Of a DNA stretch of 64,000 nt, positions 1-64,000 are shown piece by piece (the first letter of the stretch is position 1; each line of letters opens with the position of its first letter). Origin of the DNA: Chryseobacterium joostei (GTDB lineage: Bacteria > Bacteroidota > Bacteroidia > Flavobacteriales > Weeksellaceae); the NCBI RefSeq assembly GCF_003815775.1, contig NZ_CP033926.1:3596001-3660000 (forward strand), read 5' to 3'. The notes under the pieces were generated by a model. The model made no database searches. It was not told the DNA's origin and was given only the letters and a program-made list of their open reading frames with translations. The translations under genes and the position numbers were made by a program.

Positions 1-429
1 AATATTCCAGCCATACCCTGCTAATCCATTATTTGAGCCACTAATATAGGTGAGATTTACCTGTGGAGCCACGTTTTTAACCCCAGGAGGTAAAGTAATG
101 GGTAAAGTAAATTGTAATTGTCCGGCTCCATTTACTTCTATATTTCCTTTGGTATCGTGAAAACTCTGACCGTCAGGAGTAGAGGTTCCAGTTGGATTAC
201 TTGCCCCAGCTTGGGAGTCTGTTGGTCCTCCACCTGGATTCTCTGTAGCAGGACCTATTTTTGCTATAAAGGGATTCGAAGCATCCGATTTAGCATGAAA
301 TCCTTGGGCAAGAACTACCGTTTGCGGATCCTGAACCGTACGTGTTGTAGTTTCTGCCTGGTACAGTATGGTTTGTGAAAAAACCATTACTGAACACAAG
401 GATAATATCAATGATGAAATAAATTTCAT
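1..429 (-). CDS. SpvB/RHS-type secreted protein, N-terminal part (cut by window edge)
   Basis: The reading frame starts at 429 and runs off the left edge; 143 residues are visible. A signal peptide (about residues 1-19, ending VFSQ) shows export. A Gly/Pro/Asn-rich linker follows, then a segment with LPPGV, VAPQVNLTYISGSNNG and GYGWN. That is the opening signature of SpvB/TcaC-like proteins, which carry long YD/RHS beta-cage repeats (family knowledge). It is probably a large polymorphic-toxin-like or surface RHS protein, but the repeats and any C-terminal toxin lie outside the window. It is the last visible gene of a minus-strand row with the T9SS protein at 537-1022 and the tail-fibre-like protein at 1029-1868, so co-expression is plausible. 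The SpvB-like start is clear; the final function is not. Confidence 0.8.
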   Translation of the reverse strand, partial: MKFISSLILSLCSVMVFSQTILYQAETTTRTVQDPQTVVLAQGFHAKSDASNPFIAKIGPATENPGGGPTDSQAGASNPTGTSTPDGQSFHDTKGNIEVNGAGQLQFTLPITLPPGVKNVAPQVNLTYISGSNNGLAGYGWNI

Positions 430-536
430 ATTTGTATTGGTTATTTTATAAGTGATAATTAAATTAATAAAGACTGTTAAATACTGGTAAGAGCAAAGAA
501 AACTCCTTCAATGCCTTTACATTTTTCTTTTACTCT

Positions 537-1022
537 TTATCTTTTGGTGACATTTCTGGCAAAGACCCTTCCATCTTTTAACGTAAAGCGTAGAATATAA
601 ATCCCCCAATCATAACCGGTCATATTGATTTTAAGCTGACGGTTTAATCCAGGAATATTCTGTTGCTGGAATTTCCAATGAACGGTATTGTGCTGGTAGA
701 GAGAAACCGATTCTATTAATCCATCCACTTCTTCAGTCCAGTCAATCGTAAGATAATCATTCACAGGAACCGGATAGAGTCTGATCTGTTTCCAGAAAGT
801 CGTTTCATCCATAGTAGGAGCCTGTTTGGTAATGGCTGCTGTTTTGGACTGTTCCTCCACTTTTGTTTCTTTTAGGATTTGATTTTCTACGTTTTTACCC
901 GCAGTGTTAGTTCCTCTGTATCGTTGGTTTCCTGCTTCATCATATTTGAAGTAGACTTCAGTTTGTGAGAAACCTAAAAATCCAATGAACAGGGAAAACA
1001 GAGAAAGTAATTTTCTTTTCAT
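537..1022 (-). CDS. Small T9SS cargo protein with a YD-like motif
   Basis: 161 residues. A signal peptide (1-19, ending GFSQ) is followed at once by the motif KYDEAGNQRYRG, which looks like one YD/RHS repeat unit. A charged linker comes next, and from about residue 80 a domain starting IRLYPVPVNDYLTIDW and ending with GIYILRF and a basic tail, as in type A T9SS C-terminal sorting domains. It is therefore likely exported and handled by the type IX system. It lies 7 bp after the tail-fibre-like gene and about 107 bp before the SpvB/RHS gene on the same strand. The isolated YD motif could be a remnant of, or a partner for, the RHS protein; that is inference. No enzymatic motif is visible. Confidence 0.75.
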   Translation of the reverse strand: MKRKLLSLFSLFIGFLGFSQTEVYFKYDEAGNQRYRGTNTAGKNVENQILKETKVEEQSKTAAITKQAPTMDETTFWKQIRLYPVPVNDYLTIDWTEEVDGLIESVSLYQHNTVHWKFQQQNIPGLNRQLKINMTGYDWGIYILRFTLKDGRVFARNVTKR

Positions 1023-1028
1023 GGGTGT

Positions 1029-1868
1029 TTATTTTTTGGTAGAAATTAATTGCTGTACTTGTTCTCTAAGTTCTTTAATCTCTTCAGATTGAGATTTGAG
1101 CTGCTTGTTTTGTTCAATAGAGTAAAGAGTTAATTCTTCTATTTTCTCCAAAAGTTTAGCATCCATTTCACCTAGATTAATCCCGTCTTTTTCCACTTCT
1201 TTTGCGGATGGAATATTGGGTAAATGTCCTTTTTCAGAAATATGTTTTTCTACTTCTTCCAAAGATCTAAGTTTATAATCTTTTTTAAACACGTAGTCTG
1301 CCCAACCGTTGCTTGATGGATTTTCAACTTTTATCTTTTCAGCCTTGATTCCATCTTTGACAAATAATCTGTATTCGTTACAGTCACTGCATCCGGAAAG
1401 CGCCGTGTTCATTGATGTTCCGATAAGGACTTTTCCGTTTGCTCTTACTGAAAATAAAGGCTTTGCCCAATCACCTGAGAAAAGAGGAGCAGAGAGAGTT
1501 AATAGTCCAACATCATTAGGCTGGTATTTATCATAAACAAACCATGCTAAGTCAACCCCTGCATTAAGATTAGGAAGTAAATTACTTATCTGGAAAGCAT
1601 CAGCATTAGCATTTGAGTGAAATTGTGCTCTACCATAAGTTTTGAAAGCTATATTAGGATCCACTACAGGGCCTCCTATTGCTACACTACCTGTAGAACT
1701 GATTTTCATTCTTTCAGTATTATTGGTTTTGAATGCTAAATCCTGATTGTCTGTAGTTCCAATAAAGTTGTTTGAAGAGTTTGTACCTGCGTTTCCTATT
1801 GTGTTCCAGCTTTGTGCAAAAATACTGGACGCAGTGATAGTACAAACCAATAGTAATGTTCGTTTCAT
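1029..1868 (-). CDS. Tail-fibre-like secreted protein
   Basis: 279 residues with a signal peptide ending IFAQ near residue 19. The first half is Ser/Thr/Asn/Gly-rich with phrases such as NTERMKISSTGSVAIGG, typical of trimeric beta-helical fibre proteins of Bacteroidota. The C-terminal part holds LPNIPSAKEVEKDGINLGEM and then a heptad-like coiled coil rich in Glu, Lys, Leu and Gln to the end, the standard layout for this family in Flavobacteriia. No catalytic self-cleaving endosialidase chaperone motif was recognised. It is the first gene of the minus-strand SpvB/RHS row and has its own upstream -7 element. Its binding target is unknown. Confident as a real gene, moderately confident in the fibre label. 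Confidence 0.75.
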   Translation of the reverse strand: MKRTLLLVCTITASSIFAQSWNTIGNAGTNSSNNFIGTTDNQDLAFKTNNTERMKISSTGSVAIGGPVVDPNIAFKTYGRAQFHSNANADAFQISNLLPNLNAGVDLAWFVYDKYQPNDVGLLTLSAPLFSGDWAKPLFSVRANGKVLIGTSMNTALSGCSDCNEYRLFVKDGIKAEKIKVENPSSNGWADYVFKKDYKLRSLEEVEKHISEKGHLPNIPSAKEVEKDGINLGEMDAKLLEKIEELTLYSIEQNKQLKSQSEEIKELREQVQQLISTKK

Positions 1869-1966
1869 ATATAAATTAAATTTGTTTTGAAATTGAAATA
1901 AATGAGAATATTTCTTTAGGAAGAGTGAATTGTTTTATCACTTTAAAATGGTTATTTAAGTTTTTG

Positions 1967-1974
1967 CAAAGATA
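1967..1974 (-). promoter_or_regulatory. -7 promoter element for the 1868-1 gene row
   Basis: On the minus strand this reads TATCTTTG, matching the flavobacterial -7 consensus TAnnTTTG, about 100 bp ahead of the start at 1868. No TTG was found at the usual -33 distance. The rest of the 349-bp gap between 1869 and 2217 is AT-rich and shows no gene. Confidence 0.4.
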
Positions 1975-2204
1975 CTGAATGATATATTTGTTGCTGTTAA
2001 TAGACTTTATTATAGTATCTTAAGTGTATTTAGGTATTTGTGAAATTGTGAAATATAATAAATCTATTGATTGAGAATATTGTATTATTTGACAATAAAG
2101 GACTCATGCTTTAAAAAGTATTTTTTCTTTTTTTAAATTAATATTTTTAATGATTTTTATCATGTATTTAAAATTGAAACTTTACCCATTTTAGAAAAAA
2201 ACTT

Positions 2205-2212
2205 TACCTTTG
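2205..2212 (+). promoter_or_regulatory. -7 element abutting the DUF6660 gene
   Basis: TACCTTTG matches TAnnTTTG but ends only 5 bp before the ATG at 2218, so transcription would begin at or next to the start codon. No TTG lies at normal spacing upstream. Confidence 0.4.
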
Positions 2213-2217
2213 TCACA

Positions 2218-2544
2218 ATGAACTTGTTAAGATGGATATTGGCAATTTATTTCATGGCGTTATCATTGATGCCCTGTGAAGACGTGTCTCATCTTTCATC
2301 AGACTCAGGAGATAAAAAGATTTCATTAAACATCCAGGGAGTTCATTCAACAGAAAAGGGCGATATTTGTTCACCGCTTTGTGCTTGCAGCTGTTGTCAG
2401 ATCACGGTTTCAGCATTTAAGATGGACCCTTTGTTGGAAATTCCGGAGCAGATTCCTGCTTATTTTTCAAAGAAAATCTTATTTCATAAAAACGATTTTG
2501 CCTACCAGGTGTATGATCACGTCTGGCAGCCCCCTAAAATTTAA
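2218..2544 (+). CDS. DUF6660 family small exported Cys-rich protein
   Basis: 108 residues. The hydrophobic N-terminus (about residues 1-19) looks like a signal peptide or anchor and carries an early Cys (LMPCED). The middle has a dense cysteine cluster, CSPLCACSCC, a plausible metal site, and the protein ends WQPPKI. Length, cysteine cluster and position ahead of a CusA/CzcA gene fit DUF6660, a Bacteroidota family commonly next to heavy-metal efflux pumps. The role is unproven; a periplasmic metal-binding accessory is a reasonable inference. A palindromic operator candidate lies between its stop and the pump gene, so the pump may have an extra control point. The end resembles those of the small proteins at 13207 and 15460. 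Confidence 0.75.
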   Translation: MNLLRWILAIYFMALSLMPCEDVSHLSSDSGDKKISLNIQGVHSTEKGDICSPLCACSCCQITVSAFKMDPLLEIPEQIPAYFSKKILFHKNDFAYQVYDHVWQPPKI

Positions 2545-2591
2545 TTTTATTGATTTTTAGAAAGTTATCTTTCTAAACGTGTTTGAAACTT

Positions 2592-2606
2592 TGCAATACT
2601 ATTGCA
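2592..2606 (+). promoter_or_regulatory. Candidate Fur-family operator (7-1-7 inverted repeat) before the RND pump
   Basis: TGCAATACTATTGCA is a perfect 7-1-7 inverted repeat, the geometry of Fur/PerR/Zur boxes, 74 bp ahead of the pump start codon. A near copy with the same flank (GAAAnTTTGCAATA) lies at 10704-10718 before the P-type ATPase gene, directly after the Fur-family gene at 10292. Binding is inferred from this match. Confidence 0.6.
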
Positions 2607-2680
2607 GAGGTTTTCAGGATATTTTTGCTGCAGTATTACGCTGTACGCAATGTATTTTCAATAAAAATTAAATATAAATC

Positions 2681-5600
2681 GTGTTAGATAAAATCATAAA
2701 ATTTAGTATCAAAAACAAGATTGTTATTGGTATTATGACCCTGATACTGATCATCTGGGGAACCTGGAGTGCCACAAAATTGCCCATAGATGCAGTACCG
2801 GATATTACAAACAATCAGGTGCAAATCATTACCGCTTGTCCTACATTGGCTGGGCAGGAAGTAGAGCAGTTAGTCACCTTTCCCATTGAGCAAAGTATCG
2901 CAAATGTTCCGGATATTCAGGAAACAAGAAGTATTTCAAGATTCGGACTTTCTGTAATTACAGTGGTTTTCAAGGAAGATGTAAACATTTACTTTGCCAG
3001 ACAGCTTATTAGTGAGCAATTAAAAAATGCAGTAGAGGAAATTCCGAAAGGAGTGGGTACTCCTGAATTAGCTCCCGTAAGTACAGGTCTTGGAGAAGTA
3101 TATCAGTATATTCTTCATCCGAAAAAAGGAAGCGAAAAGAAATACAATGCCAAGGAATTAAGAACCATGCAGGATTGGATTGTCCGCAGACAGCTTAACG
3201 GAACTCCGGGAGTTGCGGAAATCAACAGTTTTGGGGGAGAATTAAAGCAATATGAAGTAGCTATTGATCCCAATCGTTTAAAGGCGATGGGAACCAGTAT
3301 TACTGAAATATTTACAGCCCTTGAAAAGAATAATCAAAATACAGGTGGAGCTTATATTGATAAAAAGCCCAACGCTTATTTTATCCGTGGAATAGGACTT
3401 GTCACTTCCCTGGAAGACATCAGGAATATTGCCGTTAAAAATGAAACAGGAAGCGTTCCGATTTTTATAAAAGATGTTGCTGATGTTCGCTTAGGAAGCG
3501 CTGTACGGTATGGAGCATTAACCTATGACGGAAAAGTAGATGCCGTGGGTGGAGTAGTGATGATGCTAAAGGGAGCAAACAGCAATGAAGTTGTTGGTAA
3601 TATCAAGGCGAAGATTCCTACCATTCAGAAATCGCTTCCGGATGATGTTGTAATAGAGCCGTTTTTAGATAGAACGGATTTAGTTGACAGGGCTATTAGT
3701 ACCGTTCAGAAAAATCTGATTGAGGGGGCGTTGATCGTTATCTTCGTTCTTGTTGTTTTTCTTGGAAACCTTAGAGCAGGGCTTATTGTTGCCTCTGCCA
3801 TTCCGCTTTCCTTATTATTTGCATTGGGAATGATGAATGTCTTCGGAGTGAGTGCCAATCTGATGAGCCTTGGGGCAATAGACTTCGGGTTGATTGTGGA
3901 CGGAGCTGTGATTATCGTAGAAGCAACCTTGCACCATCTGGGACTAAGGAAATCAATGAGGACTTTAACACAGTCTGAAATGGACGAAGAAGTTTTCTTG
4001 TCTGCATCAAAGATTAGAAGCAGTGCAGCATTCGGGGAAATCATCATCCTGATTGTATATATTCCGATCCTTACCTTAGCAGGTGTAGAAGGGAAAATGT
4101 TCACACCAATGGCAAAAACAGTAGGATTTGCAATTCTTGGAGCTTTGATCCTGTCATTAACCTACATCCCGATGATGAGTGCCTTGTTCTTATCCAAAAA
4201 AATATCACACAAGGAAACTTTTTCAGATAAAATGATGAATCGTCTTCAGAAAATTTATCAGCCATTATTGCAGAAAGCAATCAAAGTAAAATATATTGTT
4301 GTTTCAGCAACAGTAGCGGTTTTTGTAATCTCAGCATTTACCTTTAAAAATATGGGTGGTGAGTTTATACCACAATTGCAGGAGGGAGATTTTGCATTTC
4401 ACTGTATTTTACCACAGGGAAGTTCCTTGAGCCAAAGTATAGAAACCTCCATGCAGGCCTCCAGAATCATCAAGCAATTTGATGAGGTGAAAATGGTAGT
4501 AGGGAAAACAGGATCTGCTGAGGTGCCTACAGACCCGATGCCGCCAGAAGCAACCGATATGATTGTTGTACTAAAACCACAAAGCGAATGGAAAACTAAA
4601 AAATCCTACAACGAATTGGCAGATGAAATCAGTGAAAAACTGGAAACAATTCCTGGGGTATTCTTCGAGAAAAACCAGCCTATTCAGATGCGTTTTAATG
4701 AACTGATGACAGGGATCAGACAGGATGTTGCAGTGAAAATCTTCGGGGAAAACCTAGATTCATTGGCCGTGTATGCTGATAAAGTTGGAAAGATCATTCA
4801 GACTGTAGATGGGGCTACGGCTCCTCAGATTGAAAGAGTAAGCGGTCTTCCGCAGATCAATGTGCAGTATGACAGAACAAGAATTGCTAATTACGGATTA
4901 AATATAGAAGATGTCAACAATGCGGTAAGTACTGCTTTTGCAGGAAAAGCTGCGGGACAGGTTTTTGAAAATGAAAGACGTTTTGATCTGGTAGTACGTT
5001 TGGACAGTCTTCACAGAACAGATATTTCAGATGTGAATAACCTGATGATTACCTCAGGTACAGGAGCACAGATTCCATTGTCGCAGGTTGCCAATGTGAG
5101 CTATAAGCTTGGTCCTGCCCAAATCAGTCGTGAACAGGGAAAACGTAGAATTGTAATCGGATTCAATGTAAAAGGTAGAGATGTGGAAAGTGTAGTAAAG
5201 GACATTCAGGCAAAACTGGATAAGGTAAAATTACCATCCGGATACTACTTTACCTATGGCGGGCAGTTTGAGAATCTACAGGAAGCAAGCAAACGTCTGA
5301 TGATTGCTGTTCCAATATCACTGCTTCTTATTTTTATGCTATTGTATTTTACATTCCGTTCATTCAAGCAGGCTGCATTAATTTTTACAGCTATTCCCAT
5401 GAGTGCCATCGGAGGTATTTTTGCCTTGATTATAAGAGATATGCCATTCAGTATCAGTGCCGGAATCGGATTTATTGCTCTCTTTGGAGTAGCGGTTCTT
5501 AACGGAATCGTATTGATAGGAACCTTTAATCAATTGGAAAAAGATGGCGAGACAGATATTTTAAAACGTGTTTTTGAAGGAACAAAAACAAGATTGAGAC

Positions 5601-7042
5601 CCGTTTTGATGACGGCCACTGTAGCATCACTGGGATTCTTACCCATGGCGATTTCTACAGGAGCGGGTGCGGAAGTACAAAAACCTTTGGCAACAGTAGT
5701 TATTGGAGGATTGGTATCGGCAACATTCCTTACATTATTCGTTCTACCCATGCTGTACATTATTTTTAATACAAAGATTTTGAAAAGAAAAAATAACCAG
5801 ACTGGATCATTTACAATCATTCTTGTTTTAGGACTAATGATGATGGGACATACCTTTAAAGCTCAAACCCGACCCATATCCGTGGAAGAGGCTGTGCAAA
5901 TGGCGATGAATAATAATTTAACGCTACAGTCTAAGGACTTAAGCATAAAATCTGCAGAAGCTTTAAGACCTACGGTAAAGGAACTTCCCAAATTAAGCTT
6001 TGATGCTCAGCTGGGCCAATATAACAGCCCAAAATTCGACCAGTCTTTTGCTATTTCACAAAGCATTCCTTTTCCCACATTGTTTAAGGCAAGAAAGGAG
6101 CTCATTAATGAAAATATTAAGAGTAAGCAGATTGATAAAGAAGTTACAGCCAACGAGCTTGTTAAAGATGTTCGGACCTATTATTACCAGATTGAATATC
6201 TTCAGTATAATAAAGAAAAGCTGACCAGTCTGGCTGGTTTTTATGAAGAATTTATCAGAATTGCAACAGTAAGATTTAAAGCTGGTGACATCAAAAAGAT
6301 CGAAATCAATACAGCAGAAACCCAAAAGGGAGAAATAGACCTTTTACTGAGACAAAATGAAGTATTTCTGAATAATGCCTATAAAAATTTAAAAACACTC
6401 CTGAATACTTCAGAAAACCTGGAAGTCCCATTCAAAACAGATTATGAACCTTTAAAGGCAGAAAATGTATTGGATAGTGCGGTGGTAGCCAATAACCCTA
6501 CAGTAAAGGCTTTTTATCATGAAATGGAAATTGCGGAGAAGAATAAAAAGGTAGAAAAGGCCCTCGGTTTACCGGATTTCAGCCTGGGATATACAAACCA
6601 ATCATTAATAGGATTCCATACCATAAACGGACAAGAAAATTTCTATGATTCCGGGAAGCGTTTTCAATCAGCAACGGTAGGAGTGGCAATACCTTTGACA
6701 TTTGGTGCTACAAAGGCAAGAATGCAGGCTTTAGAATATGATAAACAGGTGGCAGAAACTAACGCGAGAATGCAGAAAAAACAACTTTCTGCCCAGTTGG
6801 AAAATGCATTTAATCAATATCAGCAGGATACGCAGCAGTATGATTACTATACCAATCAGGCGCTGCCTAATGCCGAGAAAATTGTAAAGGCAGCTCAATT
6901 AGGATATAAAACAGGGGAAATTTCCTATGTAGAATATCTTTTTGCCTTACAGACAGCTACCAATATTCAATTAAAATATCTGGAATCCATCCAGCAGGTG
7001 AATCAATCTGTAGTTATCATTAATTCAATCATTAACAAATAA
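2681..7042 (+). CDS. CusA/CzcA family heavy-metal RND pump fused to a TolC-type outer-membrane factor
   Basis: 1453 residues with a GTG start. Residues 1 to about 1035 are a complete HME-RND proton/metal antiporter of the inner membrane: TM1 near 12-32, docking and porter domains, TM2-6 at about 345-505, a second porter half and TM8-12 at about 870-1035. The TM4 proton-relay residues match CzcA (D401 in AIDFG, D407 in IVDGA, E414 in IVEA), which favours divalent cation export. After a Lys/Arg-rich stretch comes a signal-peptide-like hydrophobic segment ending FKAQ (cut expected near 1061/1062), then a TolC/CzcC-like helical outer-membrane channel to the end. Such fusions are known in Bacteroidota; processing into two chains is inference. 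The adaptor gene follows directly. Substrate (Zn, Co, Cd, Ni or Cu) cannot be fixed from sequence. Confidence 0.93.
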   Translation: MLDKIIKFSIKNKIVIGIMTLILIIWGTWSATKLPIDAVPDITNNQVQIITACPTLAGQEVEQLVTFPIEQSIANVPDIQETRSISRFGLSVITVVFKEDVNIYFARQLISEQLKNAVEEIPKGVGTPELAPVSTGLGEVYQYILHPKKGSEKKYNAKELRTMQDWIVRRQLNGTPGVAEINSFGGELKQYEVAIDPNRLKAMGTSITEIFTALEKNNQNTGGAYIDKKPNAYFIRGIGLVTSLEDIRNIAVKNETGSVPIFIKDVADVRLGSAVRYGALTYDGKVDAVGGVVMMLKGANSNEVVGNIKAKIPTIQKSLPDDVVIEPFLDRTDLVDRAISTVQKNLIEGALIVIFVLVVFLGNLRAGLIVASAIPLSLLFALGMMNVFGVSANLMSLGAIDFGLIVDGAVIIVEATLHHLGLRKSMRTLTQSEMDEEVFLSASKIRSSAAFGEIIILIVYIPILTLAGVEGKMFTPMAKTVGFAILGALILSLTYIPMMSALFLSKKISHKETFSDKMMNRLQKIYQPLLQKAIKVKYIVVSATVAVFVISAFTFKNMGGEFIPQLQEGDFAFHCILPQGSSLSQSIETSMQASRIIKQFDEVKMVVGKTGSAEVPTDPMPPEATDMIVVLKPQSEWKTKKSYNELADEISEKLETIPGVFFEKNQPIQMRFNELMTGIRQDVAVKIFGENLDSLAVYADKVGKIIQTVDGATAPQIERVSGLPQINVQYDRTRIANYGLNIEDVNNAVSTAFAGKAAGQVFENERRFDLVVRLDSLHRTDISDVNNLMITSGTGAQIPLSQVANVSYKLGPAQISREQGKRRIVIGFNVKGRDVESVVKDIQAKLDKVKLPSGYYFTYGGQFENLQEASKRLMIAVPISLLLIFMLLYFTFRSFKQAALIFTAIPMSAIGGIFALIIRDMPFSISAGIGFIALFGVAVLNGIVLIGTFNQLEKDGETDILKRVFEGTKTRLRPVLMTATVASLGFLPMAISTGAGAEVQKPLATVVIGGLVSATFLTLFVLPMLYIIFNTKILKRKNNQTGSFTIILVLGLMMMGHTFKAQTRPISVEEAVQMAMNNNLTLQSKDLSIKSAEALRPTVKELPKLSFDAQLGQYNSPKFDQSFAISQSIPFPTLFKARKELINENIKSKQIDKEVTANELVKDVRTYYYQIEYLQYNKEKLTSLAGFYEEFIRIATVRFKAGDIKKIEINTAETQKGEIDLLLRQNEVFLNNAYKNLKTLLNTSENLEVPFKTDYEPLKAENVLDSAVVANNPTVKAFYHEMEIAEKNKKVEKALGLPDFSLGYTNQSLIGFHTINGQENFYDSGKRFQSATVGVAIPLTFGATKARMQALEYDKQVAETNARMQKKQLSAQLENAFNQYQQDTQQYDYYTNQALPNAEKIVKAAQLGYKTGEISYVEYLFALQTATNIQLKYLESIQQVNQSVVIINSIINK

Positions 7043-7118
7043 TATGAAGTCGCTATTAACAGAAAATTCACCAATGAAGATGATGGCATACGATTTTAGA
7101 AAAAATAAATATTCACAT

Positions 7119-8348
7119 ATGAAACTCAAATATAATATCATATCTCTTGTATTAATCTCTCTGGTGGTAATAAGCTGTGGAAAAAAAGAATCTACAGAAG
7201 AAAAAGCACCGGAAAAAACAGAACAGAAAGAGAAAGCACATGAAGAAGTACCTGAAACTATTGCCTCATTAACAGAAGAGCAGATGAAGTCGGTAGGAGT
7301 GGATTTGGGATCGGTAGAAATGAAAGAGCTTACCTCAACCATCAAAGCAAATGGCCTTTTGAGTGTGCCGAACAGTAATAAGGCAACCATTACTTCTCTA
7401 TATGGCGGAATTATTAAAACAATAAATATCCAGGTTGGAAGTATTGTGAAAAAAGGACAGGTTATCGCAACCATTGCCAATCCTGAATATATACAGCTTC
7501 AGGAAGATTATCTGACTACCAATAGCAGGATTGCCTATGCTGAACAGGAATTCAGAAGACAAAGGGAGCTTTTCGATAATGATGCAGGCGCAAAAAAGAA
7601 TCTTCAAAGTGCAGATGCAGAATTGAAGACCTTAAGAACCAAAAGAGCCTCCCTTTTGAAACAGCTTCAAATGATGGGAATAAACCCGGGAAGTGTAAAC
7701 AATGGTAACATGAAGTCAGGTTTGGTAATCACAGCTCCGATCAGTGGAACAATTAGTAGTATTACAGCACAGATAGGAAGTTATGTAGATATTTCATCCC
7801 CTGTTGCTACAGTAATTGATAATGGTTCCATCCATCTGGATCTTCAGGTATTTGAAAAAGATCTTCCCAAAATGAGGGTAGGGCAGATTGTTCATTTTAA
7901 ACTGACCAATAATCCCGAAACAGAATATGATGCAAAGATTTACAGCATTGGATCTTCCTTTGAAAACGAAAGCAAGACCATTTCAATGCACTGCGAAGTG
8001 ATAGGAAATAAATCAGGGCTGATTGACGGGATGAACATTACAGGACTGGTAAGCCTTGATAAAAGTACAACGCCTGCAGTTCCTACCGAAGCCATCGTAG
8101 AAGCAGACGGAAAATACTATGTCTTTGTACAAACTGATAAAAAGGTAGAAGAAGAGCATGACGAAAAAGGAAAACCACATCCGAAGACCCTGAATTTTGA
8201 AAAAATGGAAGTAGTAAAAGGAACTTCAGACATGGGATACACCGCCATTACATCTATTGGACAAATTCCGGATAATGCCAAAATTGTTGTAAAAGGAGCC
8301 TTTTTTGTAAATGCCAAGCTCGTGAATTCAGGAGAACATGAACATTAA
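7119..8348 (+). CDS. RND efflux periplasmic adaptor (CzcB/CusB-like lipoprotein)
   Basis: Membrane-fusion protein bridging the RND pump and the TolC part of the preceding gene. With the start at 7119 the protein has 409 residues and a lipoprotein signal ending VVISC; the frame stays open upstream to an ATG at 7044, but that extension would bury the signal. A Lys/Glu-rich linker follows, then a biotinyl-lipoyl hybrid motif (VQVGSIVKKGQVIATI), a helical hairpin around 130-190, the second lipoyl half (ITAPISGTISSI), beta-barrel domains and a His-rich insert EEEHDEKGKPHPK near the C-terminus, ending EHEH. The His residues may bind metal. It starts 76 bp after the pump stop, and the upstream leader resembles that of the RidA gene at 33699. 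Confidence 0.9.
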   Translation: MKLKYNIISLVLISLVVISCGKKESTEEKAPEKTEQKEKAHEEVPETIASLTEEQMKSVGVDLGSVEMKELTSTIKANGLLSVPNSNKATITSLYGGIIKTINIQVGSIVKKGQVIATIANPEYIQLQEDYLTTNSRIAYAEQEFRRQRELFDNDAGAKKNLQSADAELKTLRTKRASLLKQLQMMGINPGSVNNGNMKSGLVITAPISGTISSITAQIGSYVDISSPVATVIDNGSIHLDLQVFEKDLPKMRVGQIVHFKLTNNPETEYDAKIYSIGSSFENESKTISMHCEVIGNKSGLIDGMNITGLVSLDKSTTPAVPTEAIVEADGKYYVFVQTDKKVEEEHDEKGKPHPKTLNFEKMEVVKGTSDMGYTAITSIGQIPDNAKIVVKGAFFVNAKLVNSGEHEH

Positions 8349-8481
8349 TGAAAGTCTTTAAAACCAATGAAATGTCGATTTTTATACTTAAATTAGAGCT
8401 GTTTACGGAATAGTTTTTATTGAAGTAAAACGACTGAGGGAAAGCAAAGTGTATCTTATAAAATTTAATACTTGCCCAACT

Positions 8482-9360
8482 ATGTTATTAAACAAAAAAA
8501 TATCAGTCTGGTATTTCATCCGTGAAATAAAATCTCAAATTCTGTTTATCGGAATATTCGCCGTGGTTATTGGACTTTTGGACATGCTGCCGTGGTTTCA
8601 AAAAATTTCACTTCCACTGAACATTCCTGCACTTTTAGGAACTGCGGTTTCATTATTGCTGGCGTTCAGAACCTCACAGTCCTATGAACGCTGGTGGGAA
8701 GCCAGAACGGTGTGGGGAGCCATTGTGAATGATTCCAGAACATTGGTGAGATTGGTCAATCAGTTTTTACCTGAGGGAGATAAAAATATCAGAGCCATTG
8801 CAGAAAGACAGATCATCTGGACTTATGCATTGGGAGAATCTTTGAGAAAGCTGCCTTTTTCTGATAAAGTTCAAAAATATTTGGATGAAAACAAGATCAG
8901 TGCGGTTAATATTCCTAATGCACTTCTAGATGCTCATTCCAAACAGCTGAGGGAAATTGCTGCTTCAAAAGGGCTTACAGATTTCCAGCAGATGCAACTG
9001 AATGATATGGTTACAAGGCTTTGTGACAGTATGGGAAAATGTGAAAGATTAAAAAACACCGTTTTTCCGAGGTCTTACAGTGTTTTAGTGCATATCCTGA
9101 TCTATGTGTTTGCCGCTATATTGCCATTTGGACTGGATGATTCACAGCTGACGGTAGAGATTATGATTACTTTTCTGGTTCCAATAGTGTTTATTACGAT
9201 AGAAAAAACATCTATCATTATGCAGGATCCATTCGAAAATGGCCCGGTGGATACTCCTGTGACTTCTCTTGCGCAAACTATAGAAATCAATATCAGACAA
9301 ATGATTGGGGAGCAAAATGTTCCTTTAAAAAAAGAAAATTCATCCTATTATGAAATGTAA
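8482..9360 (+). CDS. Bestrophin-like anion channel family protein
   Basis: 292 residues. I place the start at ATG 8482 (MLLNKKISVW); an upstream in-frame GTG at 8449 would add 11 unlikely residues. Four hydrophobic segments are visible (about 25-45, 50-70, 205-225, 230-250). The signature FRTSQSYERWWEAR after TM2, and PFENGPVDTPV before the C-terminus, mark the bacterial bestrophin family (UPF0187/YneE-like), pentameric inner-membrane channels that in characterised members conduct anions or, in KpBest, cations. It lies 133 bp after the adaptor gene and 14 bp before the CDF exporter gene, so it may be transcribed with the metal genes. A role in charge balance during metal export is speculation. 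Confidence 0.85.
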   Translation: MLLNKKISVWYFIREIKSQILFIGIFAVVIGLLDMLPWFQKISLPLNIPALLGTAVSLLLAFRTSQSYERWWEARTVWGAIVNDSRTLVRLVNQFLPEGDKNIRAIAERQIIWTYALGESLRKLPFSDKVQKYLDENKISAVNIPNALLDAHSKQLREIAASKGLTDFQQMQLNDMVTRLCDSMGKCERLKNTVFPRSYSVLVHILIYVFAAILPFGLDDSQLTVEIMITFLVPIVFITIEKTSIIMQDPFENGPVDTPVTSLAQTIEINIRQMIGEQNVPLKKENSSYYEM

Positions 9361-9374
9361 TTAATCCAGCAGAT

Positions 9375-10274
9375 ATGGAAACCAAAACACAAACACAACT
9401 TCCCTCTGCAGGGAGCAGACATAAAAAAAAACTCCTGATTGTACTATGCCTTAGTGGCACCTATCTCATTGCTGAGGTGATAGGAGGGCTTGTTACCAAT
9501 AGCCTTGCCTTATTAGCCGATGCAGCACATATGCTGACGGATGTTGTAGGGTTATTGTTGGCATTTATTGCCATAAAAATAGGTGAGAAAAAAGCAGACC
9601 CTTCCAGAACCTACGGATATTACCGTACAGAAATACTGGCAGCAGTTATTAATGCAGTGGTGCTGTTAGGAATTTCAATATATGTTCTCTTTGAAGCATA
9701 TCGACGTTTTCAGGATCCACCGGAAGTACAGAGTAAATCTATGCTGATTGTGGCAGGGATAGGGCTGGTAGTAAACATTGTAGGAATGATGATTCTAAGA
9801 AAAGATTCAGAGGGAAGTCTTAATATGAAGGGAGCCTATTTTGAAGTTCTTTCAGATATGTTAACTTCTGTAGGAGTAATGATTGCCGGAGTTATTATGT
9901 GGACAACAGGCTGGTATTATGCCGATCCGTTGATTTCTGCAGCCATTGGCCTTTTAATATTTCCAAGGACGTGGAGACTCTTGAAAGAAGCAATCAACGT
10001 ATTATTAGAAGGAACTCCAAATGATGTAGACATCCATGAGCTGCGCAAATCGCTGGAGCAAACACAGGGGGTAAAAAACGTTCATGATCTTCATGTATGG
10101 TCTTTAACATCAAGTGTGAATGCAATGAGTGCCCACATTGTGAAAGAAGAAACATATCCACAGAATCAATTATTAAAAACATTAACAGAAAAAACGGTGG
10201 AGAACTTTAAAATAAGTCATACCACTTTTCAGATAGAAGAAGAGGGTTACGAAGAAAATGAAGTCCATCTGTAA
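9375..10274 (+). CDS. CDF family cation (zinc) efflux transporter, CzcD/ZitB-like
   Basis: 299 residues. Inner-membrane cation diffusion facilitator that exports cytoplasmic Zn2+ or related ions against protons. Six hydrophobic helices lie in residues 18-200. The TM2 metal site reads ADAAHMLTDV (HxxxD) and the TM5 site SDMLTSVGV, matching the zinc-type CDF active site. The C-terminal domain after about 215 holds DVDIHELRKSLE and VHDLHVWSL, where His residues form the regulatory cytoplasmic metal sites of the family. The first 18 residues lack the His-rich stretch some homologues carry. It is followed 17 bp later by the Fur-family regulator and then the zinc/cadmium P-type ATPase, so the operon likely defends against excess zinc. 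Confidence 0.93.
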   Translation: METKTQTQLPSAGSRHKKKLLIVLCLSGTYLIAEVIGGLVTNSLALLADAAHMLTDVVGLLLAFIAIKIGEKKADPSRTYGYYRTEILAAVINAVVLLGISIYVLFEAYRRFQDPPEVQSKSMLIVAGIGLVVNIVGMMILRKDSEGSLNMKGAYFEVLSDMLTSVGVMIAGVIMWTTGWYYADPLISAAIGLLIFPRTWRLLKEAINVLLEGTPNDVDIHELRKSLEQTQGVKNVHDLHVWSLTSSVNAMSAHIVKEETYPQNQLLKTLTEKTVENFKISHTTFQIEEEGYEENEVHL

Positions 10275-10291
10275 ATTTTAAATTGTTGAAA

Positions 10292-10711
10292 ATGAAAAAA
10301 GATATAGAAAATAAGCTCATTGATAAAAATACCAAACCCACCAGTATGAGGATTCTGGTATACGATTTTCTAAGCTCACAGGACGCAGCAATGTCTCTCT
10401 CTGAAATAGAAAATCACTTTGATAATGCAGACCGAATTACCATTTACAGAACATTAAAAACCTTTGAAGAAAAAGGAATTGTTCACAGCATACAGGAAAA
10501 TACAACCACAAAATACAAGTTATGCGATGACGATTGTGATGAGAAAACCCATAAGGACTGGCATCTTCATTTCTATTGCAAAATATGTAAACAAACGACA
10601 TGTAAAGAGGATATTTCCTTTCCCGAAAATATTCAGACCAATTTCAGGATTGATGAAATAAGGCTTTTTGCTAAAGGAATATGTGAAAACTGTCTTGAAA
10701 GTTTGCAATAG
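10292..10711 (+). CDS. Fur family transcriptional regulator (Zur-like)
   Basis: 139 residues from the ATG at 10292 (a TTG at 10283 is in frame but less likely). The N-terminal winged helix is visible in TSMRILVYDFLSS, SLSEIENHF and DRITIYRTLKTFEEKGIVH. The dimerisation domain carries DDDCDEKTHKDWHLHFYC, then CKIC and a terminal CENC, a four-Cys structural zinc site as in Fur/Zur proteins. Fur members usually repress metal uptake; here the gene sits between two efflux genes, and a 7-1-7 palindrome overlapping its own stop codon (10704-10718) precedes the P-ATPase, with a twin before the RND pump. Control of efflux, by repression or activation, is therefore inferred. Subfamily (Zur, Fur or PerR) cannot be settled by eye. 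Confidence 0.88.
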   Translation: MKKDIENKLIDKNTKPTSMRILVYDFLSSQDAAMSLSEIENHFDNADRITIYRTLKTFEEKGIVHSIQENTTTKYKLCDDDCDEKTHKDWHLHFYCKICKQTTCKEDISFPENIQTNFRIDEIRLFAKGICENCLESLQ

Positions 10712-10718
10712 CATTGCA
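10704..10718 (+). promoter_or_regulatory. Candidate Fur-family operator before zntA-like gene
   Basis: TGCAATAGCATTGCA, a 7-1-7 inverted repeat with one mismatch, preceded by the same GAAAnTT flank as the site at 2592-2606. It overlaps the stop codon of the Fur-family gene. A -7 element TAAATTTG follows at 10732-10739, so a bound regulator would cover the -33 region. Confidence 0.6.
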
Positions 10719-10731
10719 TCCGTCTCACCAT

Positions 10732-10739
10732 TAAATTTG
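10732..10739 (+). promoter_or_regulatory. -7 promoter element of the P-type ATPase gene
   Basis: TAAATTTG matches TAnnTTTG 16 bp before the ATG at 10756. A possible -33 TTG lies inside the upstream palindrome (10714-10716), at 15 bp spacing, slightly shorter than usual. Confidence 0.5.
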
Positions 10740-10755
10740 TATAAAAATATCAGTT

Positions 10756-12738
10756 ATGGAAAAGTGCTGTAGTACAACCCCAGAAAAAATAGAACCAAAA
10801 GGACACAATCATAATCATTCAGAAGGAGATGGACATGACCATGACGGGCATGATCATTCCCATGATTCCGGAGATCAGACGATCTTTCAGATGTTTCTGC
10901 CGGCCATCATATCCTTTGTGATCCTATTATTAGGAATTGCTTTTGACAATTATATACAACCGGCATGGTTTACAGGCTGGGTAAGGTTAGTATGGTTTCT
11001 GGCAGCCTATATTCCTGTGGGATTTCCGGTATTAAAAGATGCCTATAAAAGTATTATTAAAGGAGATGTATTCTCAGAATTCTTTCTGATGAGCATTGCT
11101 ACTATTGGAGCTTTTGCCATTGCAGAATATCCTGAGGGAGTTGCAGTAATGCTTTTTTATGCCGTAGGAGAAGTTTTTCAATCTATGGCGGTAACCAGAG
11201 CAAAAGGAAATATAAAAGCCTTACTGGATCAGCGTCCCGATGAGGTAACGATTATGGAAAGTAATCAGCCTAAAACCATTAAAGCCAAAGAAACCAAAGT
11301 AGGGAATATCATCCAGTTGAAGCCCGGAGAAAAACTGGCATTGGACGGGGAATTACTTTCGGATTCGGCATCATTCAATACAGCTGCTTTAACAGGAGAA
11401 AGTAAACCGGACACCAAAAATAAAGGTGAAGTTGTATTGGCAGGGATGATCAATATGAACAGTATAGCCCTTGTTAAGGTAACTACGGCTTATGAAGACA
11501 GTAAATTAAGTAAAATCTTAGAACTGGTTCAGAATGCAACTGCTCAAAAGGCTCCTACTGAGTTGTTCATCAGAAAATTTGCTAAGGTTTATACGCCGAT
11601 TGTAGTTTTTCTTGCCATAGGAATTTGTTTCCTGCCCTATTTCATTGTCAATGATTATCAGTTCAGAGACTGGTTGTACAGAGCATTAATTTTCCTTGTA
11701 ATTTCTTGTCCTTGTGCATTGGTAATTTCCATTCCGTTGGGATATTTCGGAGGAATCGGAGCTGCCAGCAGAAACGGAATTTTATTTAAAGGAAGTAACT
11801 TCCTGGACAGCATTGCTGAGATTCAAAATGTTGTGATGGATAAAACGGGAACGATGACTGAAGGAGTCTTCAAAGTTCAGAAAGTAAGCATTATCTCCGA
11901 ATTTAATAAAGATGAAATCCTTCAATTAGTCAATGTGCTGGAAAGCAAAAGCACACACCCTGTGGCAACCGCCATTCACAACTATGTAGGAGATATTAAT
12001 TATTCCATTCCGCTGGAAAATGTAGAGGAAATTGCAGGACATGGATTAAAAGCTGCAGTTAACGGAAAAGAACTTTTGGTAGGAAACTTCAAGTTAATGG
12101 ATAAATTCAATATCCAATACGATATTAACCATGCTAATATTGTGTACACCCTTATCGCAGTAGCTTACGATAAAAGATTTGCAGGGTATATCACTATTGC
12201 CGACAGTATAAAAGAAGATGCAAAAGAAACAGTTGATAATCTTCACAAAATGGGCGTAAAAGCCACAATGTTGAGTGGCGATAAAGGAACCGTTGTAAAA
12301 TATGTTGCAGACCAACTTGGTATCGACAATGCTTTTGGAGATCTTTTACCGGAAGATAAAGTAAATAAGGTAAAAGAGATTAAGGCAAAAAATCAAACAG
12401 TAGCTTTTGTAGGAGACGGTGTTAATGATGCACCCGTAGTTGCTTTAAGTGATGTAGGAATCGCTATGGGTGGTTTAGGAAGTGACGCCACCATTGAAAC
12501 GGCAGATGTAGTTATTCAGGATGATAAGCCGAGCAAGATTCCAATGGCTATCAATATTGGAAAGCAAACGAAAAAGATCGTTTGGCAGAATATTATTCTG
12601 GCCTTTGCTGTAAAAGCAGTGGTTTTAGTACTTGGAGCCGGAGGTCTTGCAACCATGTGGGAAGCTGTATTTGCAGATGTTGGAGTAGCGCTGTTAGCTA
12701 TTTTAAATGCGGTAAGAATTCAGAGAATGAAGTTCTAG
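10756..12738 (+). CDS. zntA: Heavy-metal translocating P-type ATPase (ZntA/CadA-like)
   Basis: 660 residues. Inner-membrane P1B ATPase that pumps Zn2+/Cd2+/Pb2+ out of the cytoplasm. There is no ferredoxin-like HMA domain; instead the first 40 residues carry a CC pair and a His/Asp-rich run (HNHNHSEGDGHDHDGHDHSH), likely a soft metal-binding tail. Paired TM helices around 45-90 and 105-150 precede the actuator loop (TGES), the CPC ion-binding motif at C318-P-C320, the phosphorylation site DKTGTMTEG at D362, the HP motif in STHPVA, and the hinge GDGVNDAPV. The CPC type with a C-terminal Asp region (ADVGVALLAILNA) points to zinc/cadmium/lead rather than copper. It is the last gene of the efflux island and ends before a clear terminator. 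Confidence 0.93.
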   Translation: MEKCCSTTPEKIEPKGHNHNHSEGDGHDHDGHDHSHDSGDQTIFQMFLPAIISFVILLLGIAFDNYIQPAWFTGWVRLVWFLAAYIPVGFPVLKDAYKSIIKGDVFSEFFLMSIATIGAFAIAEYPEGVAVMLFYAVGEVFQSMAVTRAKGNIKALLDQRPDEVTIMESNQPKTIKAKETKVGNIIQLKPGEKLALDGELLSDSASFNTAALTGESKPDTKNKGEVVLAGMINMNSIALVKVTTAYEDSKLSKILELVQNATAQKAPTELFIRKFAKVYTPIVVFLAIGICFLPYFIVNDYQFRDWLYRALIFLVISCPCALVISIPLGYFGGIGAASRNGILFKGSNFLDSIAEIQNVVMDKTGTMTEGVFKVQKVSIISEFNKDEILQLVNVLESKSTHPVATAIHNYVGDINYSIPLENVEEIAGHGLKAAVNGKELLVGNFKLMDKFNIQYDINHANIVYTLIAVAYDKRFAGYITIADSIKEDAKETVDNLHKMGVKATMLSGDKGTVVKYVADQLGIDNAFGDLLPEDKVNKVKEIKAKNQTVAFVGDGVNDAPVVALSDVGIAMGGLGSDATIETADVVIQDDKPSKIPMAINIGKQTKKIVWQNIILAFAVKAVVLVLGAGGLATMWEAVFADVGVALLAILNAVRIQRMKF

Positions 12739-12774
12739 AAAGTAAATAATAACACAACTAAATTATATTAATAA

Positions 12775-12804
12775 AGGCTCTGCTGTTTTCAGTGGAGCTT
12801 TTTT
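12775..12804 (+). terminator. Terminator after the P-type ATPase gene
   Basis: GCTCTGCTG, a TTTT loop, CAGTGGAGC and a run of T form a Rho-independent hairpin about 40 bp after the stop codon. Confidence 0.75.
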
Positions 12805-12813
12805 AGTGAATTG

Positions 12814-13118
12814 TTTCCAACCAAAAATATCAGCTTATTCCGCAAAATCTGCGAGATAAAAATTACCAAAAAATCCTTGCGCCTTACCACAGAATTTTTT
12901 TTAAAAAAACTTTGCATCCTGGCAAATTTCCAAACAAAAATATCAGCTTAATCCGCAAAATTCGCGAGATGAAAATTACCAAAAAATCTTTTAATTTTAT
13001 CGGAGATAAAATCCTTGCGTCTTACCACAGAGTTTAAAAAAAAAACTTAGCGTCCTGGCGAATTTCCAACCTAGAAATATCAGCTTAATGCGCAAAATCC
13101 GCGAGAGATAAAAATTAC
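12814..13118 (+). repeat. Three imperfect copies of an intergenic repeat
   Basis: The 468-bp gap between the P-ATPase gene and the small protein at 13207 has no ORF but holds three diverged copies of one unit, starting at 12814, 12927 and 13063 (third copy truncated). Shared blocks include AAATATCAGCTTA, CGCAAAAT, GCGAGA, AAAATTAC, and in the first two CTTACCACAGA and TCCTGGC. A relic in the opposite orientation lies at 47115-47150, so the unit is dispersed. Confidence 0.7.
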
Positions 13119-13180
13119 AAAACAATAAAAACCATCAATGACATTCATCATAAATAGAGCATAAAACAATTTCGAAATAG

Positions 13181-13188
13181 TATATTTG
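13181..13188 (+). promoter_or_regulatory. -7 promoter element of the 13207 gene
   Basis: TATATTTG fits TAnnTTTG and lies 18 bp before the TTG start, giving a very short leader. No TTG -33 box is evident. Confidence 0.45.
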
Positions 13189-13206
13189 TAACACAAAACT
13201 GAAGAG

Positions 13207-13569
13207 TTGAAGGTATTCATTTCCATATTTATCATTTTTACAGTTGCAATACGCCCTGTTTTGCCACTGGTAAACTATGTGGTAAACTATGATTATATTG
13301 TAAATAATCTTTGTGAAAACAGAGAAATTCCTCAATCTACCTGTAAAGGAAAATGCTATGTAGAAAAAGAACTGGCTAAAACAGAAAAGCAATCCAATAG
13401 TTCACAAACTATAAAGATTGCGGGGCTGGATGTTTTTCTTTCCAACGATATCCTTTCCTTTTTGGGTCAAAAAGACTTTGAACAGCTGGTGGAAAATCCA
13501 GGTTCAGAGTATCTTGACTTTCATTCTTCAGATTATTTTTTCAGGATATTTCATCCTCCACTCATTTAA
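13207..13569 (+). CDS. Small exported Cys protein of unknown function, first paralogue
   Basis: 120 residues with a TTG start chosen because the hydrophobic N-terminus begins there. A signal-anchor-like segment runs to about residue 20, followed by RPVLPLVNYVVNYDYIVNN, LCENREIPQSTCKGKCYVEK and ELAKTEK. Three cysteines (LC, TC, GKC) are the likely functional residues. The same pattern, RPxxPLVxYxxNYxYIVxxLC then CxGKCYxxKELAK, occurs in the protein at 15460, so the two are paralogues flanking the YHS-SCO-SOD genes. Both end with a Phe-x-Pro-Pro motif (IFHPPLI here), like DUF6660 at 2218. A metal-island accessory role is suggested by position only. Function unknown. Confidence 0.7.
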   Translation: MKVFISIFIIFTVAIRPVLPLVNYVVNYDYIVNNLCENREIPQSTCKGKCYVEKELAKTEKQSNSSQTIKIAGLDVFLSNDILSFLGQKDFEQLVENPGSEYLDFHSSDYFFRIFHPPLI

Positions 13570-13578
13570 TTTTAATAT

Positions 13579-13600
13579 AAACTAAAATTTTAGTTTTATA
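13579..13600 (+). terminator. Possible terminator after the 13207 gene
   Basis: AAACTAAAATTTTAGTTT is a perfect palindrome followed by T and A residues, 10 bp after the stop. The stem is AT-only, so it is weak. The rest of the gap to 13780 shows no gene. Confidence 0.4.
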
Positions 13601-13780
13601 ACTGGCAATATCTTACCCATTTAAATAGACAGGATAATTTTAAATAAAATCATTGTGTCTTTTTACGTTGTAATCCAATGAGCTTCAATAGTGATTTTGT
13701 TAAAGTTTGGATTTTTTTCAAGATGCATTGCTTAGTGTTATACCTTTATTCAATAATATTAATTTCAATTTAACATTAAA

Positions 13781-14053
13781 ATGAAATCTCCATTTATTTT
13801 GGCGGCATTGCTGTCAATATCATTGCTATCCTGTGCAAAAGAACCTCAGGTGAAGCATAAAAACAATATGAGTTCTTCCAAGGAAAATATAAAAAATGTA
13901 CAGGTAGTGAACGAAGAAGATCCTATATGTCATATGAAAACGGCGGAATTTTTGAAAGATACTGCGGTATATAAAAATAAGACGTACGGTTTCTGTAGTT
14001 CTTATTGTAAAGATGAATTCAAGAAAAATCCTGAAAGTTATGCCCAAAAATAA
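13781..14053 (+). CDS. YHS domain lipoprotein
   Basis: 90 residues. A lipoprotein signal ends LLSC near residue 18, so the protein is probably anchored in the envelope. A polar linker precedes a single YHS domain: DPICHM at about residue 47 and the pair CSSYC followed by KDEFKKNPESY. YHS domains carry a few Cys/Met residues and are often attached to copper and heavy-metal proteins; a role in copper handling is likely but not proven. The gene overlaps the next (SCO) by 14 bp, so translation is probably coupled and the two proteins may act together. Copies of this small protein next to SCO are common in Flavobacteriia. Confidence 0.85.
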   Translation: MKSPFILAALLSISLLSCAKEPQVKHKNNMSSSKENIKNVQVVNEEDPICHMKTAEFLKDTAVYKNKTYGFCSSYCKDEFKKNPESYAQK

Positions 14054-14717
14054 ACAGACTAATAACAAGAGCAAGGTTATCATCCCGATTGCAGTTATAG
14101 CGTTATTGTTTCTGGGAATAGGCATAGGAATGGGGTATTTCAAGAAGAATCTGTATACGGTAATGCCGGTTCCTAATTTTGAACTGACAGACCAAAACAG
14201 TAAAAAGATTACGAATAAGGATATGCTTGGAAAAGTATACTTGGTAGAGTTTTTCTTCAGCAAATGTCCCACCATCTGTCCTGTGATGAATACCAATATG
14301 AAGGCTATTCAAAACCAGATCAATGATCCTAACTTCGGAATTATTTCCATTAGCATTGATCCGGAAAATGATACTCCGGAAGCCTTAAAAGAACATGCTC
14401 AAAGAATTGGGGCGAAATCTCCGAACTGGCATTTCCTGACGGGTGACAGAACCTATATCGGTAATCTTGCAGATAAATTCAATATTTATGTAGGAGATAA
14501 AGAGGATGAAAGCGAAAGTTTAAATCATAGCGGAATGATTGCCCTGGTGGATCAGGACGGAAACATCCGATGCAGATACAACAAGGAAAATATGCCGATC
14601 CTATATTATTCAGGATTAAATTATGAAGATCCGGAGGGGAAAACTCCGAAGCTAATCGGAAAATATCACCCTGACAGAGAAATTTTGATAGAAGATATCA
14701 AGAAGCTTTTAAAGTAA
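14040..14717 (+). CDS. SCO1/SenC family copper chaperone/thioredoxin-like protein
   Basis: 225 residues from the ATG at 14040, the start that overlaps the YHS gene. A short basic N-terminus and one TM helix (about 13-33) anchor it to the inner membrane. The thioredoxin-like fold follows: FELTDQNSKKIT, VEFFFSKCPTICP (C76 and C80, the SCO CxxxC copper site), SISIDPENDTPE, and the third ligand His in LNHSGMIALVD. SCO proteins deliver Cu to cytochrome oxidase CuA or act as thiol-disulphide reductases. Its neighbours here are a YHS lipoprotein, an exported SOD and MbnP/MbnH rather than oxidase subunits, which suggests general periplasmic copper or redox work. Confidence 0.92.
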   Translation: MPKNKQTNNKSKVIIPIAVIALLFLGIGIGMGYFKKNLYTVMPVPNFELTDQNSKKITNKDMLGKVYLVEFFFSKCPTICPVMNTNMKAIQNQINDPNFGIISISIDPENDTPEALKEHAQRIGAKSPNWHFLTGDRTYIGNLADKFNIYVGDKEDESESLNHSGMIALVDQDGNIRCRYNKENMPILYYSGLNYEDPEGKTPKLIGKYHPDREILIEDIKKLLK

Positions 14718-14780
14718 GTAGCGGAAGCATAGGGCTTCCATTTAACAAAAAAATATTGTTTAACCATACAACAAAATGTT

Positions 14781-15455
14781 ATGAAGATTTTGAAAATTGC
14801 TGCTTTAGGAGCAGTATTTGCGGCTCAGTTTACAATGGCCCAATTTAAGCAGACACCTCTGCCATATGCTTATAATGCATTGGAGGGTTCTATAGATGCA
14901 CAAACAATGGAGATCCATTATTCTAAACACGGAGCAGCCTATGCCGCTAACCTGAATAAGGCCATTGCAGGAACACCACAGGAAAAGGAAACCTTGATTC
15001 AGATTCTTTCTGAAACATCCAAGTTAAGTCCTGCAGTAAGAAATAATGCAGGTGGACATTACAACCACGAGCTTTTCTGGACTATCCTTACACCGGAAAA
15101 AAATAGCCAGCCATCAGCAAAATTAGCAAAGGCAATTAATGAAACCTTTGGAAGCATGGATGCCTTTAAGGAAAAAATGAGTAAAGCCGGAGCAGATCGT
15201 TTCGGGTCAGGATGGGCTTGGCTTTCTGTGGATAAAACTGGAAAACTGTTTGTTTCTTCAACGCCAAATCAAGATAATCCTTTAATGGATATTGTAGAAG
15301 AGAAAGGAACTCCAATTTTAGGAATTGATGTTTGGGAACATGCTTACTACCTGAAGTATCAGAACAAAAGAGCAGATTATCTTTCTGCAATCTGGAATGT
15401 ATTGAACTGGAAAGAAGTGAGCAAAAGATATGAAGAAGCTTTAAACAAAAAATAA
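14781..15455 (+). CDS. sodA: Exported Fe/Mn superoxide dismutase
   Basis: 224 residues, of which the first 21 (ending FTMAQ) form a signal peptide, so this enzyme acts in the periplasm or outside, unlike the usual cytoplasmic Fe/Mn SOD. It converts superoxide to oxygen and hydrogen peroxide. Metal ligands expected for the family are visible: His in YSKHGAAYAANL, the second His of HYNHELFW, and Asp and His of DVWEHAYY. The C-terminal domain also has FGSGWAWLSVD and QNKRADYLSAIWNVLNW. It lies 63 bp after SCO and 4 bp before the small Cys protein at 15460, so these genes are likely one transcript. Fe versus Mn preference cannot be read safely. The signal peptide is the unusual point. Confidence 0.92.
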   Translation: MKILKIAALGAVFAAQFTMAQFKQTPLPYAYNALEGSIDAQTMEIHYSKHGAAYAANLNKAIAGTPQEKETLIQILSETSKLSPAVRNNAGGHYNHELFWTILTPEKNSQPSAKLAKAINETFGSMDAFKEKMSKAGADRFGSGWAWLSVDKTGKLFVSSTPNQDNPLMDIVEEKGTPILGIDVWEHAYYLKYQNKRADYLSAIWNVLNWKEVSKRYEEALNKK

Positions 15456-15459
15456 CTTC

Positions 15460-15831
15460 ATGAAAATATTTTACGGCATACTTTTTACCCTTTATATGGT
15501 GTTCAGACCTCTGATACCACTGGTAGAGTATGCTGTAAATTATAATTATATTGTTGATACCTTATGTATTAACAAAAGCAAGCCGGAAGTTCACTGTAAC
15601 GGAAAATGTTACTTGAGCAAGGAGCTGGCTAAAGCCAATGATAATGCAGAGTCTACACCATTCAGTAAGGTGAAGAATTCAGGACAGAAAATTCTTGATA
15701 TTTATATTCTTCCTGATATTACAGAGGTTACTATCACAGAAAAAATCCCATTTTTCAATTTCAATTTTATCTATAAAACAGAATATTCTTTTCTGTTTCT
15801 GAAACACATTTTCAAACCCCCGGTTTTTTAA
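15460..15831 (+). CDS. Small exported Cys protein of unknown function, second paralogue
   Basis: 123 residues. A hydrophobic N-terminus (1-20) leads into RPLIPLVEYAVNYNYIVDT, LCINKSKPEVHCNGKCYLSK and ELAKAND. This copies the spacing of the three cysteines and most of the sequence in the protein at 13207, so the two are clear paralogues; their C-terminal halves diverge but both end with a Phe-x-Pro-Pro motif (IFKPPVF). The ATG lies 4 bp after the SOD stop, which suggests translational coupling. Related small proteins are frequent in Bacteroidota metal loci as far as I recall, but I know of no assigned function. A periplasmic metal or disulphide role is possible. Confidence 0.75.
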   Translation: MKIFYGILFTLYMVFRPLIPLVEYAVNYNYIVDTLCINKSKPEVHCNGKCYLSKELAKANDNAESTPFSKVKNSGQKILDIYILPDITEVTITEKIPFFNFNFIYKTEYSFLFLKHIFKPPVF

Positions 15832-15850
15832 GTTAAACTATCACTATTCA

Positions 15851-15979
15851 ACTACAAAAGTCACAGAAGCTTATTTAAATTAAAAATCAAAGATTTTTAA
15901 AAAACTTAAGTGTTCTTATGATGCATAAAGCCTATCACTTAATAAACTTAAGGGTAAGAACTTTTGTGTCTTTTGTGGT
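15851..15979 (+). repeat. MITE/REP-like element with terminal inverted repeats
   Basis: A 129-bp non-coding stretch bounded by ACTACAAAAGTCACAGAAG and its imperfect inverse CTTTTGTGTCTTTTGTGGT (16 of 19 pair). Internal CTTAAGTG/CACTTAAT arms add a second imperfect palindrome. It looks like a dispersed flavobacterial repeat rather than a gene. Confidence 0.6.
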
Positions 15980-16033
15980 AAAAAAAGAATGTTTTTACAT
16001 TCAAAAATTATAATTCAACTTAAAAAATCAACA

Positions 16034-16861
16034 ATGAAAATTTATAAATTTTTATCACTATTCTTTATTGCCCTTACCTTATTTTCTTTTTCATCATGCA
16101 GCAGCAGGGATGATGATAATCCGCAGGATACTACCCCCGGAACTCTTCAGATCAAATTTGAAAACGGATTTAATAATCTTGGGGATATTGTCCTGAACCA
16201 AACCGTACAAACCTCTTCTCAGGGGCAAAAACATAATTTTTCGACCTTAAAGTACGTCATCAGCAACATTACCCTGATTGATGAAAATGGGAATGAATTC
16301 AAATACAACGAAAATAACCCTGATAAAGGAGCATTTATAATAGATCAGGCAGATGCCGTAGCAGGAATTATTTATTTAAATCTTAACGAAATCCCGAAAA
16401 ATAATTATAAGAAAATAAAATTTGGATTGGGAATCAGTCAAAATGCATATCTATTAGGAATGGACGGTCAGGCTGAATTCTGGAACAGAGCGAAACAAAA
16501 AGGGATGTCATGGTCATGGGCTGCAGGCTATGTCTTTGTAAAATTAGAAGGGAAATACGGAACAGGTTCGGCAACCACCGAATTTATGAACCATACAGGA
16601 AATATGGGGAAAGTTGCGGAGAATAACACTCCTGATCTGTACAGAGAAATTACATTGAATCTTCCTACAACAGCAAGAGTAAATGGTAAAATAAGACCAT
16701 CCATTCATATTTTGGCAGATTTAAACCAATTTTTAAGCGGAGATAAGTCATTAACTCTTACGGAGGCTAATGCAATGATGATGGGTTCAAGCCAGCATTT
16801 GGTGGATGTTACCAACAATCTTACAAAAATGTTTAAGGTAGATCATGTACACAATGACTAA
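16034..16861 (+). CDS. MbnP family copper-binding lipoprotein
   Basis: 275 residues from the ATG at 16034; an upstream ATG at 15989 would add 15 residues before a normal lipoprotein signal that ends SSC near residue 20. An acidic DDDNPQ linker follows, then the MbnP-like domain: TLQIKFEN, the conserved FSTLKYVISNITLID block, GLGISQNAY and KQKGMSWSWAAGYVFVKLEG. MbnP proteins bind copper using a tryptophan-derived kynurenine made by the di-heme enzyme MbnH (family knowledge); the Trp residues in SWSWAAG are candidates. The following gene is MbnH-like and overlaps by 8 bp. Original members accompany methanobactin clusters; none is seen here, so the pair likely serves general copper binding or sensing in the periplasm. 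Confidence 0.88.
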   Translation: MKIYKFLSLFFIALTLFSFSSCSSRDDDNPQDTTPGTLQIKFENGFNNLGDIVLNQTVQTSSQGQKHNFSTLKYVISNITLIDENGNEFKYNENNPDKGAFIIDQADAVAGIIYLNLNEIPKNNYKKIKFGLGISQNAYLLGMDGQAEFWNRAKQKGMSWSWAAGYVFVKLEGKYGTGSATTEFMNHTGNMGKVAENNTPDLYREITLNLPTTARVNGKIRPSIHILADLNQFLSGDKSLTLTEANAMMMGSSQHLVDVTNNLTKMFKVDHVHND

Positions 16862-17903
16862 TTTTTTCATAAAAACAGTACTGGCTCTGGGGATTATTCT
16901 CCTGAGCTGTACTTCTTGTTCGGATGAGGTGATGCAGCCGCTTGATAAAAATGAAGCATATGATCTGAGGTTTCCATCTTATTTTCCGGAAATGACTTTT
17001 GATAAATCTGCCAATCCGGTTACCAAAAATGGAGTAGAACTGGGTAGAAAATTGTTCTATGAGGGAAGACTTTCCAGAAATAATACCATTTCCTGTGGCT
17101 TTTGTCATATTCAGGAAAATGCTTTTACCCATCACGGACATACGGTAAGCCACGGTGTTGATGATAGGATAGGAATTAGAAATGTGCCCCCCATTCAGAA
17201 TATGGCATTTCTCAAAAGGTATATGTGGGATGGGGTGATTCATAATTTAAATGAACAACCCATTATCCCGATGACGGATGTGAATGAAATGGATAGCTCT
17301 ATGCCGGAAGCTATTTCCAAAATAAAAGATGATCCGAAGTATAAAAAACTATTCAGTGCAGCCTATGGAGATGAAAATGTAACAGGCGAAAGGATCTTAA
17401 AGGCATTATCACAATTTATGGCATCAATGATTTCTGCCGATTCCAAGTATGACAGATTCAAGCAAGGAAAAGAAAGTCTCACTTCTGAAGAATCTCAGGG
17501 AATGGCTTTATTCAATCAGAAATGTGCGTCTTGCCATAGCGGAGGATTGTTTACTGATGAAAGCTTTAGAAATACAGGAATGTATTACAATAATCAATTT
17601 AAAGATGCAGGTCTTCATCGAGTAACCCTGAATCAGAATGACTGGATGAAATTCCGGGTACCCAGCTTGAGAAATGTGGAGTATACAGCTCCTTATATGC
17701 ATGACGGAAGATTTTATACGTTAGAAGCAGTCCTTAATTTTTACTCAGACAACGTAGAAGATAATCCTAATCTGGATCCGCAACTGAAACAGAATAATCA
17801 CATTGGAATTGCCATGAACAGTCAGGAAAAGCAATTGATTATTACCTTTCTGAAAACCTTATCCGATAAAGGTTTTATCACCAATCCAAAATTCGCAGAA
17901 TAA
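16854..17903 (+). CDS. MbnH-like di-heme cytochrome c peroxidase family lipoprotein
   Basis: 349 residues from ATG 16854 (another ATG at 16845 is in frame). The lipoprotein signal ends TSC near residue 20. Two CxxCH heme sites are visible: CGFCH in the first third, followed by a His-rich loop (THHGHTVSHG), and CASCH in the second half, followed by GGLFTDESFRNTG. RVPSLRNVEYTAPYMHDGRF near residue 270 is the usual bacterial peroxidase/MauG block. In MbnH the two hemes reach a bis-Fe(IV) state and oxidise a Trp of MbnP to kynurenine; the 8-bp overlap with mbnP supports the same pairing here. A generic peroxidase is the alternative. Confidence 0.88.
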   Translation: MTNFFIKTVLALGIILLSCTSCSDEVMQPLDKNEAYDLRFPSYFPEMTFDKSANPVTKNGVELGRKLFYEGRLSRNNTISCGFCHIQENAFTHHGHTVSHGVDDRIGIRNVPPIQNMAFLKRYMWDGVIHNLNEQPIIPMTDVNEMDSSMPEAISKIKDDPKYKKLFSAAYGDENVTGERILKALSQFMASMISADSKYDRFKQGKESLTSEESQGMALFNQKCASCHSGGLFTDESFRNTGMYYNNQFKDAGLHRVTLNQNDWMKFRVPSLRNVEYTAPYMHDGRFYTLEAVLNFYSDNVEDNPNLDPQLKQNNHIGIAMNSQEKQLIITFLKTLSDKGFITNPKFAE

Positions 17904-17916
17904 TTTAAATACAGAC

Positions 17917-18864
17917 ATGAAGAAGATCATTTTAATCATAAGTATGGTCCTGTTTACAATGGGCCAGGCAAAAACAATCAGGGACAGCGCTGATATTTCA
18001 CAGAATAATTTTAGGACAATAGATTTTGATGACGATTGTGATGCCTGCGGTTGTGCTGCAGGAAACGGTTCATCAGGTTTTGAATCCTTATTGAATCCAC
18101 AATTTATAGGAATTAAATACTTTGCGCAGCATTACAAAGCAAAGGAAAATTTATTTGTAAAGGACTTGACACAGGATCAGTATTTCAATACCTTACAGAT
18201 TTGGGGAAAGATACCATTAACCCAAAAACTGAGTGTATATGCAAGTTTGCCATTCCATTTTCATGAGAAGAAAACAATGCAGGGTGATATCAGGATCAAT
18301 GGAATAGGAGATTTAAATCTGATGGGAATTTATAAGCTTTTTAATTCTAAGGATAGTTTTCATCAGCTAAGTGGAGGATTAGGAGTGAAAATTCCTTTGG
18401 GGAAGTTTGATGAAAAAGGAATCTCAGGGGTTAACCCGAGCTTTCAGTTGGGAACTGGAAGCTGGGATTATCAGGCAGCGCTGAACTATAAATTTCAAAA
18501 GAATAAAATTGCAGTATTGATTAATACAGATTACACCATAAAAACGGAAAATAAAAAGAACTATCGTTTCGGAAACCAATGGAACTATGCTGCTACAGGG
18601 TTCTATCAGATTGCAGGAAATGAAAAAACTATTTTTTCTGCAAAAGCAGGGGTACAGGGAGAAGTATATGCTCAAAACAAACAGTTTGATGAAGCCTTAC
18701 CTAATACGGCCGGAAGTGCTTTATATGGAAAACTGGGATTTGAGGCCTCTTATAAAAGATTCAGTCTGGGAAGTGAAATCATGCTGCCGGCTTATACTCA
18801 CCTTGCCGGAGGAGATATTGAAGCGAAATCACGTTTCAGTGTTTTTGTGAATATTGGAATATAA
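17917..18864 (+). CDS. Outer-membrane beta-barrel protein with N-terminal CDACGC motif
   Basis: 315 residues. A signal peptide (1-18) and an acidic stretch DFDDDCDACGCAAGNG near residue 45 are followed by repeated aromatic/amphipathic strands (FIGIKYFAQHY, LSVYASLPFHF, FSVFVNIGI at the end), as in outer-membrane barrels annotated as transporters in Bacteroidota. The Cys-x-x-Cys-x-Cys box is the notable point and may hold metal. It follows MbnH by 13 bp and is probably the third gene of an mbnP-mbnH operon, so an outer-membrane partner for copper handling is a fair inference. No family more exact than this was recognised. Transcription ends at a long hairpin at 18915. Confidence 0.7.
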   Translation: MKKIILIISMVLFTMGQAKTIRDSADISQNNFRTIDFDDDCDACGCAAGNGSSGFESLLNPQFIGIKYFAQHYKAKENLFVKDLTQDQYFNTLQIWGKIPLTQKLSVYASLPFHFHEKKTMQGDIRINGIGDLNLMGIYKLFNSKDSFHQLSGGLGVKIPLGKFDEKGISGVNPSFQLGTGSWDYQAALNYKFQKNKIAVLINTDYTIKTENKKNYRFGNQWNYAATGFYQIAGNEKTIFSAKAGVQGEVYAQNKQFDEALPNTAGSALYGKLGFEASYKRFSLGSEIMLPAYTHLAGGDIEAKSRFSVFVNIGI

Positions 18865-18914
18865 TTTTTACAGAAAGCAAAAAGAGCTGAGAAGATATTG
18901 CTTTCTATTTTCTT

Positions 18915-18978
18915 CAAAGTTTAATTTTTAGAGTCTATTCTCCTCAATGTATTCTAAAAATTAAACTTTGTTTTTTTA
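18915..18978 (+). terminator. Long terminator hairpin after the copper island
   Basis: An 18-bp perfect inverted repeat (CAAAGTTTAATTTTTAGA and its complement at 18953-18970) with a 20-nt loop, followed by a T tract. The remaining sequence to the riboswitch promoter is AT-rich with no gene. Confidence 0.7.
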
Positions 18979-19069
18979 ATCATCTTATATTTAAAATCAA
19001 ATTTCAAAGTCATTTATTTATGATATTGTAAATCATTTTGTTATTTAGGTCTATATATTAATAATTGTT

Positions 19070-19077
19070 TATCTTTG
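19070..19077 (+). promoter_or_regulatory. -7 element of the cobalamin riboswitch transcript
   Basis: TATCTTTG matches TAnnTTTG and lies just ahead of the aptamer, placing the transcript start near 19084. No good TTG -33 box at normal distance. Confidence 0.5.
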
Positions 19078-19083
19078 CCGAAA

Positions 19084-19241
19084 TTTGGTGAGCCCTAAAA
19101 AGCTCTTAAAAGGGAATCCGGTGAAAATCCGGAACAGACCCGCTGCTGTAAGCTCCACACCAAAGTTTTTGAAGAATATATCCACTGCTTTTTTAATGGG
19201 AAGGATTTCAAAAATGGAGTAAGTCAGAAGACCTGCCAGAA
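19084..19241 (+). ncRNA. Cobalamin riboswitch (aptamer)
   Basis: The sequence has the hallmarks of the AdoCbl/B12 aptamer in order: AAAAGGGAATCCGGTGAAAA, TCCGGAACAGACCCGCTGCTG, a variable arm, and the B12 box AGTCAGAAGACCTGCC near 19221-19236. It precedes a TonB-dependent receptor gene, the standard target in Bacteroidota, where bound cobalamin turns expression off. A downstream hairpin at 19338-19374 buries the receptor start codon and is a candidate expression platform. Confidence 0.92.
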
Positions 19242-19337
19242 AATATAAACGTTTGACGCTTTCGTGGAATAAAGCTTAGGACAACAATGATTTTGTGCAG
19301 TAACAGCTGTGCCTTATCGTTGCTTTCTTATATCTAT

Positions 19338-19374
19338 CCATTAGCGTTATCATTATTCCTGAATGAGCTAATGG
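19338..19374 (+). promoter_or_regulatory. Hairpin that buries the receptor start codon
   Basis: CCATTAGC (19338-19345) pairs perfectly with GCTAATGG (19367-19374), which contains the ATG at 19371; an inner TCATT/AATGA stem extends it around the loop ATTCCTG. This is a plausible translational switch for the cobalamin riboswitch upstream and supports 19371 as the start. Confidence 0.55.
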
Positions 19375-21422
19375 GGCCAAAACCGACTACATCTCAATTT
19401 CATAAGGTTGTTTTCACAGTATTCGTGTTAACATCTCAATTCTTGTTTTCCCAAACGAAGAAAAAAGACAGCATTAAGGAAGAAACCATTAAGGTTGTCA
19501 ATATTTACAAAAAGAACTTTAAAGAAATACTTCCTGCTCAGATCTTGCAGGGGGAAGAGCTTGAAAGGCTGAACAGTCACTCTGTGGCAGATGCTTTACG
19601 GTATTTCTCAGGAGTCCAGATCAAGGACTATGGAGGAATGGGTGGTTTGAAGACCATTAATATCCGAAGTATGGGAAGCCAGCACGTAGGAGTTTTCTAT
19701 GATGGAATTCAATTGGGGAATGCTCAAAATGGAGTCGTAGATTTAGGAAGATATTCCTTGGATGATCTGGAAGAGATTTCATTATACAACGGGCAAAAGA
19801 GTGAGATCTTCCAGCCCGCAAAGGATTTTGGATCATCGGGATCTATTTATTTACAGCCCAAGACCCCTGTTTTTACAGGAACCAGAAAGACTAATCTGGT
19901 CATTAGAGCCAAAAGTGCTTCCATCGATTTATTTAACCCCTCTTTCCGTTTAGAACAAAAGATTTCAAAAAGAATTTCTGCAAGCGTTAGTGCCGAGTTT
20001 CTGCAAAGTGATGGACTTTACAAATTTCGTTATACCAGAAAATATCCTAATGGGGAAACCGCTACCGATACAATTGCTAAAAGATATGACTCTGATATTA
20101 AGGCAAAACGTTTTGAAACATCCGTTAATGGTACTTTAAATAACGGAAGCTGGAATATACGTGGTTACGGTTATATTTCAGATCGTGGTATTCCGGCGCC
20201 TATTGTAAAATACCGCTTTAAGGCAAGAGGAGCGAGAATGCTTGATGAAAACTATTTTGTACAGGCCAATTTTAGAAAGAAACTATTTCCAAAGTTTGAA
20301 ACCCAGCTTAAGGCGAAATTTGCCTACGATTATACTCATTTCAATGACACTGTACTGGCTCAGACTGTTAAAAGTTCAATCAATACTTACATTCAAAGGG
20401 AAGTGTATCTTTCTTCTTCCAATTTATATTCTATTAATTCTAATTGGGATGTAAGTTTAAGTGGAGATTTTCAGTATAATAATCTGAATGCTGATTTAAC
20501 AAATTTTACGTATCCTACCCGTTATACTACACTTGTAGCATTGGCTACCACTTATCAGTGGAACAGATTAAAGTTTCTGGGAAGCCTCTTGGGTACCTTT
20601 ACCTTTGAGGAAGTAAGAAGAAATAAAAGACCAGATGACAGGAGAGAATGGACTCCGGCTCTATTTATGAGCTATCAGCCTGCTGCCATTCCGGAGCTTA
20701 CCCTTAGAGCTTTCTATAAAAAGATTTTCAGACTGCCAACTTTTAATGACCTGTATTACACCAATATCGGAAGTACCTATCTGGAACCCGAATTTACCTT
20801 TCAGCATGACATCGGGTTTACCTATCAGAAAAAATATAATAATTCTTTACTAAAGTCATTTTATGTGAAAGTAGACGGATATTATAACAGAGTTAAGGAT
20901 AAGATTGTTGCAGTACCTACTGTGAATATGTTTCGCTGGATGATGGTTAACCTTGGAAGAGTTGAAATCATTGGAGCAGATGTAAATGTTCAGGCAGAAA
21001 TGATGCTGGGAAAGGTAAAGCTGAAGCCGTTACTATCCTATACTTATCAAAGTGCCAAGGATAAGACAGATAAAGGATGGGGAATCATTCCAGGAGATAC
21101 CTTTTATGGCCAGCAAATTCCTTATACCCCTTGGCATAGCGGATCTTTTACCATGATGGCTGACTATAAGGATTGGGGATTTAATTATAGTATGATCTAC
21201 GTAGGAAAGCGCTATGACGGCCAGATGGATAATATTCAATACAATTTTGTTCAGCCTTGGTACACCCATGATCTTTCCGTTCAGAAAAAATTGAGTCTGG
21301 CCGGGCACCCATTTAAGATTAACCTTGAAATGAATAATGTTTTTAATCAGTACTATGATGTTGTACAGAATTATCCTATGCCGGGAAGAAACTTTAGACT
21401 CACTTTAAACTTCACCTTATGA
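19371..21422 (+). CDS. TonB-dependent outer-membrane receptor, cobalamin type (BtuB-like)
   Basis: 683 residues from ATG 19371, chosen because a good signal peptide (ending FLFSQ) starts there; an in-frame ATG at 19287 would add 28 residues. The plug domain shows LNSHSVADALRYFSGVQIKDYG, TINIRSMGSQHVGVFYDGIQ and the barrel ends with PMPGRNFRLTLNFTL, the C-terminal signature of TonB receptors. No carboxypeptidase-like N-terminal domain of the SusC kind is present. The cobalamin riboswitch directly upstream indicates B12 or another corrinoid as the substrate. The next gene overlaps by 4 bp and encodes a surface beta-propeller lipoprotein, as in the BtuB-BtuG pairs of Bacteroides. Confidence 0.92.
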   Translation: MGPKPTTSQFHKVVFTVFVLTSQFLFSQTKKKDSIKEETIKVVNIYKKNFKEILPAQILQGEELERLNSHSVADALRYFSGVQIKDYGGMGGLKTINIRSMGSQHVGVFYDGIQLGNAQNGVVDLGRYSLDDLEEISLYNGQKSEIFQPAKDFGSSGSIYLQPKTPVFTGTRKTNLVIRAKSASIDLFNPSFRLEQKISKRISASVSAEFLQSDGLYKFRYTRKYPNGETATDTIAKRYDSDIKAKRFETSVNGTLNNGSWNIRGYGYISDRGIPAPIVKYRFKARGARMLDENYFVQANFRKKLFPKFETQLKAKFAYDYTHFNDTVLAQTVKSSINTYIQREVYLSSSNLYSINSNWDVSLSGDFQYNNLNADLTNFTYPTRYTTLVALATTYQWNRLKFLGSLLGTFTFEEVRRNKRPDDRREWTPALFMSYQPAAIPELTLRAFYKKIFRLPTFNDLYYTNIGSTYLEPEFTFQHDIGFTYQKKYNNSLLKSFYVKVDGYYNRVKDKIVAVPTVNMFRWMMVNLGRVEIIGADVNVQAEMMLGKVKLKPLLSYTYQSAKDKTDKGWGIIPGDTFYGQQIPYTPWHSGSFTMMADYKDWGFNYSMIYVGKRYDGQMDNIQYNFVQPWYTHDLSVQKKLSLAGHPFKINLEMNNVFNQYYDVVQNYPMPGRNFRLTLNFTL

Positions 21423-22555
21423 GAAAACTGAATATCTTTTTTTTACTTTTTGCATTGGTCTCTCTTGTAGCTTGCCGTACGGATGAAATAGTGATCCCGA
21501 TGGAGGTGGTGGATGGTCTTGCTCCTCCTGAAAATACAGCCATAAAAGGGTTCTATGTATTGAATGAAGGGAACATGGGAAGTAACAAATGTACATTGGA
21601 TTTTTTTGATTATACCACAGGAACGTACTACAGGAATATCTATGCAGAAATTAATCCCAATGTTTTAAAAGAATTGGGAGATGTGGGAAATGACATTAAA
21701 ATCTATGGGGGTAAGCTATACATTGTGGTCAACGTTTCTAACACCATTGAAGTTCTTGATGCCAAAACAGCCAAGCGCATAAAATCAATTCATTTGCAGA
21801 ACTGCAGATACTTAGCATTCAATAATGGAAAAGCTTATGCCAGCAGCTATGTGGGTCCTGTAGACATCAATCCCAATGCACCTAAGGGAAAAGTAGTGGA
21901 AATTGATACTGCATCTCTTGCCATCCAACGAGAAGTAACCGTAGGATATCAGCCTGAGGAAATGGAAATCGTAGGTAATAAGCTGTTTGTAGCCAATTCA
22001 GGAGGATATATGGTTCCCAACTATGACAGAACAGTTTCCGTTATAGACTTAAACAACTTTACAGAAACCAAAAAGATTGATGTTGCTATTAATCTTCATC
22101 GTCTTAAAAAAGATAACTATGGAGATTTGTATGTAAGCTCAAGAGGAGATTACTATGATGTTCCTTCCAATTTATATTTGCTAGATGCTTCTACAGGAGC
22201 AATAAAAAAAGACTTTCACCTTGCTGTCAATGAAATGACAATCGTTAATGACAAGCTCTATTTCTACGGAAACGAATTCAATTACAATACCCATACCTAT
22301 AAGAAAACATTCGGAATCATTGATGTAAAGACCGAGCAGATTATTGCCAACAGAATTGTTGATCCGGAGTATGAAGCCATCATTAAAACTCCTTACGGAA
22401 TTGCTGTAAACCCTATCACCGAAGATATTTACATTACTGATGCAAGAAATTATGTATCGATGGGATATGTGTATTGCTTTGATAAAAACGGACATTTTAA
22501 ATGGAAAACAGAGGGTGGAAATATCCCTGCCCATTTCGCTTTTCTATATAAATAA
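21419..22555 (+). CDS. YncE/DUF5074-like beta-propeller lipoprotein (BtuG-like)
   Basis: 378 residues. A lipoprotein signal ends VAC at about residue 19. Repeated blade-like segments follow: GGKLYIVVNVSNTIEVLDAK, NNGKAYASSYVG, GNKLFVANSGG, RTVSVIDLNNF, GDLYVSSRGD and ITEDIYITDARNY, the pattern of YncE-type seven-bladed propellers with DUF5074. In Bacteroides, BtuG, a surface propeller lipoprotein, binds B12 with extreme affinity and caps BtuB; the same arrangement here (ATGA overlap with the receptor gene, under a cobalamin riboswitch) makes a BtuG-like role likely. Homology to BtuG itself was not tested. Neighbouring proteins at 22570 and 23796 complete the locus. Confidence 0.85.
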   Translation: MRKLNIFFLLFALVSLVACRTDEIVIPMEVVDGLAPPENTAIKGFYVLNEGNMGSNKCTLDFFDYTTGTYYRNIYAEINPNVLKELGDVGNDIKIYGGKLYIVVNVSNTIEVLDAKTAKRIKSIHLQNCRYLAFNNGKAYASSYVGPVDINPNAPKGKVVEIDTASLAIQREVTVGYQPEEMEIVGNKLFVANSGGYMVPNYDRTVSVIDLNNFTETKKIDVAINLHRLKKDNYGDLYVSSRGDYYDVPSNLYLLDASTGAIKKDFHLAVNEMTIVNDKLYFYGNEFNYNTHTYKKTFGIIDVKTEQIIANRIVDPEYEAIIKTPYGIAVNPITEDIYITDARNYVSMGYVYCFDKNGHFKWKTEGGNIPAHFAFLYK

Positions 22556-22569
22556 TAAAACTGAGAGAC

Positions 22570-23766
22570 ATGAACAAAAGAACTGCTAATTATTTAAAAA
22601 CCGGAGCCTTATCACTTCTTTTTGTAGGAATCATAGCTTCCTGTAAGCATGATGATAATGAATTTTCCTTTAACGGGTTAGATGACTCCTACACCATTGA
22701 GCGCTTTAAAGTACTGAATATTCCCACCAATATTTCAGGAAGTTTTACCTGGAGCATTAATGATTCTATTATTTCCAACAACTCAGAATTGGAATTCATC
22801 AGTGCAAAAGCAGATGCCTTTCCTTTAACATTAAAGATCGGACATAATGGTGAGGAAAAAGTATATCATTCTAAAATCGTTGTGACCAAGGAAACAGGAA
22901 CATTAAGTAAATACATTGCCAAGGTACTTGATTTTCGTCCGGCTGTAGGGCAGTTCATGAATGAAATCCCTGAATATGTTCAAGGTAACACCTCTGCAGA
23001 TATGCTTCAAAAAGCTAGCGCTTCTCTTGTGGGTTCCAATTCTACAATGTTAAGTCTTGGAGGCTTCGGAGGATATGTAGTATTTGGATTTGATCATACC
23101 ATACCCAATTTAAACGGAAGAGATTTTAAGATTCTGGGAAATGCATTCTTTGGAAATGCCTCCAATGATCCCCGTTCAGGAAGCTGTGAGCCGGGAATTA
23201 TTATGGTTGCCTACGACAGAAACAAAAACGGAAAACCCGATGACAATGAATGGTATGAAATTGCAGGAAGTGAATATTTTAAAAATACGACAACAAAGGA
23301 TTACAGCATAACCTATTTCAAGCCCAACGAAAATAAAGTTCCTGTTCCTGGAAATGATGGCTGGCAGACCGATATCGAATACATCAAATGGCAGGATAAT
23401 CTTGGGAATAGCGGGTTTAAAACTAAGAATACATTCCACGCACAAAGCTACTATCCTTTGTGGTTTTCAGATGCTTCCTACGGATTTACAGGAACTAGGC
23501 TTAAAGATAATTTTTATGATCAAAGCGGGACTGGAACGTATTGGGTAGGGAAATCATATGACTTTGGATATGCTGATAATGCTCCCAATACGGATGAAGC
23601 TTCCAATATTGATATCTCGTGGGCTGTTGACCGTAACGGAAGATATGTGAAATTACCGGGAATTGATTTTGTAAGAGTGCATACAGGAATCAATCAGGAA
23701 GCCGGATGGCTGGGTGAAGTTTCCACGGAAGTTGCCGGAGCCTACGATCTACATTATAAAAAATAA
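22570..23766 (+). CDS. Cobalamin-locus cell-surface lipoprotein
   Basis: 398 residues. The lipoprotein signal ends IASC near residue 24, followed by the acidic KHDDNEF typical of surface-exported lipoproteins. About residues 35-110 look like an Ig/PKD-type domain (GSFTWSINDSIISNNSELEF). The rest holds GGFGGYVVFGFDHTI, GRDFKILGNAF, SCEPGIIMVAYDRN, a Ca-binding-like DRNKNGKPDDNEW loop (D-x-N-x-D/N pattern) and WAVDRNGRYVKLPGIDFVRV. Proteins with this layout are found in B12 uptake loci of Bacteroidota. It lies 14 bp after the propeller gene in one operon. Function is probably corrinoid or partner binding at the surface; no enzyme motif seen. Confidence 0.7.
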   Translation: MNKRTANYLKTGALSLLFVGIIASCKHDDNEFSFNGLDDSYTIERFKVLNIPTNISGSFTWSINDSIISNNSELEFISAKADAFPLTLKIGHNGEEKVYHSKIVVTKETGTLSKYIAKVLDFRPAVGQFMNEIPEYVQGNTSADMLQKASASLVGSNSTMLSLGGFGGYVVFGFDHTIPNLNGRDFKILGNAFFGNASNDPRSGSCEPGIIMVAYDRNKNGKPDDNEWYEIAGSEYFKNTTTKDYSITYFKPNENKVPVPGNDGWQTDIEYIKWQDNLGNSGFKTKNTFHAQSYYPLWFSDASYGFTGTRLKDNFYDQSGTGTYWVGKSYDFGYADNAPNTDEASNIDISWAVDRNGRYVKLPGIDFVRVHTGINQEAGWLGEVSTEVAGAYDLHYKK

Positions 23767-23795
23767 TTCAACGAAATAATTTAAATTAATAAAAA

Positions 23796-26075
23796 ATGAA
23801 AAAGTTTTACATTTTTATCATGCTTTTTCTGTTTGCATTGTTCACGAATGCTCAGATGAAAGTACAGGGTGTACCCCGAAATGATCTTTCAGGGAATAAT
23901 CAGTTAAATACCATTAATAATACAACGACTACGCTCAGTTTTTCTGATGTGCAGTACTGGGTAGGAACAGGTTCCAATCAGGCTGCATTTGTTGTACAGT
24001 GGAATGATAGCAAAAATCCTGATGCCTTGGTATGGGGATTTAAATGGGACGGAAATGCTACCGGAGAAGATATGCTTAAGGCTATTGCAAAGGCAGACCA
24101 TAGGTTTTATACATTATTATATCAGGGGACTCAGTTTGGAACCGCAATAGGAGGGATTGGCTTTGACCTGAACGGACAGAACAGCAGAGCTCTTATTAAA
24201 GGAGGAAATGCTACCTATCCACTATATCCGTTAGATGGTATTGTAAACACTACAGCTTATGATTTTGATGAGTATGTAGCTCAGGATACTAATGATCATT
24301 GGAATGCGGGATGGTATAATGGCTTCTGGTCATACTGGGTAAAAGATCCTACAGATGCAGACTTTGGTTTTTCAGGAGTAGGAGCTACGTCACGTGTGCT
24401 TCAAAATGGTTCATGGGATGTATGGAATTATAGCCCTATGTCAGGATCATTCCCAATTTCTTCTACAATGACACCTGTTTCTCCTTACGTAAGTTCTACA
24501 AACTTTACCAATGGATTCTTTATGGTAAATGAAGAGTGGTACGGACATACAAACGGTTCTGTTAACTTTATTGATAATAACGGACAGATCACTAATCGCG
24601 TTTACAGTAATGCGAATAACAATCATGCTTTCGGAGCCACTACACAATTCGGAACAATCTATGGAGATAAATTTTACTTTGTATCCAAGCAGGCTGCTGA
24701 TGCAGGAGATGCACAATATACACCCGGTGGTAGATTGGTCATTGCCAATGCACAAACCATGCAGAAAATTGCAGGATTCAATGATATCGGAGGTGGAGAT
24801 GGAAGATCTTTTCTGGGAGTGAACGAACACAAGGGGTATATTGGTGCTTCCAATGGAATTTTTTTATTTAATATTGATAATCTGCAGGTGGGAAGCCTCA
24901 TAACCGGAACAGGTGGAGGAAGTCAGTATGCGGGGCAGATTGGGAACATGATCCGTACTTCAAAATATGTTTTTGCAGTGAAGCAGGGTGCAGGTATTTT
25001 AGTGATCGATCCTAATACCGATACTTTAGTAAATACAATTGCTGGGCCTTTTATTTCTATTGCTCAGGCAAAAGATGGAAGCGTTTGGGCAATTCAGAAG
25101 CAGAAATTAGCCAACATCAATCCAGCAACTCTTGCAGTACAATATTATAATATCCCTACTACAACATACTCAGATTCATGGGGCGCTTGGAATGCAGGAA
25201 GCTTTACAGCAAGTAATACAGAAAATACTTTATATTGGATTAAAGGCGGAAGCGGATTTGTTGCAGGAAATCAAATTGTTAAATTTGACGTTACCACAAA
25301 AGGATTTAACGAGGCATTTATTACACTTCCAGGGCAAACAGGAACCTATAAGCAGATTCCTTACGGAGCAGCATTGCGTGTAAATCCATCCACCGGAAAT
25401 CTTATCCTGAATACCACAGAAAGCGGATTTGGTGCCCATTTTCAAAAAAACTGGATCCACACATTTGATGCTACTGGTAATTTGATTAATACCAGAACAC
25501 TGGATGATTATTATTGGTTCCCATCATTAGCAGTATTCCCGGATAATACAGCTCCAACTGTAAGCAATACTTTCCCGACACAGTTAACAGCCTCAAGTGC
25601 GACTTCCATTGATCTGAAAACAATGGTTTCTGACGAAGATAGTTTTGGGTCATCTATTATTAAATCTGTGAAATCAAACAGTAATCCTACAGTTGTTTCT
25701 GCAGAAATTAATGCCAATGAAGAACTGGTAATTACACCAATTACTTCTGGAACAGCTAATATTGTAATTAGTTTCAATTCTAATGGTAAGGTTATTGACA
25801 AAACACTTACAGTAAATAGTAATGCGGCTACTTTAGCAACTGCTGAGGTGAAGAAACTTGAATTTGGTATTTATCCGAATCCGGTTACAGACATCCTTTA
25901 TATCAAAACACAGGAAAAAGTAATCAATATAGCAATATATGATGCTTCCGGTAAATTGGTTAACACACAGTTCAGCAATGGACAAGTAAATGTAAGCATG
26001 TTACCAAAAGGAATGTATATGCTGAAAGCAGTAACTGATAAAGCGGTGTATCAGCAAAAACTAATTAAAAATTAA
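23796..26075 (+). CDS. Secreted DUF5074-like propeller protein with T9SS sorting domain
   Basis: 759 residues. Signal peptide 1-19 (FTNAQ). Residues 40-200 hold a domain with YWVGTGSNQAAFVVQWND and ALVWGFKWDG. From about 200 to 590 a propeller-like region has GFFMVNEEWYGHTNGSVNF, GDKFYFVSKQA, GGRLVIANAQTM and LVIDPNTD (DUF5074-like). An Ig-like segment follows, and residues 680-759 are a type A T9SS sorting domain (FGIYPNPVTDILYI to YQQKLIKN). It is thus exported through the T9SS rather than kept as a lipoprotein. It closes the riboswitch-led B12 operon, 29 bp after the previous gene, and is followed by a strong terminator. A secreted or cell-surface corrinoid binder is the working inference. 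Confidence 0.8.
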   Translation: MKKFYIFIMLFLFALFTNAQMKVQGVPRNDLSGNNQLNTINNTTTTLSFSDVQYWVGTGSNQAAFVVQWNDSKNPDALVWGFKWDGNATGEDMLKAIAKADHRFYTLLYQGTQFGTAIGGIGFDLNGQNSRALIKGGNATYPLYPLDGIVNTTAYDFDEYVAQDTNDHWNAGWYNGFWSYWVKDPTDADFGFSGVGATSRVLQNGSWDVWNYSPMSGSFPISSTMTPVSPYVSSTNFTNGFFMVNEEWYGHTNGSVNFIDNNGQITNRVYSNANNNHAFGATTQFGTIYGDKFYFVSKQAADAGDAQYTPGGRLVIANAQTMQKIAGFNDIGGGDGRSFLGVNEHKGYIGASNGIFLFNIDNLQVGSLITGTGGGSQYAGQIGNMIRTSKYVFAVKQGAGILVIDPNTDTLVNTIAGPFISIAQAKDGSVWAIQKQKLANINPATLAVQYYNIPTTTYSDSWGAWNAGSFTASNTENTLYWIKGGSGFVAGNQIVKFDVTTKGFNEAFITLPGQTGTYKQIPYGAALRVNPSTGNLILNTTESGFGAHFQKNWIHTFDATGNLINTRTLDDYYWFPSLAVFPDNTAPTVSNTFPTQLTASSATSIDLKTMVSDEDSFGSSIIKSVKSNSNPTVVSAEINANEELVITPITSGTANIVISFNSNGKVIDKTLTVNSNAATLATAEVKKLEFGIYPNPVTDILYIKTQEKVINIAIYDASGKLVNTQFSNGQVNVSMLPKGMYMLKAVTDKAVYQQKLIKN

Positions 26076-26102
26076 TTTTAGCATAGCTAATTTTGTTTCA
26101 TT

Positions 26103-26136
26103 TAGCCCTGGCCAATTTTGGCCGGGGCTTTTTTAT
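26103..26136 (+). terminator. Terminator of the B12 uptake operon
   Basis: AGCCCTGGCC and GGCCGGGGCT form a 10-bp stem around AATTTT, followed by TTTTTT. It closes the plus-strand operon starting at the cobalamin riboswitch. Confidence 0.88.
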
Positions 26137-26297
26137 AAAATAATAATTAATCAACAATATGATGTAGAGTAATCTTATTTAATCAAGAGTAATTTATATA
26201 ACAATGCTTAATTATTATATCCCTTTTAATCAGTATAAATAAAGAACTATTGAGAAGTAAATTATCATCAAGCTTGTCTGATGTAGGTATAAAATAA

Positions 26298-26335
26298 AAA
26301 CGGCTGACTTAAAAAAGCCAGCCGTTTCCAGGGTT
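26298..26335 (-). terminator. Terminator of the 26343-27122 gene
   Basis: On the minus strand AAACGGCTGGC and GTCAGCCGTTT flank a short loop and are followed by T residues, directly after the stop codon. Confidence 0.8.
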
Positions 26336-26342
26336 TAAAATT

Positions 26343-27122
26343 TTATTTAATCAAGATCTTCTTAGAATAAGTTTCTCCTTTCTTGGTCTGAACGGTCATG
26401 ATGTAGATGCCTTCAGGCTGGTTGGTTTGAAAAGTGTTTGAATTCAGCTTAGTACGGAATACTTCTTTTCCTGAAGTATTAACAAGGGTAACCTCCGAAC
26501 CTTCCAGTGGAAGATTTTTATCAAGAGTGACCTGTCCGTTTTGGCTGTGGGCACGTAAGCTGATAAATGGATCCTTATATTGGTATCCATAGTATACTCT
26601 AAGTTCACCTCCTAAATTAAGTAAACCGGAATTCACATTTATTTTAATTCGGTCATAAGGCTTGTTCATCGTAAGTTCAATCTCACCTTTGCTTGGATCT
26701 GTGTCTCCTAGCTTAAGAATGTCATTGCTTAGATTTTGGTAATCATTATTTGAAACTTCTCCATTAAATGTTTCAATAGATACACCTCCCAATACTTGTG
26801 CAGATAAAGGAGTTCCATTTGACCCGATACCTATTACCAGCTTATTGGTATAAGCACTATTTGGGAAAATTAAGGTTTGTTCAGTACGGGCTAGCAAGCC
26901 TATTGAAACCTGCAGAACAGAATAATCATTCTCATTGCTTCCTACAGCATTTTGAGGATTTACTACGCCACAGCCTATGCAGATACCAAGAACTTGATTC
27001 GTCTGGCTGCTGGCATAATACTTTACAATCTGTGCAAAAGACATGGAGTTCATTAAGAACAAAAATAGGGCTGACATCGCTGCTTTTATAGCATGCTGTC
27101 TCACTAATAAATTGGTTTTCAT
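26343..27122 (-). CDS. Secreted T9SS cargo protein, paralogue A
   Basis: 259 residues. A signal peptide ends FAQ at about residue 31. The body starts with GICIGCGVVNPQNAVGSNENDYS, a motif with two Cys that recurs in Flavobacteriia secreted proteins (CxGCxVxNPxNAxG), then a beta-rich discoidin/jelly-roll-like domain. The last 75 residues are a type A T9SS sorting domain (QVTLDKNLPLEGSEVTLVN, EGIYIMTVQTKKGETYSKK). It is the neighbour and close paralogue of the gene at 27341, on the same strand, with separate terminators, so each is probably its own transcript. Function unknown; surface exposure or adhesion is a guess. Confidence 0.8.
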   Translation of the reverse strand: MKTNLLVRQHAIKAAMSALFLFLMNSMSFAQIVKYYASSQTNQVLGICIGCGVVNPQNAVGSNENDYSVLQVSIGLLARTEQTLIFPNSAYTNKLVIGIGSNGTPLSAQVLGGVSIETFNGEVSNNDYQNLSNDILKLGDTDPSKGEIELTMNKPYDRIKINVNSGLLNLGGELRVYYGYQYKDPFISLRAHSQNGQVTLDKNLPLEGSEVTLVNTSGKEVFRTKLNSNTFQTNQPEGIYIMTVQTKKGETYSKKILIK

Positions 27123-27292
27123 ATGTTGATATTTTAAGATTTTTAGTTTTTTGTAAATTTACATATAAAATGATTATGTTGATTATTTTATTTCTATTTT
27201 TTGTGATTTATTAATATTTGGTTTTTATAACTATAATTTTTTGAATTAGAAATAATATGTTTTATAATTTGATTTTCCCTGTGATTAAGCAT

Positions 27293-27331
27293 AAAAAAAA
27301 CGGCAGCCTTATAAAGATTGCCGTTTTTGTT
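27293..27331 (-). terminator. Terminator of the 27341-28114 gene
   Basis: Minus-strand hairpin AAACGGCAATC / GGCTGCCGTTT followed by eight T. The gap to 27122 otherwise holds only AT-rich upstream sequence of the next gene. Confidence 0.8.
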
Positions 27332-27340
27332 TTCTGAGAA

Positions 27341-28114
27341 TTATTTAATAATAATTTTTTTAGAATATGTTTTTCCTTCCTTGGTCTGAACGGTCATGAA
27401 GTAAACCCCTTCAGGCTGATTAGATTCAAAGGTTTTGGATCTTAATTTGGAACGATGCACTTCTTTTCCTGAAGTATTCGTTAAAGCAATTTCTGCCCCT
27501 TCTAATGAAATATTGGCATCAAGAGTAACCTGTCCGTTCTGGCTGTGTGCCATTATGCTAATCAATGGATCCTGATAGGCATAATAAATTCTGAATCCAC
27601 CACCAAGGCTTAGTACTCCTCCTGTTAAGCCTATTCTTATTCCATCATAAGGTTTGGCCGGCTTGAATTCTACCGTACCTCTGTTTGGGGTAGCTCCTAG
27701 CTTAAGGAGACTTATGTCTATCGTTCTACGGTCTTCGTTAGAAGTACCTCCATTCATTGTTTCAAGAGTAACACCACTTAAAAGCTGTACAGATAATGGA
27801 ATATTGTCTGTTCCGATTCCTACAACCAATCTTGTATCCGATCTAAGATCGGGAAAAATTAAAGTCTGCTGGATTCCTCCTAATAGAGCTGTTCCCAGTA
27901 CCATTGTAGAATAATCATCTTCGTTACCCCCAATGGCATTGAGCGGGTTGTCTACACGGCATCCCAGACATGCTACTCCAAATACGCCTGAGCTTTGAGC
28001 GTGAGCGTAAATTCTATCTTGTCCAAATGATAAAGCTTGCATTGAAAATAAAAATAAAGTGACTAACGCAGCTTTAAAAGAGGAGAAATTTCCCAAAAGT
28101 AAATTAAATTTCAT
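27341..28114 (-). CDS. Secreted T9SS cargo protein, paralogue B
   Basis: 257 residues with a signal peptide ending SFGQ near residue 32. It carries the same plan as the gene at 26343: GVACLGCRVDNPLNAIGGNEDDYS at the N-terminus of the mature protein, a beta-rich domain with QTLIFPDLRSDTRLVVGIG, and a type A T9SS sorting domain (QVTLDANISLEGAEIALTN to EGKTYSKKIIIK). The two proteins align along their whole length, so they arose by tandem duplication. A -7 element (TAAATTTG, minus strand, 28146-28153) lies upstream. Function unknown. Expression from separate promoters allows the copies to be used under different conditions, which is inference. Confidence 0.8.
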   Translation of the reverse strand: MKFNLLLGNFSSFKAALVTLFLFSMQALSFGQDRIYAHAQSSGVFGVACLGCRVDNPLNAIGGNEDDYSTMVLGTALLGGIQQTLIFPDLRSDTRLVVGIGTDNIPLSVQLLSGVTLETMNGGTSNEDRRTIDISLLKLGATPNRGTVEFKPAKPYDGIRIGLTGGVLSLGGGFRIYYAYQDPLISIMAHSQNGQVTLDANISLEGAEIALTNTSGKEVHRSKLRSKTFESNQPEGVYFMTVQTKEGKTYSKKIIIK

Positions 28115-28443
28115 GTTATTTATTTTTTTAATGAATAGTTTTATTCAAATTTAAGCATTTAACGGAAGAGTAAGAAATAATATTTCCATTTGTGGTGATT
28201 TTTAAGGTGGAATTAATATTGCTGAATAAAATGGTTTGAAACCTAATGTAAAGGTTAAAGATTATTGTGGAGAATAAAGGAATTGATTATCGGTGGTTTG
28301 CTAGGGAAGTATTTGTCCGGGTATTTCAAAGTATAAAGGATATCCGATAAAGGGAGTAGTAAAAGTGAGGTTGTATATCTTTATAAAAGATCAATGATGA
28401 TGAAGCTTTGTATGAAAAAGATAAATAGAGGAGGGTATAGAAA
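28115..28443. other. Non-coding gap upstream of paralogue B
   Basis: About 330 bp without a convincing ORF. It holds the minus-strand -7 element TAAATTTG (28146-28153) of the T9SS gene and otherwise AT-rich sequence. I see no repeat or RNA gene in it. Confidence 0.5.
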
Positions 28444-28475
28444 CAAAAAAAAGGATTTCCGAAAAAATCCTTTTT
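28444..28475 (-). terminator. Terminator of the tRNA-Glu cluster
   Basis: Minus strand AAAAAGGATT / AATCCTTTTTTTT hairpin directly after the last tRNA-Glu gene. Confidence 0.8.
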
Positions 28476-28476
28476 G

Positions 28477-28548
28477 TAGCCCGTAGGGGAATCGAACCCC
28501 TCTTACCAGAATGAAAATCTGAGGTCCTAACCGATAGACGAACGGGCC
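28477..28548 (-). tRNA. tRNA-Glu (TTC), copy 1
   Basis: A 72-nt cloverleaf on the minus strand starting GGCCCGT and ending ACGGGCTA, with GGTTCGATTCC in the T arm and anticodon TTC in loop TTTTCAT. The CCA is not encoded. Identical to copies 2 and 3. Confidence 0.97.
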
Positions 28549-28614
28549 CTCTATCTTCCATTACCGAGGTAATGTGTTAGTTTTTGTTTTTATAAGTATC
28601 AACTCTTAATCTTG

Positions 28615-28686
28615 TAGCCCGTAGGGGAATCGAACCCCTCTTACCAGAATGAAAATCTGAGGTCCTAACCGATAGACGAACGGGCC
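28615..28686 (-). tRNA. tRNA-Glu (TTC), copy 2
   Basis: Base-for-base identical to copy 1; anticodon TTC; no encoded CCA. The 66-bp spacer to copy 1 contains a small ATTACC/GGTAAT hairpin. Confidence 0.97.
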
Positions 28687-28732
28687 GGTTAGATTTTTTA
28701 TTTAAAATAATAGCTTTTCTACTTTTTCTTTA

Positions 28733-28764
28733 AAAAACCACTGATGTTATACAGTGGTTTTTAA
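28733..28764 (-). terminator. Hairpin between tRNA-Glu copies 3 and 2
   Basis: AAAAACCACTG / CAGTGGTTTTTTA inverted repeat; terminator-like on either strand. It may act as an attenuator or as a processing site between tRNA genes. Confidence 0.55.
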
Positions 28765-28773
28765 AGATTTAAG

Positions 28774-28845
28774 TAGCCCGTAGGGGAATCGAACCCCTCT
28801 TACCAGAATGAAAATCTGAGGTCCTAACCGATAGACGAACGGGCC
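28774..28845 (-). tRNA. tRNA-Glu (TTC), copy 3
   Basis: Identical to copies 1 and 2; anticodon TTC. Its 5' end is only 10 bp from the rpsT stop codon, so it is probably cut from the rpsT transcript. Confidence 0.97.
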
Positions 28846-28855
28846 AGCTATATTT

Positions 28856-29110
28856 TTACGCTAATTTATTAACGTGCTTTGTTAATTTGCTTTTTAAGTT
28901 AGCTGCTTTGTTTTTGTGGATAATATTTTTCTTAGCTAATTTATCCAATAAAGCGATAACTTTTGGCAACTGTTCTGTAGCTGCAGCTTTGTTCTCCTCA
29001 TTTCTTAAGGTCTTCAATGCTGTTCTAGCAGTCTTGTGATAATATCTGTTACGAAGTCTTCTAGTTTCGTTTTGTCTAATTCTCTTTAGAGCTGATTTAT
29101 GATTTGCCAT
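28856..29110 (-). CDS. rpsT: 30S ribosomal protein S20
   Basis: 84 residues from the ATG at 29110; the frame is open 7 codons further, but S20 proteins begin [15 protein letters not shown], which fixes the start. It is a basic, helical protein that binds 16S rRNA early in 30S assembly. Basic motifs [19 protein letters not shown] and [19 protein letters not shown] are typical of the family, and the length is normal. It reads towards three tRNA-Glu genes on the same strand, the first 10 bp after its stop, and has a good promoter at 29129-29159, so rpsT and the tRNAs probably share a transcript. Confidence 0.97.
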
Positions 29111-29128
29111 ATCGTTTAAATGTGAGTG

Positions 29129-29159
29129 CAAAACTATAAACTTTTTCTTTAACTACCAA
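29129..29159 (-). promoter_or_regulatory. Promoter of rpsT (and probably the tRNA-Glu genes)
   Basis: Minus strand TTG, 20-bp spacer, then TAGTTTTG, matching the flavobacterial TTG / TAnnTTTG pair; about 18 bp before the start codon. Confidence 0.7.
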
Positions 29160-29176
29160 ATTTATTTTGAAAATTT

Positions 29177-29497
29177 TTAATTTTCTTCTGAAAGGTACTT
29201 TCTAAGCTTATCTATTGCTTGTTCTATTTTTAAATTTTCCTGTTCTTTTTCTATTTTTTTGATCGTATTTCCAAGCATGATCAGTGCGTTGTTCCATTCC
29301 CCAGTTGTATTGGTGAAAGTGAGTTCGTCTATTGTTACTTCAAAAGCAACCCTTTCTCCAGTCCTGTAAAGTCTGAAACTTATTTTATCATCCCTGCCTG
29401 TAATCCCTTCTTCATTGATTTGTAAATCGTAACTTTTTGGGTTAGAGTGGACTTTTTTAAAAAGCAATTTTGCTTCTTGTATTTTTAAATCCGGCAT
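29177..29497 (-). CDS. Conserved small protein of unknown function
   Basis: 106 residues, no signal peptide or membrane segment, so probably cytoplasmic. The first two thirds look like a small alpha/beta fold (KSYDLQINEEGITGRDDKISFRLYRTGERVAFEVTIDELTFTN), and the C-terminal 40 residues are a charged helix (KKIEKEQENLKIEQAIDKLRKYL). I do not recognise the family. It lies between the divergent tRNA-Glu copy 4 (upstream, same strand, 14 bp) and rpsT. Codon use is ordinary for the region. The clear start at 29497 and its compact neighbours support a real gene. Confidence 0.6.
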   Translation of the reverse strand: MPDLKIQEAKLLFKKVHSNPKSYDLQINEEGITGRDDKISFRLYRTGERVAFEVTIDELTFTNTTGEWNNALIMLGNTIKKIEKEQENLKIEQAIDKLRKYLSEEN

Positions 29498-29511
29498 GAT
29501 ATCAAATTTGG

Positions 29512-29583
29512 TAGCCTATAGGGGAATCGAACCCCTGTTGCAAGAATGAAAATCTTGAGTCCTTACCACTAGACGAATAGGCC
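29512..29583 (-). tRNA. tRNA-Glu (TTC), divergent copy 4
   Basis: 72-nt minus-strand cloverleaf starting GGCCTATTCGTC and ending TATAGGCTA, anticodon TTC in loop TTTTCAT. It shares the T arm with copies 1-3 but differs in the acceptor, D and anticodon stems, so it is a distinct isoform. Confidence 0.95.
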
Positions 29584-29642
29584 AAATTTTGAGGTTGCAA
29601 AAGTAATAATTAACTTTTAAACCTCAAAATTATTTTTTTAAA

Positions 29643-30932
29643 TTATTTATATACTTTTTGTATCACTGTGTTTTTGATGCCCTTAGCTTCAACTTCTTTT
29701 TGAAGCTTTACAGCATCTTCCAACGTATATACCTTTCCGTAGGTGTAATAGAAAACCCCATTGTCTTTTTCTCTTTCCACATCTTTCAGGTTTTGAAGGA
29801 TGTATGAATTTCCGTTTAATTTTTCACCAGTGTATACTTCGAGGGTATAATAACCCATGCTTATTTTTTGGTTTGGCATGAACCCTACTGCAAAGGCATT
29901 TCTAAATCCGGCGTCTTTGGCGCTTTTTAGATTAATGTCTTTTACAGAAGCCATATTGGTTACCGCGTAGTAATACTTGTATTGTCCGTTTTCCTTAAGG
30001 GTTAGAATATAGCTTAATCCTTTCAGGGCAGGGTCATTCTCGTTATATTTAGTAGGAGAACTCATCAATAGTATTCTGAAATCATTTTTCAGCGGAGTTT
30101 CAGCCGGTTTTTCCGGTTCTTGTTTTCTGGAGGTAAAAGATGACCCTCCGGATTTTCTGTCAACCGCTTTTTTATAATCAATGATGGCATTGTAAATACT
30201 TTCTGCTATTTCACTCTGGCCTTTTTCGGAAGCTATATAGTGACTTTCCTCCGGGTGATTAATAAAACCAGTTTCTATCAGTACAGATGGCATGGCATTC
30301 ATACGTAGAACGTGAAGGTTCTTTTGAAATACCCCTCTTGAAGATCTTTTGTCCTTATTCACAAAATTATCCTCTACCAATCCTCCCAAAAGAAGACTGG
30401 ACTCAAGATATTTACTTTGTTGAAGCTTTAATGCAATGAGAGACTCCGGAGATTCAGGATTGTAGGATCCGAAGATCTGCTTATCCTTTTCATCCAGAAA
30501 GATCACGTCATTTTCTCTTTTTGCAACCTCAAGATTTTCGTTGTTTTGGTTAGGTCCCTGTACATAAGTTTCTGTTCCATAGGCTGTAGGTCTCGCTGAA
30601 GAGTTACAGTGAATGGATACAAATAAATCGGCCTTACTTCTGTTGGCAAGATTGGTTCTGTCTGAGAGAGACGGGTATTCATCTATCTTACGGGTATAGA
30701 TAACCTTGAAGTCCCTGTTTTTTTCAAGCATTGCCCCCACCTTTAGGGTAATGGCAAGCGTAATGTCTTTTTCTGCTATTCTTCCAATGTCCGAATAGGA
30801 CCTGTTAGCCCCATGATCACTTCCTCCATGTCCGGCATCCAAAACGATTGTAAATTTCTTTTGAGAGAAAAAAAAGTTACTCATTAGAATAAGGAGAAAT
30901 GATAAAATTATTTTAAAATTTTGTTTGTGCAT
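29643..30932 (-). CDS. N-acetylmuramoyl-L-alanine amidase (AmiC-type, Amidase_3)
   Basis: 429 residues with a signal peptide ending FFFSQ near residue 24. The zinc amidase domain covers about 28-250: VLDAGHGGSDHGA (first His ligand), EKDITLAI (Glu ligand), SIHCNSS (second His) and VLIETGFINHPEE (catalytic Glu). It cleaves the amide between MurNAc and the peptide stem during cell separation. A Ser/Pro-rich linker leads to a C-terminal part with two SPOR-like halves (YYTLEVYTGEKLNGNSYILQNL; YTYGKVYTLEDAVKLQKEVE) that probably bind peptidoglycan. It is transcribed divergently from lptD, a common arrangement in Flavobacteriia. The 53-bp gap must hold both promoters. Confidence 0.93.
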   Translation of the reverse strand: MHKQNFKIILSFLLILMSNFFFSQKKFTIVLDAGHGGSDHGANRSYSDIGRIAEKDITLAITLKVGAMLEKNRDFKVIYTRKIDEYPSLSDRTNLANRSKADLFVSIHCNSSARPTAYGTETYVQGPNQNNENLEVAKRENDVIFLDEKDKQIFGSYNPESPESLIALKLQQSKYLESSLLLGGLVEDNFVNKDKRSSRGVFQKNLHVLRMNAMPSVLIETGFINHPEESHYIASEKGQSEIAESIYNAIIDYKKAVDRKSGGSSFTSRKQEPEKPAETPLKNDFRILLMSSPTKYNENDPALKGLSYILTLKENGQYKYYYAVTNMASVKDINLKSAKDAGFRNAFAVGFMPNQKISMGYYTLEVYTGEKLNGNSYILQNLKDVEREKDNGVFYYTYGKVYTLEDAVKLQKEVEAKGIKNTVIQKVYK

Positions 30933-30985
30933 CTTACAGTTATAAAAATTATATTAATTTTGGGCCTTAATTATATATAATAAAA

Positions 30986-33571
30986 TTGGCCAAAACCGTC
31001 CTCAAAAATATATTACAAATTTTAATTATCCTAATTTTTAACAATTTTTTAGCACAAAAAACGCCTGAGAAATTGCCTAAAAATGCGGTTAATGATACTA
31101 TTTCCAAAAAGGATACCATAGTTGTAAAAAAAGAAGCTTTAGATGATATACTTCATACAAAAGCAGATGATCAACGAAGAGATATCCCCAAGAAAATGAC
31201 ATTCCTTAACAAGAATGCCCAGGTAAAATACCAGGATATGCAGATTGATGCAGATTATATTTCTATTGATGATAATAAAAATCTGATCTATGCCAGGGGG
31301 AAACAAGACTCTTTAGGAAAAATAATAGAACCTGTAATCACTACCCAGGCAGGGAAGAAATATGAAACCAACGAGTTTAGTTATAATACAAAAACCAAAC
31401 AGGCTATCGCTTTCAATGCCAGAACGGAGGAAAGTGAAGGGGTAATTATAGCGCAAAAAACAAAAAAATATAATGATTCTGTGTTTGCAATGCGTAAAGC
31501 AGACTATACTACAGATGAATATTTTTTAAAGAAAAAAGATACGGCTGCGGATTATTTTATGAGAGCTTACAATATCAAGCTTATCAAAACCAAAAATAAA
31601 TCTCAGATCGTTACCGGACCTATTCAGATGTTTATAGAACAGGTTCCTACACCTCTATATCTGCCATTTGCCATCTTACCGTTTTCTGATAAAAGAGCGG
31701 CAGGTATTCTTATCCCAAGTTTTGGGGAAAGAGAAGATGTAGGTTTCTTCCTAAATGGAATAGGCTATTACCAGCCGATTGGTGAACATTTTGACCTTAA
31801 AGTTCTTGCTGACATTTATACCAAAGGAAGCTGGAACCTGCGTCCTCAGGTGAACTATCAGAAGAAATACCGCTATTCAGGAACCTTTAATGCAGATGTT
31901 GGAACAATGGTAAGAGGAATCAAGGGATTGGATGATTATAATAAAAACAGTACCTATAGAATTAACTGGAGCCATGCACAGGATGTTAAAGCGAACCCTT
32001 TCCTTACGTTTAGTGCACAGGTGGATATCGTAAGTACGAAGTTTTATAACAATACACTTAACAACAGTAATATTTTCAACCAGAATGTCCTGAATACTCA
32101 GCAGAACTCTACGGTAACTCTTACCAAAAGGTTTTTGAAGCTTCCGGTTACTATTACAGGGACGGCATCATATTCTCAGAATTTTGCAACAGGTTCTTCC
32201 GATCTTCGTTTGCCACAAATGAACGTAGCGGTTAATCAGTTTTATCTGTTTAAATCAAAAACGGGAGTGAGACAGGGACTTCTTGAAAATATTACGGTAA
32301 ATACTGGTTTCAATCTTACCAACTTTGTAAGCACTCAGGAAAATGAATTGTTTAAAAAGGAAATGTGGGATAAAATGCAGACGGGTCTTAAGAACAATAT
32401 TGCGTTGGCTACCAATACTACATTGGCGAAGTATTTTACTTTCAGTTTAAGTGCAAATATTGACAATGGTTTAACGACAAAAACACTTAACAGATATTAT
32501 GATCCTATAAAGAATGTTACAGTGGATGAGATCAATAAAAACTTCACAGGATATTCTACTTTCTCTACAACAGCCAGTCTTCAGACAACGCTTTATGGGA
32601 TGATGAAGTTCAAAAAAGGATCTGCTGTAGAGGCAATAAGACATATGATGACTCCAAGTATTGGATTTACATATGCTCCGGATTTTTCAAGTCCTAACTT
32701 CGGATATTATAGAAATTACTATAATGCAACAGGTGCTATTACTCCATATTCCATTTTTGAAAAAGGGATCATAGGAAGCCCGTCAAGTGGTATGGTAGGA
32801 GCATTAGGTTTTAGTATCGGGAATAATATCGAAATGAAGGTAAAGTCTAAAAGCGACTCAACTGGTGTGAAGAAGATCAAGATCTTTGAATCCCTAAACC
32901 TTACAGGGAGCTATAACTTTGCTGCAAAAACTCACCCTTGGTCTATTTTCACCATCAATGGGCAGTCTTCTTTCTTTAATAACAAACTTACAGTAAATAC
33001 AAGTCTTTCCCTTGAACCTTATAAAATTGAGTTTTTACCAGGACAGGATACCGGAATCAGAACTGAGCAATTCGGACATTTCGGAGTACAGGGATTCAAT
33101 GTTCAGTTATCTTATCCTTTGAGCAGCGAAATTTTTGGAGAAAAGAAAGATTATGCTAAAAAGTATTCCATGAAAGGAGAGATTCGAAATGAAAATTATT
33201 ATTTTGATGATGATCACTATGCTCATTTCGATCAAGCCTGGACTTTGAATGTTAATGCGAATTATGCTTATTCAAAAGGTCTTAGCCGATTTGGTAGCAA
33301 AATTGCATCCATTGGTCTTGACGGAAGTATTAAGCTTACCCCATATTGGAACATCAATGGCAGTACCCACTATGATTTGGTGACCAAAGAATTGGCATAC
33401 ACAAGGATTGGTTTTTCAAGAGATCAGCGAAGTTTTACCATTAATTTTAACTGGGTGCCATTCGGGCAATATAAAGTGTATGACTTCTTTATTGGGATCA
33501 AAGCCAATATCTTAAGCGATGCATTGAAGTATAAAGACCGAAGCTTTACGCAGCCAAATTCACCTTTCTAA
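30986..33571 (+). CDS. lptD: LPS-assembly protein LptD
   Basis: 861 residues with a TTG start chosen for the signal peptide that follows (ending NNFLAQ near residue 24). Outer-membrane barrel that inserts LPS into the outer leaflet with LptE. After a Lys/Asp-rich linker, residues 75-190 show the OstA-like jelly roll (VKYQDMQIDADYISIDDNKNLIYARG). The barrel begins near PLYLPFAILPFSDKRAAGILIPSFG, the usual start of the LptD barrel, and continues in aromatic strands to the end. The CxxC disulphide pairs of E. coli LptD are absent, as is usual in this phylum. RidA follows after 127 bp with its own promoter. Confidence 0.9.
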   Translation: MAKTVLKNILQILIILIFNNFLAQKTPEKLPKNAVNDTISKKDTIVVKKEALDDILHTKADDQRRDIPKKMTFLNKNAQVKYQDMQIDADYISIDDNKNLIYARGKQDSLGKIIEPVITTQAGKKYETNEFSYNTKTKQAIAFNARTEESEGVIIAQKTKKYNDSVFAMRKADYTTDEYFLKKKDTAADYFMRAYNIKLIKTKNKSQIVTGPIQMFIEQVPTPLYLPFAILPFSDKRAAGILIPSFGEREDVGFFLNGIGYYQPIGEHFDLKVLADIYTKGSWNLRPQVNYQKKYRYSGTFNADVGTMVRGIKGLDDYNKNSTYRINWSHAQDVKANPFLTFSAQVDIVSTKFYNNTLNNSNIFNQNVLNTQQNSTVTLTKRFLKLPVTITGTASYSQNFATGSSDLRLPQMNVAVNQFYLFKSKTGVRQGLLENITVNTGFNLTNFVSTQENELFKKEMWDKMQTGLKNNIALATNTTLAKYFTFSLSANIDNGLTTKTLNRYYDPIKNVTVDEINKNFTGYSTFSTTASLQTTLYGMMKFKKGSAVEAIRHMMTPSIGFTYAPDFSSPNFGYYRNYYNATGAITPYSIFEKGIIGSPSSGMVGALGFSIGNNIEMKVKSKSDSTGVKKIKIFESLNLTGSYNFAAKTHPWSIFTINGQSSFFNNKLTVNTSLSLEPYKIEFLPGQDTGIRTEQFGHFGVQGFNVQLSYPLSSEIFGEKKDYAKKYSMKGEIRNENYYFDDDHYAHFDQAWTLNVNANYAYSKGLSRFGSKIASIGLDGSIKLTPYWNINGSTHYDLVTKELAYTRIGFSRDQRSFTINFNWVPFGQYKVYDFFIGIKANILSDALKYKDRSFTQPNSPF

Positions 33572-33578
33572 TATCAGA

Positions 33579-33609
33579 TTGGCATTTGTGAATATAAATT
33601 TTATATTTG
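33579..33609 (+). promoter_or_regulatory. Promoter of the leader ORF and ridA
   Basis: TTG at 33579, a 20-bp spacer and TATATTTG at 33602-33609 match the flavobacterial consensus. Transcription would start near 33616, about 12 bp ahead of the leader ORF. Confidence 0.65.
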
Positions 33610-33627
33610 CAAGCAAAATAAAATCTA

Positions 33628-33702
33628 ATGAAATCGGCTGGAAAGGAAAAAATGAAGAGGGCGATTCCATATGGCATTAAAAAAATAAATATCCACATAT
33701 GA
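33628..33702 (+). CDS. Possible leader peptide upstream of ridA
   Basis: A 24-codon ORF (MKSAGKEKMKRAIPYGIKKI and four more residues) starts shortly after the predicted transcript start, and its TGA overlaps the ridA ATG as ATGA. The layout suggests translational coupling. Parts of the DNA, especially AAAAAATAAATATyCACATATG, recur ahead of the adaptor gene at 7119, so a shared leader element is also possible. No function is claimed; it could be a non-coding 5' UTR. Confidence 0.35.
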   Translation: MKSAGKEKMKRAIPYGIKKINIHI

Positions 33703-34079
33703 AACAAATAATCAACACAGTTAATGCACCTGCAGCAATCGGGCCTTATTCACAAGCTAATATGGCGAATGGAGTGTTATATATCTCCGGACAGATTCCT
33801 GTAGATCCTGCAACTGGTAAATTGGTAGAGGGAATTGAAAAAGAAACACATCAGGTAATGAAAAACCTTGAGGCAATTCTTACTGAAGCTGGAATGACTT
33901 TCAAAAATGTTGTAAAGGCAACAATTTTCCTTAAAAGTATGGATGATTTTGCTGTAATGAATGATATTTATGCTTCTTATTTAGATGCAGAAAGCTATCC
34001 TGCTCGTGAAACAGTACAGGTTTCTTGTCTGCCTAAAAATGTGGATATCGAAATTTCTATGATTGCACATCAGGATTAA
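33699..34079 (+). CDS. ridA: RidA family enamine/imine deaminase
   Basis: 126 residues, the normal length of RidA/YjgF/UK114 proteins, which hydrolyse reactive 2-aminoacrylate-type enamines in the cytoplasm. Conserved blocks are visible: NAPAAIGPYSQA at the start, LYISGQIPVDPATGKLV, the KNLEAILTEAGMTFKNVVKATIFL helix and the C-terminal SYPARETVQVSCLPKNVDIEISMIA, which contains the catalytic Arg (PAR) and the expected Glu/Asp positions. The trimer-forming fold is standard. It is preceded by a possible leader ORF that ends in the ATGA overlap and is followed by a membrane protein gene with a 1-bp overlap, so the latter two genes are translated together. Confidence 0.95.
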   Translation: MKQIINTVNAPAAIGPYSQANMANGVLYISGQIPVDPATGKLVEGIEKETHQVMKNLEAILTEAGMTFKNVVKATIFLKSMDDFAVMNDIYASYLDAESYPARETVQVSCLPKNVDIEISMIAHQD

Positions 34080-34534
34080 TGAATTTTATAAGAAATACAA
34101 TTGCGGTGTTGGTAGGCCTTGGTATTGCGGGGCTTATTATTACTCTTGGTATAAGAGTTTTTCCGCAATGGGTAACTTTTGAGGCCTTTGCTCCATTTGA
34201 GCATTGGCAAAGGTTTCTTTTCAGTATGAAAGATGATAAGGCCTTTTTTGGCTTCCTGTTATTTATTTCCGGATTAGGAACTACCATTGGAGGTGTAGCA
34301 ACGGCAATCATCGTTAAATATGCCAAGGTAGCCTATGCTATTCTTATCGGCTTTATTATGCTTTTCATTGCGATGTTGGATGTGATTATATTTCCTTATC
34401 ATCCTACATTCTATAAGATTTCTATCTTCCTTACCTTTTTCCCGTTTTCCTGGATTGGTGGTAAGATTGTAGAAGTGATCTATGAACGGAATAAGAAGAA
34501 AAGAATCGCTGAAAAAATGAATAAACCTAAATAA
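34079..34534 (+). CDS. Small membrane protein of unknown function
   Basis: 151 residues with four hydrophobic segments (about 5-25, 55-80, 85-110, 115-140) and a basic C-terminal tail (ERNKKKRIAEKMNKPK), so an inner-membrane protein with the tail in the cytoplasm is expected. No catalytic motif was recognised. The ATG shares its first base with the ridA stop codon. Proteins of this type are common after ridA-like genes in Flavobacteriia, as far as I recall, but I cannot name a function. It is followed by a shared convergent terminator. Confidence 0.7.
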   Translation: MNFIRNTIAVLVGLGIAGLIITLGIRVFPQWVTFEAFAPFEHWQRFLFSMKDDKAFFGFLLFISGLGTTIGGVATAIIVKYAKVAYAILIGFIMLFIAMLDVIIFPYHPTFYKISIFLTFFPFSWIGGKIVEVIYERNKKKRIAEKMNKPK

Positions 34535-34540
34535 AAATAA

Positions 34541-34575
34541 CAAAAAACGCTGCAAATATTTGCAGCGTTTTTTGT
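34541..34575. terminator. Bidirectional terminator between 34534 and 34607
   Basis: AACGCTGCAAA / TTTGCAGCGTT is a perfect stem flanked by A and T runs, serving the plus-strand membrane protein gene and the minus-strand protease gene. Confidence 0.85.
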
Positions 34576-34606
34576 TGATATGAAAATAATTATTGTTTAG
34601 TTTTGA

Positions 34607-36136
34607 TTAAGGCATTTTAAATCCTTTAGTATAAATTCTTCCGTAGTCATCTACAAATTTTATCTGTACATTTCCTTGGTATTTATCCAGGATATTTTCT
34701 ACATCTTTCTGTGAATTCACCGGTTTACCATTGACTTCAATGATAATATAGTTGTCTACAATTCCGATTTTCGCCATTTCACTACCCTCTGAAACATTCT
34801 TAGCAACTACACCGCTGTTTAAGCCATATTCTGTCTTGAATCTCTCATTAAGAGGGTTGAATTCGGCACCAATCTTTTCTGCAATACTAAGATCTGCCTT
34901 TGTTCTGGTAGAAGTACCTCCTTTCTGGTCTCTAAGAGTTACACTTGTTGTGGATTCTTTACCATTTCTTGAATAAGTTACCTGTACCTTATCACCAGGA
35001 CGTTTGCTTCCGATAGACATTGACAGGTCAGCAAAATCTGTAATATCATAGCTGTCTATTTTAGTAATGATATCACCCTTTTTAAGGCCTGCATCTTCTG
35101 CACCGCTATTATCACCAAATCCTGTTACATATACTCCTGAGCCAGACTTAAGATTAGTCTTGTACTGTTTATTGTATGCTGCTACTAGCTGATCATTGGA
35201 AAGATCTAAAGACTGAACTCCAAGGAATCCTCTTTGTACAATACCAAACTTCTTGATATCCTCAACAATTTTTCTTGCTAAGTTAGCTGGAACGGCAAAT
35301 CCGTATCCTTGATAATATCCTGTAGTAGACTGAATGGCCGAGTTGATCCCAATAAGTTCACCATTCGTGTTTACCAATGCACCACCAGAGTTACCCGGGT
35401 TAATCGCGGCATCTGTTTGGATAAAGCTTTCAATTGGATTAGCAGCCTTTCCTTGGCTTCCTAAGATTCCGATACCTCTTCCTTTAGCAGAAACAATTCC
35501 TGCTGTTACGGTAGAGTTTAATCCCAGCGGGTTTCCAACTGCAAGTACCCATTGTCCTACATCAATATTGTCTGAGTTTGCAAAGTTTAGGTAAGGAAGT
35601 CCCTTTTCTTCAATCTTTAATAAAGAAATATCAGTATTAGGATCAGTACCAACTAAGGTTGCTATATATGATTTTTTGTTGCTCAGGACAACTTCCAGTT
35701 TATTGGCACCCGCTACAACGTGGTTATTCGAGATGATATAACCGTCAGGAGAGATGATAACACCAGAACCCATCCCTGAAGGCATGTTGTCCGGAGCCTG
35801 CTGTTGCTTTTGCCTTTGCTGGCCTCTTCCTCCAAAAGGATCTCCGAAGAAATAGTCAAATAGATCCTGCTCAGATGCTCTGTTTGCAGTTCTACTTTGA
35901 TAATTTTTAATCGTAACTACAGCAGGAACGGTTGTCTTTGCCGCCTTTACAAAGTCATCACCTACCGCTCCGGTATTCATTCCGGCAAATGTTGCCGTAG
36001 GTGCGGATGTTGTGAAAAAAGATTGATCTCCGTTGTTGGAGGTATGTCCAAAATATTGTATAGCTCCAACGGTAGTAGCTCCTGAAATTACTCCGACTAC
36101 TGCAAATGGTAATAGTTTTTTTAAAGTACTCTTCAT
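34607..36136 (-). CDS. degP: DegP/HtrA family periplasmic serine protease
   Basis: 509 residues. An N-terminal signal/anchor (about 8-28) exports it to the periplasm. The trypsin-like domain shows the triad: His in IISNNHVVAG, Asp in NTDISLLKI, Ser in NPGNSGGALV. A Gln-rich loop (RGQQRQKQQQA) lies in the LA-loop region. Two PDZ domains follow: GFLGVQSLDLSN to DKVQVTYSRNG, and a second starting near AEFNPLNERFKTEYGLNSG. It degrades or chaperones misfolded envelope proteins. A textbook promoter lies at 36189-36215 on its strand; in related species such genes respond to envelope stress, but no stress operator is visible here. Length and domain order are those of normal Bacteroidota DegQ/Do proteins. 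Confidence 0.95.
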   Translation of the reverse strand: MKSTLKKLLPFAVVGVISGATTVGAIQYFGHTSNNGDQSFFTTSAPTATFAGMNTGAVGDDFVKAAKTTVPAVVTIKNYQSRTANRASEQDLFDYFFGDPFGGRGQQRQKQQQAPDNMPSGMGSGVIISPDGYIISNNHVVAGANKLEVVLSNKKSYIATLVGTDPNTDISLLKIEEKGLPYLNFANSDNIDVGQWVLAVGNPLGLNSTVTAGIVSAKGRGIGILGSQGKAANPIESFIQTDAAINPGNSGGALVNTNGELIGINSAIQSTTGYYQGYGFAVPANLARKIVEDIKKFGIVQRGFLGVQSLDLSNDQLVAAYNKQYKTNLKSGSGVYVTGFGDNSGAEDAGLKKGDIITKIDSYDITDFADLSMSIGSKRPGDKVQVTYSRNGKESTTSVTLRDQKGGTSTRTKADLSIAEKIGAEFNPLNERFKTEYGLNSGVVAKNVSEGSEMAKIGIVDNYIIIEVNGKPVNSQKDVENILDKYQGNVQIKFVDDYGRIYTKGFKMP

Positions 36137-36188
36137 TGTATATCTTTCTTGTTTATTAATTAATTTCTTATTAATGTTTTTGAGTAAA

Positions 36189-36215
36189 CAAATTTAATGT
36201 TAAATAAGTAAGCAA
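36189..36215 (-). promoter_or_regulatory. Promoter of the DegP/HtrA gene
   Basis: Minus strand TTG, 16-bp spacer, TAAATTTG. It gives a leader of about 50 nt. The remaining 36216-36500 region between the divergent genes is AT-rich and holds no gene I can support. Confidence 0.7.
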
Positions 36216-36501
36216 TTAGTATGCTATGTTTCAATTTTAACTAAAATTTAACGGCTATTATGTCATTTTGTACATTATGTCATAATTGTTAACACGATAG
36301 TTAACAAAAATTAAAAAAATATTAAAGAAAATGATACATCATCATATAATCTAACAGTGTAATGTAAAAGAGTATAGTATAGAAAAATCAATGCCATTGT
36401 GGTGTTTTCGTAATCAATTATTACTCATCGTGCAAAGTTCCATTAATCGAGCTTTTTGAATTGTGATTATGTCTAAGAAATGCAATTAATTGAAAAATTA
36501 C

Positions 36502-36509
36502 TATCTTTG
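36502..36509 (+). promoter_or_regulatory. -7 element of the trhO-like gene
   Basis: TATCTTTG matches TAnnTTTG, 34 bp before the ATG at 36544; the -33 box is not clear. Confidence 0.45.
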
Positions 36510-36543
36510 CGAAAATATTTTTCTCACTTAAAACGTTTATAGC

Positions 36544-37920
36544 ATGCAACTGTATAACACCTTAAGCGCAGAAGAAAGAGCTCAACTTATTGATGAAGCT
36601 GGTAAGGATCGTCTTACTTTGTCTTTCTATGCGTATGCCAAAATTGAAGATCCCAAAAAATTTCGCGACGAATTATTTATAGCCTGGAACGCCATTGATG
36701 CCCTAGGTCGTATTTATGTTGCACATGAGGGAATAAATGCTCAGATGAGTGTTCCTGCAGATCAATTTGAGGATTTTCGTAATACGCTGGAAGTTTATGA
36801 CTTCATGAAAGGGATTCGTCTAAATGTAGCAGTAGATCAGGACAATCATTCTTTTTTAAAGTTAACCATAAAAGTTAGAAATAAAATTGTTGCTGATGGT
36901 TTGAATGACGAAACTTTTGATGTTACCAATAAGGGAATTCACTTAAAAGCTCAGGAATTTAATAATATGCTAGAGGATCCCAACACGATTGTAGTTGATT
37001 TTAGAAATCACTACGAGAGTGAAGTAGGGCACTTTGAGGGAGCTATTACTCCTGATGTTGAAAATTTTAGAGAAAGTCTACCGATCATTAATGATCAACT
37101 GCAAGATTTTAAAGAAGATAAAAACCTGTTAATGTATTGTACCGGTGGAATCCGTTGTGAAAAGGCCAGTGCTTACTTTAAACACCAAGGTTTTAAGAAC
37201 GTTTTCCAGTTAGAAGGTGGAATCATTGAATATACCCGTCAAATTAAGGAAGAAGGAATAGAAAGTAAATTTATTGGTAAAAACTTCGTATTTGACCACC
37301 GTTTAGGTGAAAGAATTACCGACGATATTATTTCCCAATGTCATCAATGTGGAAAGCCTTGTGACAATCACACCAATTGTGCTAATGATGCGTGTCATTT
37401 ATTATTTATTCAATGTGATGAATGTAAAGCCGCAATGGAAAATACTTGTTCTACTGAATGTTTGGAAACAATACACTTACCACTAGAAGAGCAGGTTCGA
37501 TTAAGAAAAGGATTACAGGTTGGAAATAAAGTGTTCAGAAAAGGAAAATCTGATGCTCTGAAATTTAAAAATTCAGGAGGTTTATCAACCCAGCCTTTAG
37601 GAAAAGCTACGAAAGCTGAGACAAAGGATATTCGCCAGAAAATAAAAGTTAAAAAGACATTCATTGGAAAGGCTGAACATTATTATTCAAAATCAAAGAT
37701 TGCACAGTTTTTAATTGAAAACAAAGAACTTTCTATAGGTGATAAAGTTTTGATTTCAGGACCAACTACAGGAGAGCAGGAGGTTACAATTACCCAGATT
37801 TATGTAAACGGAGGTCCTTGTGAAATAGCAAATGTAGGGGATCAGATTACTTTTGAACTTCCATTTAGAGTTCGTTTGTCTGATAAATTATATAAAATTG
37901 CGCAAGCTGAAAATGCATAA
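36544..37920 (+). CDS. trhO: tRNA uridine(34) hydroxylase TrhO with C-terminal U32-C-like domain
   Basis: 458 residues, about 100 more than E. coli TrhO/YceA. It makes 5-hydroxyuridine at tRNA position 34 using oxygen. An acylphosphatase-like N-terminal domain (ARIYVAHEGINAQMSV-type, here GRIYVAHEGINAQMSVP) precedes the rhodanese domain (VVDFRNHYESEVGHFEGA) with catalytic C199 in MYCTGGIRCEKA. A Cys-rich segment around 262-308 (CHQCGKPCDNHTNC, CDECK) may bind zinc. Residues 368-458 (FIGKAEHYYSKSKIAQ, GDKVLISGPTTGEQEVTITQ, FELPFRVRLSDKLYKI) resemble the C-terminal beta-barrel of U32 peptidases, the family of TrhP/YegQ that performs the alternative route to the same modification. The fusion is the notable point. 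Confidence 0.9.
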   Translation: MQLYNTLSAEERAQLIDEAGKDRLTLSFYAYAKIEDPKKFRDELFIAWNAIDALGRIYVAHEGINAQMSVPADQFEDFRNTLEVYDFMKGIRLNVAVDQDNHSFLKLTIKVRNKIVADGLNDETFDVTNKGIHLKAQEFNNMLEDPNTIVVDFRNHYESEVGHFEGAITPDVENFRESLPIINDQLQDFKEDKNLLMYCTGGIRCEKASAYFKHQGFKNVFQLEGGIIEYTRQIKEEGIESKFIGKNFVFDHRLGERITDDIISQCHQCGKPCDNHTNCANDACHLLFIQCDECKAAMENTCSTECLETIHLPLEEQVRLRKGLQVGNKVFRKGKSDALKFKNSGGLSTQPLGKATKAETKDIRQKIKVKKTFIGKAEHYYSKSKIAQFLIENKELSIGDKVLISGPTTGEQEVTITQIYVNGGPCEIANVGDQITFELPFRVRLSDKLYKIAQAENA

Positions 37921-37924
37921 GAGT

Positions 37925-38500
37925 ATGCTAAAAGCAGAACTTAGAAAAAAATATATACAAAAAAGAAAAGCCTTGTCTTCTGATGAGGCTTTCTTGTTAT
38001 CTGAAAAGATTTTTGAAAATTTCATTCATTATTTCAATCCAAAAGAGGGAGAGAAAGTACATGTTTTTATTCCGATTTTGTCCAGAATGGAAATTGATAC
38101 CCAAATCTTCATTCAGTATTTTTTATCACATAATATCCGCGTATTTGTGCCTAAAATTGTCGGAGATAAGCTCATCAATATAGAAATTTTTGAAGATACA
38201 TTATTTGAAACCAACAGTTGGGGGATTTCAGAACCTGTTTCCAATGAGGATTCCCAGGAAAATGATTATCATTATGTGATTACCCCTCTTTTATATTGTG
38301 ATGAAAAAGGAAATAGGGTAGGATATGGAAAGGGATTCTATGATGGTCTTTTTCAGAGGATGTCATCAGTGACAAAAAAAATCGGAGTCAATTACTTTGA
38401 CCCCGATGAATGTATTGATGATGTCTGGGAAAATGATATTCCGCTAGACTATTTGGTTACTCCTACAGAAGTACTGTCTTTTTTAATGGGTTTGGAATAA
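37925..38500 (+). CDS. 5-formyltetrahydrofolate cyclo-ligase
   Basis: 191 residues from ATG 37925 (MLKAELRKKYIQKRKAL); another in-frame ATG at 37913 overlaps the previous stop. It converts 5-formyl-THF to 5,10-methenyl-THF with ATP in the cytoplasm. The basic N-terminal helix and the C-terminal TPLLYCDEKGNRVGYGKGFYDG block, the ATP/folate loop of the family, are clear, followed by KKIGVNYFDPDE. The gene is tightly linked to trhO and ends inside the convergent lipoprotein gene at 38449, with a 52-bp antisense overlap. Length is normal. Confidence 0.92.
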   Translation: MLKAELRKKYIQKRKALSSDEAFLLSEKIFENFIHYFNPKEGEKVHVFIPILSRMEIDTQIFIQYFLSHNIRVFVPKIVGDKLINIEIFEDTLFETNSWGISEPVSNEDSQENDYHYVITPLLYCDEKGNRVGYGKGFYDGLFQRMSSVTKKIGVNYFDPDECIDDVWENDIPLDYLVTPTEVLSFLMGLE

Positions 38501-39030
38501 AAATCTAAAAAATAAAACTTAAATTCCTTTTTAAGCTTGGACGTAGACAGTAATATGTACTGTGCGTTCTTCTCAAAATTTCCTAATGACTTATTCTTGC
38601 CGTCAAAATACTCTACATTGAACCTCGCGTAATCCAGTGTGTCTTTTTTATAGAATTCTTTGTAGACATTCAAGTTGTTTACTTTCACGGATTTTACTTT
38701 CAGACTGTCCAATTCTGTCAATAGCCTTTTAAATGTTAAAGAGTCTGGTTTGTGGAAGTAGCTTTCCATCTGTGAATAAATTACAGTATCTATTTCCGTA
38801 TTTCTGTTTCCGGATAAATATAAGGTAGAAAGGTCAAGAAGTTCCTGAACTTTTTGTTTAGTGATGGAGTTAATCGCCTGCATGCTGTCCATTTGTACAG
38901 CAGGATAGCTTTTTGCATTGTTGCTGTTTCGTAGTTTGTCCAGGTCGCTTACCTCTGTTTTTTTATTATTACAGGCAACAAATAAAGTAAGAAGTACCGC
39001 GAAAATTAAAAAGTTATTTATTCTTTTCAT
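38449..39030 (-). CDS. Lipoprotein of unknown function
   Basis: 193 residues from ATG 39030, chosen because the lipoprotein signal (MKRINNFLIF... ending FVACN) starts there. The mature part is polar and helical, with KQKVQELLDLSTLYLSGNRN and KSVKVNNLNVYKEFYKKDT, and ends in a strand-rich piece. No family recognised. Its start overlaps the stop of the upstream gene (39014) by 17 bp, so the two are probably translated together and may work together at the envelope. Its 3' end overlaps the opposite-strand cyclo-ligase gene by 52 bp. Confidence 0.75.
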   Translation of the reverse strand: MKRINNFLIFAVLLTLFVACNNKKTEVSDLDKLRNSNNAKSYPAVQMDSMQAINSITKQKVQELLDLSTLYLSGNRNTEIDTVIYSQMESYFHKPDSLTFKRLLTELDSLKVKSVKVNNLNVYKEFYKKDTLDYARFNVEYFDGKNKSLGNFEKNAQYILLSTSKLKKEFKFYFLDFYSKPIKKDSTSVGVTK

Positions 39031-40195
39031 CTGTGGTGGTAATTTTAAATTTAATGGATACAATTTTGCCATTGTTATCCTTTTTCATTTCTATTACATT
39101 CAGGTTTTTCAGTGAAGTAGTAGGAGTGGTTACAAGGGTGATGTACTTTTGTTTGTCAAGTCTTTCAATTCCATAGGTGTCATTGTCATATACCTGAGAT
39201 ATAATGGCATTGTTGCTAATCAGGTTTTCCAGCTGATTTCTTTTCTGCTTGATAAGGGCTACCTGTTCTTCAGGATTTCCGCCTTTAATGTCTTTTATGG
39301 AGAAATAATAGACCGCCATCTTGTAATCATCCGGTTTTAGTTCTATCTTTTCTTCTTCAGGGGCATTTTCCAGGCTTCTGTTTACTTCTAAAGGCTCATA
39401 GAAAGGAGCACTGATGCGCATTTTTAAATTCTTATCCTTAGTTGAATAAGAAAAACAATCACCAGGCTTTATTTTATACATCAAAGGAGATTCATTTTCC
39501 TTAACAACCATAATTTCTAATGTATTGATTACGGAAACTCCTCTGTCCTTATCAATAAAGCAATACTTATAACTTTTTGAAAAAATTACATCTTTAAATC
39601 CTAGCAGACCGGTAATGGTAATTAAAACGGAAGTAATAAGTGCCCAAGCATTCTTTTTGAAGAAATTTTTCTTAGGTGGTGGTGTTGAAAATTCAGTTTC
39701 ATTATTTTTTGTAACGGATTTGTTAACTTGTTGAATTTCAGTTATTGATTTTTGTAAATCAACATTTTCAGGGGTCTTGGGTTCAGTTTTTCTAGGTTGA
39801 AACTCATTTTTTGGAAGTTCGGGAGCTGAAGCTACTGTTTTTTCTAATTCATCAATTTCTTCTTCATCCAGATTTTCATTTTCCAGTAATAATTCCCCAG
39901 CAAAAAGATGCTGTTTCTTGAATTCGTACCAAGAGTCGTAACCCGCATAAATACTCAATAAATTGAGCATATCTATCCTTGGTAATTTTGTGACCGGTGA
40001 ATTTTTGAAATAGGTATAAAATGACTTTTCACTGATGTTACCTTTCGCTTTTTTGCGTAGGTCTTCCTGAAAATATATGATATCTATACCCTTCCACTTG
40101 GATATGTCATCCTGTGAAGGGGTATATTCTTTTAAATATTGACCCTGAACGTCCTTTTTTAGCTGTTCAAAGTGTAATAAATCTAAATCTGTCAA
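39014..40195 (-). CDS. Membrane protein with N-terminal KGxISEKSFYTYFK domain, function unknown
   Basis: 393 residues. Residues 1-95 form a soluble helical domain (FQEDLRKKAKGNISEKSFYTYFKN, RIDMLNLLSIYAGYDSWYEFKKQH) seen at the start of several Flavobacteriia proteins and reminiscent of a helix-turn-helix or death-like fold. A Glu/Pro-rich linker follows, then one TM helix at about 183-205 and a C-terminal extracytoplasmic domain with strands and LIKQKRNQLENLISNN. No signal peptide, so the N-domain is cytoplasmic. The layout suits a sensor or scaffold, but that is inference. Co-translated with the lipoprotein at 38449. Confidence 0.65.
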   Translation of the reverse strand: MTDLDLLHFEQLKKDVQGQYLKEYTPSQDDISKWKGIDIIYFQEDLRKKAKGNISEKSFYTYFKNSPVTKLPRIDMLNLLSIYAGYDSWYEFKKQHLFAGELLLENENLDEEEIDELEKTVASAPELPKNEFQPRKTEPKTPENVDLQKSITEIQQVNKSVTKNNETEFSTPPPKKNFFKKNAWALITSVLITITGLLGFKDVIFSKSYKYCFIDKDRGVSVINTLEIMVVKENESPLMYKIKPGDCFSYSTKDKNLKMRISAPFYEPLEVNRSLENAPEEEKIELKPDDYKMAVYYFSIKDIKGGNPEEQVALIKQKRNQLENLISNNAIISQVYDNDTYGIERLDKQKYITLVTTPTTSLKNLNVIEMKKDNNGKIVSIKFKITTTDEKNK

Positions 40196-40301
40196 TTTTT
40201 TTAAAAATAATTAAATTGTTGATTATCAGCTATATTCTTTTGTAAAACTATTTTACAAAGGTATTACAATTATTTTTCATAAACAAATTTCCTAACTGCT
40301 C

Positions 40302-40309
40302 TACCTTTG
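40302..40309 (+). promoter_or_regulatory. -7 element of the Ala-rich lipoprotein gene
   Basis: TACCTTTG fits TAnnTTTG, 69 bp before the start at 40379. Confidence 0.4.
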
Positions 40310-40378
40310 TCTTGTTCAAATAACAGAACAGAAGAAAATTTTATAAAACAATATTAACAAAATTAAATTTAATTTATT

Positions 40379-40720
40379 ATGAAAAAGTCATTATTCGTAG
40401 CTGCTATCGCTGCAATCTCTCTAGTTGCTTGTAAAAAAACTGACGCTACTGCTACTGAAGGTACAACTGATTCTGCTGCTGCTAACGTAGCTGATTCTGC
40501 TGCTGTAGTTTCTGATTCTGCTGCTAAAGTTGTTGATTCTGCTGCAACTACTGCTGTAGAAGCTACTAAAGATGCTGCTGCTGCTACTACTGCTGCTGGA
40601 ACTGAAGTTGCTAAAGATGCTGCTAAAGGAGCTGCTGACGCTGCTAAAGGAGCTGCTGATGCTGCTAAAGGAGCTGCTGACGCTGCTAAAGATGCTGCAA
40701 AAGACGCTGCTAAGAAATAA
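40379..40720 (+). CDS. Ala/Lys-rich repeat lipoprotein
   Basis: 113 residues. A lipoprotein signal ends LVACKK at about residue 18. The rest is low-complexity: four DSAA units spaced about 8 residues, then AAKGAAD heptads. The DNA holds three 21-bp tandem repeats at 40619-40681. Such KGAADAAK runs form amphipathic helices like those in LEA or histone-like proteins, but no function can be assigned. Codons are dominated by GCT. It has its own -7 element and a strong terminator, so it is an independent, probably abundant, envelope protein. Repeat number may vary between strains. Confidence 0.75.
   Translation: MKKSLFVAAIAAISLVACKKTDATATEGTTDSAAANVADSAAVVSDSAAKVVDSAATTAVEATKDAAAATTAAGTEVAKDAAKGAADAAKGAADAAKGAADAAKDAAKDAAKK
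40619..40681 (+). repeat. Three 21-bp tandem repeats inside the lipoprotein gene
   Basis: The unit GCTGCTAAAGGAGCTGCTGA plus C or T is present three times in a row in frame, encoding AAKGAAD each time. Copy number could change by slippage. Confidence 0.85.
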
Positions 40721-40742
40721 TTTTAGCCTAGCTTAAAAATAA

Positions 40743-40776
40743 AAGAACCGTTTCACTCAGTGAGACGGTTTTTTTA
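40743..40776 (+). terminator. Terminator of the Ala-rich lipoprotein gene
   Basis: AACCGTTTCAC / GTGAGACGGTT hairpin followed by seven T. Confidence 0.85.
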
Positions 40777-40852
40777 TGTTTTACTATCACAAACAATAAG
40801 ATGATACCTAATAGTCTTAAAGTATCATATCATCTTAATGGTTTTAGGTCTT

Positions 40853-41620
40853 CTATCCTTTCTTCTGTTTTAAGGATTCATAGCAAGTAATAGCTACAGC
40901 ATTACTCAGATTTAGGGAGTCAATACTTCCTGCCATAGGAATCAGCGTATTTTTCCCTTTTCCAATCCAGAAATCACTTAACCCGGAATGTTCTGTACCA
41001 AATAGTACAGCAGAACGCTGCGTGAAATCTCTTTTATAAAGATCTTCAGCACTTTCGTCCATCAATGTTGTGTAAATGTTGAAGTTGTTTTTTTGCAGGA
41101 ATGCTAATGTTTCGTCATTTTCCGCCTGATAAACCTCCATTCCAAAAAGACAGCCCACGCTGGACCTGATCACATTGGGGTTATAGAAATCTGTTTTACC
41201 ATCTGCAACAATCAGTGCATCAATACCAAAAGCTTCGCAACTTCTTAAAATTGCACCAAGATTACCTGGTTTTTCAACGCCTTCAACTATAATAACTGTT
41301 GAGTTATCCTTGGGAATGTATGATGAAAGAGGTATTTCTTTGGCTTGATATATTCCGATAATTCCCTCAGAGCTTCCCCTGTACGCTATTTTTTCATAAA
41401 CTTTGTCGCTTACATAATGAATTTTTCCATCAGGAATGGTTTCCTTAAAGATATTTTCACAGATAAAGAATTCTAATGGTTCAAAGTTGTATTGTACAGC
41501 TCTTTCATTCTCTTGCTGTCCTTCTACGACAAAAACCTTTGATTTTTTACGGAACCTGTTGTCAGTAAGTAGCTTAGTGACATTTTTTATTTTTTCGTTT
41601 TGAAAACTTTCTATCAACAT
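40853..41620 (-). CDS. TrmH/SpoU family RNA 2'-O-methyltransferase
   Basis: 255 residues. The N-terminal 90 residues form a small substrate-binding domain (NEKIKNVTKLL, RKKSKVFVVEGQQE). The SPOUT methyltransferase domain has the three SpoU motifs: VEGVEKPGNLGAILRSCEAFG, AVLFGTEHSGLSDFW and PMAGSIDSLNLSNAVAITCYE, where the knot binds SAM. The Asn/Arg and Ser residues of these motifs are intact. It probably methylates a ribose in 23S rRNA or tRNA; the exact target cannot be told. A -7 element (TAATTTTG on the minus strand, 41625-41632) lies directly before the start codon. It ends 20 bp after the CPBP gene start region on the same strand. Confidence 0.92.
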   Translation of the reverse strand: MLIESFQNEKIKNVTKLLTDNRFRKKSKVFVVEGQQENERAVQYNFEPLEFFICENIFKETIPDGKIHYVSDKVYEKIAYRGSSEGIIGIYQAKEIPLSSYIPKDNSTVIIVEGVEKPGNLGAILRSCEAFGIDALIVADGKTDFYNPNVIRSSVGCLFGMEVYQAENDETLAFLQKNNFNIYTTLMDESAEDLYKRDFTQRSAVLFGTEHSGLSDFWIGKGKNTLIPMAGSIDSLNLSNAVAITCYESLKQKKG

Positions 41621-41640
41621 TTCGCAAAATTATGCAAAAT

Positions 41641-42432
41641 TTATGATTGAACTTCTGTGCTTTTTATAAAAAGACTTCTCCATGTGATTTGAAAAGGGAT
41701 TTTATTTTTTCTTTTATGATATATAATGATGCCTATGATTAAAAATATGGATAGAAATTTATAGAGATTTCCATAAAGGTTTCCGGCAACATTTTCCGAA
41801 ACCTGAAAGATTTCCCAATAGAGATTCATGAGACAATGGAGAAATACGGCACACCAGAGATTAAAATTCTGTTCAAAGTATACCCAGGCAAAAAATATAG
41901 ATCCCAAAAATGTAATGGCAAATATTTCAATAAGCTCCGTAGTTTTTTGGCTTTGGTATAAATGAACCTGCGCAAATAGTAATGATCCCAGTAATACAGA
42001 TGATAAAAATCCGAGTTTTGTGAATCTTAACAATGTTCCAATGAGAAATGCTCTGAAGATTATCTCTTCAAAAAATGCTGAAGAAATAGTATTGATGAAC
42101 AAAGATTCAGTGTTTATTGTACTGTTTATTTTAAAATGTCTGCAATATCCAATCAGCATGGGTAATGTACCGATAAAAGCTAATGCAAAGCCTTTAATGA
42201 TGGATTTATCCAAAGAAAATAAGTTAAGAATATTCATTTTAGGAAACAAAACCTTTAATGTTATTACCAATGGGATTAAGGTCACCGCATAAGCAATAAT
42301 ATGGGCAACAGCTTTGCTGTGAAAAAGGTTCTTTGAGAATTGCTGTATGTTTTTAAAACAAAATAAATCAAAGAAGTAATAAATGGTAAACCCCAGAATA
42401 AAGATTAAAAAGAAGCGAATGTTTTTGCTCAT
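41641..42432 (-). CDS. CPBP family intramembrane glutamic protease
   Basis: 263 residues with about eight hydrophobic segments. The CPBP/Rce1 motifs are complete: FFEEIIFRAFLIG (EExxxR), LLFAQVHLYQ (FxxxH) and FLHCLMNLYWE (HxxxN). The Glu pair and the two His residues form the active site in this family, which cleaves within the membrane or processes prenylated or peptide substrates in its better-known members. The substrate here is unknown. The gene precedes the SpoU gene by 20 bp on the same strand. CPBP proteins sometimes mature bacteriocins; the nearest such peptides are 11 kb away, so no link is claimed. Confidence 0.9.
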   Translation of the reverse strand: MSKNIRFFLIFILGFTIYYFFDLFCFKNIQQFSKNLFHSKAVAHIIAYAVTLIPLVITLKVLFPKMNILNLFSLDKSIIKGFALAFIGTLPMLIGYCRHFKINSTINTESLFINTISSAFFEEIIFRAFLIGTLLRFTKLGFLSSVLLGSLLFAQVHLYQSQKTTELIEIFAITFLGSIFFAWVYFEQNFNLWCAVFLHCLMNLYWEIFQVSENVAGNLYGNLYKFLSIFLIIGIIIYHKRKNKIPFQITWRSLFIKSTEVQS

Positions 42433-42523
42433 GTCAGTTATTTTTGAGCAAAAATGTTGCTTTCCGTAAAGAGAATCAAATGAATGTGATGAATGTCAAG
42501 GAATAGTGACGAACAACAAGTCT

Positions 42524-43381
42524 TTAACTTTTAGATTGTTGTAATTGAGGAATAATGTCTGAGATAAAACTTCTTGAAACCGGAATCTCAAAGTCGATTT
42601 CAGGGAGAATTAATTTATAGCCCTGAGCATTTCCTTTAAGGTTTTTTACTTTTTTCAGATTAACAATAAAAGAGCGATGGCATTTTTTAATGGAATCTGT
42701 TTCCACTTGTGATAAAACATTGGATAAGCTTATTCGGAGCAAATTTTTTTTTATTGTATTGTTTTCTAAAAAGTATAAAGTGCAGTAGTTCTCCATGGAT
42801 TGAGCACACAGGAAATCTTCTTCAGCAATTGCCAACTCAATATTATTACTGGTAATTGTCAGAATTTTTTCTTTGGAATTTTCAATGTTTCCTATGAGTT
42901 GAGGAACAATATCCCGTGCAATATTTTCATGAATATTTTTTAAATAAATATATCTTGACAATATATAGATAGTGGAAATGGGAATGCCTACTGCTAAAGA
43001 GTAGAGCAACATATAGCCATAATTTTCAAGGCTAAGTTCTACATGACTTATAAATAATGTATTGTAAAGGTAGGAAAAGATGGACCCAAGTACTAAAATG
43101 ACAAATATTTTCAAGAGTTCAGAGCCGATATTCCAATCTTTGAATCTGAAAACAAAGAGGCTTGAAATAAAAAAGGCTGCTCCAAAAATAAGAGTGTACG
43201 GAAAAAGAATAAAGTATTTGTAAGGATGATGATAGTTCTCTGTACCAAAAGGCTGAAAAATAATCAGGAAAAGATAAACCAAAATTCCTGCTGCCATGGA
43301 AGAGATCAATATCTCTTTTACCGATTTGGATTTTGGATATGAATAAGGTACAAGGGAAAACATATCTGTTGTTTTTATCAA
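42524..43381 (-). CDS. LytTR family transcriptional regulator with four TM segments
   Basis: 285 residues. The N-terminal half has four TM helices (about 27-47, 56-76, 88-108, 118-140), and the C-terminal 100 residues are a LytTR DNA-binding domain: IELAIAEEDFLCAQSMENYCTLYFL, RISLSNVLSQVE, IKKCHRSFIVNLKKVKNLKG and the ending EIPVSRSFI. No phosphoacceptor receiver or kinase is fused, so it is a membrane-bound one-component regulator. Signal and targets are unknown. It lies alone, 92 bp from the CPBP gene and 43 bp from rmuC, on the same strand. Confidence 0.88.
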   Translation of the reverse strand: MIKTTDMFSLVPYSYPKSKSVKEILISSMAAGILVYLFLIIFQPFGTENYHHPYKYFILFPYTLIFGAAFFISSLFVFRFKDWNIGSELLKIFVILVLGSIFSYLYNTLFISHVELSLENYGYMLLYSLAVGIPISTIYILSRYIYLKNIHENIARDIVPQLIGNIENSKEKILTITSNNIELAIAEEDFLCAQSMENYCTLYFLENNTIKKNLLRISLSNVLSQVETDSIKKCHRSFIVNLKKVKNLKGNAQGYKLILPEIDFEIPVSRSFISDIIPQLQQSKS

Positions 43382-43424
43382 ATTTTAATTTCCTTTACAC
43401 TGTATTTCAGTAGAATTGTATTTT

Positions 43425-44918
43425 TTATTCTATTAAATTAGTGTTGTCGATAAGGCTTTGAGGCAAGTCTTTTTTGTTTTTGATTCCCAATGATTTCAGT
43501 TTTTGAGTTTGAATGACAAGATTGTCATTTCCGGTATAAAGCTGTTTGTAGGCATCATTGTAAACATTTTTGGCGAGATCAATATTTCTCCCCACTTTTT
43601 CAAGGTTATCCACAAATCCCACAAACTTATCATACAGTTTAGCGCCACGCTCTGCAATTTCCAAAGCATTTTTGTTTTGATATTCACGTTTCCAAAGATC
43701 CGCGATCAGTTTTAGGGACGTGATCAGGTTGCTTGGGTTCAAGAGAAGAATTCTTCTGTCGTAGGCATAGTTCCAAAGGTTTTGGTCTGCCTGCATGGCT
43801 GCAATATAAGCAGGCTCACTTGGGATAAACATCATGACAAAGTCCAGAGATTTTCCATAATCATCATACGCTTTTTGGCTAAGCTGCATGATATGGTTTT
43901 TGATAGAGCCTAAATGTTGATTAAGCTTCATCATATAAATATCCTGATCTGTTTCATCTACCAGCTCAGTAAATGCAGTAAGGGAAACCTTGGAATCAAT
44001 GATGACATTTCTTTCATCCGGATATTTTACAACGGCATCCGGACGCATTTTTTTTCCTGAGAATTCAGAAAATAGAGCTTTGTTGTCTTCATCGCGAAGT
44101 TCATGTTCCAGAAAATATTCTCTGCCTTTTACCAACCCTGATTTTTCAAGGATGCTTTCCAGAATCATTTCGCCCCAGTTTCCTTGGGTTTTACTTTCAC
44201 CTTTCAAGGCTCTGGTTAATTTTTTTGCATCTTCAGAAATCTGTTGGTTCAGTTCTGCAAGTTCTTTTACTTTTTCAGCAAGGGAGAAACGTTCTTTGTT
44301 TTCCTTTTCATAGGCTTCATTAACCCTGTTTTTTAAGTCAGTAATTTTTTCCTGAAATGGATCAAGGATATTTTTTAAATTATTTTGATTTAAAGTAGTG
44401 AACTTCTCAGCCTTTTCCTCAAGGATTTTATTCGCCAGATTTTCAAACTGAAGTTTGGATTCATCTTGTATTTTTGTGATTTCTTCTTTTTGGGTAGAAA
44501 GAGATTTTTGGAGGCTTTCATTTTGTGCAGAAAGCTCAGCATTTTTAGCAAAGAATTCCTGTTTCTCGGCGATAAGCGTTTCTATTTGAAAATCCTGTTT
44601 TAAATTCAATTGCTTTTGTTCCTGAAACTGTGTATTCAAAGATGAATGTTGGGCAGAGATCTTGGCAAATTCATTTTTCAGATCGTTCAAAAGATCCTGC
44701 TGTTGTATATTTAGTTCCTTTTCCTTGGTAAGATTTTGATTCAGTTCCTGAACTTTCAAACCTGAGTTTTCCAGATCCGACTTGTTTTTAATGTGTAAGG
44801 TGTTTAGCTCATCATAAGAACTTCTTGAAACCGTAGACGATTTCAATGCAAAATATAAAATAATGGCTCCCAATAATCCGCCGGCAATACATCCAATAAT
44901 TAAATATGTCATCTCCAT
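43425..44918 (-). CDS. rmuC: DNA recombination protein RmuC
   Basis: 497 residues. One N-terminal TM helix (5-25) is followed by a long coiled coil to about residue 190 (LNQNLTKEKELNIQQQDL and similar heptads), then the RmuC domain: GNWGEMILESILEKSGLVKG, RPDAVVKYPDERNVIIDSKV, FVMMFIPSEPAYIAAMQ and ILLLNPSNLITSLKLIADLW. RmuC has a nuclease-like core and limits inversion at short inverted repeats (known from E. coli). The domain is intact, including the DSKV strand. Followed by the LytTR regulator on the same strand. Normal length. Confidence 0.95.
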   Translation of the reverse strand: MEMTYLIIGCIAGGLLGAIILYFALKSSTVSRSSYDELNTLHIKNKSDLENSGLKVQELNQNLTKEKELNIQQQDLLNDLKNEFAKISAQHSSLNTQFQEQKQLNLKQDFQIETLIAEKQEFFAKNAELSAQNESLQKSLSTQKEEITKIQDESKLQFENLANKILEEKAEKFTTLNQNNLKNILDPFQEKITDLKNRVNEAYEKENKERFSLAEKVKELAELNQQISEDAKKLTRALKGESKTQGNWGEMILESILEKSGLVKGREYFLEHELRDEDNKALFSEFSGKKMRPDAVVKYPDERNVIIDSKVSLTAFTELVDETDQDIYMMKLNQHLGSIKNHIMQLSQKAYDDYGKSLDFVMMFIPSEPAYIAAMQADQNLWNYAYDRRILLLNPSNLITSLKLIADLWKREYQNKNALEIAERGAKLYDKFVGFVDNLEKVGRNIDLAKNVYNDAYKQLYTGNDNLVIQTQKLKSLGIKNKKDLPQSLIDNTNLIE

Positions 44919-45076
44919 TTCTCAAAATTATGAAAAAAGGCTGGAAGTTGTTATTGATTAATTTCCAAATGGGATTGCAGTTATTATTTTAATGCCTAGA
45001 AAAACTTTCGCTTCTTGTTTCTGGCTTCCTTTCTTCAACCATAATCCCTATATTTATGGGAAATTTCAGAAATATT

Positions 45077-45751
45077 ATGAATATCTTATTGGTAGAGGAC
45101 GATCAAAGAATTAGCAGTTTCCTGTTGAAAGGGCTTTCTGAGGCCGGCCATAATATGACACTTGCTGATTCCGGGGAAAAAGCCAGAGAAATTCTTCATA
45201 CCTATGATTTTGATATTATACTGATGGATATAATGCTTCCGGGGTTGGATGGTATGCAGCTTACTCAGATCATCAGGTTTAAGGGAAATTATACTCCAAT
45301 TTTAGTGTTAAGTGCACTGAACAGTCCGGATGATAAAATTAAGATGCTGGATTTGGGAGCAGATGACTACTTATCCAAGCCTTTTCATTTTGAAGAGCTG
45401 ATCTCCAGGATTAAAGCTTTAACTAGACGTAATAAATTAAGTTATCAAAAGGAAGATCAATATTTATCATGCGGTACGATTATAATTGATACGGATCTTC
45501 ACAAGGTAACCCAAAATGAGAAAGAAATTGAATTTTCTCCTACAGAATATAAGCTTTTTACTTTTTTGATGGAAAATAAAAATAAGGTATTGAGCAGAAC
45601 CCAGATTCTACATAATGTTTGGGGAATAGATTTTGACAGTACTACAAATGTGGTGGATGTATACATTTCCTATGTTCGTAATAAAATTGATGAAACAGAA
45701 CAGAAGATTATCCATACCGTAAAGGGAACAGGATATTTAATTAAAGACTGA
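45077..45751 (+). CDS. OmpR family response regulator
   Basis: 224 residues from ATG 45077 (MNILLVEDDQRI), preferred over ATG 45056. The receiver domain has the acidic pair in VEDDQ, the phosphoacceptor Asp in ILMDIMLPGLDG, Thr/Ser in LSALNSPDDK and Lys in YLSKPFHFEEL. The C-terminal winged helix shows EFSPTEYKLFTFLMENKNKVLSRTQIL and TNVVDVYISYVRNKID. The histidine kinase follows at 45753 with only 1 bp between, and the CzcCBA-like operon starts after 197 bp, so this pair probably controls the metal efflux pump, in the style of CusRS/CzcRS. The exact metal is not inferable. Confidence 0.95.
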   Translation: MNILLVEDDQRISSFLLKGLSEAGHNMTLADSGEKAREILHTYDFDIILMDIMLPGLDGMQLTQIIRFKGNYTPILVLSALNSPDDKIKMLDLGADDYLSKPFHFEELISRIKALTRRNKLSYQKEDQYLSCGTIIIDTDLHKVTQNEKEIEFSPTEYKLFTFLMENKNKVLSRTQILHNVWGIDFDSTTNVVDVYISYVRNKIDETEQKIIHTVKGTGYLIKD

Positions 45752-45752
45752 A

Positions 45753-47114
45753 ATGACTCTTAGAAACAGGTTTACGCTTATTTCCAGCCTTTCGTTTGGT
45801 ATTGTTTCTATCATCACATCTGCGGTGATATTTTTTGCCTATTATGACAGTACGAAGATCTTTTATTTTGAAAAGCTTAGAAATACAGCGCTTATTTCAG
45901 CTATTTATTATCTTGAAAAGGATGAACTTCCCAAGAACAGGCATGCCCAGATTAAACAAGAATATAATCATCTTATTCAAAATAATAGGGTAGCAGTTTA
46001 TAATCAGAATAATCAGGTTACGTTTGGCCACAATCTGAATGACAAGAATATTAAGCCCATTCATTTACAGGCTGCCAGAAACAATAAGGGAACCCAATTT
46101 ATGTCTGGTAATGAGTTCTATTATGGTATTTTTTACCCGGATAATCAGGGAGACTTTGTTGTTTTTGTAAAATCACCTAATGATTCATTTCAATCACAGA
46201 TCTGGCGACTTGCCATTATTATGGTTTCTGTGCTTATTATCGGCTTGCTTGCTATTTATTTTTTAAGCAGATATCTTTCAAAGGTTGTATACAAACCAAT
46301 TTCCAATGTGGTAGAGCGGATTAACAAAGTAGATTACAATAATATTTCTACAGCTATTACCTCTACCAATACCAATGATGAGATTGAAGACCTGATCAAA
46401 TCTTATAATAAATTATTGGGCCGTATTTCTGAAAATGTCCTGTTACAACAGAACTTTATCAATTATGTGTCTCATGAGTTTAAAACTCCTTTAGCTGCAA
46501 TTTCTGGAAATCTGGAAGTATTTGCCCAAAGGGACCGAACTCCGGAAGAATATAAAAAGGTGGCCAAGGAATCACTGGAGAATGTTTTTGAAATTGAAAA
46601 CATCCTCAATAATCTTCTTCTAATGTCCGGAATGACGAAGCTTGAAGCCTCTCATAAACAGGTAAGGGTAGATGAGCTGATCTGGAAAATTTATGAAAAA
46701 CTAGAACCTAAGGCAAAAGAAAAGCAATCTACTCTTAAAGTAGAGCTCCAGGTTACAAAACCAGCTTTGCTGGAGTTTCCCGGAAATGAGACTCTTTTAT
46801 ATTTGGCGCTATATAATATTGTAGAAAATGCCATTAAGTATTCTCAGGATCATCCTATTGTTATCAATTTATCAGAAAAAGATAGCAAGTTGAATATAGA
46901 GGTAAAAGATCAGGGTAAGGGTATTCATTCTGATGACCTTTCAAAGATCACAGAAACTTTTTACAGGGGACAAAATGTAGAGAATGTGAAAGGAAGTGGG
47001 ATTGGATTGTCATTATCCCAAAGTATTTTTGATCATCATCATATCCTGATGAAGATTACTTCTAGTGTAAATGTTGGAACGAGTGTTGTTCTCGAATTTC
47101 CTGTTCATTCCTGA
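45753..47114 (+). CDS. Sensor histidine kinase
   Basis: 453 residues. TM1 at about 10-30 and TM2 at about 149-172 enclose a periplasmic sensor of about 115 residues that lacks an obvious His/Cys-rich metal site. A HAMP region follows, then the H-box INYVSHEFKTPLAAISGN, the N-box LYNIVENAIKYS, and the G-boxes DQGKGIHSDD and KGSGIGLSLSQ. It phosphorylates the regulator encoded immediately upstream. The neighbouring RND efflux operon suggests sensing of a periplasmic metal, as in CusS/CzcS; that is context, not sequence proof. The stop codon lies at the start of a diverged intergenic repeat relic. Confidence 0.95.
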   Translation: MTLRNRFTLISSLSFGIVSIITSAVIFFAYYDSTKIFYFEKLRNTALISAIYYLEKDELPKNRHAQIKQEYNHLIQNNRVAVYNQNNQVTFGHNLNDKNIKPIHLQAARNNKGTQFMSGNEFYYGIFYPDNQGDFVVFVKSPNDSFQSQIWRLAIIMVSVLIIGLLAIYFLSRYLSKVVYKPISNVVERINKVDYNNISTAITSTNTNDEIEDLIKSYNKLLGRISENVLLQQNFINYVSHEFKTPLAAISGNLEVFAQRDRTPEEYKKVAKESLENVFEIENILNNLLLMSGMTKLEASHKQVRVDELIWKIYEKLEPKAKEKQSTLKVELQVTKPALLEFPGNETLLYLALYNIVENAIKYSQDHPIVINLSEKDSKLNIEVKDQGKGIHSDDLSKITETFYRGQNVENVKGSGIGLSLSQSIFDHHHILMKITSSVNVGTSVVLEFPVHS

Positions 47115-47150
47115 TTTTTCTCTCGCAGATTTTACTGATTGAGTTGATTC
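47115..47150 (-). repeat. Relic of the 12814-type intergenic repeat, inverted
   Basis: TTTTTCTCTCGCAGATTTT followed by ACTGATTGAGTTGAT is a diverged inverse of the third repeat at 13063-13118 (CTCTCGCGGATTTTGCGCAT, TTAAGCTGAT). It begins right at the kinase stop codon. Confidence 0.55.
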
Positions 47151-47263
47151 ATAATCATTCGGCTTTAGCCAAAACATAATTAATCAAATACAATTTCCCG
47201 GAATAAAAATCATTCTAATCAAACTCTAATGTTGAACTAATTGAATTTTAATTTCACTCGAAA

Positions 47264-47292
47264 TTGCCTCTAATGTTAGAAAAATAATTTTG
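47264..47292 (+). promoter_or_regulatory. Promoter of the second RND efflux operon
   Basis: TTG at 47264, an 18-bp spacer and TAATTTTG at 47285-47292 give a good flavobacterial promoter 20 bp before the TTG start of the outer-membrane component. Operator sites for the response regulator are not evident by eye. Confidence 0.7.
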
Positions 47293-47311
47293 TGGTCTTA
47301 AATAAGAGACC

Positions 47312-48586
47312 TTGAAGAAAATTTTTTTTACACTATTTTATATTCATTGTTTCAGTTTCTTTTCAGCACAGATTTCAGATACTCTGAAAATTGACAGAAA
47401 GGAAGCTGAAACGATTTTTCTTGCCCATAACCTTGATCTCATTGCTCAAAAACTTGAAATTTCCCAGGCAGAGGCAAGGGCTGTTCAGGCTAAATACTGG
47501 CCCAATCCTAAATTAAGCATCAGTGAAGTTAACTTGTGGAGAACTTATGATATTGAAGAGCAGCCTGCATTGATTGGAAACTGGGGAAAAAATACACAGA
47601 TTTCCGCAGAAATAGAGCAGGTAATTCAGACCGCCGGAAAAAGAAGAAAAAATATTGAATTGCAGAAAATTGAAGTTGAGGGAGAAAAATATGAATTGCA
47701 GGAAGTATTGCGTGAACTCAAAAAAACGTTGAGGAATACAATCACTGAAATTTTATTCAATCAGGAACAACAAAAGATCTATCAGGGTCAGATTGCATCC
47801 ATTGAAAAATTAACAAAGTCTTATCACAACCAATTAAATCTGGGAAATATCAGCAAGGCAGAATATGTTCGTTTAAAGGCCCAGGAAATTGAATTCAAGA
47901 AAAAGCTTGTTTCATTGAAGCAGGAAATTGAAGATCAGCAAGTGGAACTGAAATCTTTACTGATGATTCCGTCCCATTCTTACCTTGTTATTTCAGATTC
48001 ATTTACAATGCCGGAAAAACAACTTTCGGAAATAGAATTGACGCAATGGCTGGAAAAGGCAAAGGAAAACCGCCCGGATATTTTGATTTCGAAAAATAAA
48101 GAAAAGCATGCTTCCAAGAATCTGGAAATTCAAAATGCAATGAAGACTCCCGATGTAGCTGTTTCCATAGGTTATGACCGTGGGGGAAATATTATGAAAG
48201 ACTTTATTGGATTAGGTATTTCAGTTGATCTTCCAATTTTCGACAGAAATAAAGGAAACATTCAGGAAGCTAAGCTTGAAATAGAGAAAAGCAAGAATGA
48301 AACCCGAAAAAGCATGATGAAATCTGAGAATGAAATTGTCTCCGTTTTCAGAAACTATATCCGTACCCAGGAAGTTTCTGAGGAAATTGATGATGCTTAT
48401 GAAGCTACATTAGATGGTTTGCTGGTGAGCCACGAGAAAAACTTTAGGCTAAGAAATATCAGCATGCTTGAGTACATGGATTTTCTGGATACCTACATCG
48501 GCAATAAAATGATCATACTGGATACTAAAAAGGAACTTAATCAATACTACGAAAACCTGCAATATGTTGTAGGACAAGATTTATAA
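47312..48586 (+). CDS. TolC/CzcC-like outer-membrane efflux protein
   Basis: 424 residues with a TTG start that leads straight into a signal peptide (ending FFSAQ near residue 20). The body has two long helical repeats of the TolC/OEP fold: DRKEAETIFLAHNLDLIAQK, LEISQAEARAVQAKYWPNPKL in the first and KENRPDILISKNKEKHASKNL with IGLGISVDLPIFDRNKGNIQ in the second. It forms the outer-membrane exit duct of the pump with the adaptor at 48675 and RND protein at 49787. Unlike the first system at 2681, here the duct is a separate gene. A strong promoter lies directly upstream. Confidence 0.92.
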   Translation: MKKIFFTLFYIHCFSFFSAQISDTLKIDRKEAETIFLAHNLDLIAQKLEISQAEARAVQAKYWPNPKLSISEVNLWRTYDIEEQPALIGNWGKNTQISAEIEQVIQTAGKRRKNIELQKIEVEGEKYELQEVLRELKKTLRNTITEILFNQEQQKIYQGQIASIEKLTKSYHNQLNLGNISKAEYVRLKAQEIEFKKKLVSLKQEIEDQQVELKSLLMIPSHSYLVISDSFTMPEKQLSEIELTQWLEKAKENRPDILISKNKEKHASKNLEIQNAMKTPDVAVSIGYDRGGNIMKDFIGLGISVDLPIFDRNKGNIQEAKLEIEKSKNETRKSMMKSENEIVSVFRNYIRTQEVSEEIDDAYEATLDGLLVSHEKNFRLRNISMLEYMDFLDTYIGNKMIILDTKKELNQYYENLQYVVGQDL

Positions 48587-48674
48587 GATGTAAACCTGTC
48601 ATTGAAACATCCCATCAAATAAGGATACCAGTGATACTTATCCATTACCTTATAAAAAATACAAACATCTACTT

Positions 48675-49787
48675 ATGAAAATGAATACTACCCAATACAT
48701 AGTAATATATCTGTCTGCCCTGGTTACGCTTACAGGCTGTAAAGATCAAAAGCAGGACAAGGAAGCAGAGAAAACATATTGTATCAGCAAGGAACTAAAA
48801 AAAGATATTAAACTGGCTAAGGCAGAAATGCTTCCCATAGAAGAAAGTATTACCCTTACCGGAGAAGTGGAGAGCAATTCTGATAAAACAGTTCCCTTTG
48901 TAAGTCTTGTAGATGGAGTGGTTACAGATACCTATTTTTCTTTGGGTGACTACGTGAAAAAAGGACAAACTCTGGCTAGTGTAAAAAGTACAGCGGTTAA
49001 CGAAATGCAGGATGATACTCAAACACTACAAGCGCAATTAGCTGTAGCTAAAAGAAAACTGGCATCTGTAGAAGCCATGTATAAAGACGATATCGCTTCC
49101 CAAAAAGATCTTCAGGAAGCCAGAGCTGAAGTAACCATATTGCAGTCCAATATTTCCAAGACTCAAAAAAATATGCAGCTGTATTCTGCGGGGGGAAGTA
49201 CCATTCAGATAAAGGCTCCTGCAGACGGATATGTTATTAATAAAAATATTTCCAAGGGAATGCCGGTTACCGCCGGTGGAGATCAGCTTTTTACTATTTC
49301 CAATTTGGATAAGGTTTGGGTAATGGCGAATGTATATGCAACCAATATGAGGCATGTGTACGTAGACCAACCTGTTGTGGTAAAGACACTGGCTTATCCT
49401 GATGATAGTTTTTCGGGGAAAATCAACAATATCTCACAGGTATTTAATGAAAATGAAAGGGTATTGAAAGCCAAGATTATTATGGATAATAACGGGATGA
49501 AGCTAAGACCGGGAATGTCTGCGGATGTTGTTCTGCCTGTTAATTCTCAAAATAAAAATGCATTGGCTATTCCTGCGAAGGCGTTGATCTTTGACAATAA
49601 CCAAAGTTATGTAGTGGTGTATAAAAAAGACTGTGAACTGGAGATCAGACCTGTAACGGAAGTTGCTTCCAACAGCCAGCATATTTATGTAGAAGGAAAC
49701 TTAAAGCAGGGAGAAAATGTAATTGCCTCTAATGGGTTACTGATCTATGAGAACCTGAAAAATCAATTAAATAAGTCTACCAAGTAA
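48675..49787 (+). CDS. RND efflux periplasmic adaptor (CzcB-like lipoprotein)
   Basis: 370 residues; lipoprotein signal ending LTGCKD near residue 20. It contains the lipoyl half motifs FSLGDYVKKGQTLASV and KAPADGYVINKNISKGMPV, a helical hairpin between them (LQAQLAVAKRKLASVEAMYKDDIAS), barrel strands and a membrane-proximal domain (LKPGMSADVVLPV-like, here LRPGMSADVVLPVN). A Cys in KKDCELEIRP is unusual but probably not functional. The gene shares its last base with the first base of the RND gene ATG (TAATG), so the two are translationally coupled. Partner choice is therefore clear. Confidence 0.92.
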   Translation: MKMNTTQYIVIYLSALVTLTGCKDQKQDKEAEKTYCISKELKKDIKLAKAEMLPIEESITLTGEVESNSDKTVPFVSLVDGVVTDTYFSLGDYVKKGQTLASVKSTAVNEMQDDTQTLQAQLAVAKRKLASVEAMYKDDIASQKDLQEARAEVTILQSNISKTQKNMQLYSAGGSTIQIKAPADGYVINKNISKGMPVTAGGDQLFTISNLDKVWVMANVYATNMRHVYVDQPVVVKTLAYPDDSFSGKINNISQVFNENERVLKAKIIMDNNGMKLRPGMSADVVLPVNSQNKNALAIPAKALIFDNNQSYVVVYKKDCELEIRPVTEVASNSQHIYVEGNLKQGENVIASNGLLIYENLKNQLNKSTK

Positions 49788-52700
49788 TGCGAAAATTTGT
49801 ACAGAATATAGTTTCCTTTTCGTTAAAAAATTCACTGATTGTTCTTTTAGGGACTTTTCTTTTGCTGGCAGGAGGAATCTATTCCTATATACACACTCCT
49901 ATTGAGGCGTTTCCGGATGTTACCAATACAAGGGTAAGGGTCATTACCCAATGGCCGGGAAGAAGTGCTGAAGAAATAGAAAAATTTGTGACACTTCCGA
50001 TTTCCAAGGAGATGAATGCGATCCCGAATAAAACCTCGGTACGTTCTATTTCTTTATTTGGATTATCTGTAGTTACGGTGATTTTTGATGATCATGTTAA
50101 TGATTTTTATGCCCAGCAATATGCTTCCAATAAATTAGGAAATGTAAATCTCCCCGGTGGTGCAGAATATAGCATTGAGCCTCCATCCGGAGCTACCGGT
50201 GAAATTTACCGGTATATTATCAAAAGTAAGCTACCTATTAAAGAAGTTACGGCCATTCAGGATTGGGTGGTAGAAAGAGAACTATTGGCAGTTCCGGGAG
50301 TAGCTGATGTAGTAAGTTTTGGTGGAGAAGAAAAAACATATGAAATAAAAATTAATCCTACAGAATTACACAATTACGACCTTTCCCCCCTGGATGTGTA
50401 TGAAGCAGTTTCGAAGAGTAATATTAATGTAGGCGGAGATGTAGTGGCAAAAGGAGATCAGGCTTATGTAGTGCGGGGGATTGGTCTTTTAGAGAAAAAA
50501 GAAGATATTGAAAACATTCAGATTGAGGTAAAAGGTTCTACCCCTATTTTGGTAAAGCACGTTGCTGAAGTAAAGGTTTCTGCAAAACCAAGACTGGGGC
50601 AGGTAGGATACAACAAAGAAAATGATGTTGTAGAAGGAATTGTGATTATGCTTCGTGGTGAAAACCCAAGTGAAGTGATTGCAAGACTTAAAGACAGAAT
50701 AGAACAGCTGAATGGCGGAGAATTGCCGGGAGATGTTCAGATTGTTCCTATTATCGACCGCACAGAACTGGTAAATACAACCGTTCATACCGTTTCCAAG
50801 AACCTGATTGAGGGAGTAGTTTTAGTTTCCATTATCGTATTCATATTCCTGTATAACTGGAGAACAACGTTTATTGTTGCTTCTGTAATTCCGCTGGCTT
50901 TCCTTTTTGCAATCATTATGCTGAAAATTCAGGGGCTTCCGGCAAATTTAATTTCCATGGGAGCACTTGACTTTGGATTGCTGCTGGAGGGAACCTTAGT
51001 CATCGTAGAACATGTATTTGTCGCCCTCGAACTTAAAGCCAAAAAAATAGGGCTGCGGAGATTTAATAAGATATCAAAGCTGGGAATCATTAAGAAAAGC
51101 GCAGGAAGTGTGGCAAGTTATATTTTCTTTGCCCTATTGATCCTGATTGTTGCCCTGATGCCAATCTTCTCATTCCAGAAGGTAGAAGGCAAAATGTTCT
51201 CTCCTCTGGCATTTACACTCGGTTATGCTTTGTTGGGATCATTGATTTTGAGTTTGACGTATGTTCCGGCAATGTGTAAGCTTTTATTAACCAAAAATAT
51301 TGAAGAAAAAGAAAACTTTATTTCAAGGTTCTTCAGAGTAAATATTTACAGAATCTACGAGTTTAGTATTCACCATAAAAAAGGATTTATTATTGGTTTT
51401 ATAACATTGCTTGCTGTTTGTGGATGGAGGTTTTCAAACTACGGGTCAGAATTTTTACCCAAACTGAATGAAGGGGCAATCTATGTACGTGCAACACTTC
51501 CCAATAGTGTAAATCTTGATGAGTCTGTACGATTGACCAAAGAGATGAAGGAGATTTTGATGAAGTACGATGAAGTGAAATTTGTGATGACCCAAACCGG
51601 TCGCCCCAATGACGGAACGGATCCCACAGGATTCTTTAATATTGAATTTAATATTCAGCTTAAACCTGAAAAGGAATGGAAGAAAAAAATATCCAAAGAA
51701 GAACTTCTTGAGGAAATGAGAGTTTCCCTTGAAAAATATCCGGGAATCAATTTCGGTTTTAGCCAGCCGATTCAGGATAACGTGGAAGAATATGTTGCCG
51801 GGGTAAAAGCTCCGTTGGTTATTAAAATATTTGGAAATGATTTATTCGAGCTTGAGAATTATGCCAATCAGGTAGCTAATTCTATCAGAACTGTTCCGGG
51901 AATTTCAGATGTAAATGTCTTTAAAAATATAGGACTTCCGGAACTGAGAATACAGCTTCATGATTCTAAAATGGCAAAGTATGGCGTTTCTACAGCAGAT
52001 GCACAGGCTGTAATTGAAATGACGATTGGAGGACAGGCTGCAACCAAGTTCTATGAAGAAGAAAGAATGTTTGACGTGATGCTTAGGTTTGAAAAAGAAT
52101 ACCGCGATACTCCGGAAAAAATGGGAAATATTTTGATTCCTACTCAGGATAATAAAAAAGTACCGTTGAAAGAAATTGCTACCATAGATTATCATACCGG
52201 TCCATCCTTTATTTACCGTGAAGGAAACAGCAGATATATTGGTGTAGGGTTCAATATTGAAGGACGTGATCTGGGAAGCACCATTGAAGAAGCCAAGATT
52301 AAGGTGGATAAAGAGGTGAAGCTTCCAAAGAATCATAAAATGACCTGGGCCGGAGAATTTGAAAGTAAAGAAAGAGCTGCAAAACAGTTGGCAATGGTAG
52401 TTCCGATTTCCCTTGTTCTTATTCTGATGCTTTTGTATTTCAACTTTGGAAACCTAAAAGATACACTGATCTCTTCCATTACCTTGGCCTTTGCATTTAT
52501 TGGAGGATTTTTATCCCTGTGGTTTACAGGCACCATCTTTGGAATTTCGGCAGGTATTGGCTTCATTATCCTTTTCGGAGTGGCTACCATTGACGGGATT
52601 GTTCTGATTGGGGTAATGAAAGAAAATCTGCAAAACAGAATGTCCCTTAAAGAATCAATTTCAGAGGGGGTTAAAAGCAGAATTCGTCCTGTAGTGATGA

Positions 52701-52885
52701 TTGCATTGATGGGATCAATGGGACTTCTTCCTGCGGCAATGTCAAACGGAATGGGTTCTGAAATTCAAAAACCTTTAGCCATTATGATTGTAGGCGGACT
52801 TATCATCTGTATGCTGTTGTCATTTACAATATTACCGATTGTATTTCATTATGCCTATCGTAAAAAGCATAAGGAAACAATATAG
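49787..52885 (+). CDS. CusA/CzcA family heavy-metal RND pump
   Basis: 1032 residues, a complete HME-RND pump without the TolC fusion seen at 2681. TM1 near 12-32; porter loops; TM2-6 at about 338-505; second porter half; TM8-12 at about 865-1025. The TM4 relay reads ALDFGLLLEGTLVIVEHV: D395 and E408 match CzcA D402 and E415, but the residue equivalent to CzcA D408 is E401. Proton coupling may still work with Glu, yet this differs from the classic motif. It is the last gene of the operon and is followed by a strong terminator. The substrate is probably a divalent metal; a subfamily with relaxed specificity is possible. Confidence 0.93.
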   Translation: MRKFVQNIVSFSLKNSLIVLLGTFLLLAGGIYSYIHTPIEAFPDVTNTRVRVITQWPGRSAEEIEKFVTLPISKEMNAIPNKTSVRSISLFGLSVVTVIFDDHVNDFYAQQYASNKLGNVNLPGGAEYSIEPPSGATGEIYRYIIKSKLPIKEVTAIQDWVVERELLAVPGVADVVSFGGEEKTYEIKINPTELHNYDLSPLDVYEAVSKSNINVGGDVVAKGDQAYVVRGIGLLEKKEDIENIQIEVKGSTPILVKHVAEVKVSAKPRLGQVGYNKENDVVEGIVIMLRGENPSEVIARLKDRIEQLNGGELPGDVQIVPIIDRTELVNTTVHTVSKNLIEGVVLVSIIVFIFLYNWRTTFIVASVIPLAFLFAIIMLKIQGLPANLISMGALDFGLLLEGTLVIVEHVFVALELKAKKIGLRRFNKISKLGIIKKSAGSVASYIFFALLILIVALMPIFSFQKVEGKMFSPLAFTLGYALLGSLILSLTYVPAMCKLLLTKNIEEKENFISRFFRVNIYRIYEFSIHHKKGFIIGFITLLAVCGWRFSNYGSEFLPKLNEGAIYVRATLPNSVNLDESVRLTKEMKEILMKYDEVKFVMTQTGRPNDGTDPTGFFNIEFNIQLKPEKEWKKKISKEELLEEMRVSLEKYPGINFGFSQPIQDNVEEYVAGVKAPLVIKIFGNDLFELENYANQVANSIRTVPGISDVNVFKNIGLPELRIQLHDSKMAKYGVSTADAQAVIEMTIGGQAATKFYEEERMFDVMLRFEKEYRDTPEKMGNILIPTQDNKKVPLKEIATIDYHTGPSFIYREGNSRYIGVGFNIEGRDLGSTIEEAKIKVDKEVKLPKNHKMTWAGEFESKERAAKQLAMVVPISLVLILMLLYFNFGNLKDTLISSITLAFAFIGGFLSLWFTGTIFGISAGIGFIILFGVATIDGIVLIGVMKENLQNRMSLKESISEGVKSRIRPVVMIALMGSMGLLPAAMSNGMGSEIQKPLAIMIVGGLIICMLLSFTILPIVFHYAYRKKHKETI

Positions 52886-52907
52886 TTTCTTTTTTATTTG
52901 TTCATTA

Positions 52908-52946
52908 TTTGGTCGGGATCCGTGAGGAAGATCCCGACCTTTTTAT
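52908..52946 (+). terminator. Terminator of the second RND operon
   Basis: GGTCGGGATC and GATCCCGACC form a 10-bp stem followed by TTTTTA, 20 bp after the RND stop codon; it can also serve the convergent DUF5995 gene. Confidence 0.88.
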
Positions 52947-52952
52947 TTTGAT

Positions 52953-53708
52953 TTAAACCGTTTTTGTTGATTCCAATATTTCGATATTTTTTATCACATC
53001 ACCACTTTCACACTTTTTAAGTTCCTTGAGAAGAGTAGGAGTGAGGATTCTGGGGCTCACAATTTGGGTGGCAATCTTTGCTGCTGCATAATCTACAATA
53101 TTGATAACCGATTCTCTGAGGAAATTTGGAGTGCTTGATGCAATTACTGCCGTTGCCCATGAGGTTTCTCTCGCTCTGGATATCGCAAAATCCAATATGG
53201 CATTATCTTTTCCATTAGAAAGCTGATCAATAAGATCCACGGGATAACATATTTTACTCAAAGAATCCTGAACTTTCTGGTTGATAGATGCAATAACATT
53301 ATTAATGTTCTCAAAGTCCCTTTTTAAAGGATTTATTTTCCGGTAAGGCATAATGGAGGCTGCTGAAATTCCCAAATCCAGATTGATGTGGGCATTCATG
53401 CCAAGGAAGATATGCTGTAGAATTAACAGGTCTTTATTTTTGGTTGCTTCAAAGGCCAGATACCATGAGTTTGTACATTTCTTTCCTTTGCTGTAATTTT
53501 CCCATGCTTCAAGATATCTTTGTGCGAAAGCAATATCAAGCATTGTCATTCTTGGATTATCCTCAAACTTTTTCTGCTGAATTCCTTTTAAAACCTGTGC
53601 CGTCATAATACGGTAAGTACAGGCGAAATATCCTGCTGTGCTTTTATTTTCCTTGCACCAGATAATAATAGCATCCAGTTTTTGTAAAACTTCCTCAATG
53701 GTTTTCAT
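52953..53708 (-). CDS. DUF5995 family protein
   Basis: 251 residues, no signal peptide or TM, so cytoplasmic. Mainly helical, with the conserved segments GYFACTYRIMTAQVLKGI, ARAYLEAWENY-like stretch (FAQRYLEAWENYSKGKKCTNSW), LQHIFLGMNAHINLDLGI and ARETSWATAVIAS. These match my memory of DUF5995, a family without proven function; the HINLD segment with His and Asp suggests a metal-dependent hydrolase-like helical core, which is only a guess. It stands alone, convergent to the RND operon and sharing its terminator region. Confidence 0.75.
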   Translation of the reverse strand: MKTIEEVLQKLDAIIIWCKENKSTAGYFACTYRIMTAQVLKGIQQKKFEDNPRMTMLDIAFAQRYLEAWENYSKGKKCTNSWYLAFEATKNKDLLILQHIFLGMNAHINLDLGISAASIMPYRKINPLKRDFENINNVIASINQKVQDSLSKICYPVDLIDQLSNGKDNAILDFAISRARETSWATAVIASSTPNFLRESVINIVDYAAAKIATQIVSPRILTPTLLKELKKCESGDVIKNIEILESTKTV

Positions 53709-53797
53709 GGTGGTTTTTTGTTTACTTAAAGATAATAAAAACCGATGATCAGTGGTGTATTACTTTGAAAACGAGTGTAATAATTTTTTTTATAATG

Positions 53798-53825
53798 AAA
53801 AAGTGAGCCGGAAAGCTCACTTTAT
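53798..53825 (-). terminator. Terminator of the double-glycine peptide gene at 53841
   Basis: Minus strand AAAGTGAGC / GCTCACTTTTT hairpin, about 15 bp after the stop codon. Confidence 0.75.
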
Positions 53826-53840
53826 GTATTGTTCATCAGA

Positions 53841-54077
53841 TTATGGAGTGATTTCAATGGGACCAGGGAAAGGTTCAAGAACCAGTGGTTTGCACATTGC
53901 AGCCGGCTGGCATGTTCCCCCCATGCATATAAAATTAGTCATTGTGGTTGAGCCGTCAGGACATCTGATCATGCCTTCACCATGGCATCCTCCGGGACAT
54001 TCTGGCAGATATAAATACCCGCCGAATACATCTTTCAGTTCTGTTCTCGAAAGTTTTGATACATTAATTTTTTTCAT
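53841..54077 (-). CDS. Bacteriocin-like double-glycine leader peptide, first
   Basis: 78 residues. The leader MKKINVSKLSRTELKDVFGG has the Leu-Ser-x-x-Glu-Leu-Lys-x-Val-x-Gly-Gly form of Chryseobacterium 'bacteriocin-like' precursors, cleaved after GG by C39-type peptidases in known systems. The mature part has four to six cysteines (CPGGC, RC, ICMGGTC, MC), prolines and glycines. I see no processing transporter, immunity or maturation gene nearby, so activity is unknown; it could be a signal or a toxin. It is divergent from the second peptide at 54339, with 261 bp between their starts. Confidence 0.75.
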   Translation of the reverse strand: MKKINVSKLSRTELKDVFGGYLYLPECPGGCHGEGMIRCPDGSTTMTNFICMGGTCQPAAMCKPLVLEPFPGPIEITP

Positions 54078-54234
54078 GGAATTAATTTTTAATTATGGTA
54101 TTGTTTGCAAACTACTCACAATTAGATTGATAAGTGGAATAGCTAATAAGCTAAAATAATTAAATTAATTCATTAAAAAAAGAAATATTTGTTGATATTT
54201 TTATGTTGTTTGTATGTAATTATATGAAATTTAA

Positions 54235-54261
54235 TTGATTAAAAAATAAATTGTATATTTA
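54235..54261 (+). promoter_or_regulatory. Promoter of the 54339 peptide gene
   Basis: TTG at 54235, a 16-bp spacer and TATATTTA at 54254-54261 (one mismatch to TAnnTTTG). The leader would be about 70 nt. Confidence 0.55.
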
Positions 54262-54338
54262 TTTCCATATAAAGAGAGATAGTAAAGAGAAATCCGAAAA
54301 TCTTTAAGAGTAGGAAATTAAACTAAACAAAATTAATC

Positions 54339-54506
54339 ATGAAAAATTTAAAAAGCTTAAACAGAAAAGAGTTGAAAACTGTTTTGGGAGGTGCAGCATT
54401 AGCTTGTGAAACTCCTGTAGATGGAGGTTGTTCTGCAGGATACACATTCTGTAGTAATCCTTATTGCTGTTATCCACCAAGAAAACCGTATATCTGTTTT
54501 GATTAA
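54339..54506 (+). CDS. Bacteriocin-like double-glycine leader peptide, second
   Basis: 55 residues. The leader MKNLKSLNRKELKTVLGG is the same type as at 53841 (Leu-x-Arg-x-Glu-Leu-Lys-x-Val-x-Gly-Gly). The mature peptide of 37 residues has six cysteines (ACETP, GCSAG, TFC, YCCYPP, YICFD), many for its size, so disulphides or metal binding are likely. A promoter lies upstream and a hairpin terminator follows, which supports a real gene. The opposite strand shows a longer frame, but it lacks these signals. Pairing with 53841 is inferred from orientation. Confidence 0.8.
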   Translation: MKNLKSLNRKELKTVLGGAALACETPVDGGCSAGYTFCSNPYCCYPPRKPYICFD

Positions 54507-54507
54507 T

Positions 54508-54536
54508 AAAAAAATCCCTCAACTGAGGGATTTCTA
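54508..54536 (+). terminator. Terminator of the 54339 peptide gene
   Basis: AAATCCCTCA / TGAGGGATTT hairpin followed by a T-rich tail, 2 bp after the stop; it may also serve the convergent gene at 54540. Confidence 0.75.
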
Positions 54537-54539
54537 TTT

Positions 54540-55010
54540 CTAAGGATTTTCTTTTGAAATTTCCTCATGGTGCTTAAGGTATAAAGGCAGTGCCGCCGAT
54601 CCATACCAAGGGAAGATTTCATAACTGAAAACTCCGGCCTGAACTGCAGGATCAGTTTTTACCCATTGCTCAGCTTCTTCTTTAGATTTTGTATTGAAAA
54701 TAAACATTCCACGGTAGTTTTCCTTATTCTTTTCCAGAAAAGGTCCAGCCACGATAATCTTACCCTCATTTGCTAGTTTACCAATGTTGGTCATATGTCC
54801 TTTCATCAAAGTACTCATTTGAGTTTTGTCTTCAATTTTTGCAGAACCAGTTGTCAGCATTACAATGGTGTAAGCTTTCATGCCATATTGGTCTGCACCA
54901 AGAGAAGTGGCTAGTTCTTGATTGAATTTAGCCTTTTCGGTTTTCTTTTCCTGTGCAAAGTAAAGTGTTGAGGTGAGGAGGGATGCGATAAGTAATGTTT
55001 TTGATATCAT
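54540..55010 (-). CDS. Exported YciI-like protein
   Basis: 156 residues from ATG 55010 (MISKTLLIASLL), the start of a signal peptide ending YFAQ; an upstream in-frame ATG would hide it. The mature protein has a ferredoxin-like YciI domain: KAYTIVMLTTGSAKIEDK, LMKGHMTNIGKLANEGKIIVAGPFLEK and RGMFIFNTKSKEEAEQWVKTDPA, then EIFPWYGSAALP. YciI proteins carry a conserved His/Asp pair and are of uncertain catalytic role; the exported form is common in Flavobacteriia. Convergent to the double-glycine peptide gene. Function unknown. Confidence 0.82.
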   Translation of the reverse strand: MISKTLLIASLLTSTLYFAQEKKTEKAKFNQELATSLGADQYGMKAYTIVMLTTGSAKIEDKTQMSTLMKGHMTNIGKLANEGKIIVAGPFLEKNKENYRGMFIFNTKSKEEAEQWVKTDPAVQAGVFSYEIFPWYGSAALPLYLKHHEEISKENP

Positions 55011-55084
55011 ATTGCTTTGTTTTGATAAATATAATAAAAACCCTATAAATTTCTGAAATGTGAATTTCAAATGATGTTATGAAA

Positions 55085-55111
55085 CAAAAAAACCTCGATG
55101 GTTACGAGGTT
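55085..55111 (-). terminator. Terminator of pncB
   Basis: Minus strand AACCTCGTAA / CGAGGTTTTTTT hairpin, about 30 bp after the stop codon. Confidence 0.75.
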
Positions 55112-55138
55112 ATATTTAATAGTCTTAATGAGGTTACA

Positions 55139-56317
55139 TTAATCTTTTATTCTTAAAAATTCTTTAGCAAGCTCAATCATTTTTGGATCACCGGTATATT
55201 TTCCATGTTCATCAGAAAGTTTTACGGTAGGAATCCATTCTTTATTGGGAGCCTGAACTCCGATAAGCTTCATAACAATGTTCATAGGTTTTAATCCTAC
55301 ATCATTCGTAAGATTGGTTCCTATTCCAAAAGAAATTCCGATTTTTCCTCTGCAATAATTGGTGATTTCTTCTACCTTTTCAAGATTTAGGGCATCAGAG
55401 AAAATGATGTATTTAAACATCGGATTGATGCCGTTTCTTTGATAATGAGCGATCGTCTTATCTGCAAATTCTAATGCATCACCACTGTCATGACGCACTC
55501 CATCAAAAAGCTTGGCAAATTTCTTATCAAACTGCTGGAAGAAAACATCGGTAGTATATGTATCTGATAGTGCTACTCCAAGATCTCCTCTGTAAACATC
55601 CACCCAATGTTCCAACGCCATTTCATTGGCCATTTTGAAACCATATTCGGCTGCGTGGAACATAAACCATTCATGAGCATGTGTTCCAATAGGCTTTACA
55701 CCGTACTTCATGGCAAAGTGTACGTTTGAACTTCCTATAAATGTGGATTCTTTTTTCTTTGTCAAAGCCTCCATTACAAGATTTTGTACTTTATAGGAAT
55801 GCCTTCTTCTTGTCCCAAATTCTGCAAATGTAACTCCAAGTCTGCCCAGAGATTCTGCCTTTTCAATGGTTTTGCTCATAACAACTTCATTAGAATCCCT
55901 TTCCATATGGTTCATTTCATAATGAAGCTCACTGATGAGTGCCAATAGAGGAACTTCCCAAAGGATGGTTCTGTACCAAAGCCCTTCAACGGTTACGGAC
56001 AGATCACCTCCTTCCTGATGAATCTTTACTTCAGATGGGTCATAATGATAGCCCTCCAGAAAATCCAGGTAAGGAAGGTCAATATAAGGGCAGGTTCTTG
56101 CCATGAATTTCTTCTCTTCCTTAGTCAGCTTCAATTCAGCCATTTTATTGACTGCCTCTTTTAAGGCTGCATCAAACCCATCCGGAAAGTGATGTTTCCC
56201 TCTGTTGATGAATTCATATTTTACAATAGAACCAGGGAATAATTTTACCACGGCATTTTGCATGGTTATTTTATAGAAATCGTTATCTAGAATAGAGTTG
56301 AGTCTTACGTCGTTCAT
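55139..56317 (-). CDS. pncB: Nicotinate phosphoribosyltransferase
   Basis: 392 residues. Joins nicotinate to PRPP to give nicotinate mononucleotide in NAD salvage, in the cytoplasm. Visible family blocks are DNDFYKITMQNAVVKLFPG at the start, FAEFGTRRRHSYKVQ with the active-site Arg and the phosphorylated His position, GTHAHEWFMFHAAEYG, GVRHDSGDALEF and FGIGTNLTNDVG near the C-terminus that binds phosphate. Length and order are normal for bacterial PncB. A -7 element (TATATTTG, minus strand, 56337-56344) lies upstream. No operon partner. Confidence 0.95.
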   Translation of the reverse strand: MNDVRLNSILDNDFYKITMQNAVVKLFPGSIVKYEFINRGKHHFPDGFDAALKEAVNKMAELKLTKEEKKFMARTCPYIDLPYLDFLEGYHYDPSEVKIHQEGGDLSVTVEGLWYRTILWEVPLLALISELHYEMNHMERDSNEVVMSKTIEKAESLGRLGVTFAEFGTRRRHSYKVQNLVMEALTKKKESTFIGSSNVHFAMKYGVKPIGTHAHEWFMFHAAEYGFKMANEMALEHWVDVYRGDLGVALSDTYTTDVFFQQFDKKFAKLFDGVRHDSGDALEFADKTIAHYQRNGINPMFKYIIFSDALNLEKVEEITNYCRGKIGISFGIGTNLTNDVGLKPMNIVMKLIGVQAPNKEWIPTVKLSDEHGKYTGDPKMIELAKEFLRIKD

Positions 56318-56359
56318 AATATGTGTAATTTTAACGCAAATATAAAAATAAAAAATAAA

Positions 56360-56392
56360 ATCGCCTAAATGTAAGGCGATTTTTTTGAAATA
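56360..56392 (-). terminator. Terminator of dps
   Basis: Minus strand AAATCGCCT / AGGCGATTTTATTTTT hairpin between dps and pncB. Confidence 0.75.
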
Positions 56393-56411
56393 TTTCGATG
56401 ATCTATATCGG

Positions 56412-56888
56412 TTATTTTCCTAAATAGGAATTGTACATCCAAACTTCTTTCTCCTGCTCCGTGATATAGTCGCTCATCTGAGAGTTTGTACCCTCGTCAC
56501 CTGCTTCATCTGTAATATCTAAAAGCTCTCTCTGAAGATCAAGTACAACCTTGAATGAATTTAAGATTTGCTCAACACTTTTGTTTCCATCACTTACTTC
56601 TTTGCTTTCCTGAATAGTTGCTACTTTTAAATAATCAGAGTAGTTGTGTGCCGGGGTAGCTCCTAAAGTAAGTATTCTTTCGGCAATCTCGTCAATCTTT
56701 AGAACAAGACTGTTGTACAATTCCTCAAACTTCGGGTGAAGCGTAAAGAACTGATCTCCTTTGATATTCCAGTGTGAACCTCTTGTATTCTGATAAAATA
56801 CAGAGTAGTTAGCTAACAGTACATTTAACTTTTCTGCTATTTTCTTGCAGTCGGCTTCTTTAAGGCCAATAATACTAGCGTTTTTCAT
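56412..56888 (-). CDS. dps: Dps family ferroxidase/DNA-protection protein
   Basis: 158 residues. Ferritin-like four-helix protein forming a 12-mer that oxidises and stores iron. The intersubunit ferroxidase ligands are visible: TRGSHWNIKGDQFFTLHPKFEELYN (His, then Asp/Glu) and LVLKIDEIAERIL. The C-terminal helix QMSDYITEQEKEVWMYNSYLG matches Dps. No Lys-rich DNA-binding tail is obvious at either end. The start codon context AAAAATAAATATATACATATG resembles those of 7119 and 33699. A -7 element (TAAATTTG) lies about 110 bp upstream at 56999-57006. Confidence 0.93.
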   Translation of the reverse strand: MKNASIIGLKEADCKKIAEKLNVLLANYSVFYQNTRGSHWNIKGDQFFTLHPKFEELYNSLVLKIDEIAERILTLGATPAHNYSDYLKVATIQESKEVSDGNKSVEQILNSFKVVLDLQRELLDITDEAGDEGTNSQMSDYITEQEKEVWMYNSYLGK

Positions 56889-57098
56889 ATGTATATATTT
56901 ATTTTTTATGGGTTACATTCTAATTGCTGTCCTCATTCCTGTTATTGGGTATGAAGTTGTGATAATAGCAATTTTATGGGCTTATTATTTATATATCTCA
57001 AATTTACGAAATTTCATGCCGAACTCCCTTGCTTATTGATAGATGATAACTATAAGAAAATTTTTTAAAATAGTTTGGAAGTATTAATATTGCAAATA

Positions 57099-58685
57099 AT
57101 GAAAAGCTTCCTGACAACTACTGTATTATTTTTTGGAATGTGTATGATATACACGTTCTTAATGCTTTCGGAAACTGAGAATTACTTTACTTATCTATTG
57201 GATGATGCTTATATCCATCTTGCAATAGCAAAAAATCTTGCCTTTCATGGAGTGTGGGGTGTAACGAAGTATGCCTTTTCTTCTACCTCGTCTTCACCTA
57301 TTTTCACAGTGGTTTTAAGTGGGCTAATTTATATATTGGGAGATCATGAGCTTATCCCTTTAGCTTTTAATGTCGTATGTGCCTTTTTCACCATATATTT
57401 TCTGAATAAATATTATGCTGATTACTTCAGTAAATCTAAACTCATCGTATTGAGCAGTCTTTTCACGTTGCTTTTTACTTCTGTTGCCCTGCTTATTTTC
57501 TCGGGAATGGAGCATGTGATGCAGGTGCTGGTAGTAGTTGTAAATGTTCTATGCTTTGAAAGATGGCTGAGGTCTGCGTGCAAAGATTCTTATTATTTGG
57601 GTTGGTTTTATGGTACCCTTGTTTTGCTTGGGTTGATTAGGTTTGACAGTATGTTCTATTTTCTGTCAATTGCCTTTGCTTTTCTACTGTTGAAAAGATG
57701 GAAGCACATAATCTTGGTATTGGCATTTGGCTTTATCCCTATTTTGATTTTTGGATACTTTAATTTTCAGGAAACAGGGTATTTCTTTCCTAATTCAGTT
57801 GTTGTAAAGGGTGCCAAGTTTGACTTTTCCGGTAATTATTTCAAACAGGCAGCAAGTATATTGTTTAATAAATTTTTCAATAATCGTTATTTTTACTTTG
57901 CAGGTTTACTGCCATTGTTAATTTCTGCATTTTTAATTGTAAAGGATATTAAAAAGGGTTTGAACTTTCAAAAAATTATAAAACAAAATTTTCTTATTAT
58001 CGTTTGGTGCATCACATTATTTCTACATGTGACTTTCAGCCAGTTGACTAAAATATACAGATATGAAGCTTATATATTGATAGGCTTTGCCATGGCTATT
58101 ATTCCGAGGCTTGGGTTTGTTTTTGAACAACGAAGCTTTCTGTTAAAGGAAAATAGGGTTATTTCTTCATTGGTTTTATTATCGTGCTTAACTTTACTTT
58201 TGAAAATAGGAATCGTTAGTTATCTGATTGTGGTTGGAAGTAGAAATATCTATGAACAACAGATGCAGTCCGCCAGATTTCTAAAGAAATATTACAACGA
58301 GTCTAAGGTGGTGGCTAACGATATCGGCGCGATCTGTTATTTTACCGATATCCATCTATTGGATTTTGAAGGATTGGGATCAAAGGAAGTGATGCCTTTT
58401 AGAAAAAGAATAATAGGAATAGATGATCAATTTGAAAAATTCTTAACGGAATATACAATTAAAAATAACTACCAGCTTGCAATAGCATATGAAGAATGGC
58501 TGGAGGGACATACCCCAAAAAACTGGAAAAAAGTTGCTGTTTTAACAATCAGTGGAAGCAGTGCCATGCTGGGGAGAGATCATTTGTATATTTACTCCAT
58601 CAATCCCAAAATTCATAATGTTTTAAAAGAGCAGGTGAGAAACTTTAACTGGAACAAAAAAGTTACTGTTACCATTATAGAATAA
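57099..58685 (+). CDS. GT-C-like polytopic membrane protein
   Basis: 528 residues from ATG 57099 (a TTG at 57075 is also in frame). About ten TM helices. After TM1 the loop reads YLLDDAYIHLAIAKNLAFHG: a DD pair in the first extracytoplasmic loop, the catalytic-site hallmark of GT-C glycosyltransferases that use polyprenyl-phosphate sugars. The C-terminal 120 residues are soluble and contain VANDIGAICYFTDIHLLDFEG, also usual in this class. It may transfer a sugar to a surface glycan or lipid, but donor and acceptor are unknown. It stands alone between dps and a phosphatase-like lipoprotein gene. Confidence 0.72.
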   Translation: MKSFLTTTVLFFGMCMIYTFLMLSETENYFTYLLDDAYIHLAIAKNLAFHGVWGVTKYAFSSTSSSPIFTVVLSGLIYILGDHELIPLAFNVVCAFFTIYFLNKYYADYFSKSKLIVLSSLFTLLFTSVALLIFSGMEHVMQVLVVVVNVLCFERWLRSACKDSYYLGWFYGTLVLLGLIRFDSMFYFLSIAFAFLLLKRWKHIILVLAFGFIPILIFGYFNFQETGYFFPNSVVVKGAKFDFSGNYFKQAASILFNKFFNNRYFYFAGLLPLLISAFLIVKDIKKGLNFQKIIKQNFLIIVWCITLFLHVTFSQLTKIYRYEAYILIGFAMAIIPRLGFVFEQRSFLLKENRVISSLVLLSCLTLLLKIGIVSYLIVVGSRNIYEQQMQSARFLKKYYNESKVVANDIGAICYFTDIHLLDFEGLGSKEVMPFRKRIIGIDDQFEKFLTEYTIKNNYQLAIAYEEWLEGHTPKNWKKVAVLTISGSSAMLGRDHLYIYSINPKIHNVLKEQVRNFNWNKKVTVTIIE

Positions 58686-58797
58686 TGTTTTGACAGGTAT
58701 TTCCAGTTAAGAAAATCTTACTACTCTCTTAAGGCCTGAACTTAATTTCTTAAGGAATAGATAATAATTTATTAATAAACCCTCAGTGTCCGTTTTC

Positions 58798-58805
58798 TAG
58801 CTTTG
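58798..58805 (+). promoter_or_regulatory. -7 element of the phosphatase-like lipoprotein gene
   Basis: TAGCTTTG matches TAnnTTTG and lies 31 bp before the start at 58837; no clear -33 TTG. Confidence 0.45.
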
Positions 58806-58836
58806 CACTTTAAATCTATAAAAAAGTAAAAAAGCT

Positions 58837-59784
58837 ATGAAGAAGATCTTCTTGTATTTCAGTTTGTTGTTTTCAATACTTTCATGCAGTAGTAATGATA
58901 CAGAAGCACAAACAAAAACCGAGGAAAAATACCAAACTAAAAATGTAGTTCTGCTGGTTGTAGACGGACCTCGTATTTCAGAAACATGGGAAGCCGCTAA
59001 TAAAGAGAATATACCTAATAGAGTAAGTTTGTTGAGCCAAGGTGTTTTTATCAGTAATTTCAGAAACAACGGAACCACCAATACCAATCCGGGTCATAGT
59101 GCCATGTGTTCGGGAGTGTATGAAAATATTAAAAATAACGGTACCGAGTTGCCTGGGTTTCCATCTGTAATGCAACAATGGCTAAAATATACCGGAGCAG
59201 AAAAGACAAAGGCTTGGGTTATTGCTTCCAAGGATAAGTTAGAAGTATTAAATAACTGTAAACTTGAAGAATGGAATGGAAAGTTTCAGCCAAGTGTAGA
59301 TTGTGGAGTAAGCGGTAATGGTTCAGGATATCGAGCTGATGCTGTAACAATAGCTAATACAAAGGAAGTAATGAAGAAGTATAGCCCAAATGTGATGGTG
59401 ATTAATCTTAAGGATGTAGACTCTTATGGACATTCTAATAACTGGAACGAGTATATTAAGGCTATAAAAACTACTGATGCTTCCATTAAGGAGATCTGGG
59501 AGTATATCCAGTCGCTTCCTGCCTATAAGGATAAAACAACTCTGATTGTTTCTAACGATCACGGAAGACATCTGGATGCCAATGGAGGTTTTGCAGAACA
59601 TGGAGATGACTGTGCAGGATGCAGGCATATTGAGTTTTTTGCAATAGGGCCGGATTTTAAAAAGAATACAACCATCAGCACAGGGAATTACGAACAGATT
59701 GATATTGCCAGTACAATGGCTGAACTTTTAGGAATACCTAAACAATACATGAAAGGAAAAGTAATAAAGGATGCCTTTAAATAA
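58837..59784 (+). CDS. Alkaline-phosphatase superfamily lipoprotein
   Basis: 315 residues; lipoprotein signal ending ILSCSS near residue 17. The metal-dependent phosphatase/phosphodiesterase core is visible: VVLLVVDGPRISE (first Asp), NTNPGHSAMCSG (Thr/Asn nucleophile region), NLKDVDSYGHSNNW (Asp, His), VSNDHGRHLDANGG (Asp-His pair) and AEHGDDCAGC. These are the two-metal ligands of the family; a Cys pair in DDCAGCRH is unusual. Substrate unknown; it might cleave phosphate or sulphate esters at the surface. Independent -7 element upstream. A short AT-rich gap then leads to the str operon promoter. Confidence 0.82.
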   Translation: MKKIFLYFSLLFSILSCSSNDTEAQTKTEEKYQTKNVVLLVVDGPRISETWEAANKENIPNRVSLLSQGVFISNFRNNGTTNTNPGHSAMCSGVYENIKNNGTELPGFPSVMQQWLKYTGAEKTKAWVIASKDKLEVLNNCKLEEWNGKFQPSVDCGVSGNGSGYRADAVTIANTKEVMKKYSPNVMVINLKDVDSYGHSNNWNEYIKAIKTTDASIKEIWEYIQSLPAYKDKTTLIVSNDHGRHLDANGGFAEHGDDCAGCRHIEFFAIGPDFKKNTTISTGNYEQIDIASTMAELLGIPKQYMKGKVIKDAFK

Positions 59785-59911
59785 ATTTTAATTTTTTAAT
59801 GTCAATTTTCATGATCCAAAAATGATTGAATAATATAAAATTCATCGTGGTTTCAGATCGTTATGGAAAACAAATAGGAAAAAAAGATAAGAAATAAAAT
59901 TACATAACTGC

Positions 59912-59941
59912 TTGTCAATTAAAAAAATATTATTATTTTTG
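59912..59941 (+). promoter_or_regulatory. Promoter of the str operon
   Basis: TTG at 59912, a 19-bp spacer and TATTTTTG at 59934-59941, 24 bp before the rpsL start. Confidence 0.7.
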
Positions 59942-59965
59942 CACCCTAAAATAAAAAGCAATTAA

Positions 59966-60379
59966 ATGCCTACTATTCAACAATTAGTAAGAAAAGGAAG
60001 AGCCACGCTTGCCAAGAAGAGCAAATCGGCTGCCCTTGATTCTTGTCCACAAAGACGTGGTGTATGTACGAGAGTATATACTACTACACCTAAGAAACCT
60101 AACTCTGCACTTAGAAAAGTTGCAAGGGTAAGACTTTCTAACGGTAAAGAAGTTAACGCCTATATCCCGGGCGAAGGACATAATCTTCAAGAGCACTCGA
60201 TAGTATTGGTTAGAGGCGGAAGGGTGAAAGACCTACCGGGAGTACGTTACCACATCGTAAGAGGTGCTTTAGACACAGCTGGTGTAAATGGAAGAACTCA
60301 GAGAAGATCTAAGTACGGAGCTAAGAGACCTAAACCAGGACAAGCAGCTGCTGCTCCTGCAAAAGGAAAGAAAAAATAA
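59966..60379 (+). CDS. rpsL: 30S ribosomal protein S12
   Basis: 137 residues. Decoding-centre protein of the 30S subunit. The start [12 protein letters not shown] and the core [20 protein letters not shown] are unmistakable; the Lys in PKKPNS, altered in streptomycin-resistant mutants, is wild type. The C-terminus has an Ala/Pro/Lys tail ([12 protein letters not shown]) longer than in E. coli. First gene of the str operon, 23 bp before rpsG, under a good TTG/TATTTTTG promoter. Confidence 0.98.
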
Positions 60380-60402
60380 TCATTAAATAAGGTACAAAAG
60401 CA

Positions 60403-60879
60403 ATGAGAAAGACAAAAGCGAAAAAAAGACCGTTGTTACCAGATCCGAAATTTAATGATCAATTGGTAACGAGATTCGTAAACAACTTAATGCTTGACGG
60501 TAAGAAGTCAATCGCATTCAAAATTTTCTATGATGCATTAGATATCGTAGAAACTAAAAAAGGAGAAACTGAGAAAACTGCACTTGAAATCTGGAAAGAT
60601 GCATTAACAAACGTTATGCCTCACGTAGAAGTACGTTCTAGAAGAGTAGGTGGAGCTAACTTCCAGATTCCTATGCCAATCAGAGCTGATAGAAAAATTT
60701 CTATGGCAATGAAATGGTTAATTAGCTACTCTAAAAAGAGAAATGATAAGTCTATGGCTTTGAAATTAGCTAATGAAGTTGTAGCAGCTTCAAGAGAAGA
60801 AGGTGCAGCTTTCAAAAAGAAATCTGATACTCACAAAATGGCGGAAGCTAACAAAGCTTTCTCACACTTCAAATTCTAA
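60403..60879 (+). CDS. rpsG: 30S ribosomal protein S7
   Basis: 158 residues. Binds the 3' major domain of 16S rRNA and starts head assembly. Typical blocks: [57 protein letters not shown] and [26 protein letters not shown]. Second gene of the str operon; fusA starts 6 bp downstream. Length and end are normal for Bacteroidota. Confidence 0.98.
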
Positions 60880-60885
60880 TCTGAA

Positions 60886-63003
60886 ATGGGAAGAGATCTT
60901 AAATTCACAAGAAATATTGGTATTGCTGCTCACATTGATGCAGGTAAAACTACCACTACAGAAAGAATTCTATTCTATACAGGTGTTAACCACAAAATTG
61001 GTGAAGTTCACGATGGTGCTTCTACAATGGACTGGATGGAGCAGGAAGCAGAAAGAGGTATTACCATTACTTCAGCTGCAACTACTTGTTCTTGGAACTT
61101 TCCAACGGATCAAGGAAAACCTGTTGCAGATACTAAACCTTACCACTTCAACATCATTGATACACCGGGACACGTTGACTTTACAGTAGAGGTAAACAGA
61201 TCTCTTAGAGTATTGGATGGATTGGTATTCCTATTCTCTGCAGTAGATGGAGTAGAGCCTCAGTCTGAAACAAACTGGAGACTTGCTGACAACTACAAAG
61301 TAGCGAGAATGGGATTCGTAAACAAAATGGACAGACAAGGTGCTGACTTCCTTAACGTGGTAAACCAGGTTAAAGAAATGTTAGGATCTAACGCAGTTCC
61401 AATCGTTTTACCAATCGGTGCTGAAGAAGATTTCAAAGGTGTAGTTGACTTAATTAAAAACAGAGCTATCATTTGGGATGAAGCAGGACAAGGAGCTACT
61501 TTCGAGGTAGTGCCAATTCCTGAAGACATGAAAGCTGAAGTTCTTGAATACAGAGAGAAATTGGTAGAAGCTGTTTCTGAGTATGACGAAACTTTAATGG
61601 AGAAATTCTTTGAAGATCCGGATTCAATTACAGAAGAAGAAATCAATGCTGCATTGAGAGCTGCTACTATCGATTTATCTATTATCCCAATGACTTGTGG
61701 TTCTTCATTCAAGAACAAAGGAGTACAGTTTATGTTGGATGCAGTATGTAAATACTTGCCTTCTCCATTGGATAAAGATGACATCAAAGGTACTGACCCA
61801 AGAACTGATGCTGAAATTACAAGAAAACCATCTGTAGATGAGCCTTTCGCAGCATTAGCATTTAAGATTGCTACTGACCCGTTCGTGGGAAGATTAGCAT
61901 TCTTTAGAGCTTACTCTGGAAGACTAGATGCAGGTTCTTATATCTTGAACACCCGTTCAGGAGATAAAGAAAGAATCTCAAGAATCTATCAGATGCACGC
62001 TAACAAGCAAAACCCAGTAGAATATATTGAAGCTGGTGATATTGGTGCAGCGGTAGGTTTCAAATCTATCAAAACTGGTGATACTATGTGTGATGAGAAA
62101 AACCCAATCGTTCTTGAATCGATGGTTTTCCCTGATCCGGTAATTGGTATCGCTGTTGAGCCTAAAACTAAAGCTGACCAAGATAAAATGGGTAATGCTT
62201 TAGCTAAATTGGCTGAAGAAGATCCTACGTTTACTGTTAGAACTGACGAAGCTTCTGGACAAACGATTATCTCTGGTATGGGTGAGCTTCACTTGGATAT
62301 CATTGTTGACCGTATGAAGAGAGAATTCAAAGTTGAAGTAAACCAAGGACAACCTCAGGTAGAGTACAAAGAAAACTTAACAAAAGTTGCTAACCACAGA
62401 GAAGTTTACAAAAAACAATCTGGTGGTAAAGGTAAATTTGCTGACATTGTATTTGAACTAGGACCTGCTGACGAAGGTAAAATTGGTTTAGAATTCATCA
62501 ATGAGATCAAAGGTGGTAACGTTCCTAGAGAATTTGTTCCTGCAATTGAAAAAGGCTTTAAAGCTGCAATGAAAAACGGTCCTTTGGCTGGTTTCGAAGT
62601 TGAAGGTATTAAAGTTGTTCTTAAAGACGGATCTTTCCACGCGGTGGATTCTGATGCTCTTTCCTTTGAAATGGCTGCTAAATTAGGATTTAAAGAAGCG
62701 GGACGTGCTGCTAAGCCAGTAATTATGGAGCCTATTATGAAACTGGAAGTTGTAACTCCAGAAGAATACATGGGTAACATCATTGGTGACCTTAACAAGA
62801 GAAGAGGTACAATCAGTGGACAAGAAGAAAAGAACGGTGCTGTTGTTATCAAAGGTTCAGTTCCACTTTCTGAAATGTTTGGTTATGTTACTACTCTAAG
62901 AACACTTTCATCAGGAAGAGCTACTTCTTCTATGGAATTAGAGAAGTACCAAGCTACTCCACAAAACGTTGCTGAAGAAATCATAGCTAAAGCAAAAGGT
63001 TAA
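60886..63003 (+). CDS. fusA: Elongation factor G
   Basis: 705 residues. GTPase that moves the ribosome along mRNA. The G-domain motifs are intact: [13 protein letters not shown] (P-loop), [11 protein letters not shown] (switch I), DTPGHVDF (switch II) and NKMDR. Domain II to V follow, with [22 protein letters not shown] and [22 protein letters not shown]. Third gene of the str operon, 6 bp after rpsG and 16 bp before rpsJ. No tuf gene follows. There is one copy in the window. No odd substitutions were noticed in the fusidic acid region by eye. Confidence 0.98.
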
Positions 63004-63019
63004 TTTTTAAATTAAAGAA

Positions 63020-63325
63020 ATGTCACAAAGAATCAGAATAAAACTAAAATCTTACGATTATAACTTGGTAGACAAGTCTGCTGAGAAAATCGTAAAAACG
63101 GTAAAGGCTACTGGTGCTGTTGTAAACGGTCCAATTCCATTGCCAACGAACAAGAGAATCTTCACAGTGTTGAGATCTCCGCACGTAAACAAGAAAGCAA
63201 GAGAGCAGTTCCAATTATCAGCTCACAAGAGACTAATGGATATCTACTCTTCTTCTTCTAAAACTGTTGATGCTCTAATGAAATTAGAGTTACCAAGCGG
63301 TGTAGACGTTGAAATTAAAGTGTGA
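63020..63325 (+). CDS. rpsJ: 30S ribosomal protein S10
   Basis: 101 residues. Part of the 30S head and of the NusB-S10 antitermination complex. [20 protein letters not shown] and [30 protein letters not shown] are standard. In most Bacteroidota rpsJ is followed by rplC, rplD and the rest of the S10 operon; here a terminator and then a TonB receptor gene follow, so the S10 genes are elsewhere. It ends the str operon. Confidence 0.98.
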
Positions 63326-63349
63326 TAATTGCATACTTTGCAATAATTA

Positions 63350-63384
63350 TAGAATCCGTTCCTTTTTAGGAACGGATTTTTTAT
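63350..63384 (+). terminator. Terminator of the str operon
   Basis: AATCCGTTCC / GGAACGGATT hairpin around TTTTTA followed by TTTTTA, 25 bp after rpsJ. Confidence 0.88.
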
Positions 63385-63589
63385 GCATATAATTAATCAG
63401 AAACTTTACTTTTTTAATTTAATTTTTTACAATCATATGCTTTCTTATGAAGATATAACCTAATGATTAATAGATCCTGTTGGTATATTTTTATAATAAA
63501 GATGTAATGATTAATAATCTGGTAATGATTATTCTTTTTCAAGTGACATATGTCAGTTTGATTTGTTTATTTAGAATTATTAAAAATAA

Positions 63590-63597
63590 TAAATTTG
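63590..63597 (+). promoter_or_regulatory. -7 element of the siderophore-receptor gene
   Basis: TAAATTTG matches TAnnTTTG, 14 bp before the start at 63612. A TTG lies 24 bp upstream of it, slightly too far. The 63385-63589 gap is otherwise AT-rich without a gene. Confidence 0.45.
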
Positions 63598-63611
63598 CAA
63601 AAAATTATCAG

Positions 63612-64000
63612 ATGAATAAAGTAGTATCCTTTTCTCTGCTATTATTAGGTGGGGTTCTTGCCAATGCACAGAAGACAAACGATTCAATCAAGCATAAAAA
63701 AATTGAAGAAGTAGAACTTTTTGGTGAAAGAAAAAAACAGCCGGAAGGTCTTGAAGCTATTACAAGACTCCCATTGAAGCCCAGAGACCAGATCCAAAGC
63801 ATCTCCGTAATTTCTTATAAAGTAATTGAAGATTTGGGTGGACTGACAGTAACAGATGTTGCTAAAAATGTTCCGGGAGTTACTCAGTTTGGTAGTTATG
63901 GTGGTATCAGAGAAAGTATGTCTATTAGAGGATACAGAGGAGTACCTGTTTTGAAAAACGGAGTTCAGATGGATTCTGACTTCCGTACAGGGGCAATGCT
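63612..64000 (+). CDS. TonB-dependent siderophore receptor, N-terminal part (cut by window edge)
   Basis: About 129 residues are visible before the sequence ends. The signal peptide ends VLANAQ near residue 19. A short linker with the TonB-box-like IEEVELFGERKKQPEG is followed by a plug domain: DQIQSISVISYKVIEDLG, LTVTDVAKNVPGVTQFGSYGG, RESMSIRGYRGVPVLKNGVQMD. The GxxxSMSIRGYRG and VLKNGVQ pattern is that of FhuA/FecA-type siderophore receptors, so iron uptake is likely, but the barrel and any substrate clue lie outside. No iron box was found by eye. It begins after the str terminator with its own -7 element. Confidence 0.88.
   Translation, partial: MNKVVSFSLLLLGGVLANAQKTNDSIKHKKIEEVELFGERKKQPEGLEAITRLPLKPRDQIQSISVISYKVIEDLGGLTVTDVAKNVPGVTQFGSYGGIRESMSIRGYRGVPVLKNGVQMDSDFRTGAM

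Follow-up and report, generated by a model that had tools for sequence, protein, structure and literature searches.

The Fur family is best known for the control of metal uptake. In the 64-kb stretch of Chryseobacterium joostei DNA analyzed here (the window), one gene of this family is surrounded by genes for metal exporters, and the question is whether it governs them and, if so, through which sites and with which sign. In the part of the review PMC6103462 used here, the response to zinc surplus is usually ascribed to MerR- or ArsR-type sensors and that to shortage to Zur.

Genes and palindromes of the efflux locus

The genes concerned all lie on the forward strand. A small Cys-rich exported protein of family DUF6660 (2218..2544; Pfam PF20365) is encoded 5′ of czcA; several other genomes have its gene 3′ of the operator, within the regulated unit. 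The czcA frame (2681..7042) combines a CzcA-type RND pump with a fused outer-membrane factor domain (Pfam ACR_tran and OEP; NCBIfam TIGR00914, 1212 bits against a cutoff of 701). Then come a CzcB-type periplasmic adaptor (7122..8348, start taken at 7122 in a frame open from 7044; Pfam HlyD_D23, TIGR01730), a bestrophin-family channel (8479..9360, start taken at 8479 in a frame open from 8449; Pfam PF25539), a ZitB-like metal exporter of the CDF family (9375..10274; Pfam Cation_efflux, TIGR01297), the Fur-family regulator (10292..10711), and a ZntA-type P1B ATPase with a His-rich N terminus and a CPC motif (10756..12738; TIGR01512 cadmium family, 482.9 bits against a cutoff of 313.5).

An earlier note on this DNA had described two palindromes around a Fur-family gene, and both were recovered at their coordinates on the forward strand. 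Operator 1, TGCAATACTATTGCA, occupies 2592..2606 with a conserved GAAACTT directly 5′, and in relatives, it keeps the same position before czcA or DUF6660-czcA. Operator 2, TGCAATAGCATTGCA, occupies 10704..10718 with the flank GAAAGTT, overlaps the stop codon of the regulator (10709..10711), and is placed alike in relatives. The common flank GAAAnTT is real, and the family assignment of the gene between them holds (Pfam FUR, 30.5 bits; cutoff, 23.1). Read as a 7-1-7 inverted repeat, the first site is indeed perfect, and the second pairs at 6 of 7 positions. The 7-1-7 geometry of Fur/PerR/Zur boxes was nevertheless not borne out, since comparison gave a conserved 6-3-6 unit, TGCAAT-N3-ATTGCA, which stands once before the CzcA-type RND operon and once before the ZntA-type ATPase; deeper comparison reduced it to TGCAA-N5-TTGCA. 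This conservation, together with PerR and Fur equivalog scores far under their cutoffs (best PerR score, 34.6 bits; cutoff, 180), led us to reject a plain 7-1-7 Fur/PerR box.

A feature absent from the earlier note is a predicted −7 promoter box exactly 13 nt 3′ of each operator, TATTTTTG at 2620..2627 and TAAATTTG at 10732..10739, again on the forward strand. Both boxes fit TAnnTTTG, the Bacteroidota −7 consensus given in the portion of PMC6847099 consulted. With predicted start points and F. johnsoniae numbering, the operator center falls at ca. −33. In the window, exact TGCAATANNATTGCA is confined to these two sites (3 strand matches; 0.01 expected), and none of 100 shuffles of the window reached 3 exact matches. 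With up to three mismatches allowed, there was no excess in the window (53 matches versus 42 expected).

Recurrence of the operator module

Throughout the 4.89-Mb genome, the motif does not recur at random as the earlier note had allowed that it might: the relaxed module of operator and −7 box was found at just two places, and the reversed control gave 0 modules. The exact motif has 3 places, the two operators and one inside an NRAMP/MntH-like frame (named by eye). TAnnTTTG was not found within 40 nt of the latter, nor within 40 nt of any of the genome's six other places that match with one mismatch (L004 to L009). Two other near-matches (L157 and L244) lie away from pumps.

Among 197 genomes of the family, the strict module was present in 54 of the 67 with a close orthologue of the regulator versus 2 of the 130 without. 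When loci were selected solely by their protein (the best 80 of 588 relatives in the protein search, mostly Chryseobacterium), 75 of 80 had the module, with spacings of 13 nt (92 times), 12 nt (13 times), and 24 nt (5 times) when both strands were read. Relatedness inflates all counts given here and below.

Throughout the class, the module likewise accompanies relatives of the Fur protein, some with as little as ca. 33% identity. A tree of 97 proteins, thinned by similarity from 180 of at least 110 amino acids and midpoint rooted without an outside group, placed the efflux Fur proteins in a clade (support, 0.99) apart from the Bacteroidota Zur-like proteins, including that of the same genome. 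Top-scoring matches from the class sample put this branch in 13 families. Three of the 72 clade loci came from a set picked partly with pattern hits in view (L075 to L092), and the rest, the window excepted, were chosen by protein. A recognized pump neighbors 57 of the 72 clade members versus 1 of the 25 proteins outside, the other 15 clade loci having none in the fetched stretch. The exact box was present at 53 of the 72 clade loci and was joined by a −7 box at 48; some others had a degenerate box.

Spacing separated the two groups. At the thinned loci, where a −7 box was sought up to 25 nt behind the box, the distance was 12 or 13 nt in 54 of 54 clade boxes versus 0 of 11 outside (Fisher, 1e-12), for which it ranged from 1 to 20 nt; relaxing the −7 pattern to TAnnTTTR put 2 of 15 outside boxes at 13 nt. 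In this genome, a box of the Zur locus also has a degenerate −7 box, TATATTTA, at a distance of 13 nt. The operator consensus was drawn from 142 sites (114 unique), thinned to 47, with 40 at 13 nt and 7 at 12 nt.

A class-wide scan by DNA alone gave at least 150 matches, with 11 reversed-control hits among the rows listed. All 29 unique 12- to 13-nt sites listed outside the window were fetched, and 21 of them precede czcA, zntA, czcB, or cdf (22 of 31 table rows, overlapping stretches of one genome doubling two sites). None of the 20 fetched 17- to 18-nt sites, the first of 43 listed, precedes efflux genes. The scan had further spacing peaks at 7 to 9 nt and at 17 to 18 nt; the 12- to 13-nt spacing is about half a helical turn off both. 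Three DNA-only hits at the order level fell outside the family. Two of them (L113 and L114) are DUF6660-czcA operons, whose Fur genes show 46 versus 32% and 57 versus 34% identity to the window protein versus Zur; the third (L115, 14 nt) is without a pump.

Might these palindromes instead be bound by an unrelated regulator, or be an accident of sequence? The strict module does stand before a transglutaminase-like gene at one locus (L068, named by eye), and for 8 of the 29 class-wide sites, the 1.5 kb downstream contain no pump gene. Two of these eight (L381 and L400) adjoin a Fur gene nearer the window protein than Zur, and a third (L378) precedes a His-rich adaptor-like protein (by eye). The expectation of 0.01 in the window and the class-wide conservation with an adjacent Fur gene speak against this explanation, which we consider very improbable. 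Throughout the class, protein and operator occur together. The earlier note had added that control of efflux by a Fur protein calls for activation or an unusual mode of sensing. The part of the earlier claim that stands is that the 10292 protein would control both efflux units through a shared palindrome, as suggested by the linkage of protein, operator, and efflux genes across the family and class; the classical 7-1-7 box does not stand, the site being nearer to the box of the genome's own Zur locus. Judged from these sequence comparisons, the 10292 gene very probably encodes a dedicated, Zur-derived regulator of metal efflux with a defined predicted operator.

The regulator and its Zur-like paralogue

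The 10292 protein has the Fur fold, a winged helix plus a dimerization domain (absence from the fold-search list was not used to exclude any family), and its best PDB sequence match is E. coli Zur (4mtd; E, 9e-13). Its ligand set is Zur-like: by homology, H65, C78, C82, H91, H93, and C104 are putative regulatory ligands, and C96, C99, C131, and C134 form a putative Cys4 structural site. All of these residues except C82 are invariant in the 72 clade and 25 outside proteins, and C82 is kept in 72 of 72 and 23 of 25, respectively. Pfam gave FUR alone, and a MerR helix-turn-helix domain was not found in the protein. The NCBIfam Zur equivalog NF008646 scored 33.2 bits against a cutoff of 167, a comparison made without the genome's own Zur as a control. 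The gene has no linked zinc uptake genes, its neighbors being czcA, czcB, cdf, and zntA (linkage only).

Three Fur-family genes were found in the genome, one Cys-poor, one Zur-like beside CobW, and the 10292 gene, and a single Zur for everything was therefore set aside. The Zur-like gene (L073, 731382) adjoins CobW and a MerC-like gene. Its product might read the efflux boxes, leaving another role to the 10292 gene, given that the Zur-locus boxes, TGCAACAAAGTTRCG, differ from the efflux boxes just in the innermost base pair and at one end. However, TGCAAC-N3-GTTRCG occurs without mismatch at only 3 places in the genome, none of them farther than 2 kb from the zur-like gene; the occurrence of the efflux box follows that of the efflux-clade protein; and the spacing differs between the two groups. 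We consider reading by the Zur-like protein very improbable.

Sign of control and comparison with known systems

Given a dedicated regulator and operator, we lean toward activation as the sign of control. The 10292 protein would be a sensor of metal excess, descended from the Zur side of its family. By homology, its dimer would bind TGCAAT-N3-ATTGCA at ca. −33, 12 to 13 nt 5′ of the −7 boxes of the czcA operon and zntA, and the metal sensed would be Zn, perhaps Cd or Co. With less assurance, metal loading may promote DNA binding, as in Zur relatives, and the loaded dimer may recruit RNA polymerase and turn the pumps on, because the site occupies the place of the −33 element. Since fur lies within the czc operon, such an activator would raise its own level. 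We assign a probability of roughly 0.52 to this account as a whole, that is, a Zur-derived metal-excess sensor acting, when loaded with metal, as an activator from −33 at the czcA operon and zntA.

The same regulator and operator could also work the other way, the metal-free dimer repressing czcA and zntA over −33 and excess metal releasing it, as with ArsR/SmtB. A dimer centered at −33 would cover the sigma region 4 contact, a usual place of a repressor, and apo-Zur of C. glutamicum over −35 offers a precedent (PMC6103462, in the part used). The −7 box is of consensus type, its last position being G in 39 of the 40 thinned 13-nt sites (a set preselected for TAnnTTT[GA]), and fur inside the operon would allow negative autoregulation. 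Moreover, in 2 of the 56 module-bearing family genomes, fur is broken (its 3′ end alone remains in G118, and it is frameshifted in G126) and zntA is intact with a perfect site, which fits the loss of a repressor better. Repression alone, however, leaves unexplained why 54 of 54 clade boxes stand at 12 or 13 nt versus 1 to 20 nt outside (n = 11), and it requires the rule that metal promotes binding to be reversed, yet the regulatory ligands are kept. We put its chances clearly short of even. The metal-loaded activator is favored because of the strict spacing, the retained Zur ligands, and the missing −33 TTG.

A −33 TTG would be expected 17 to 23 nt before the −7 box, and by arithmetic, there is none at that distance inside the operator. 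The signal is weak in this genome (23 of 136 boxes at 17 to 21 nt) and much less evident in F. johnsoniae (PMC6847099, as far as used here), so its absence means little. A MerR-like long-spacer promoter, with TTTG 26 nt from the −7 box, was also considered and rejected, as the czc-side sites of mobile cassettes have AATG and TTG is weak in the 136 boxes.

Sequence comparison suggests that a family known for uptake has a branch devoted to export and found widely in the class. A more specific proposal is tentative and, in our estimate, falls a little short of even: that this branch in Bacteroidia is a dedicated metal-excess activator that kept the Zur ligands and a near-Zur box, its output inverted solely by the box at a fixed 12 to 13 nt, with the loaded dimer taking over the contact that the primary sigma factor makes at −33. 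A precise operator makes regulons predictable from sequence. The two sensors offer a natural comparison, being sisters with the same regulatory ligands and nearly the same box, with opposite duties and a different box position. The locus also provides a testable regulated promoter type for the unusual Bacteroidota sigma factor and possibly a metal-inducible promoter for Bacteroidota.

No description of a Fur-family efflux regulator of Bacteroidota was found in open-access papers, most subscription papers being outside the scope. The sections covered of PMC11077047 and PMC9976891 hold nothing on a Bacteroidota efflux regulator, and the review PMC6103462 gives 0 hits for Bacteroid or Flavobacter. 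ZntR, including that of Riemerella anatipestifer (Flavobacteriales), likewise responds to zinc excess, but it is annotated as MerR rather than Fur in the portion of PMC11960050 used, a protein family unrelated to that of the 10292 protein.

With Zur (E. coli 4mtd and the Zur-like protein of the same genome), the 10292 protein shares the Fur fold, the Cys4 site, and the Cys/His regulatory ligands, and the efflux operator shares the core GCAA/TTGC with the own-genome Zur locus. Unlike Zur, it belongs to a separate clade and lies beside efflux rather than uptake-type genes, and its box has a fixed 12- to 13-nt distance to the −7 box and, in this lineage, an innermost T-A instead of C-G pair, although deeper clade members may have C-G. 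A precedent that counts for activation comes from S. coelicolor and X. campestris, in which Zur activates exporters according to the portions used of PMC6103462 and PMC5472717. At S. coelicolor zitB, likewise, a Fur-family protein induces an exporter, but there Zur is also the repressor of uptake and acts from a box 8 nt 5′ of the −35 hexamer, with spreading of oligomers (PMC5472717, in part), whereas here a separate paralogue and a single box centered at ca. −33 (predicted) are found. In C. glutamicum, apo-Zur represses the CDF and P-type ATPase exporters of zrf/zra from a site over −35, resembling the candidate targets and position of the 10292 protein; that Zur, however, also controls uptake and reads a 10-1-10 direct repeat (PMC6103462, same part), in contrast to the dedicated paralogue and 6-3-6 inverted repeat of this locus.

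The efflux locus and its predicted promoter module

All genes of the efflux locus, in a genome of 4.89 Mb on two contigs, lie on the forward strand. Behind a gene for a small Cys-rich exported protein (DUF6660, 2218-2544), a single 1453-aa reading frame (2681-7042) combines a CzcA-type RND pump with an outer-membrane factor. Then come the genes for the CzcB adaptor, a bestrophin channel, a CDF exporter and, at 10292-10711, the Fur-family regulator, with the gene for a ZntA-type ATPase (10756-12738; CPC motif and DxG) behind it. DUF6660 often lies 5' of czcA (here and in loci L137, L138 and L341) and, in a number of genomes, immediately downstream of the operator. The same strand carries a cobalamin riboswitch at 19069-19254 (96.3 bits; gathering score, 31.5).

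Two palindromes, TGCAATACTATTGCA upstream of the czc operon (2592-2606) and TGCAATAGCATTGCA upstream of zntA (10704-10718), are the only exact occurrences of TGCAATANNATTGCA in the window, with an expectation of 0.01. Exactly 13 nt behind each stands TAnnTTTG, given as the -7 element consensus of the Bacteroidota primary sigma factor in PMC6847099 and PMC7366714. Counted as in F. johnsoniae, with the T at -12, the palindrome would span about -40 to -26, centered on -33. The relaxed module TGCAA-N5-TTGCA-N12/13-TAnnTTTG was found in two places genome-wide, both of them the window sites, and nowhere in the reversed control of the whole genome. A third exact palindrome (C1:4653239-4653253), within a reading frame named by eye as NRAMP/MntH-like, had no -7 box behind it and is probably due to chance. 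We put at about 0.9 the probability that the window encodes a dedicated efflux regulator acting at this predicted operator, a reading drawn from the comparison of sequences.

Conservation of regulator and module

With a threshold of E ≤ 1e-50, 67 of 197 family genomes had a close orthologue of the Fur protein, and the strict module (TTTGCAATANNATTGCA-N10-16-TAnnTTTG) was present in 56 (reversed control, 0). The module occurred in 54 of the 67 genomes with a close orthologue versus 2 of the 130 without (Fisher 3e-33, kinship ignored). The pattern admitted spacers of 10 to 16 nt, yet every listed match had 13 nt except one with 12. As for the two genomes with a module and no close orthologue, a fur remnant remains 5' of zntA in one (G118), and the site lies upstream of DUF6660-czcA in the other (G099). 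One perfect module with 13-nt spacing (G169:C2:1503169) precedes a gene named by eye as transglutaminase-like, with no recognized pump nearby. At the order level, the form TTGCAATNNNATTGCA-N10-16-TAnnTTTG was found in 33 of 296 genomes, only three beyond the family; two of these sites lie upstream of a DUF6660-czcA unit that is followed by a related Fur gene, whereas the site with 14-nt spacing has no pump.

When loci were chosen by protein alone (the best 80 of 588 relatives, mostly Chryseobacterium, whose closest titled species carry a regulator up to 99% identical), the module was found in 75 of the 80. Other genera among these 80 were Epilithonimonas, Kaistella, Apibacter, Vaginella, Sphingobacterium, Parapedobacter, Salegentibacter, Paenimyroides and Flavobacterium. 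Spacings, with both strands read, were 13 nt (n = 92), 12 nt (n = 13) and 24 nt (n = 5). Copies 76 to 79% identical occur in several Sphingobacterium genomes, which suggests that the efflux cassette has been transferred horizontally as a whole. Across 40 sites at 13-nt spacing that were left after thinning, the conserved columns were the palindrome and the -7 box, on which the set had been preselected, and the flank AAnTT, which played no part in that selection, although at many zntA-side sites it coincides with the 3' end of the fur reading frame. In a class sample, 148 of 395 genomes matched the protein alignment with an E value of 1e-20 or lower, in two tiers, the top one mostly beside pumps (13 families) and the lower largely without them.

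A branch distinct from the Zur-like protein

The genome has three Fur-family genes. One of them, near a TonB receptor, a MerC-like gene and a CobW GTPase (all named by eye), looks from these neighbors like the canonical Zur; its locus carries the boxes TGCAACAAAGTTGCG, TGCAACAAAGTTACG and TGCAACTAGGTTACG, and TGCAAC-N3-GTTRCG without mismatch is absent from the genome outside this locus. Its promoter region has two boxes (L073, 6741-6755 and 6781-6795) offset by 40 bp; a degenerate -7 box follows one of them after 13 nt and would imply a start point at about the position of the other.

In a tree of 97 thinned proteins, the window protein is one of 72 that form a clade with a support of 0.99, and the own-genome Zur-like protein is among the 25 outside. 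A recognized pump neighbor was found for at least 57 of the 72 (a lower bound, with some clade stretches only 3 kb long) versus 1 of the 25, the latter a P-type ATPase match at 25% identity. H65, C78, H91, H93, C104 and the Cys4 site are kept in both sets, and C82 in 72 of 72 clade and 23 of 25 outside proteins. The best PDB match by sequence is E. coli Zur, and the structural model has the Fur fold. Judging from ligands and pumps, zinc is the probable signal for the regulator, perhaps along with cadmium or cobalt.

The exact box was present in 53 of the 72 clade loci and was accompanied by a -7 box in 48; Flavobacteriaceae have box variants (e.g., TGCACTTCCATTGCA) close behind the gene. Among boxes with TAnnTTTG up to 25 nt behind, all 54 in the clade had spacings of 12 (n = 17) or 13 nt (n = 37), versus none of 11 outside (1, 6, 7, 9, 9, 14, 18, 18, 19, 20 and 20 nt; Fisher 1e-12); with the looser TAnnTTTR, the values were 55 of 57 and 2 of 15. 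A DNA-only class scan (TGCAA-N5-TTGCA-N5-20-TAnnTTTG), made without the protein, matched 145 of 395 genomes. Among the 150 matches listed, spacings peaked at about 7 to 9 (n = 29), 12 to 13 (n = 31) and 17 to 18 nt (n = 43), i.e., in half-turn steps. At 21 of the 29 unique listed 12/13 sites outside the window, czcA, zntA, czcB or cdf lay within 1.5 kb downstream, versus 0 of the first 20 listed 17/18 sites. One 17/18 site is upstream of a Zur-like gene, one is near cobW, and others precede what appear by eye to be TonB-type or secreted proteins. By arithmetic, 17- to 18-nt spacing puts the TTG of the 3' half-site 19 to 20 nt from the -7 box, the position expected for a -33 TTG, whereas 12- to 13-nt spacing does not; the offset between the two classes is ca. 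five base pairs, or half a turn of the helix.

Sign of control and known systems

Since efflux should rise with metal, the regulator should either activate in its metal-loaded state or repress in its metal-free state. If the regulator is indeed dedicated to efflux, we lean toward the former, in which the loaded protein would activate pump transcription; the strict box-to--7 spacing and the missing -33 element argue for it, and metal should still favor DNA binding because the ligands are common with Zur. Repression of the pumps by the metal-free protein is, on the same premise, a real possibility somewhat short of an even chance. Arguing for it are a site over the sigma contact, the good -7 boxes, a precedent in C. 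glutamicum (PMC6103462) and two genomes in which a broken regulator accompanies an intact pump frame and a perfect site. The regulator gene is deleted except for its 3' end in one (G118, locus L081) and frameshifted in the other (G126, locus L080), zntA and the perfect operator being kept in both, and these loci could serve as natural tests of whether the regulator activates or represses.

Exporters activated or derepressed by Zur are described in S. coelicolor, X. campestris and C. glutamicum (PMC5472717 and PMC6103462). No description of a separate Fur-family efflux branch with a fixed-position operator was found in the literature searched, which covered few subscription papers. As described there, exporter control is an additional duty of Zur in the three species, whereas here a separate branch would be devoted to efflux.
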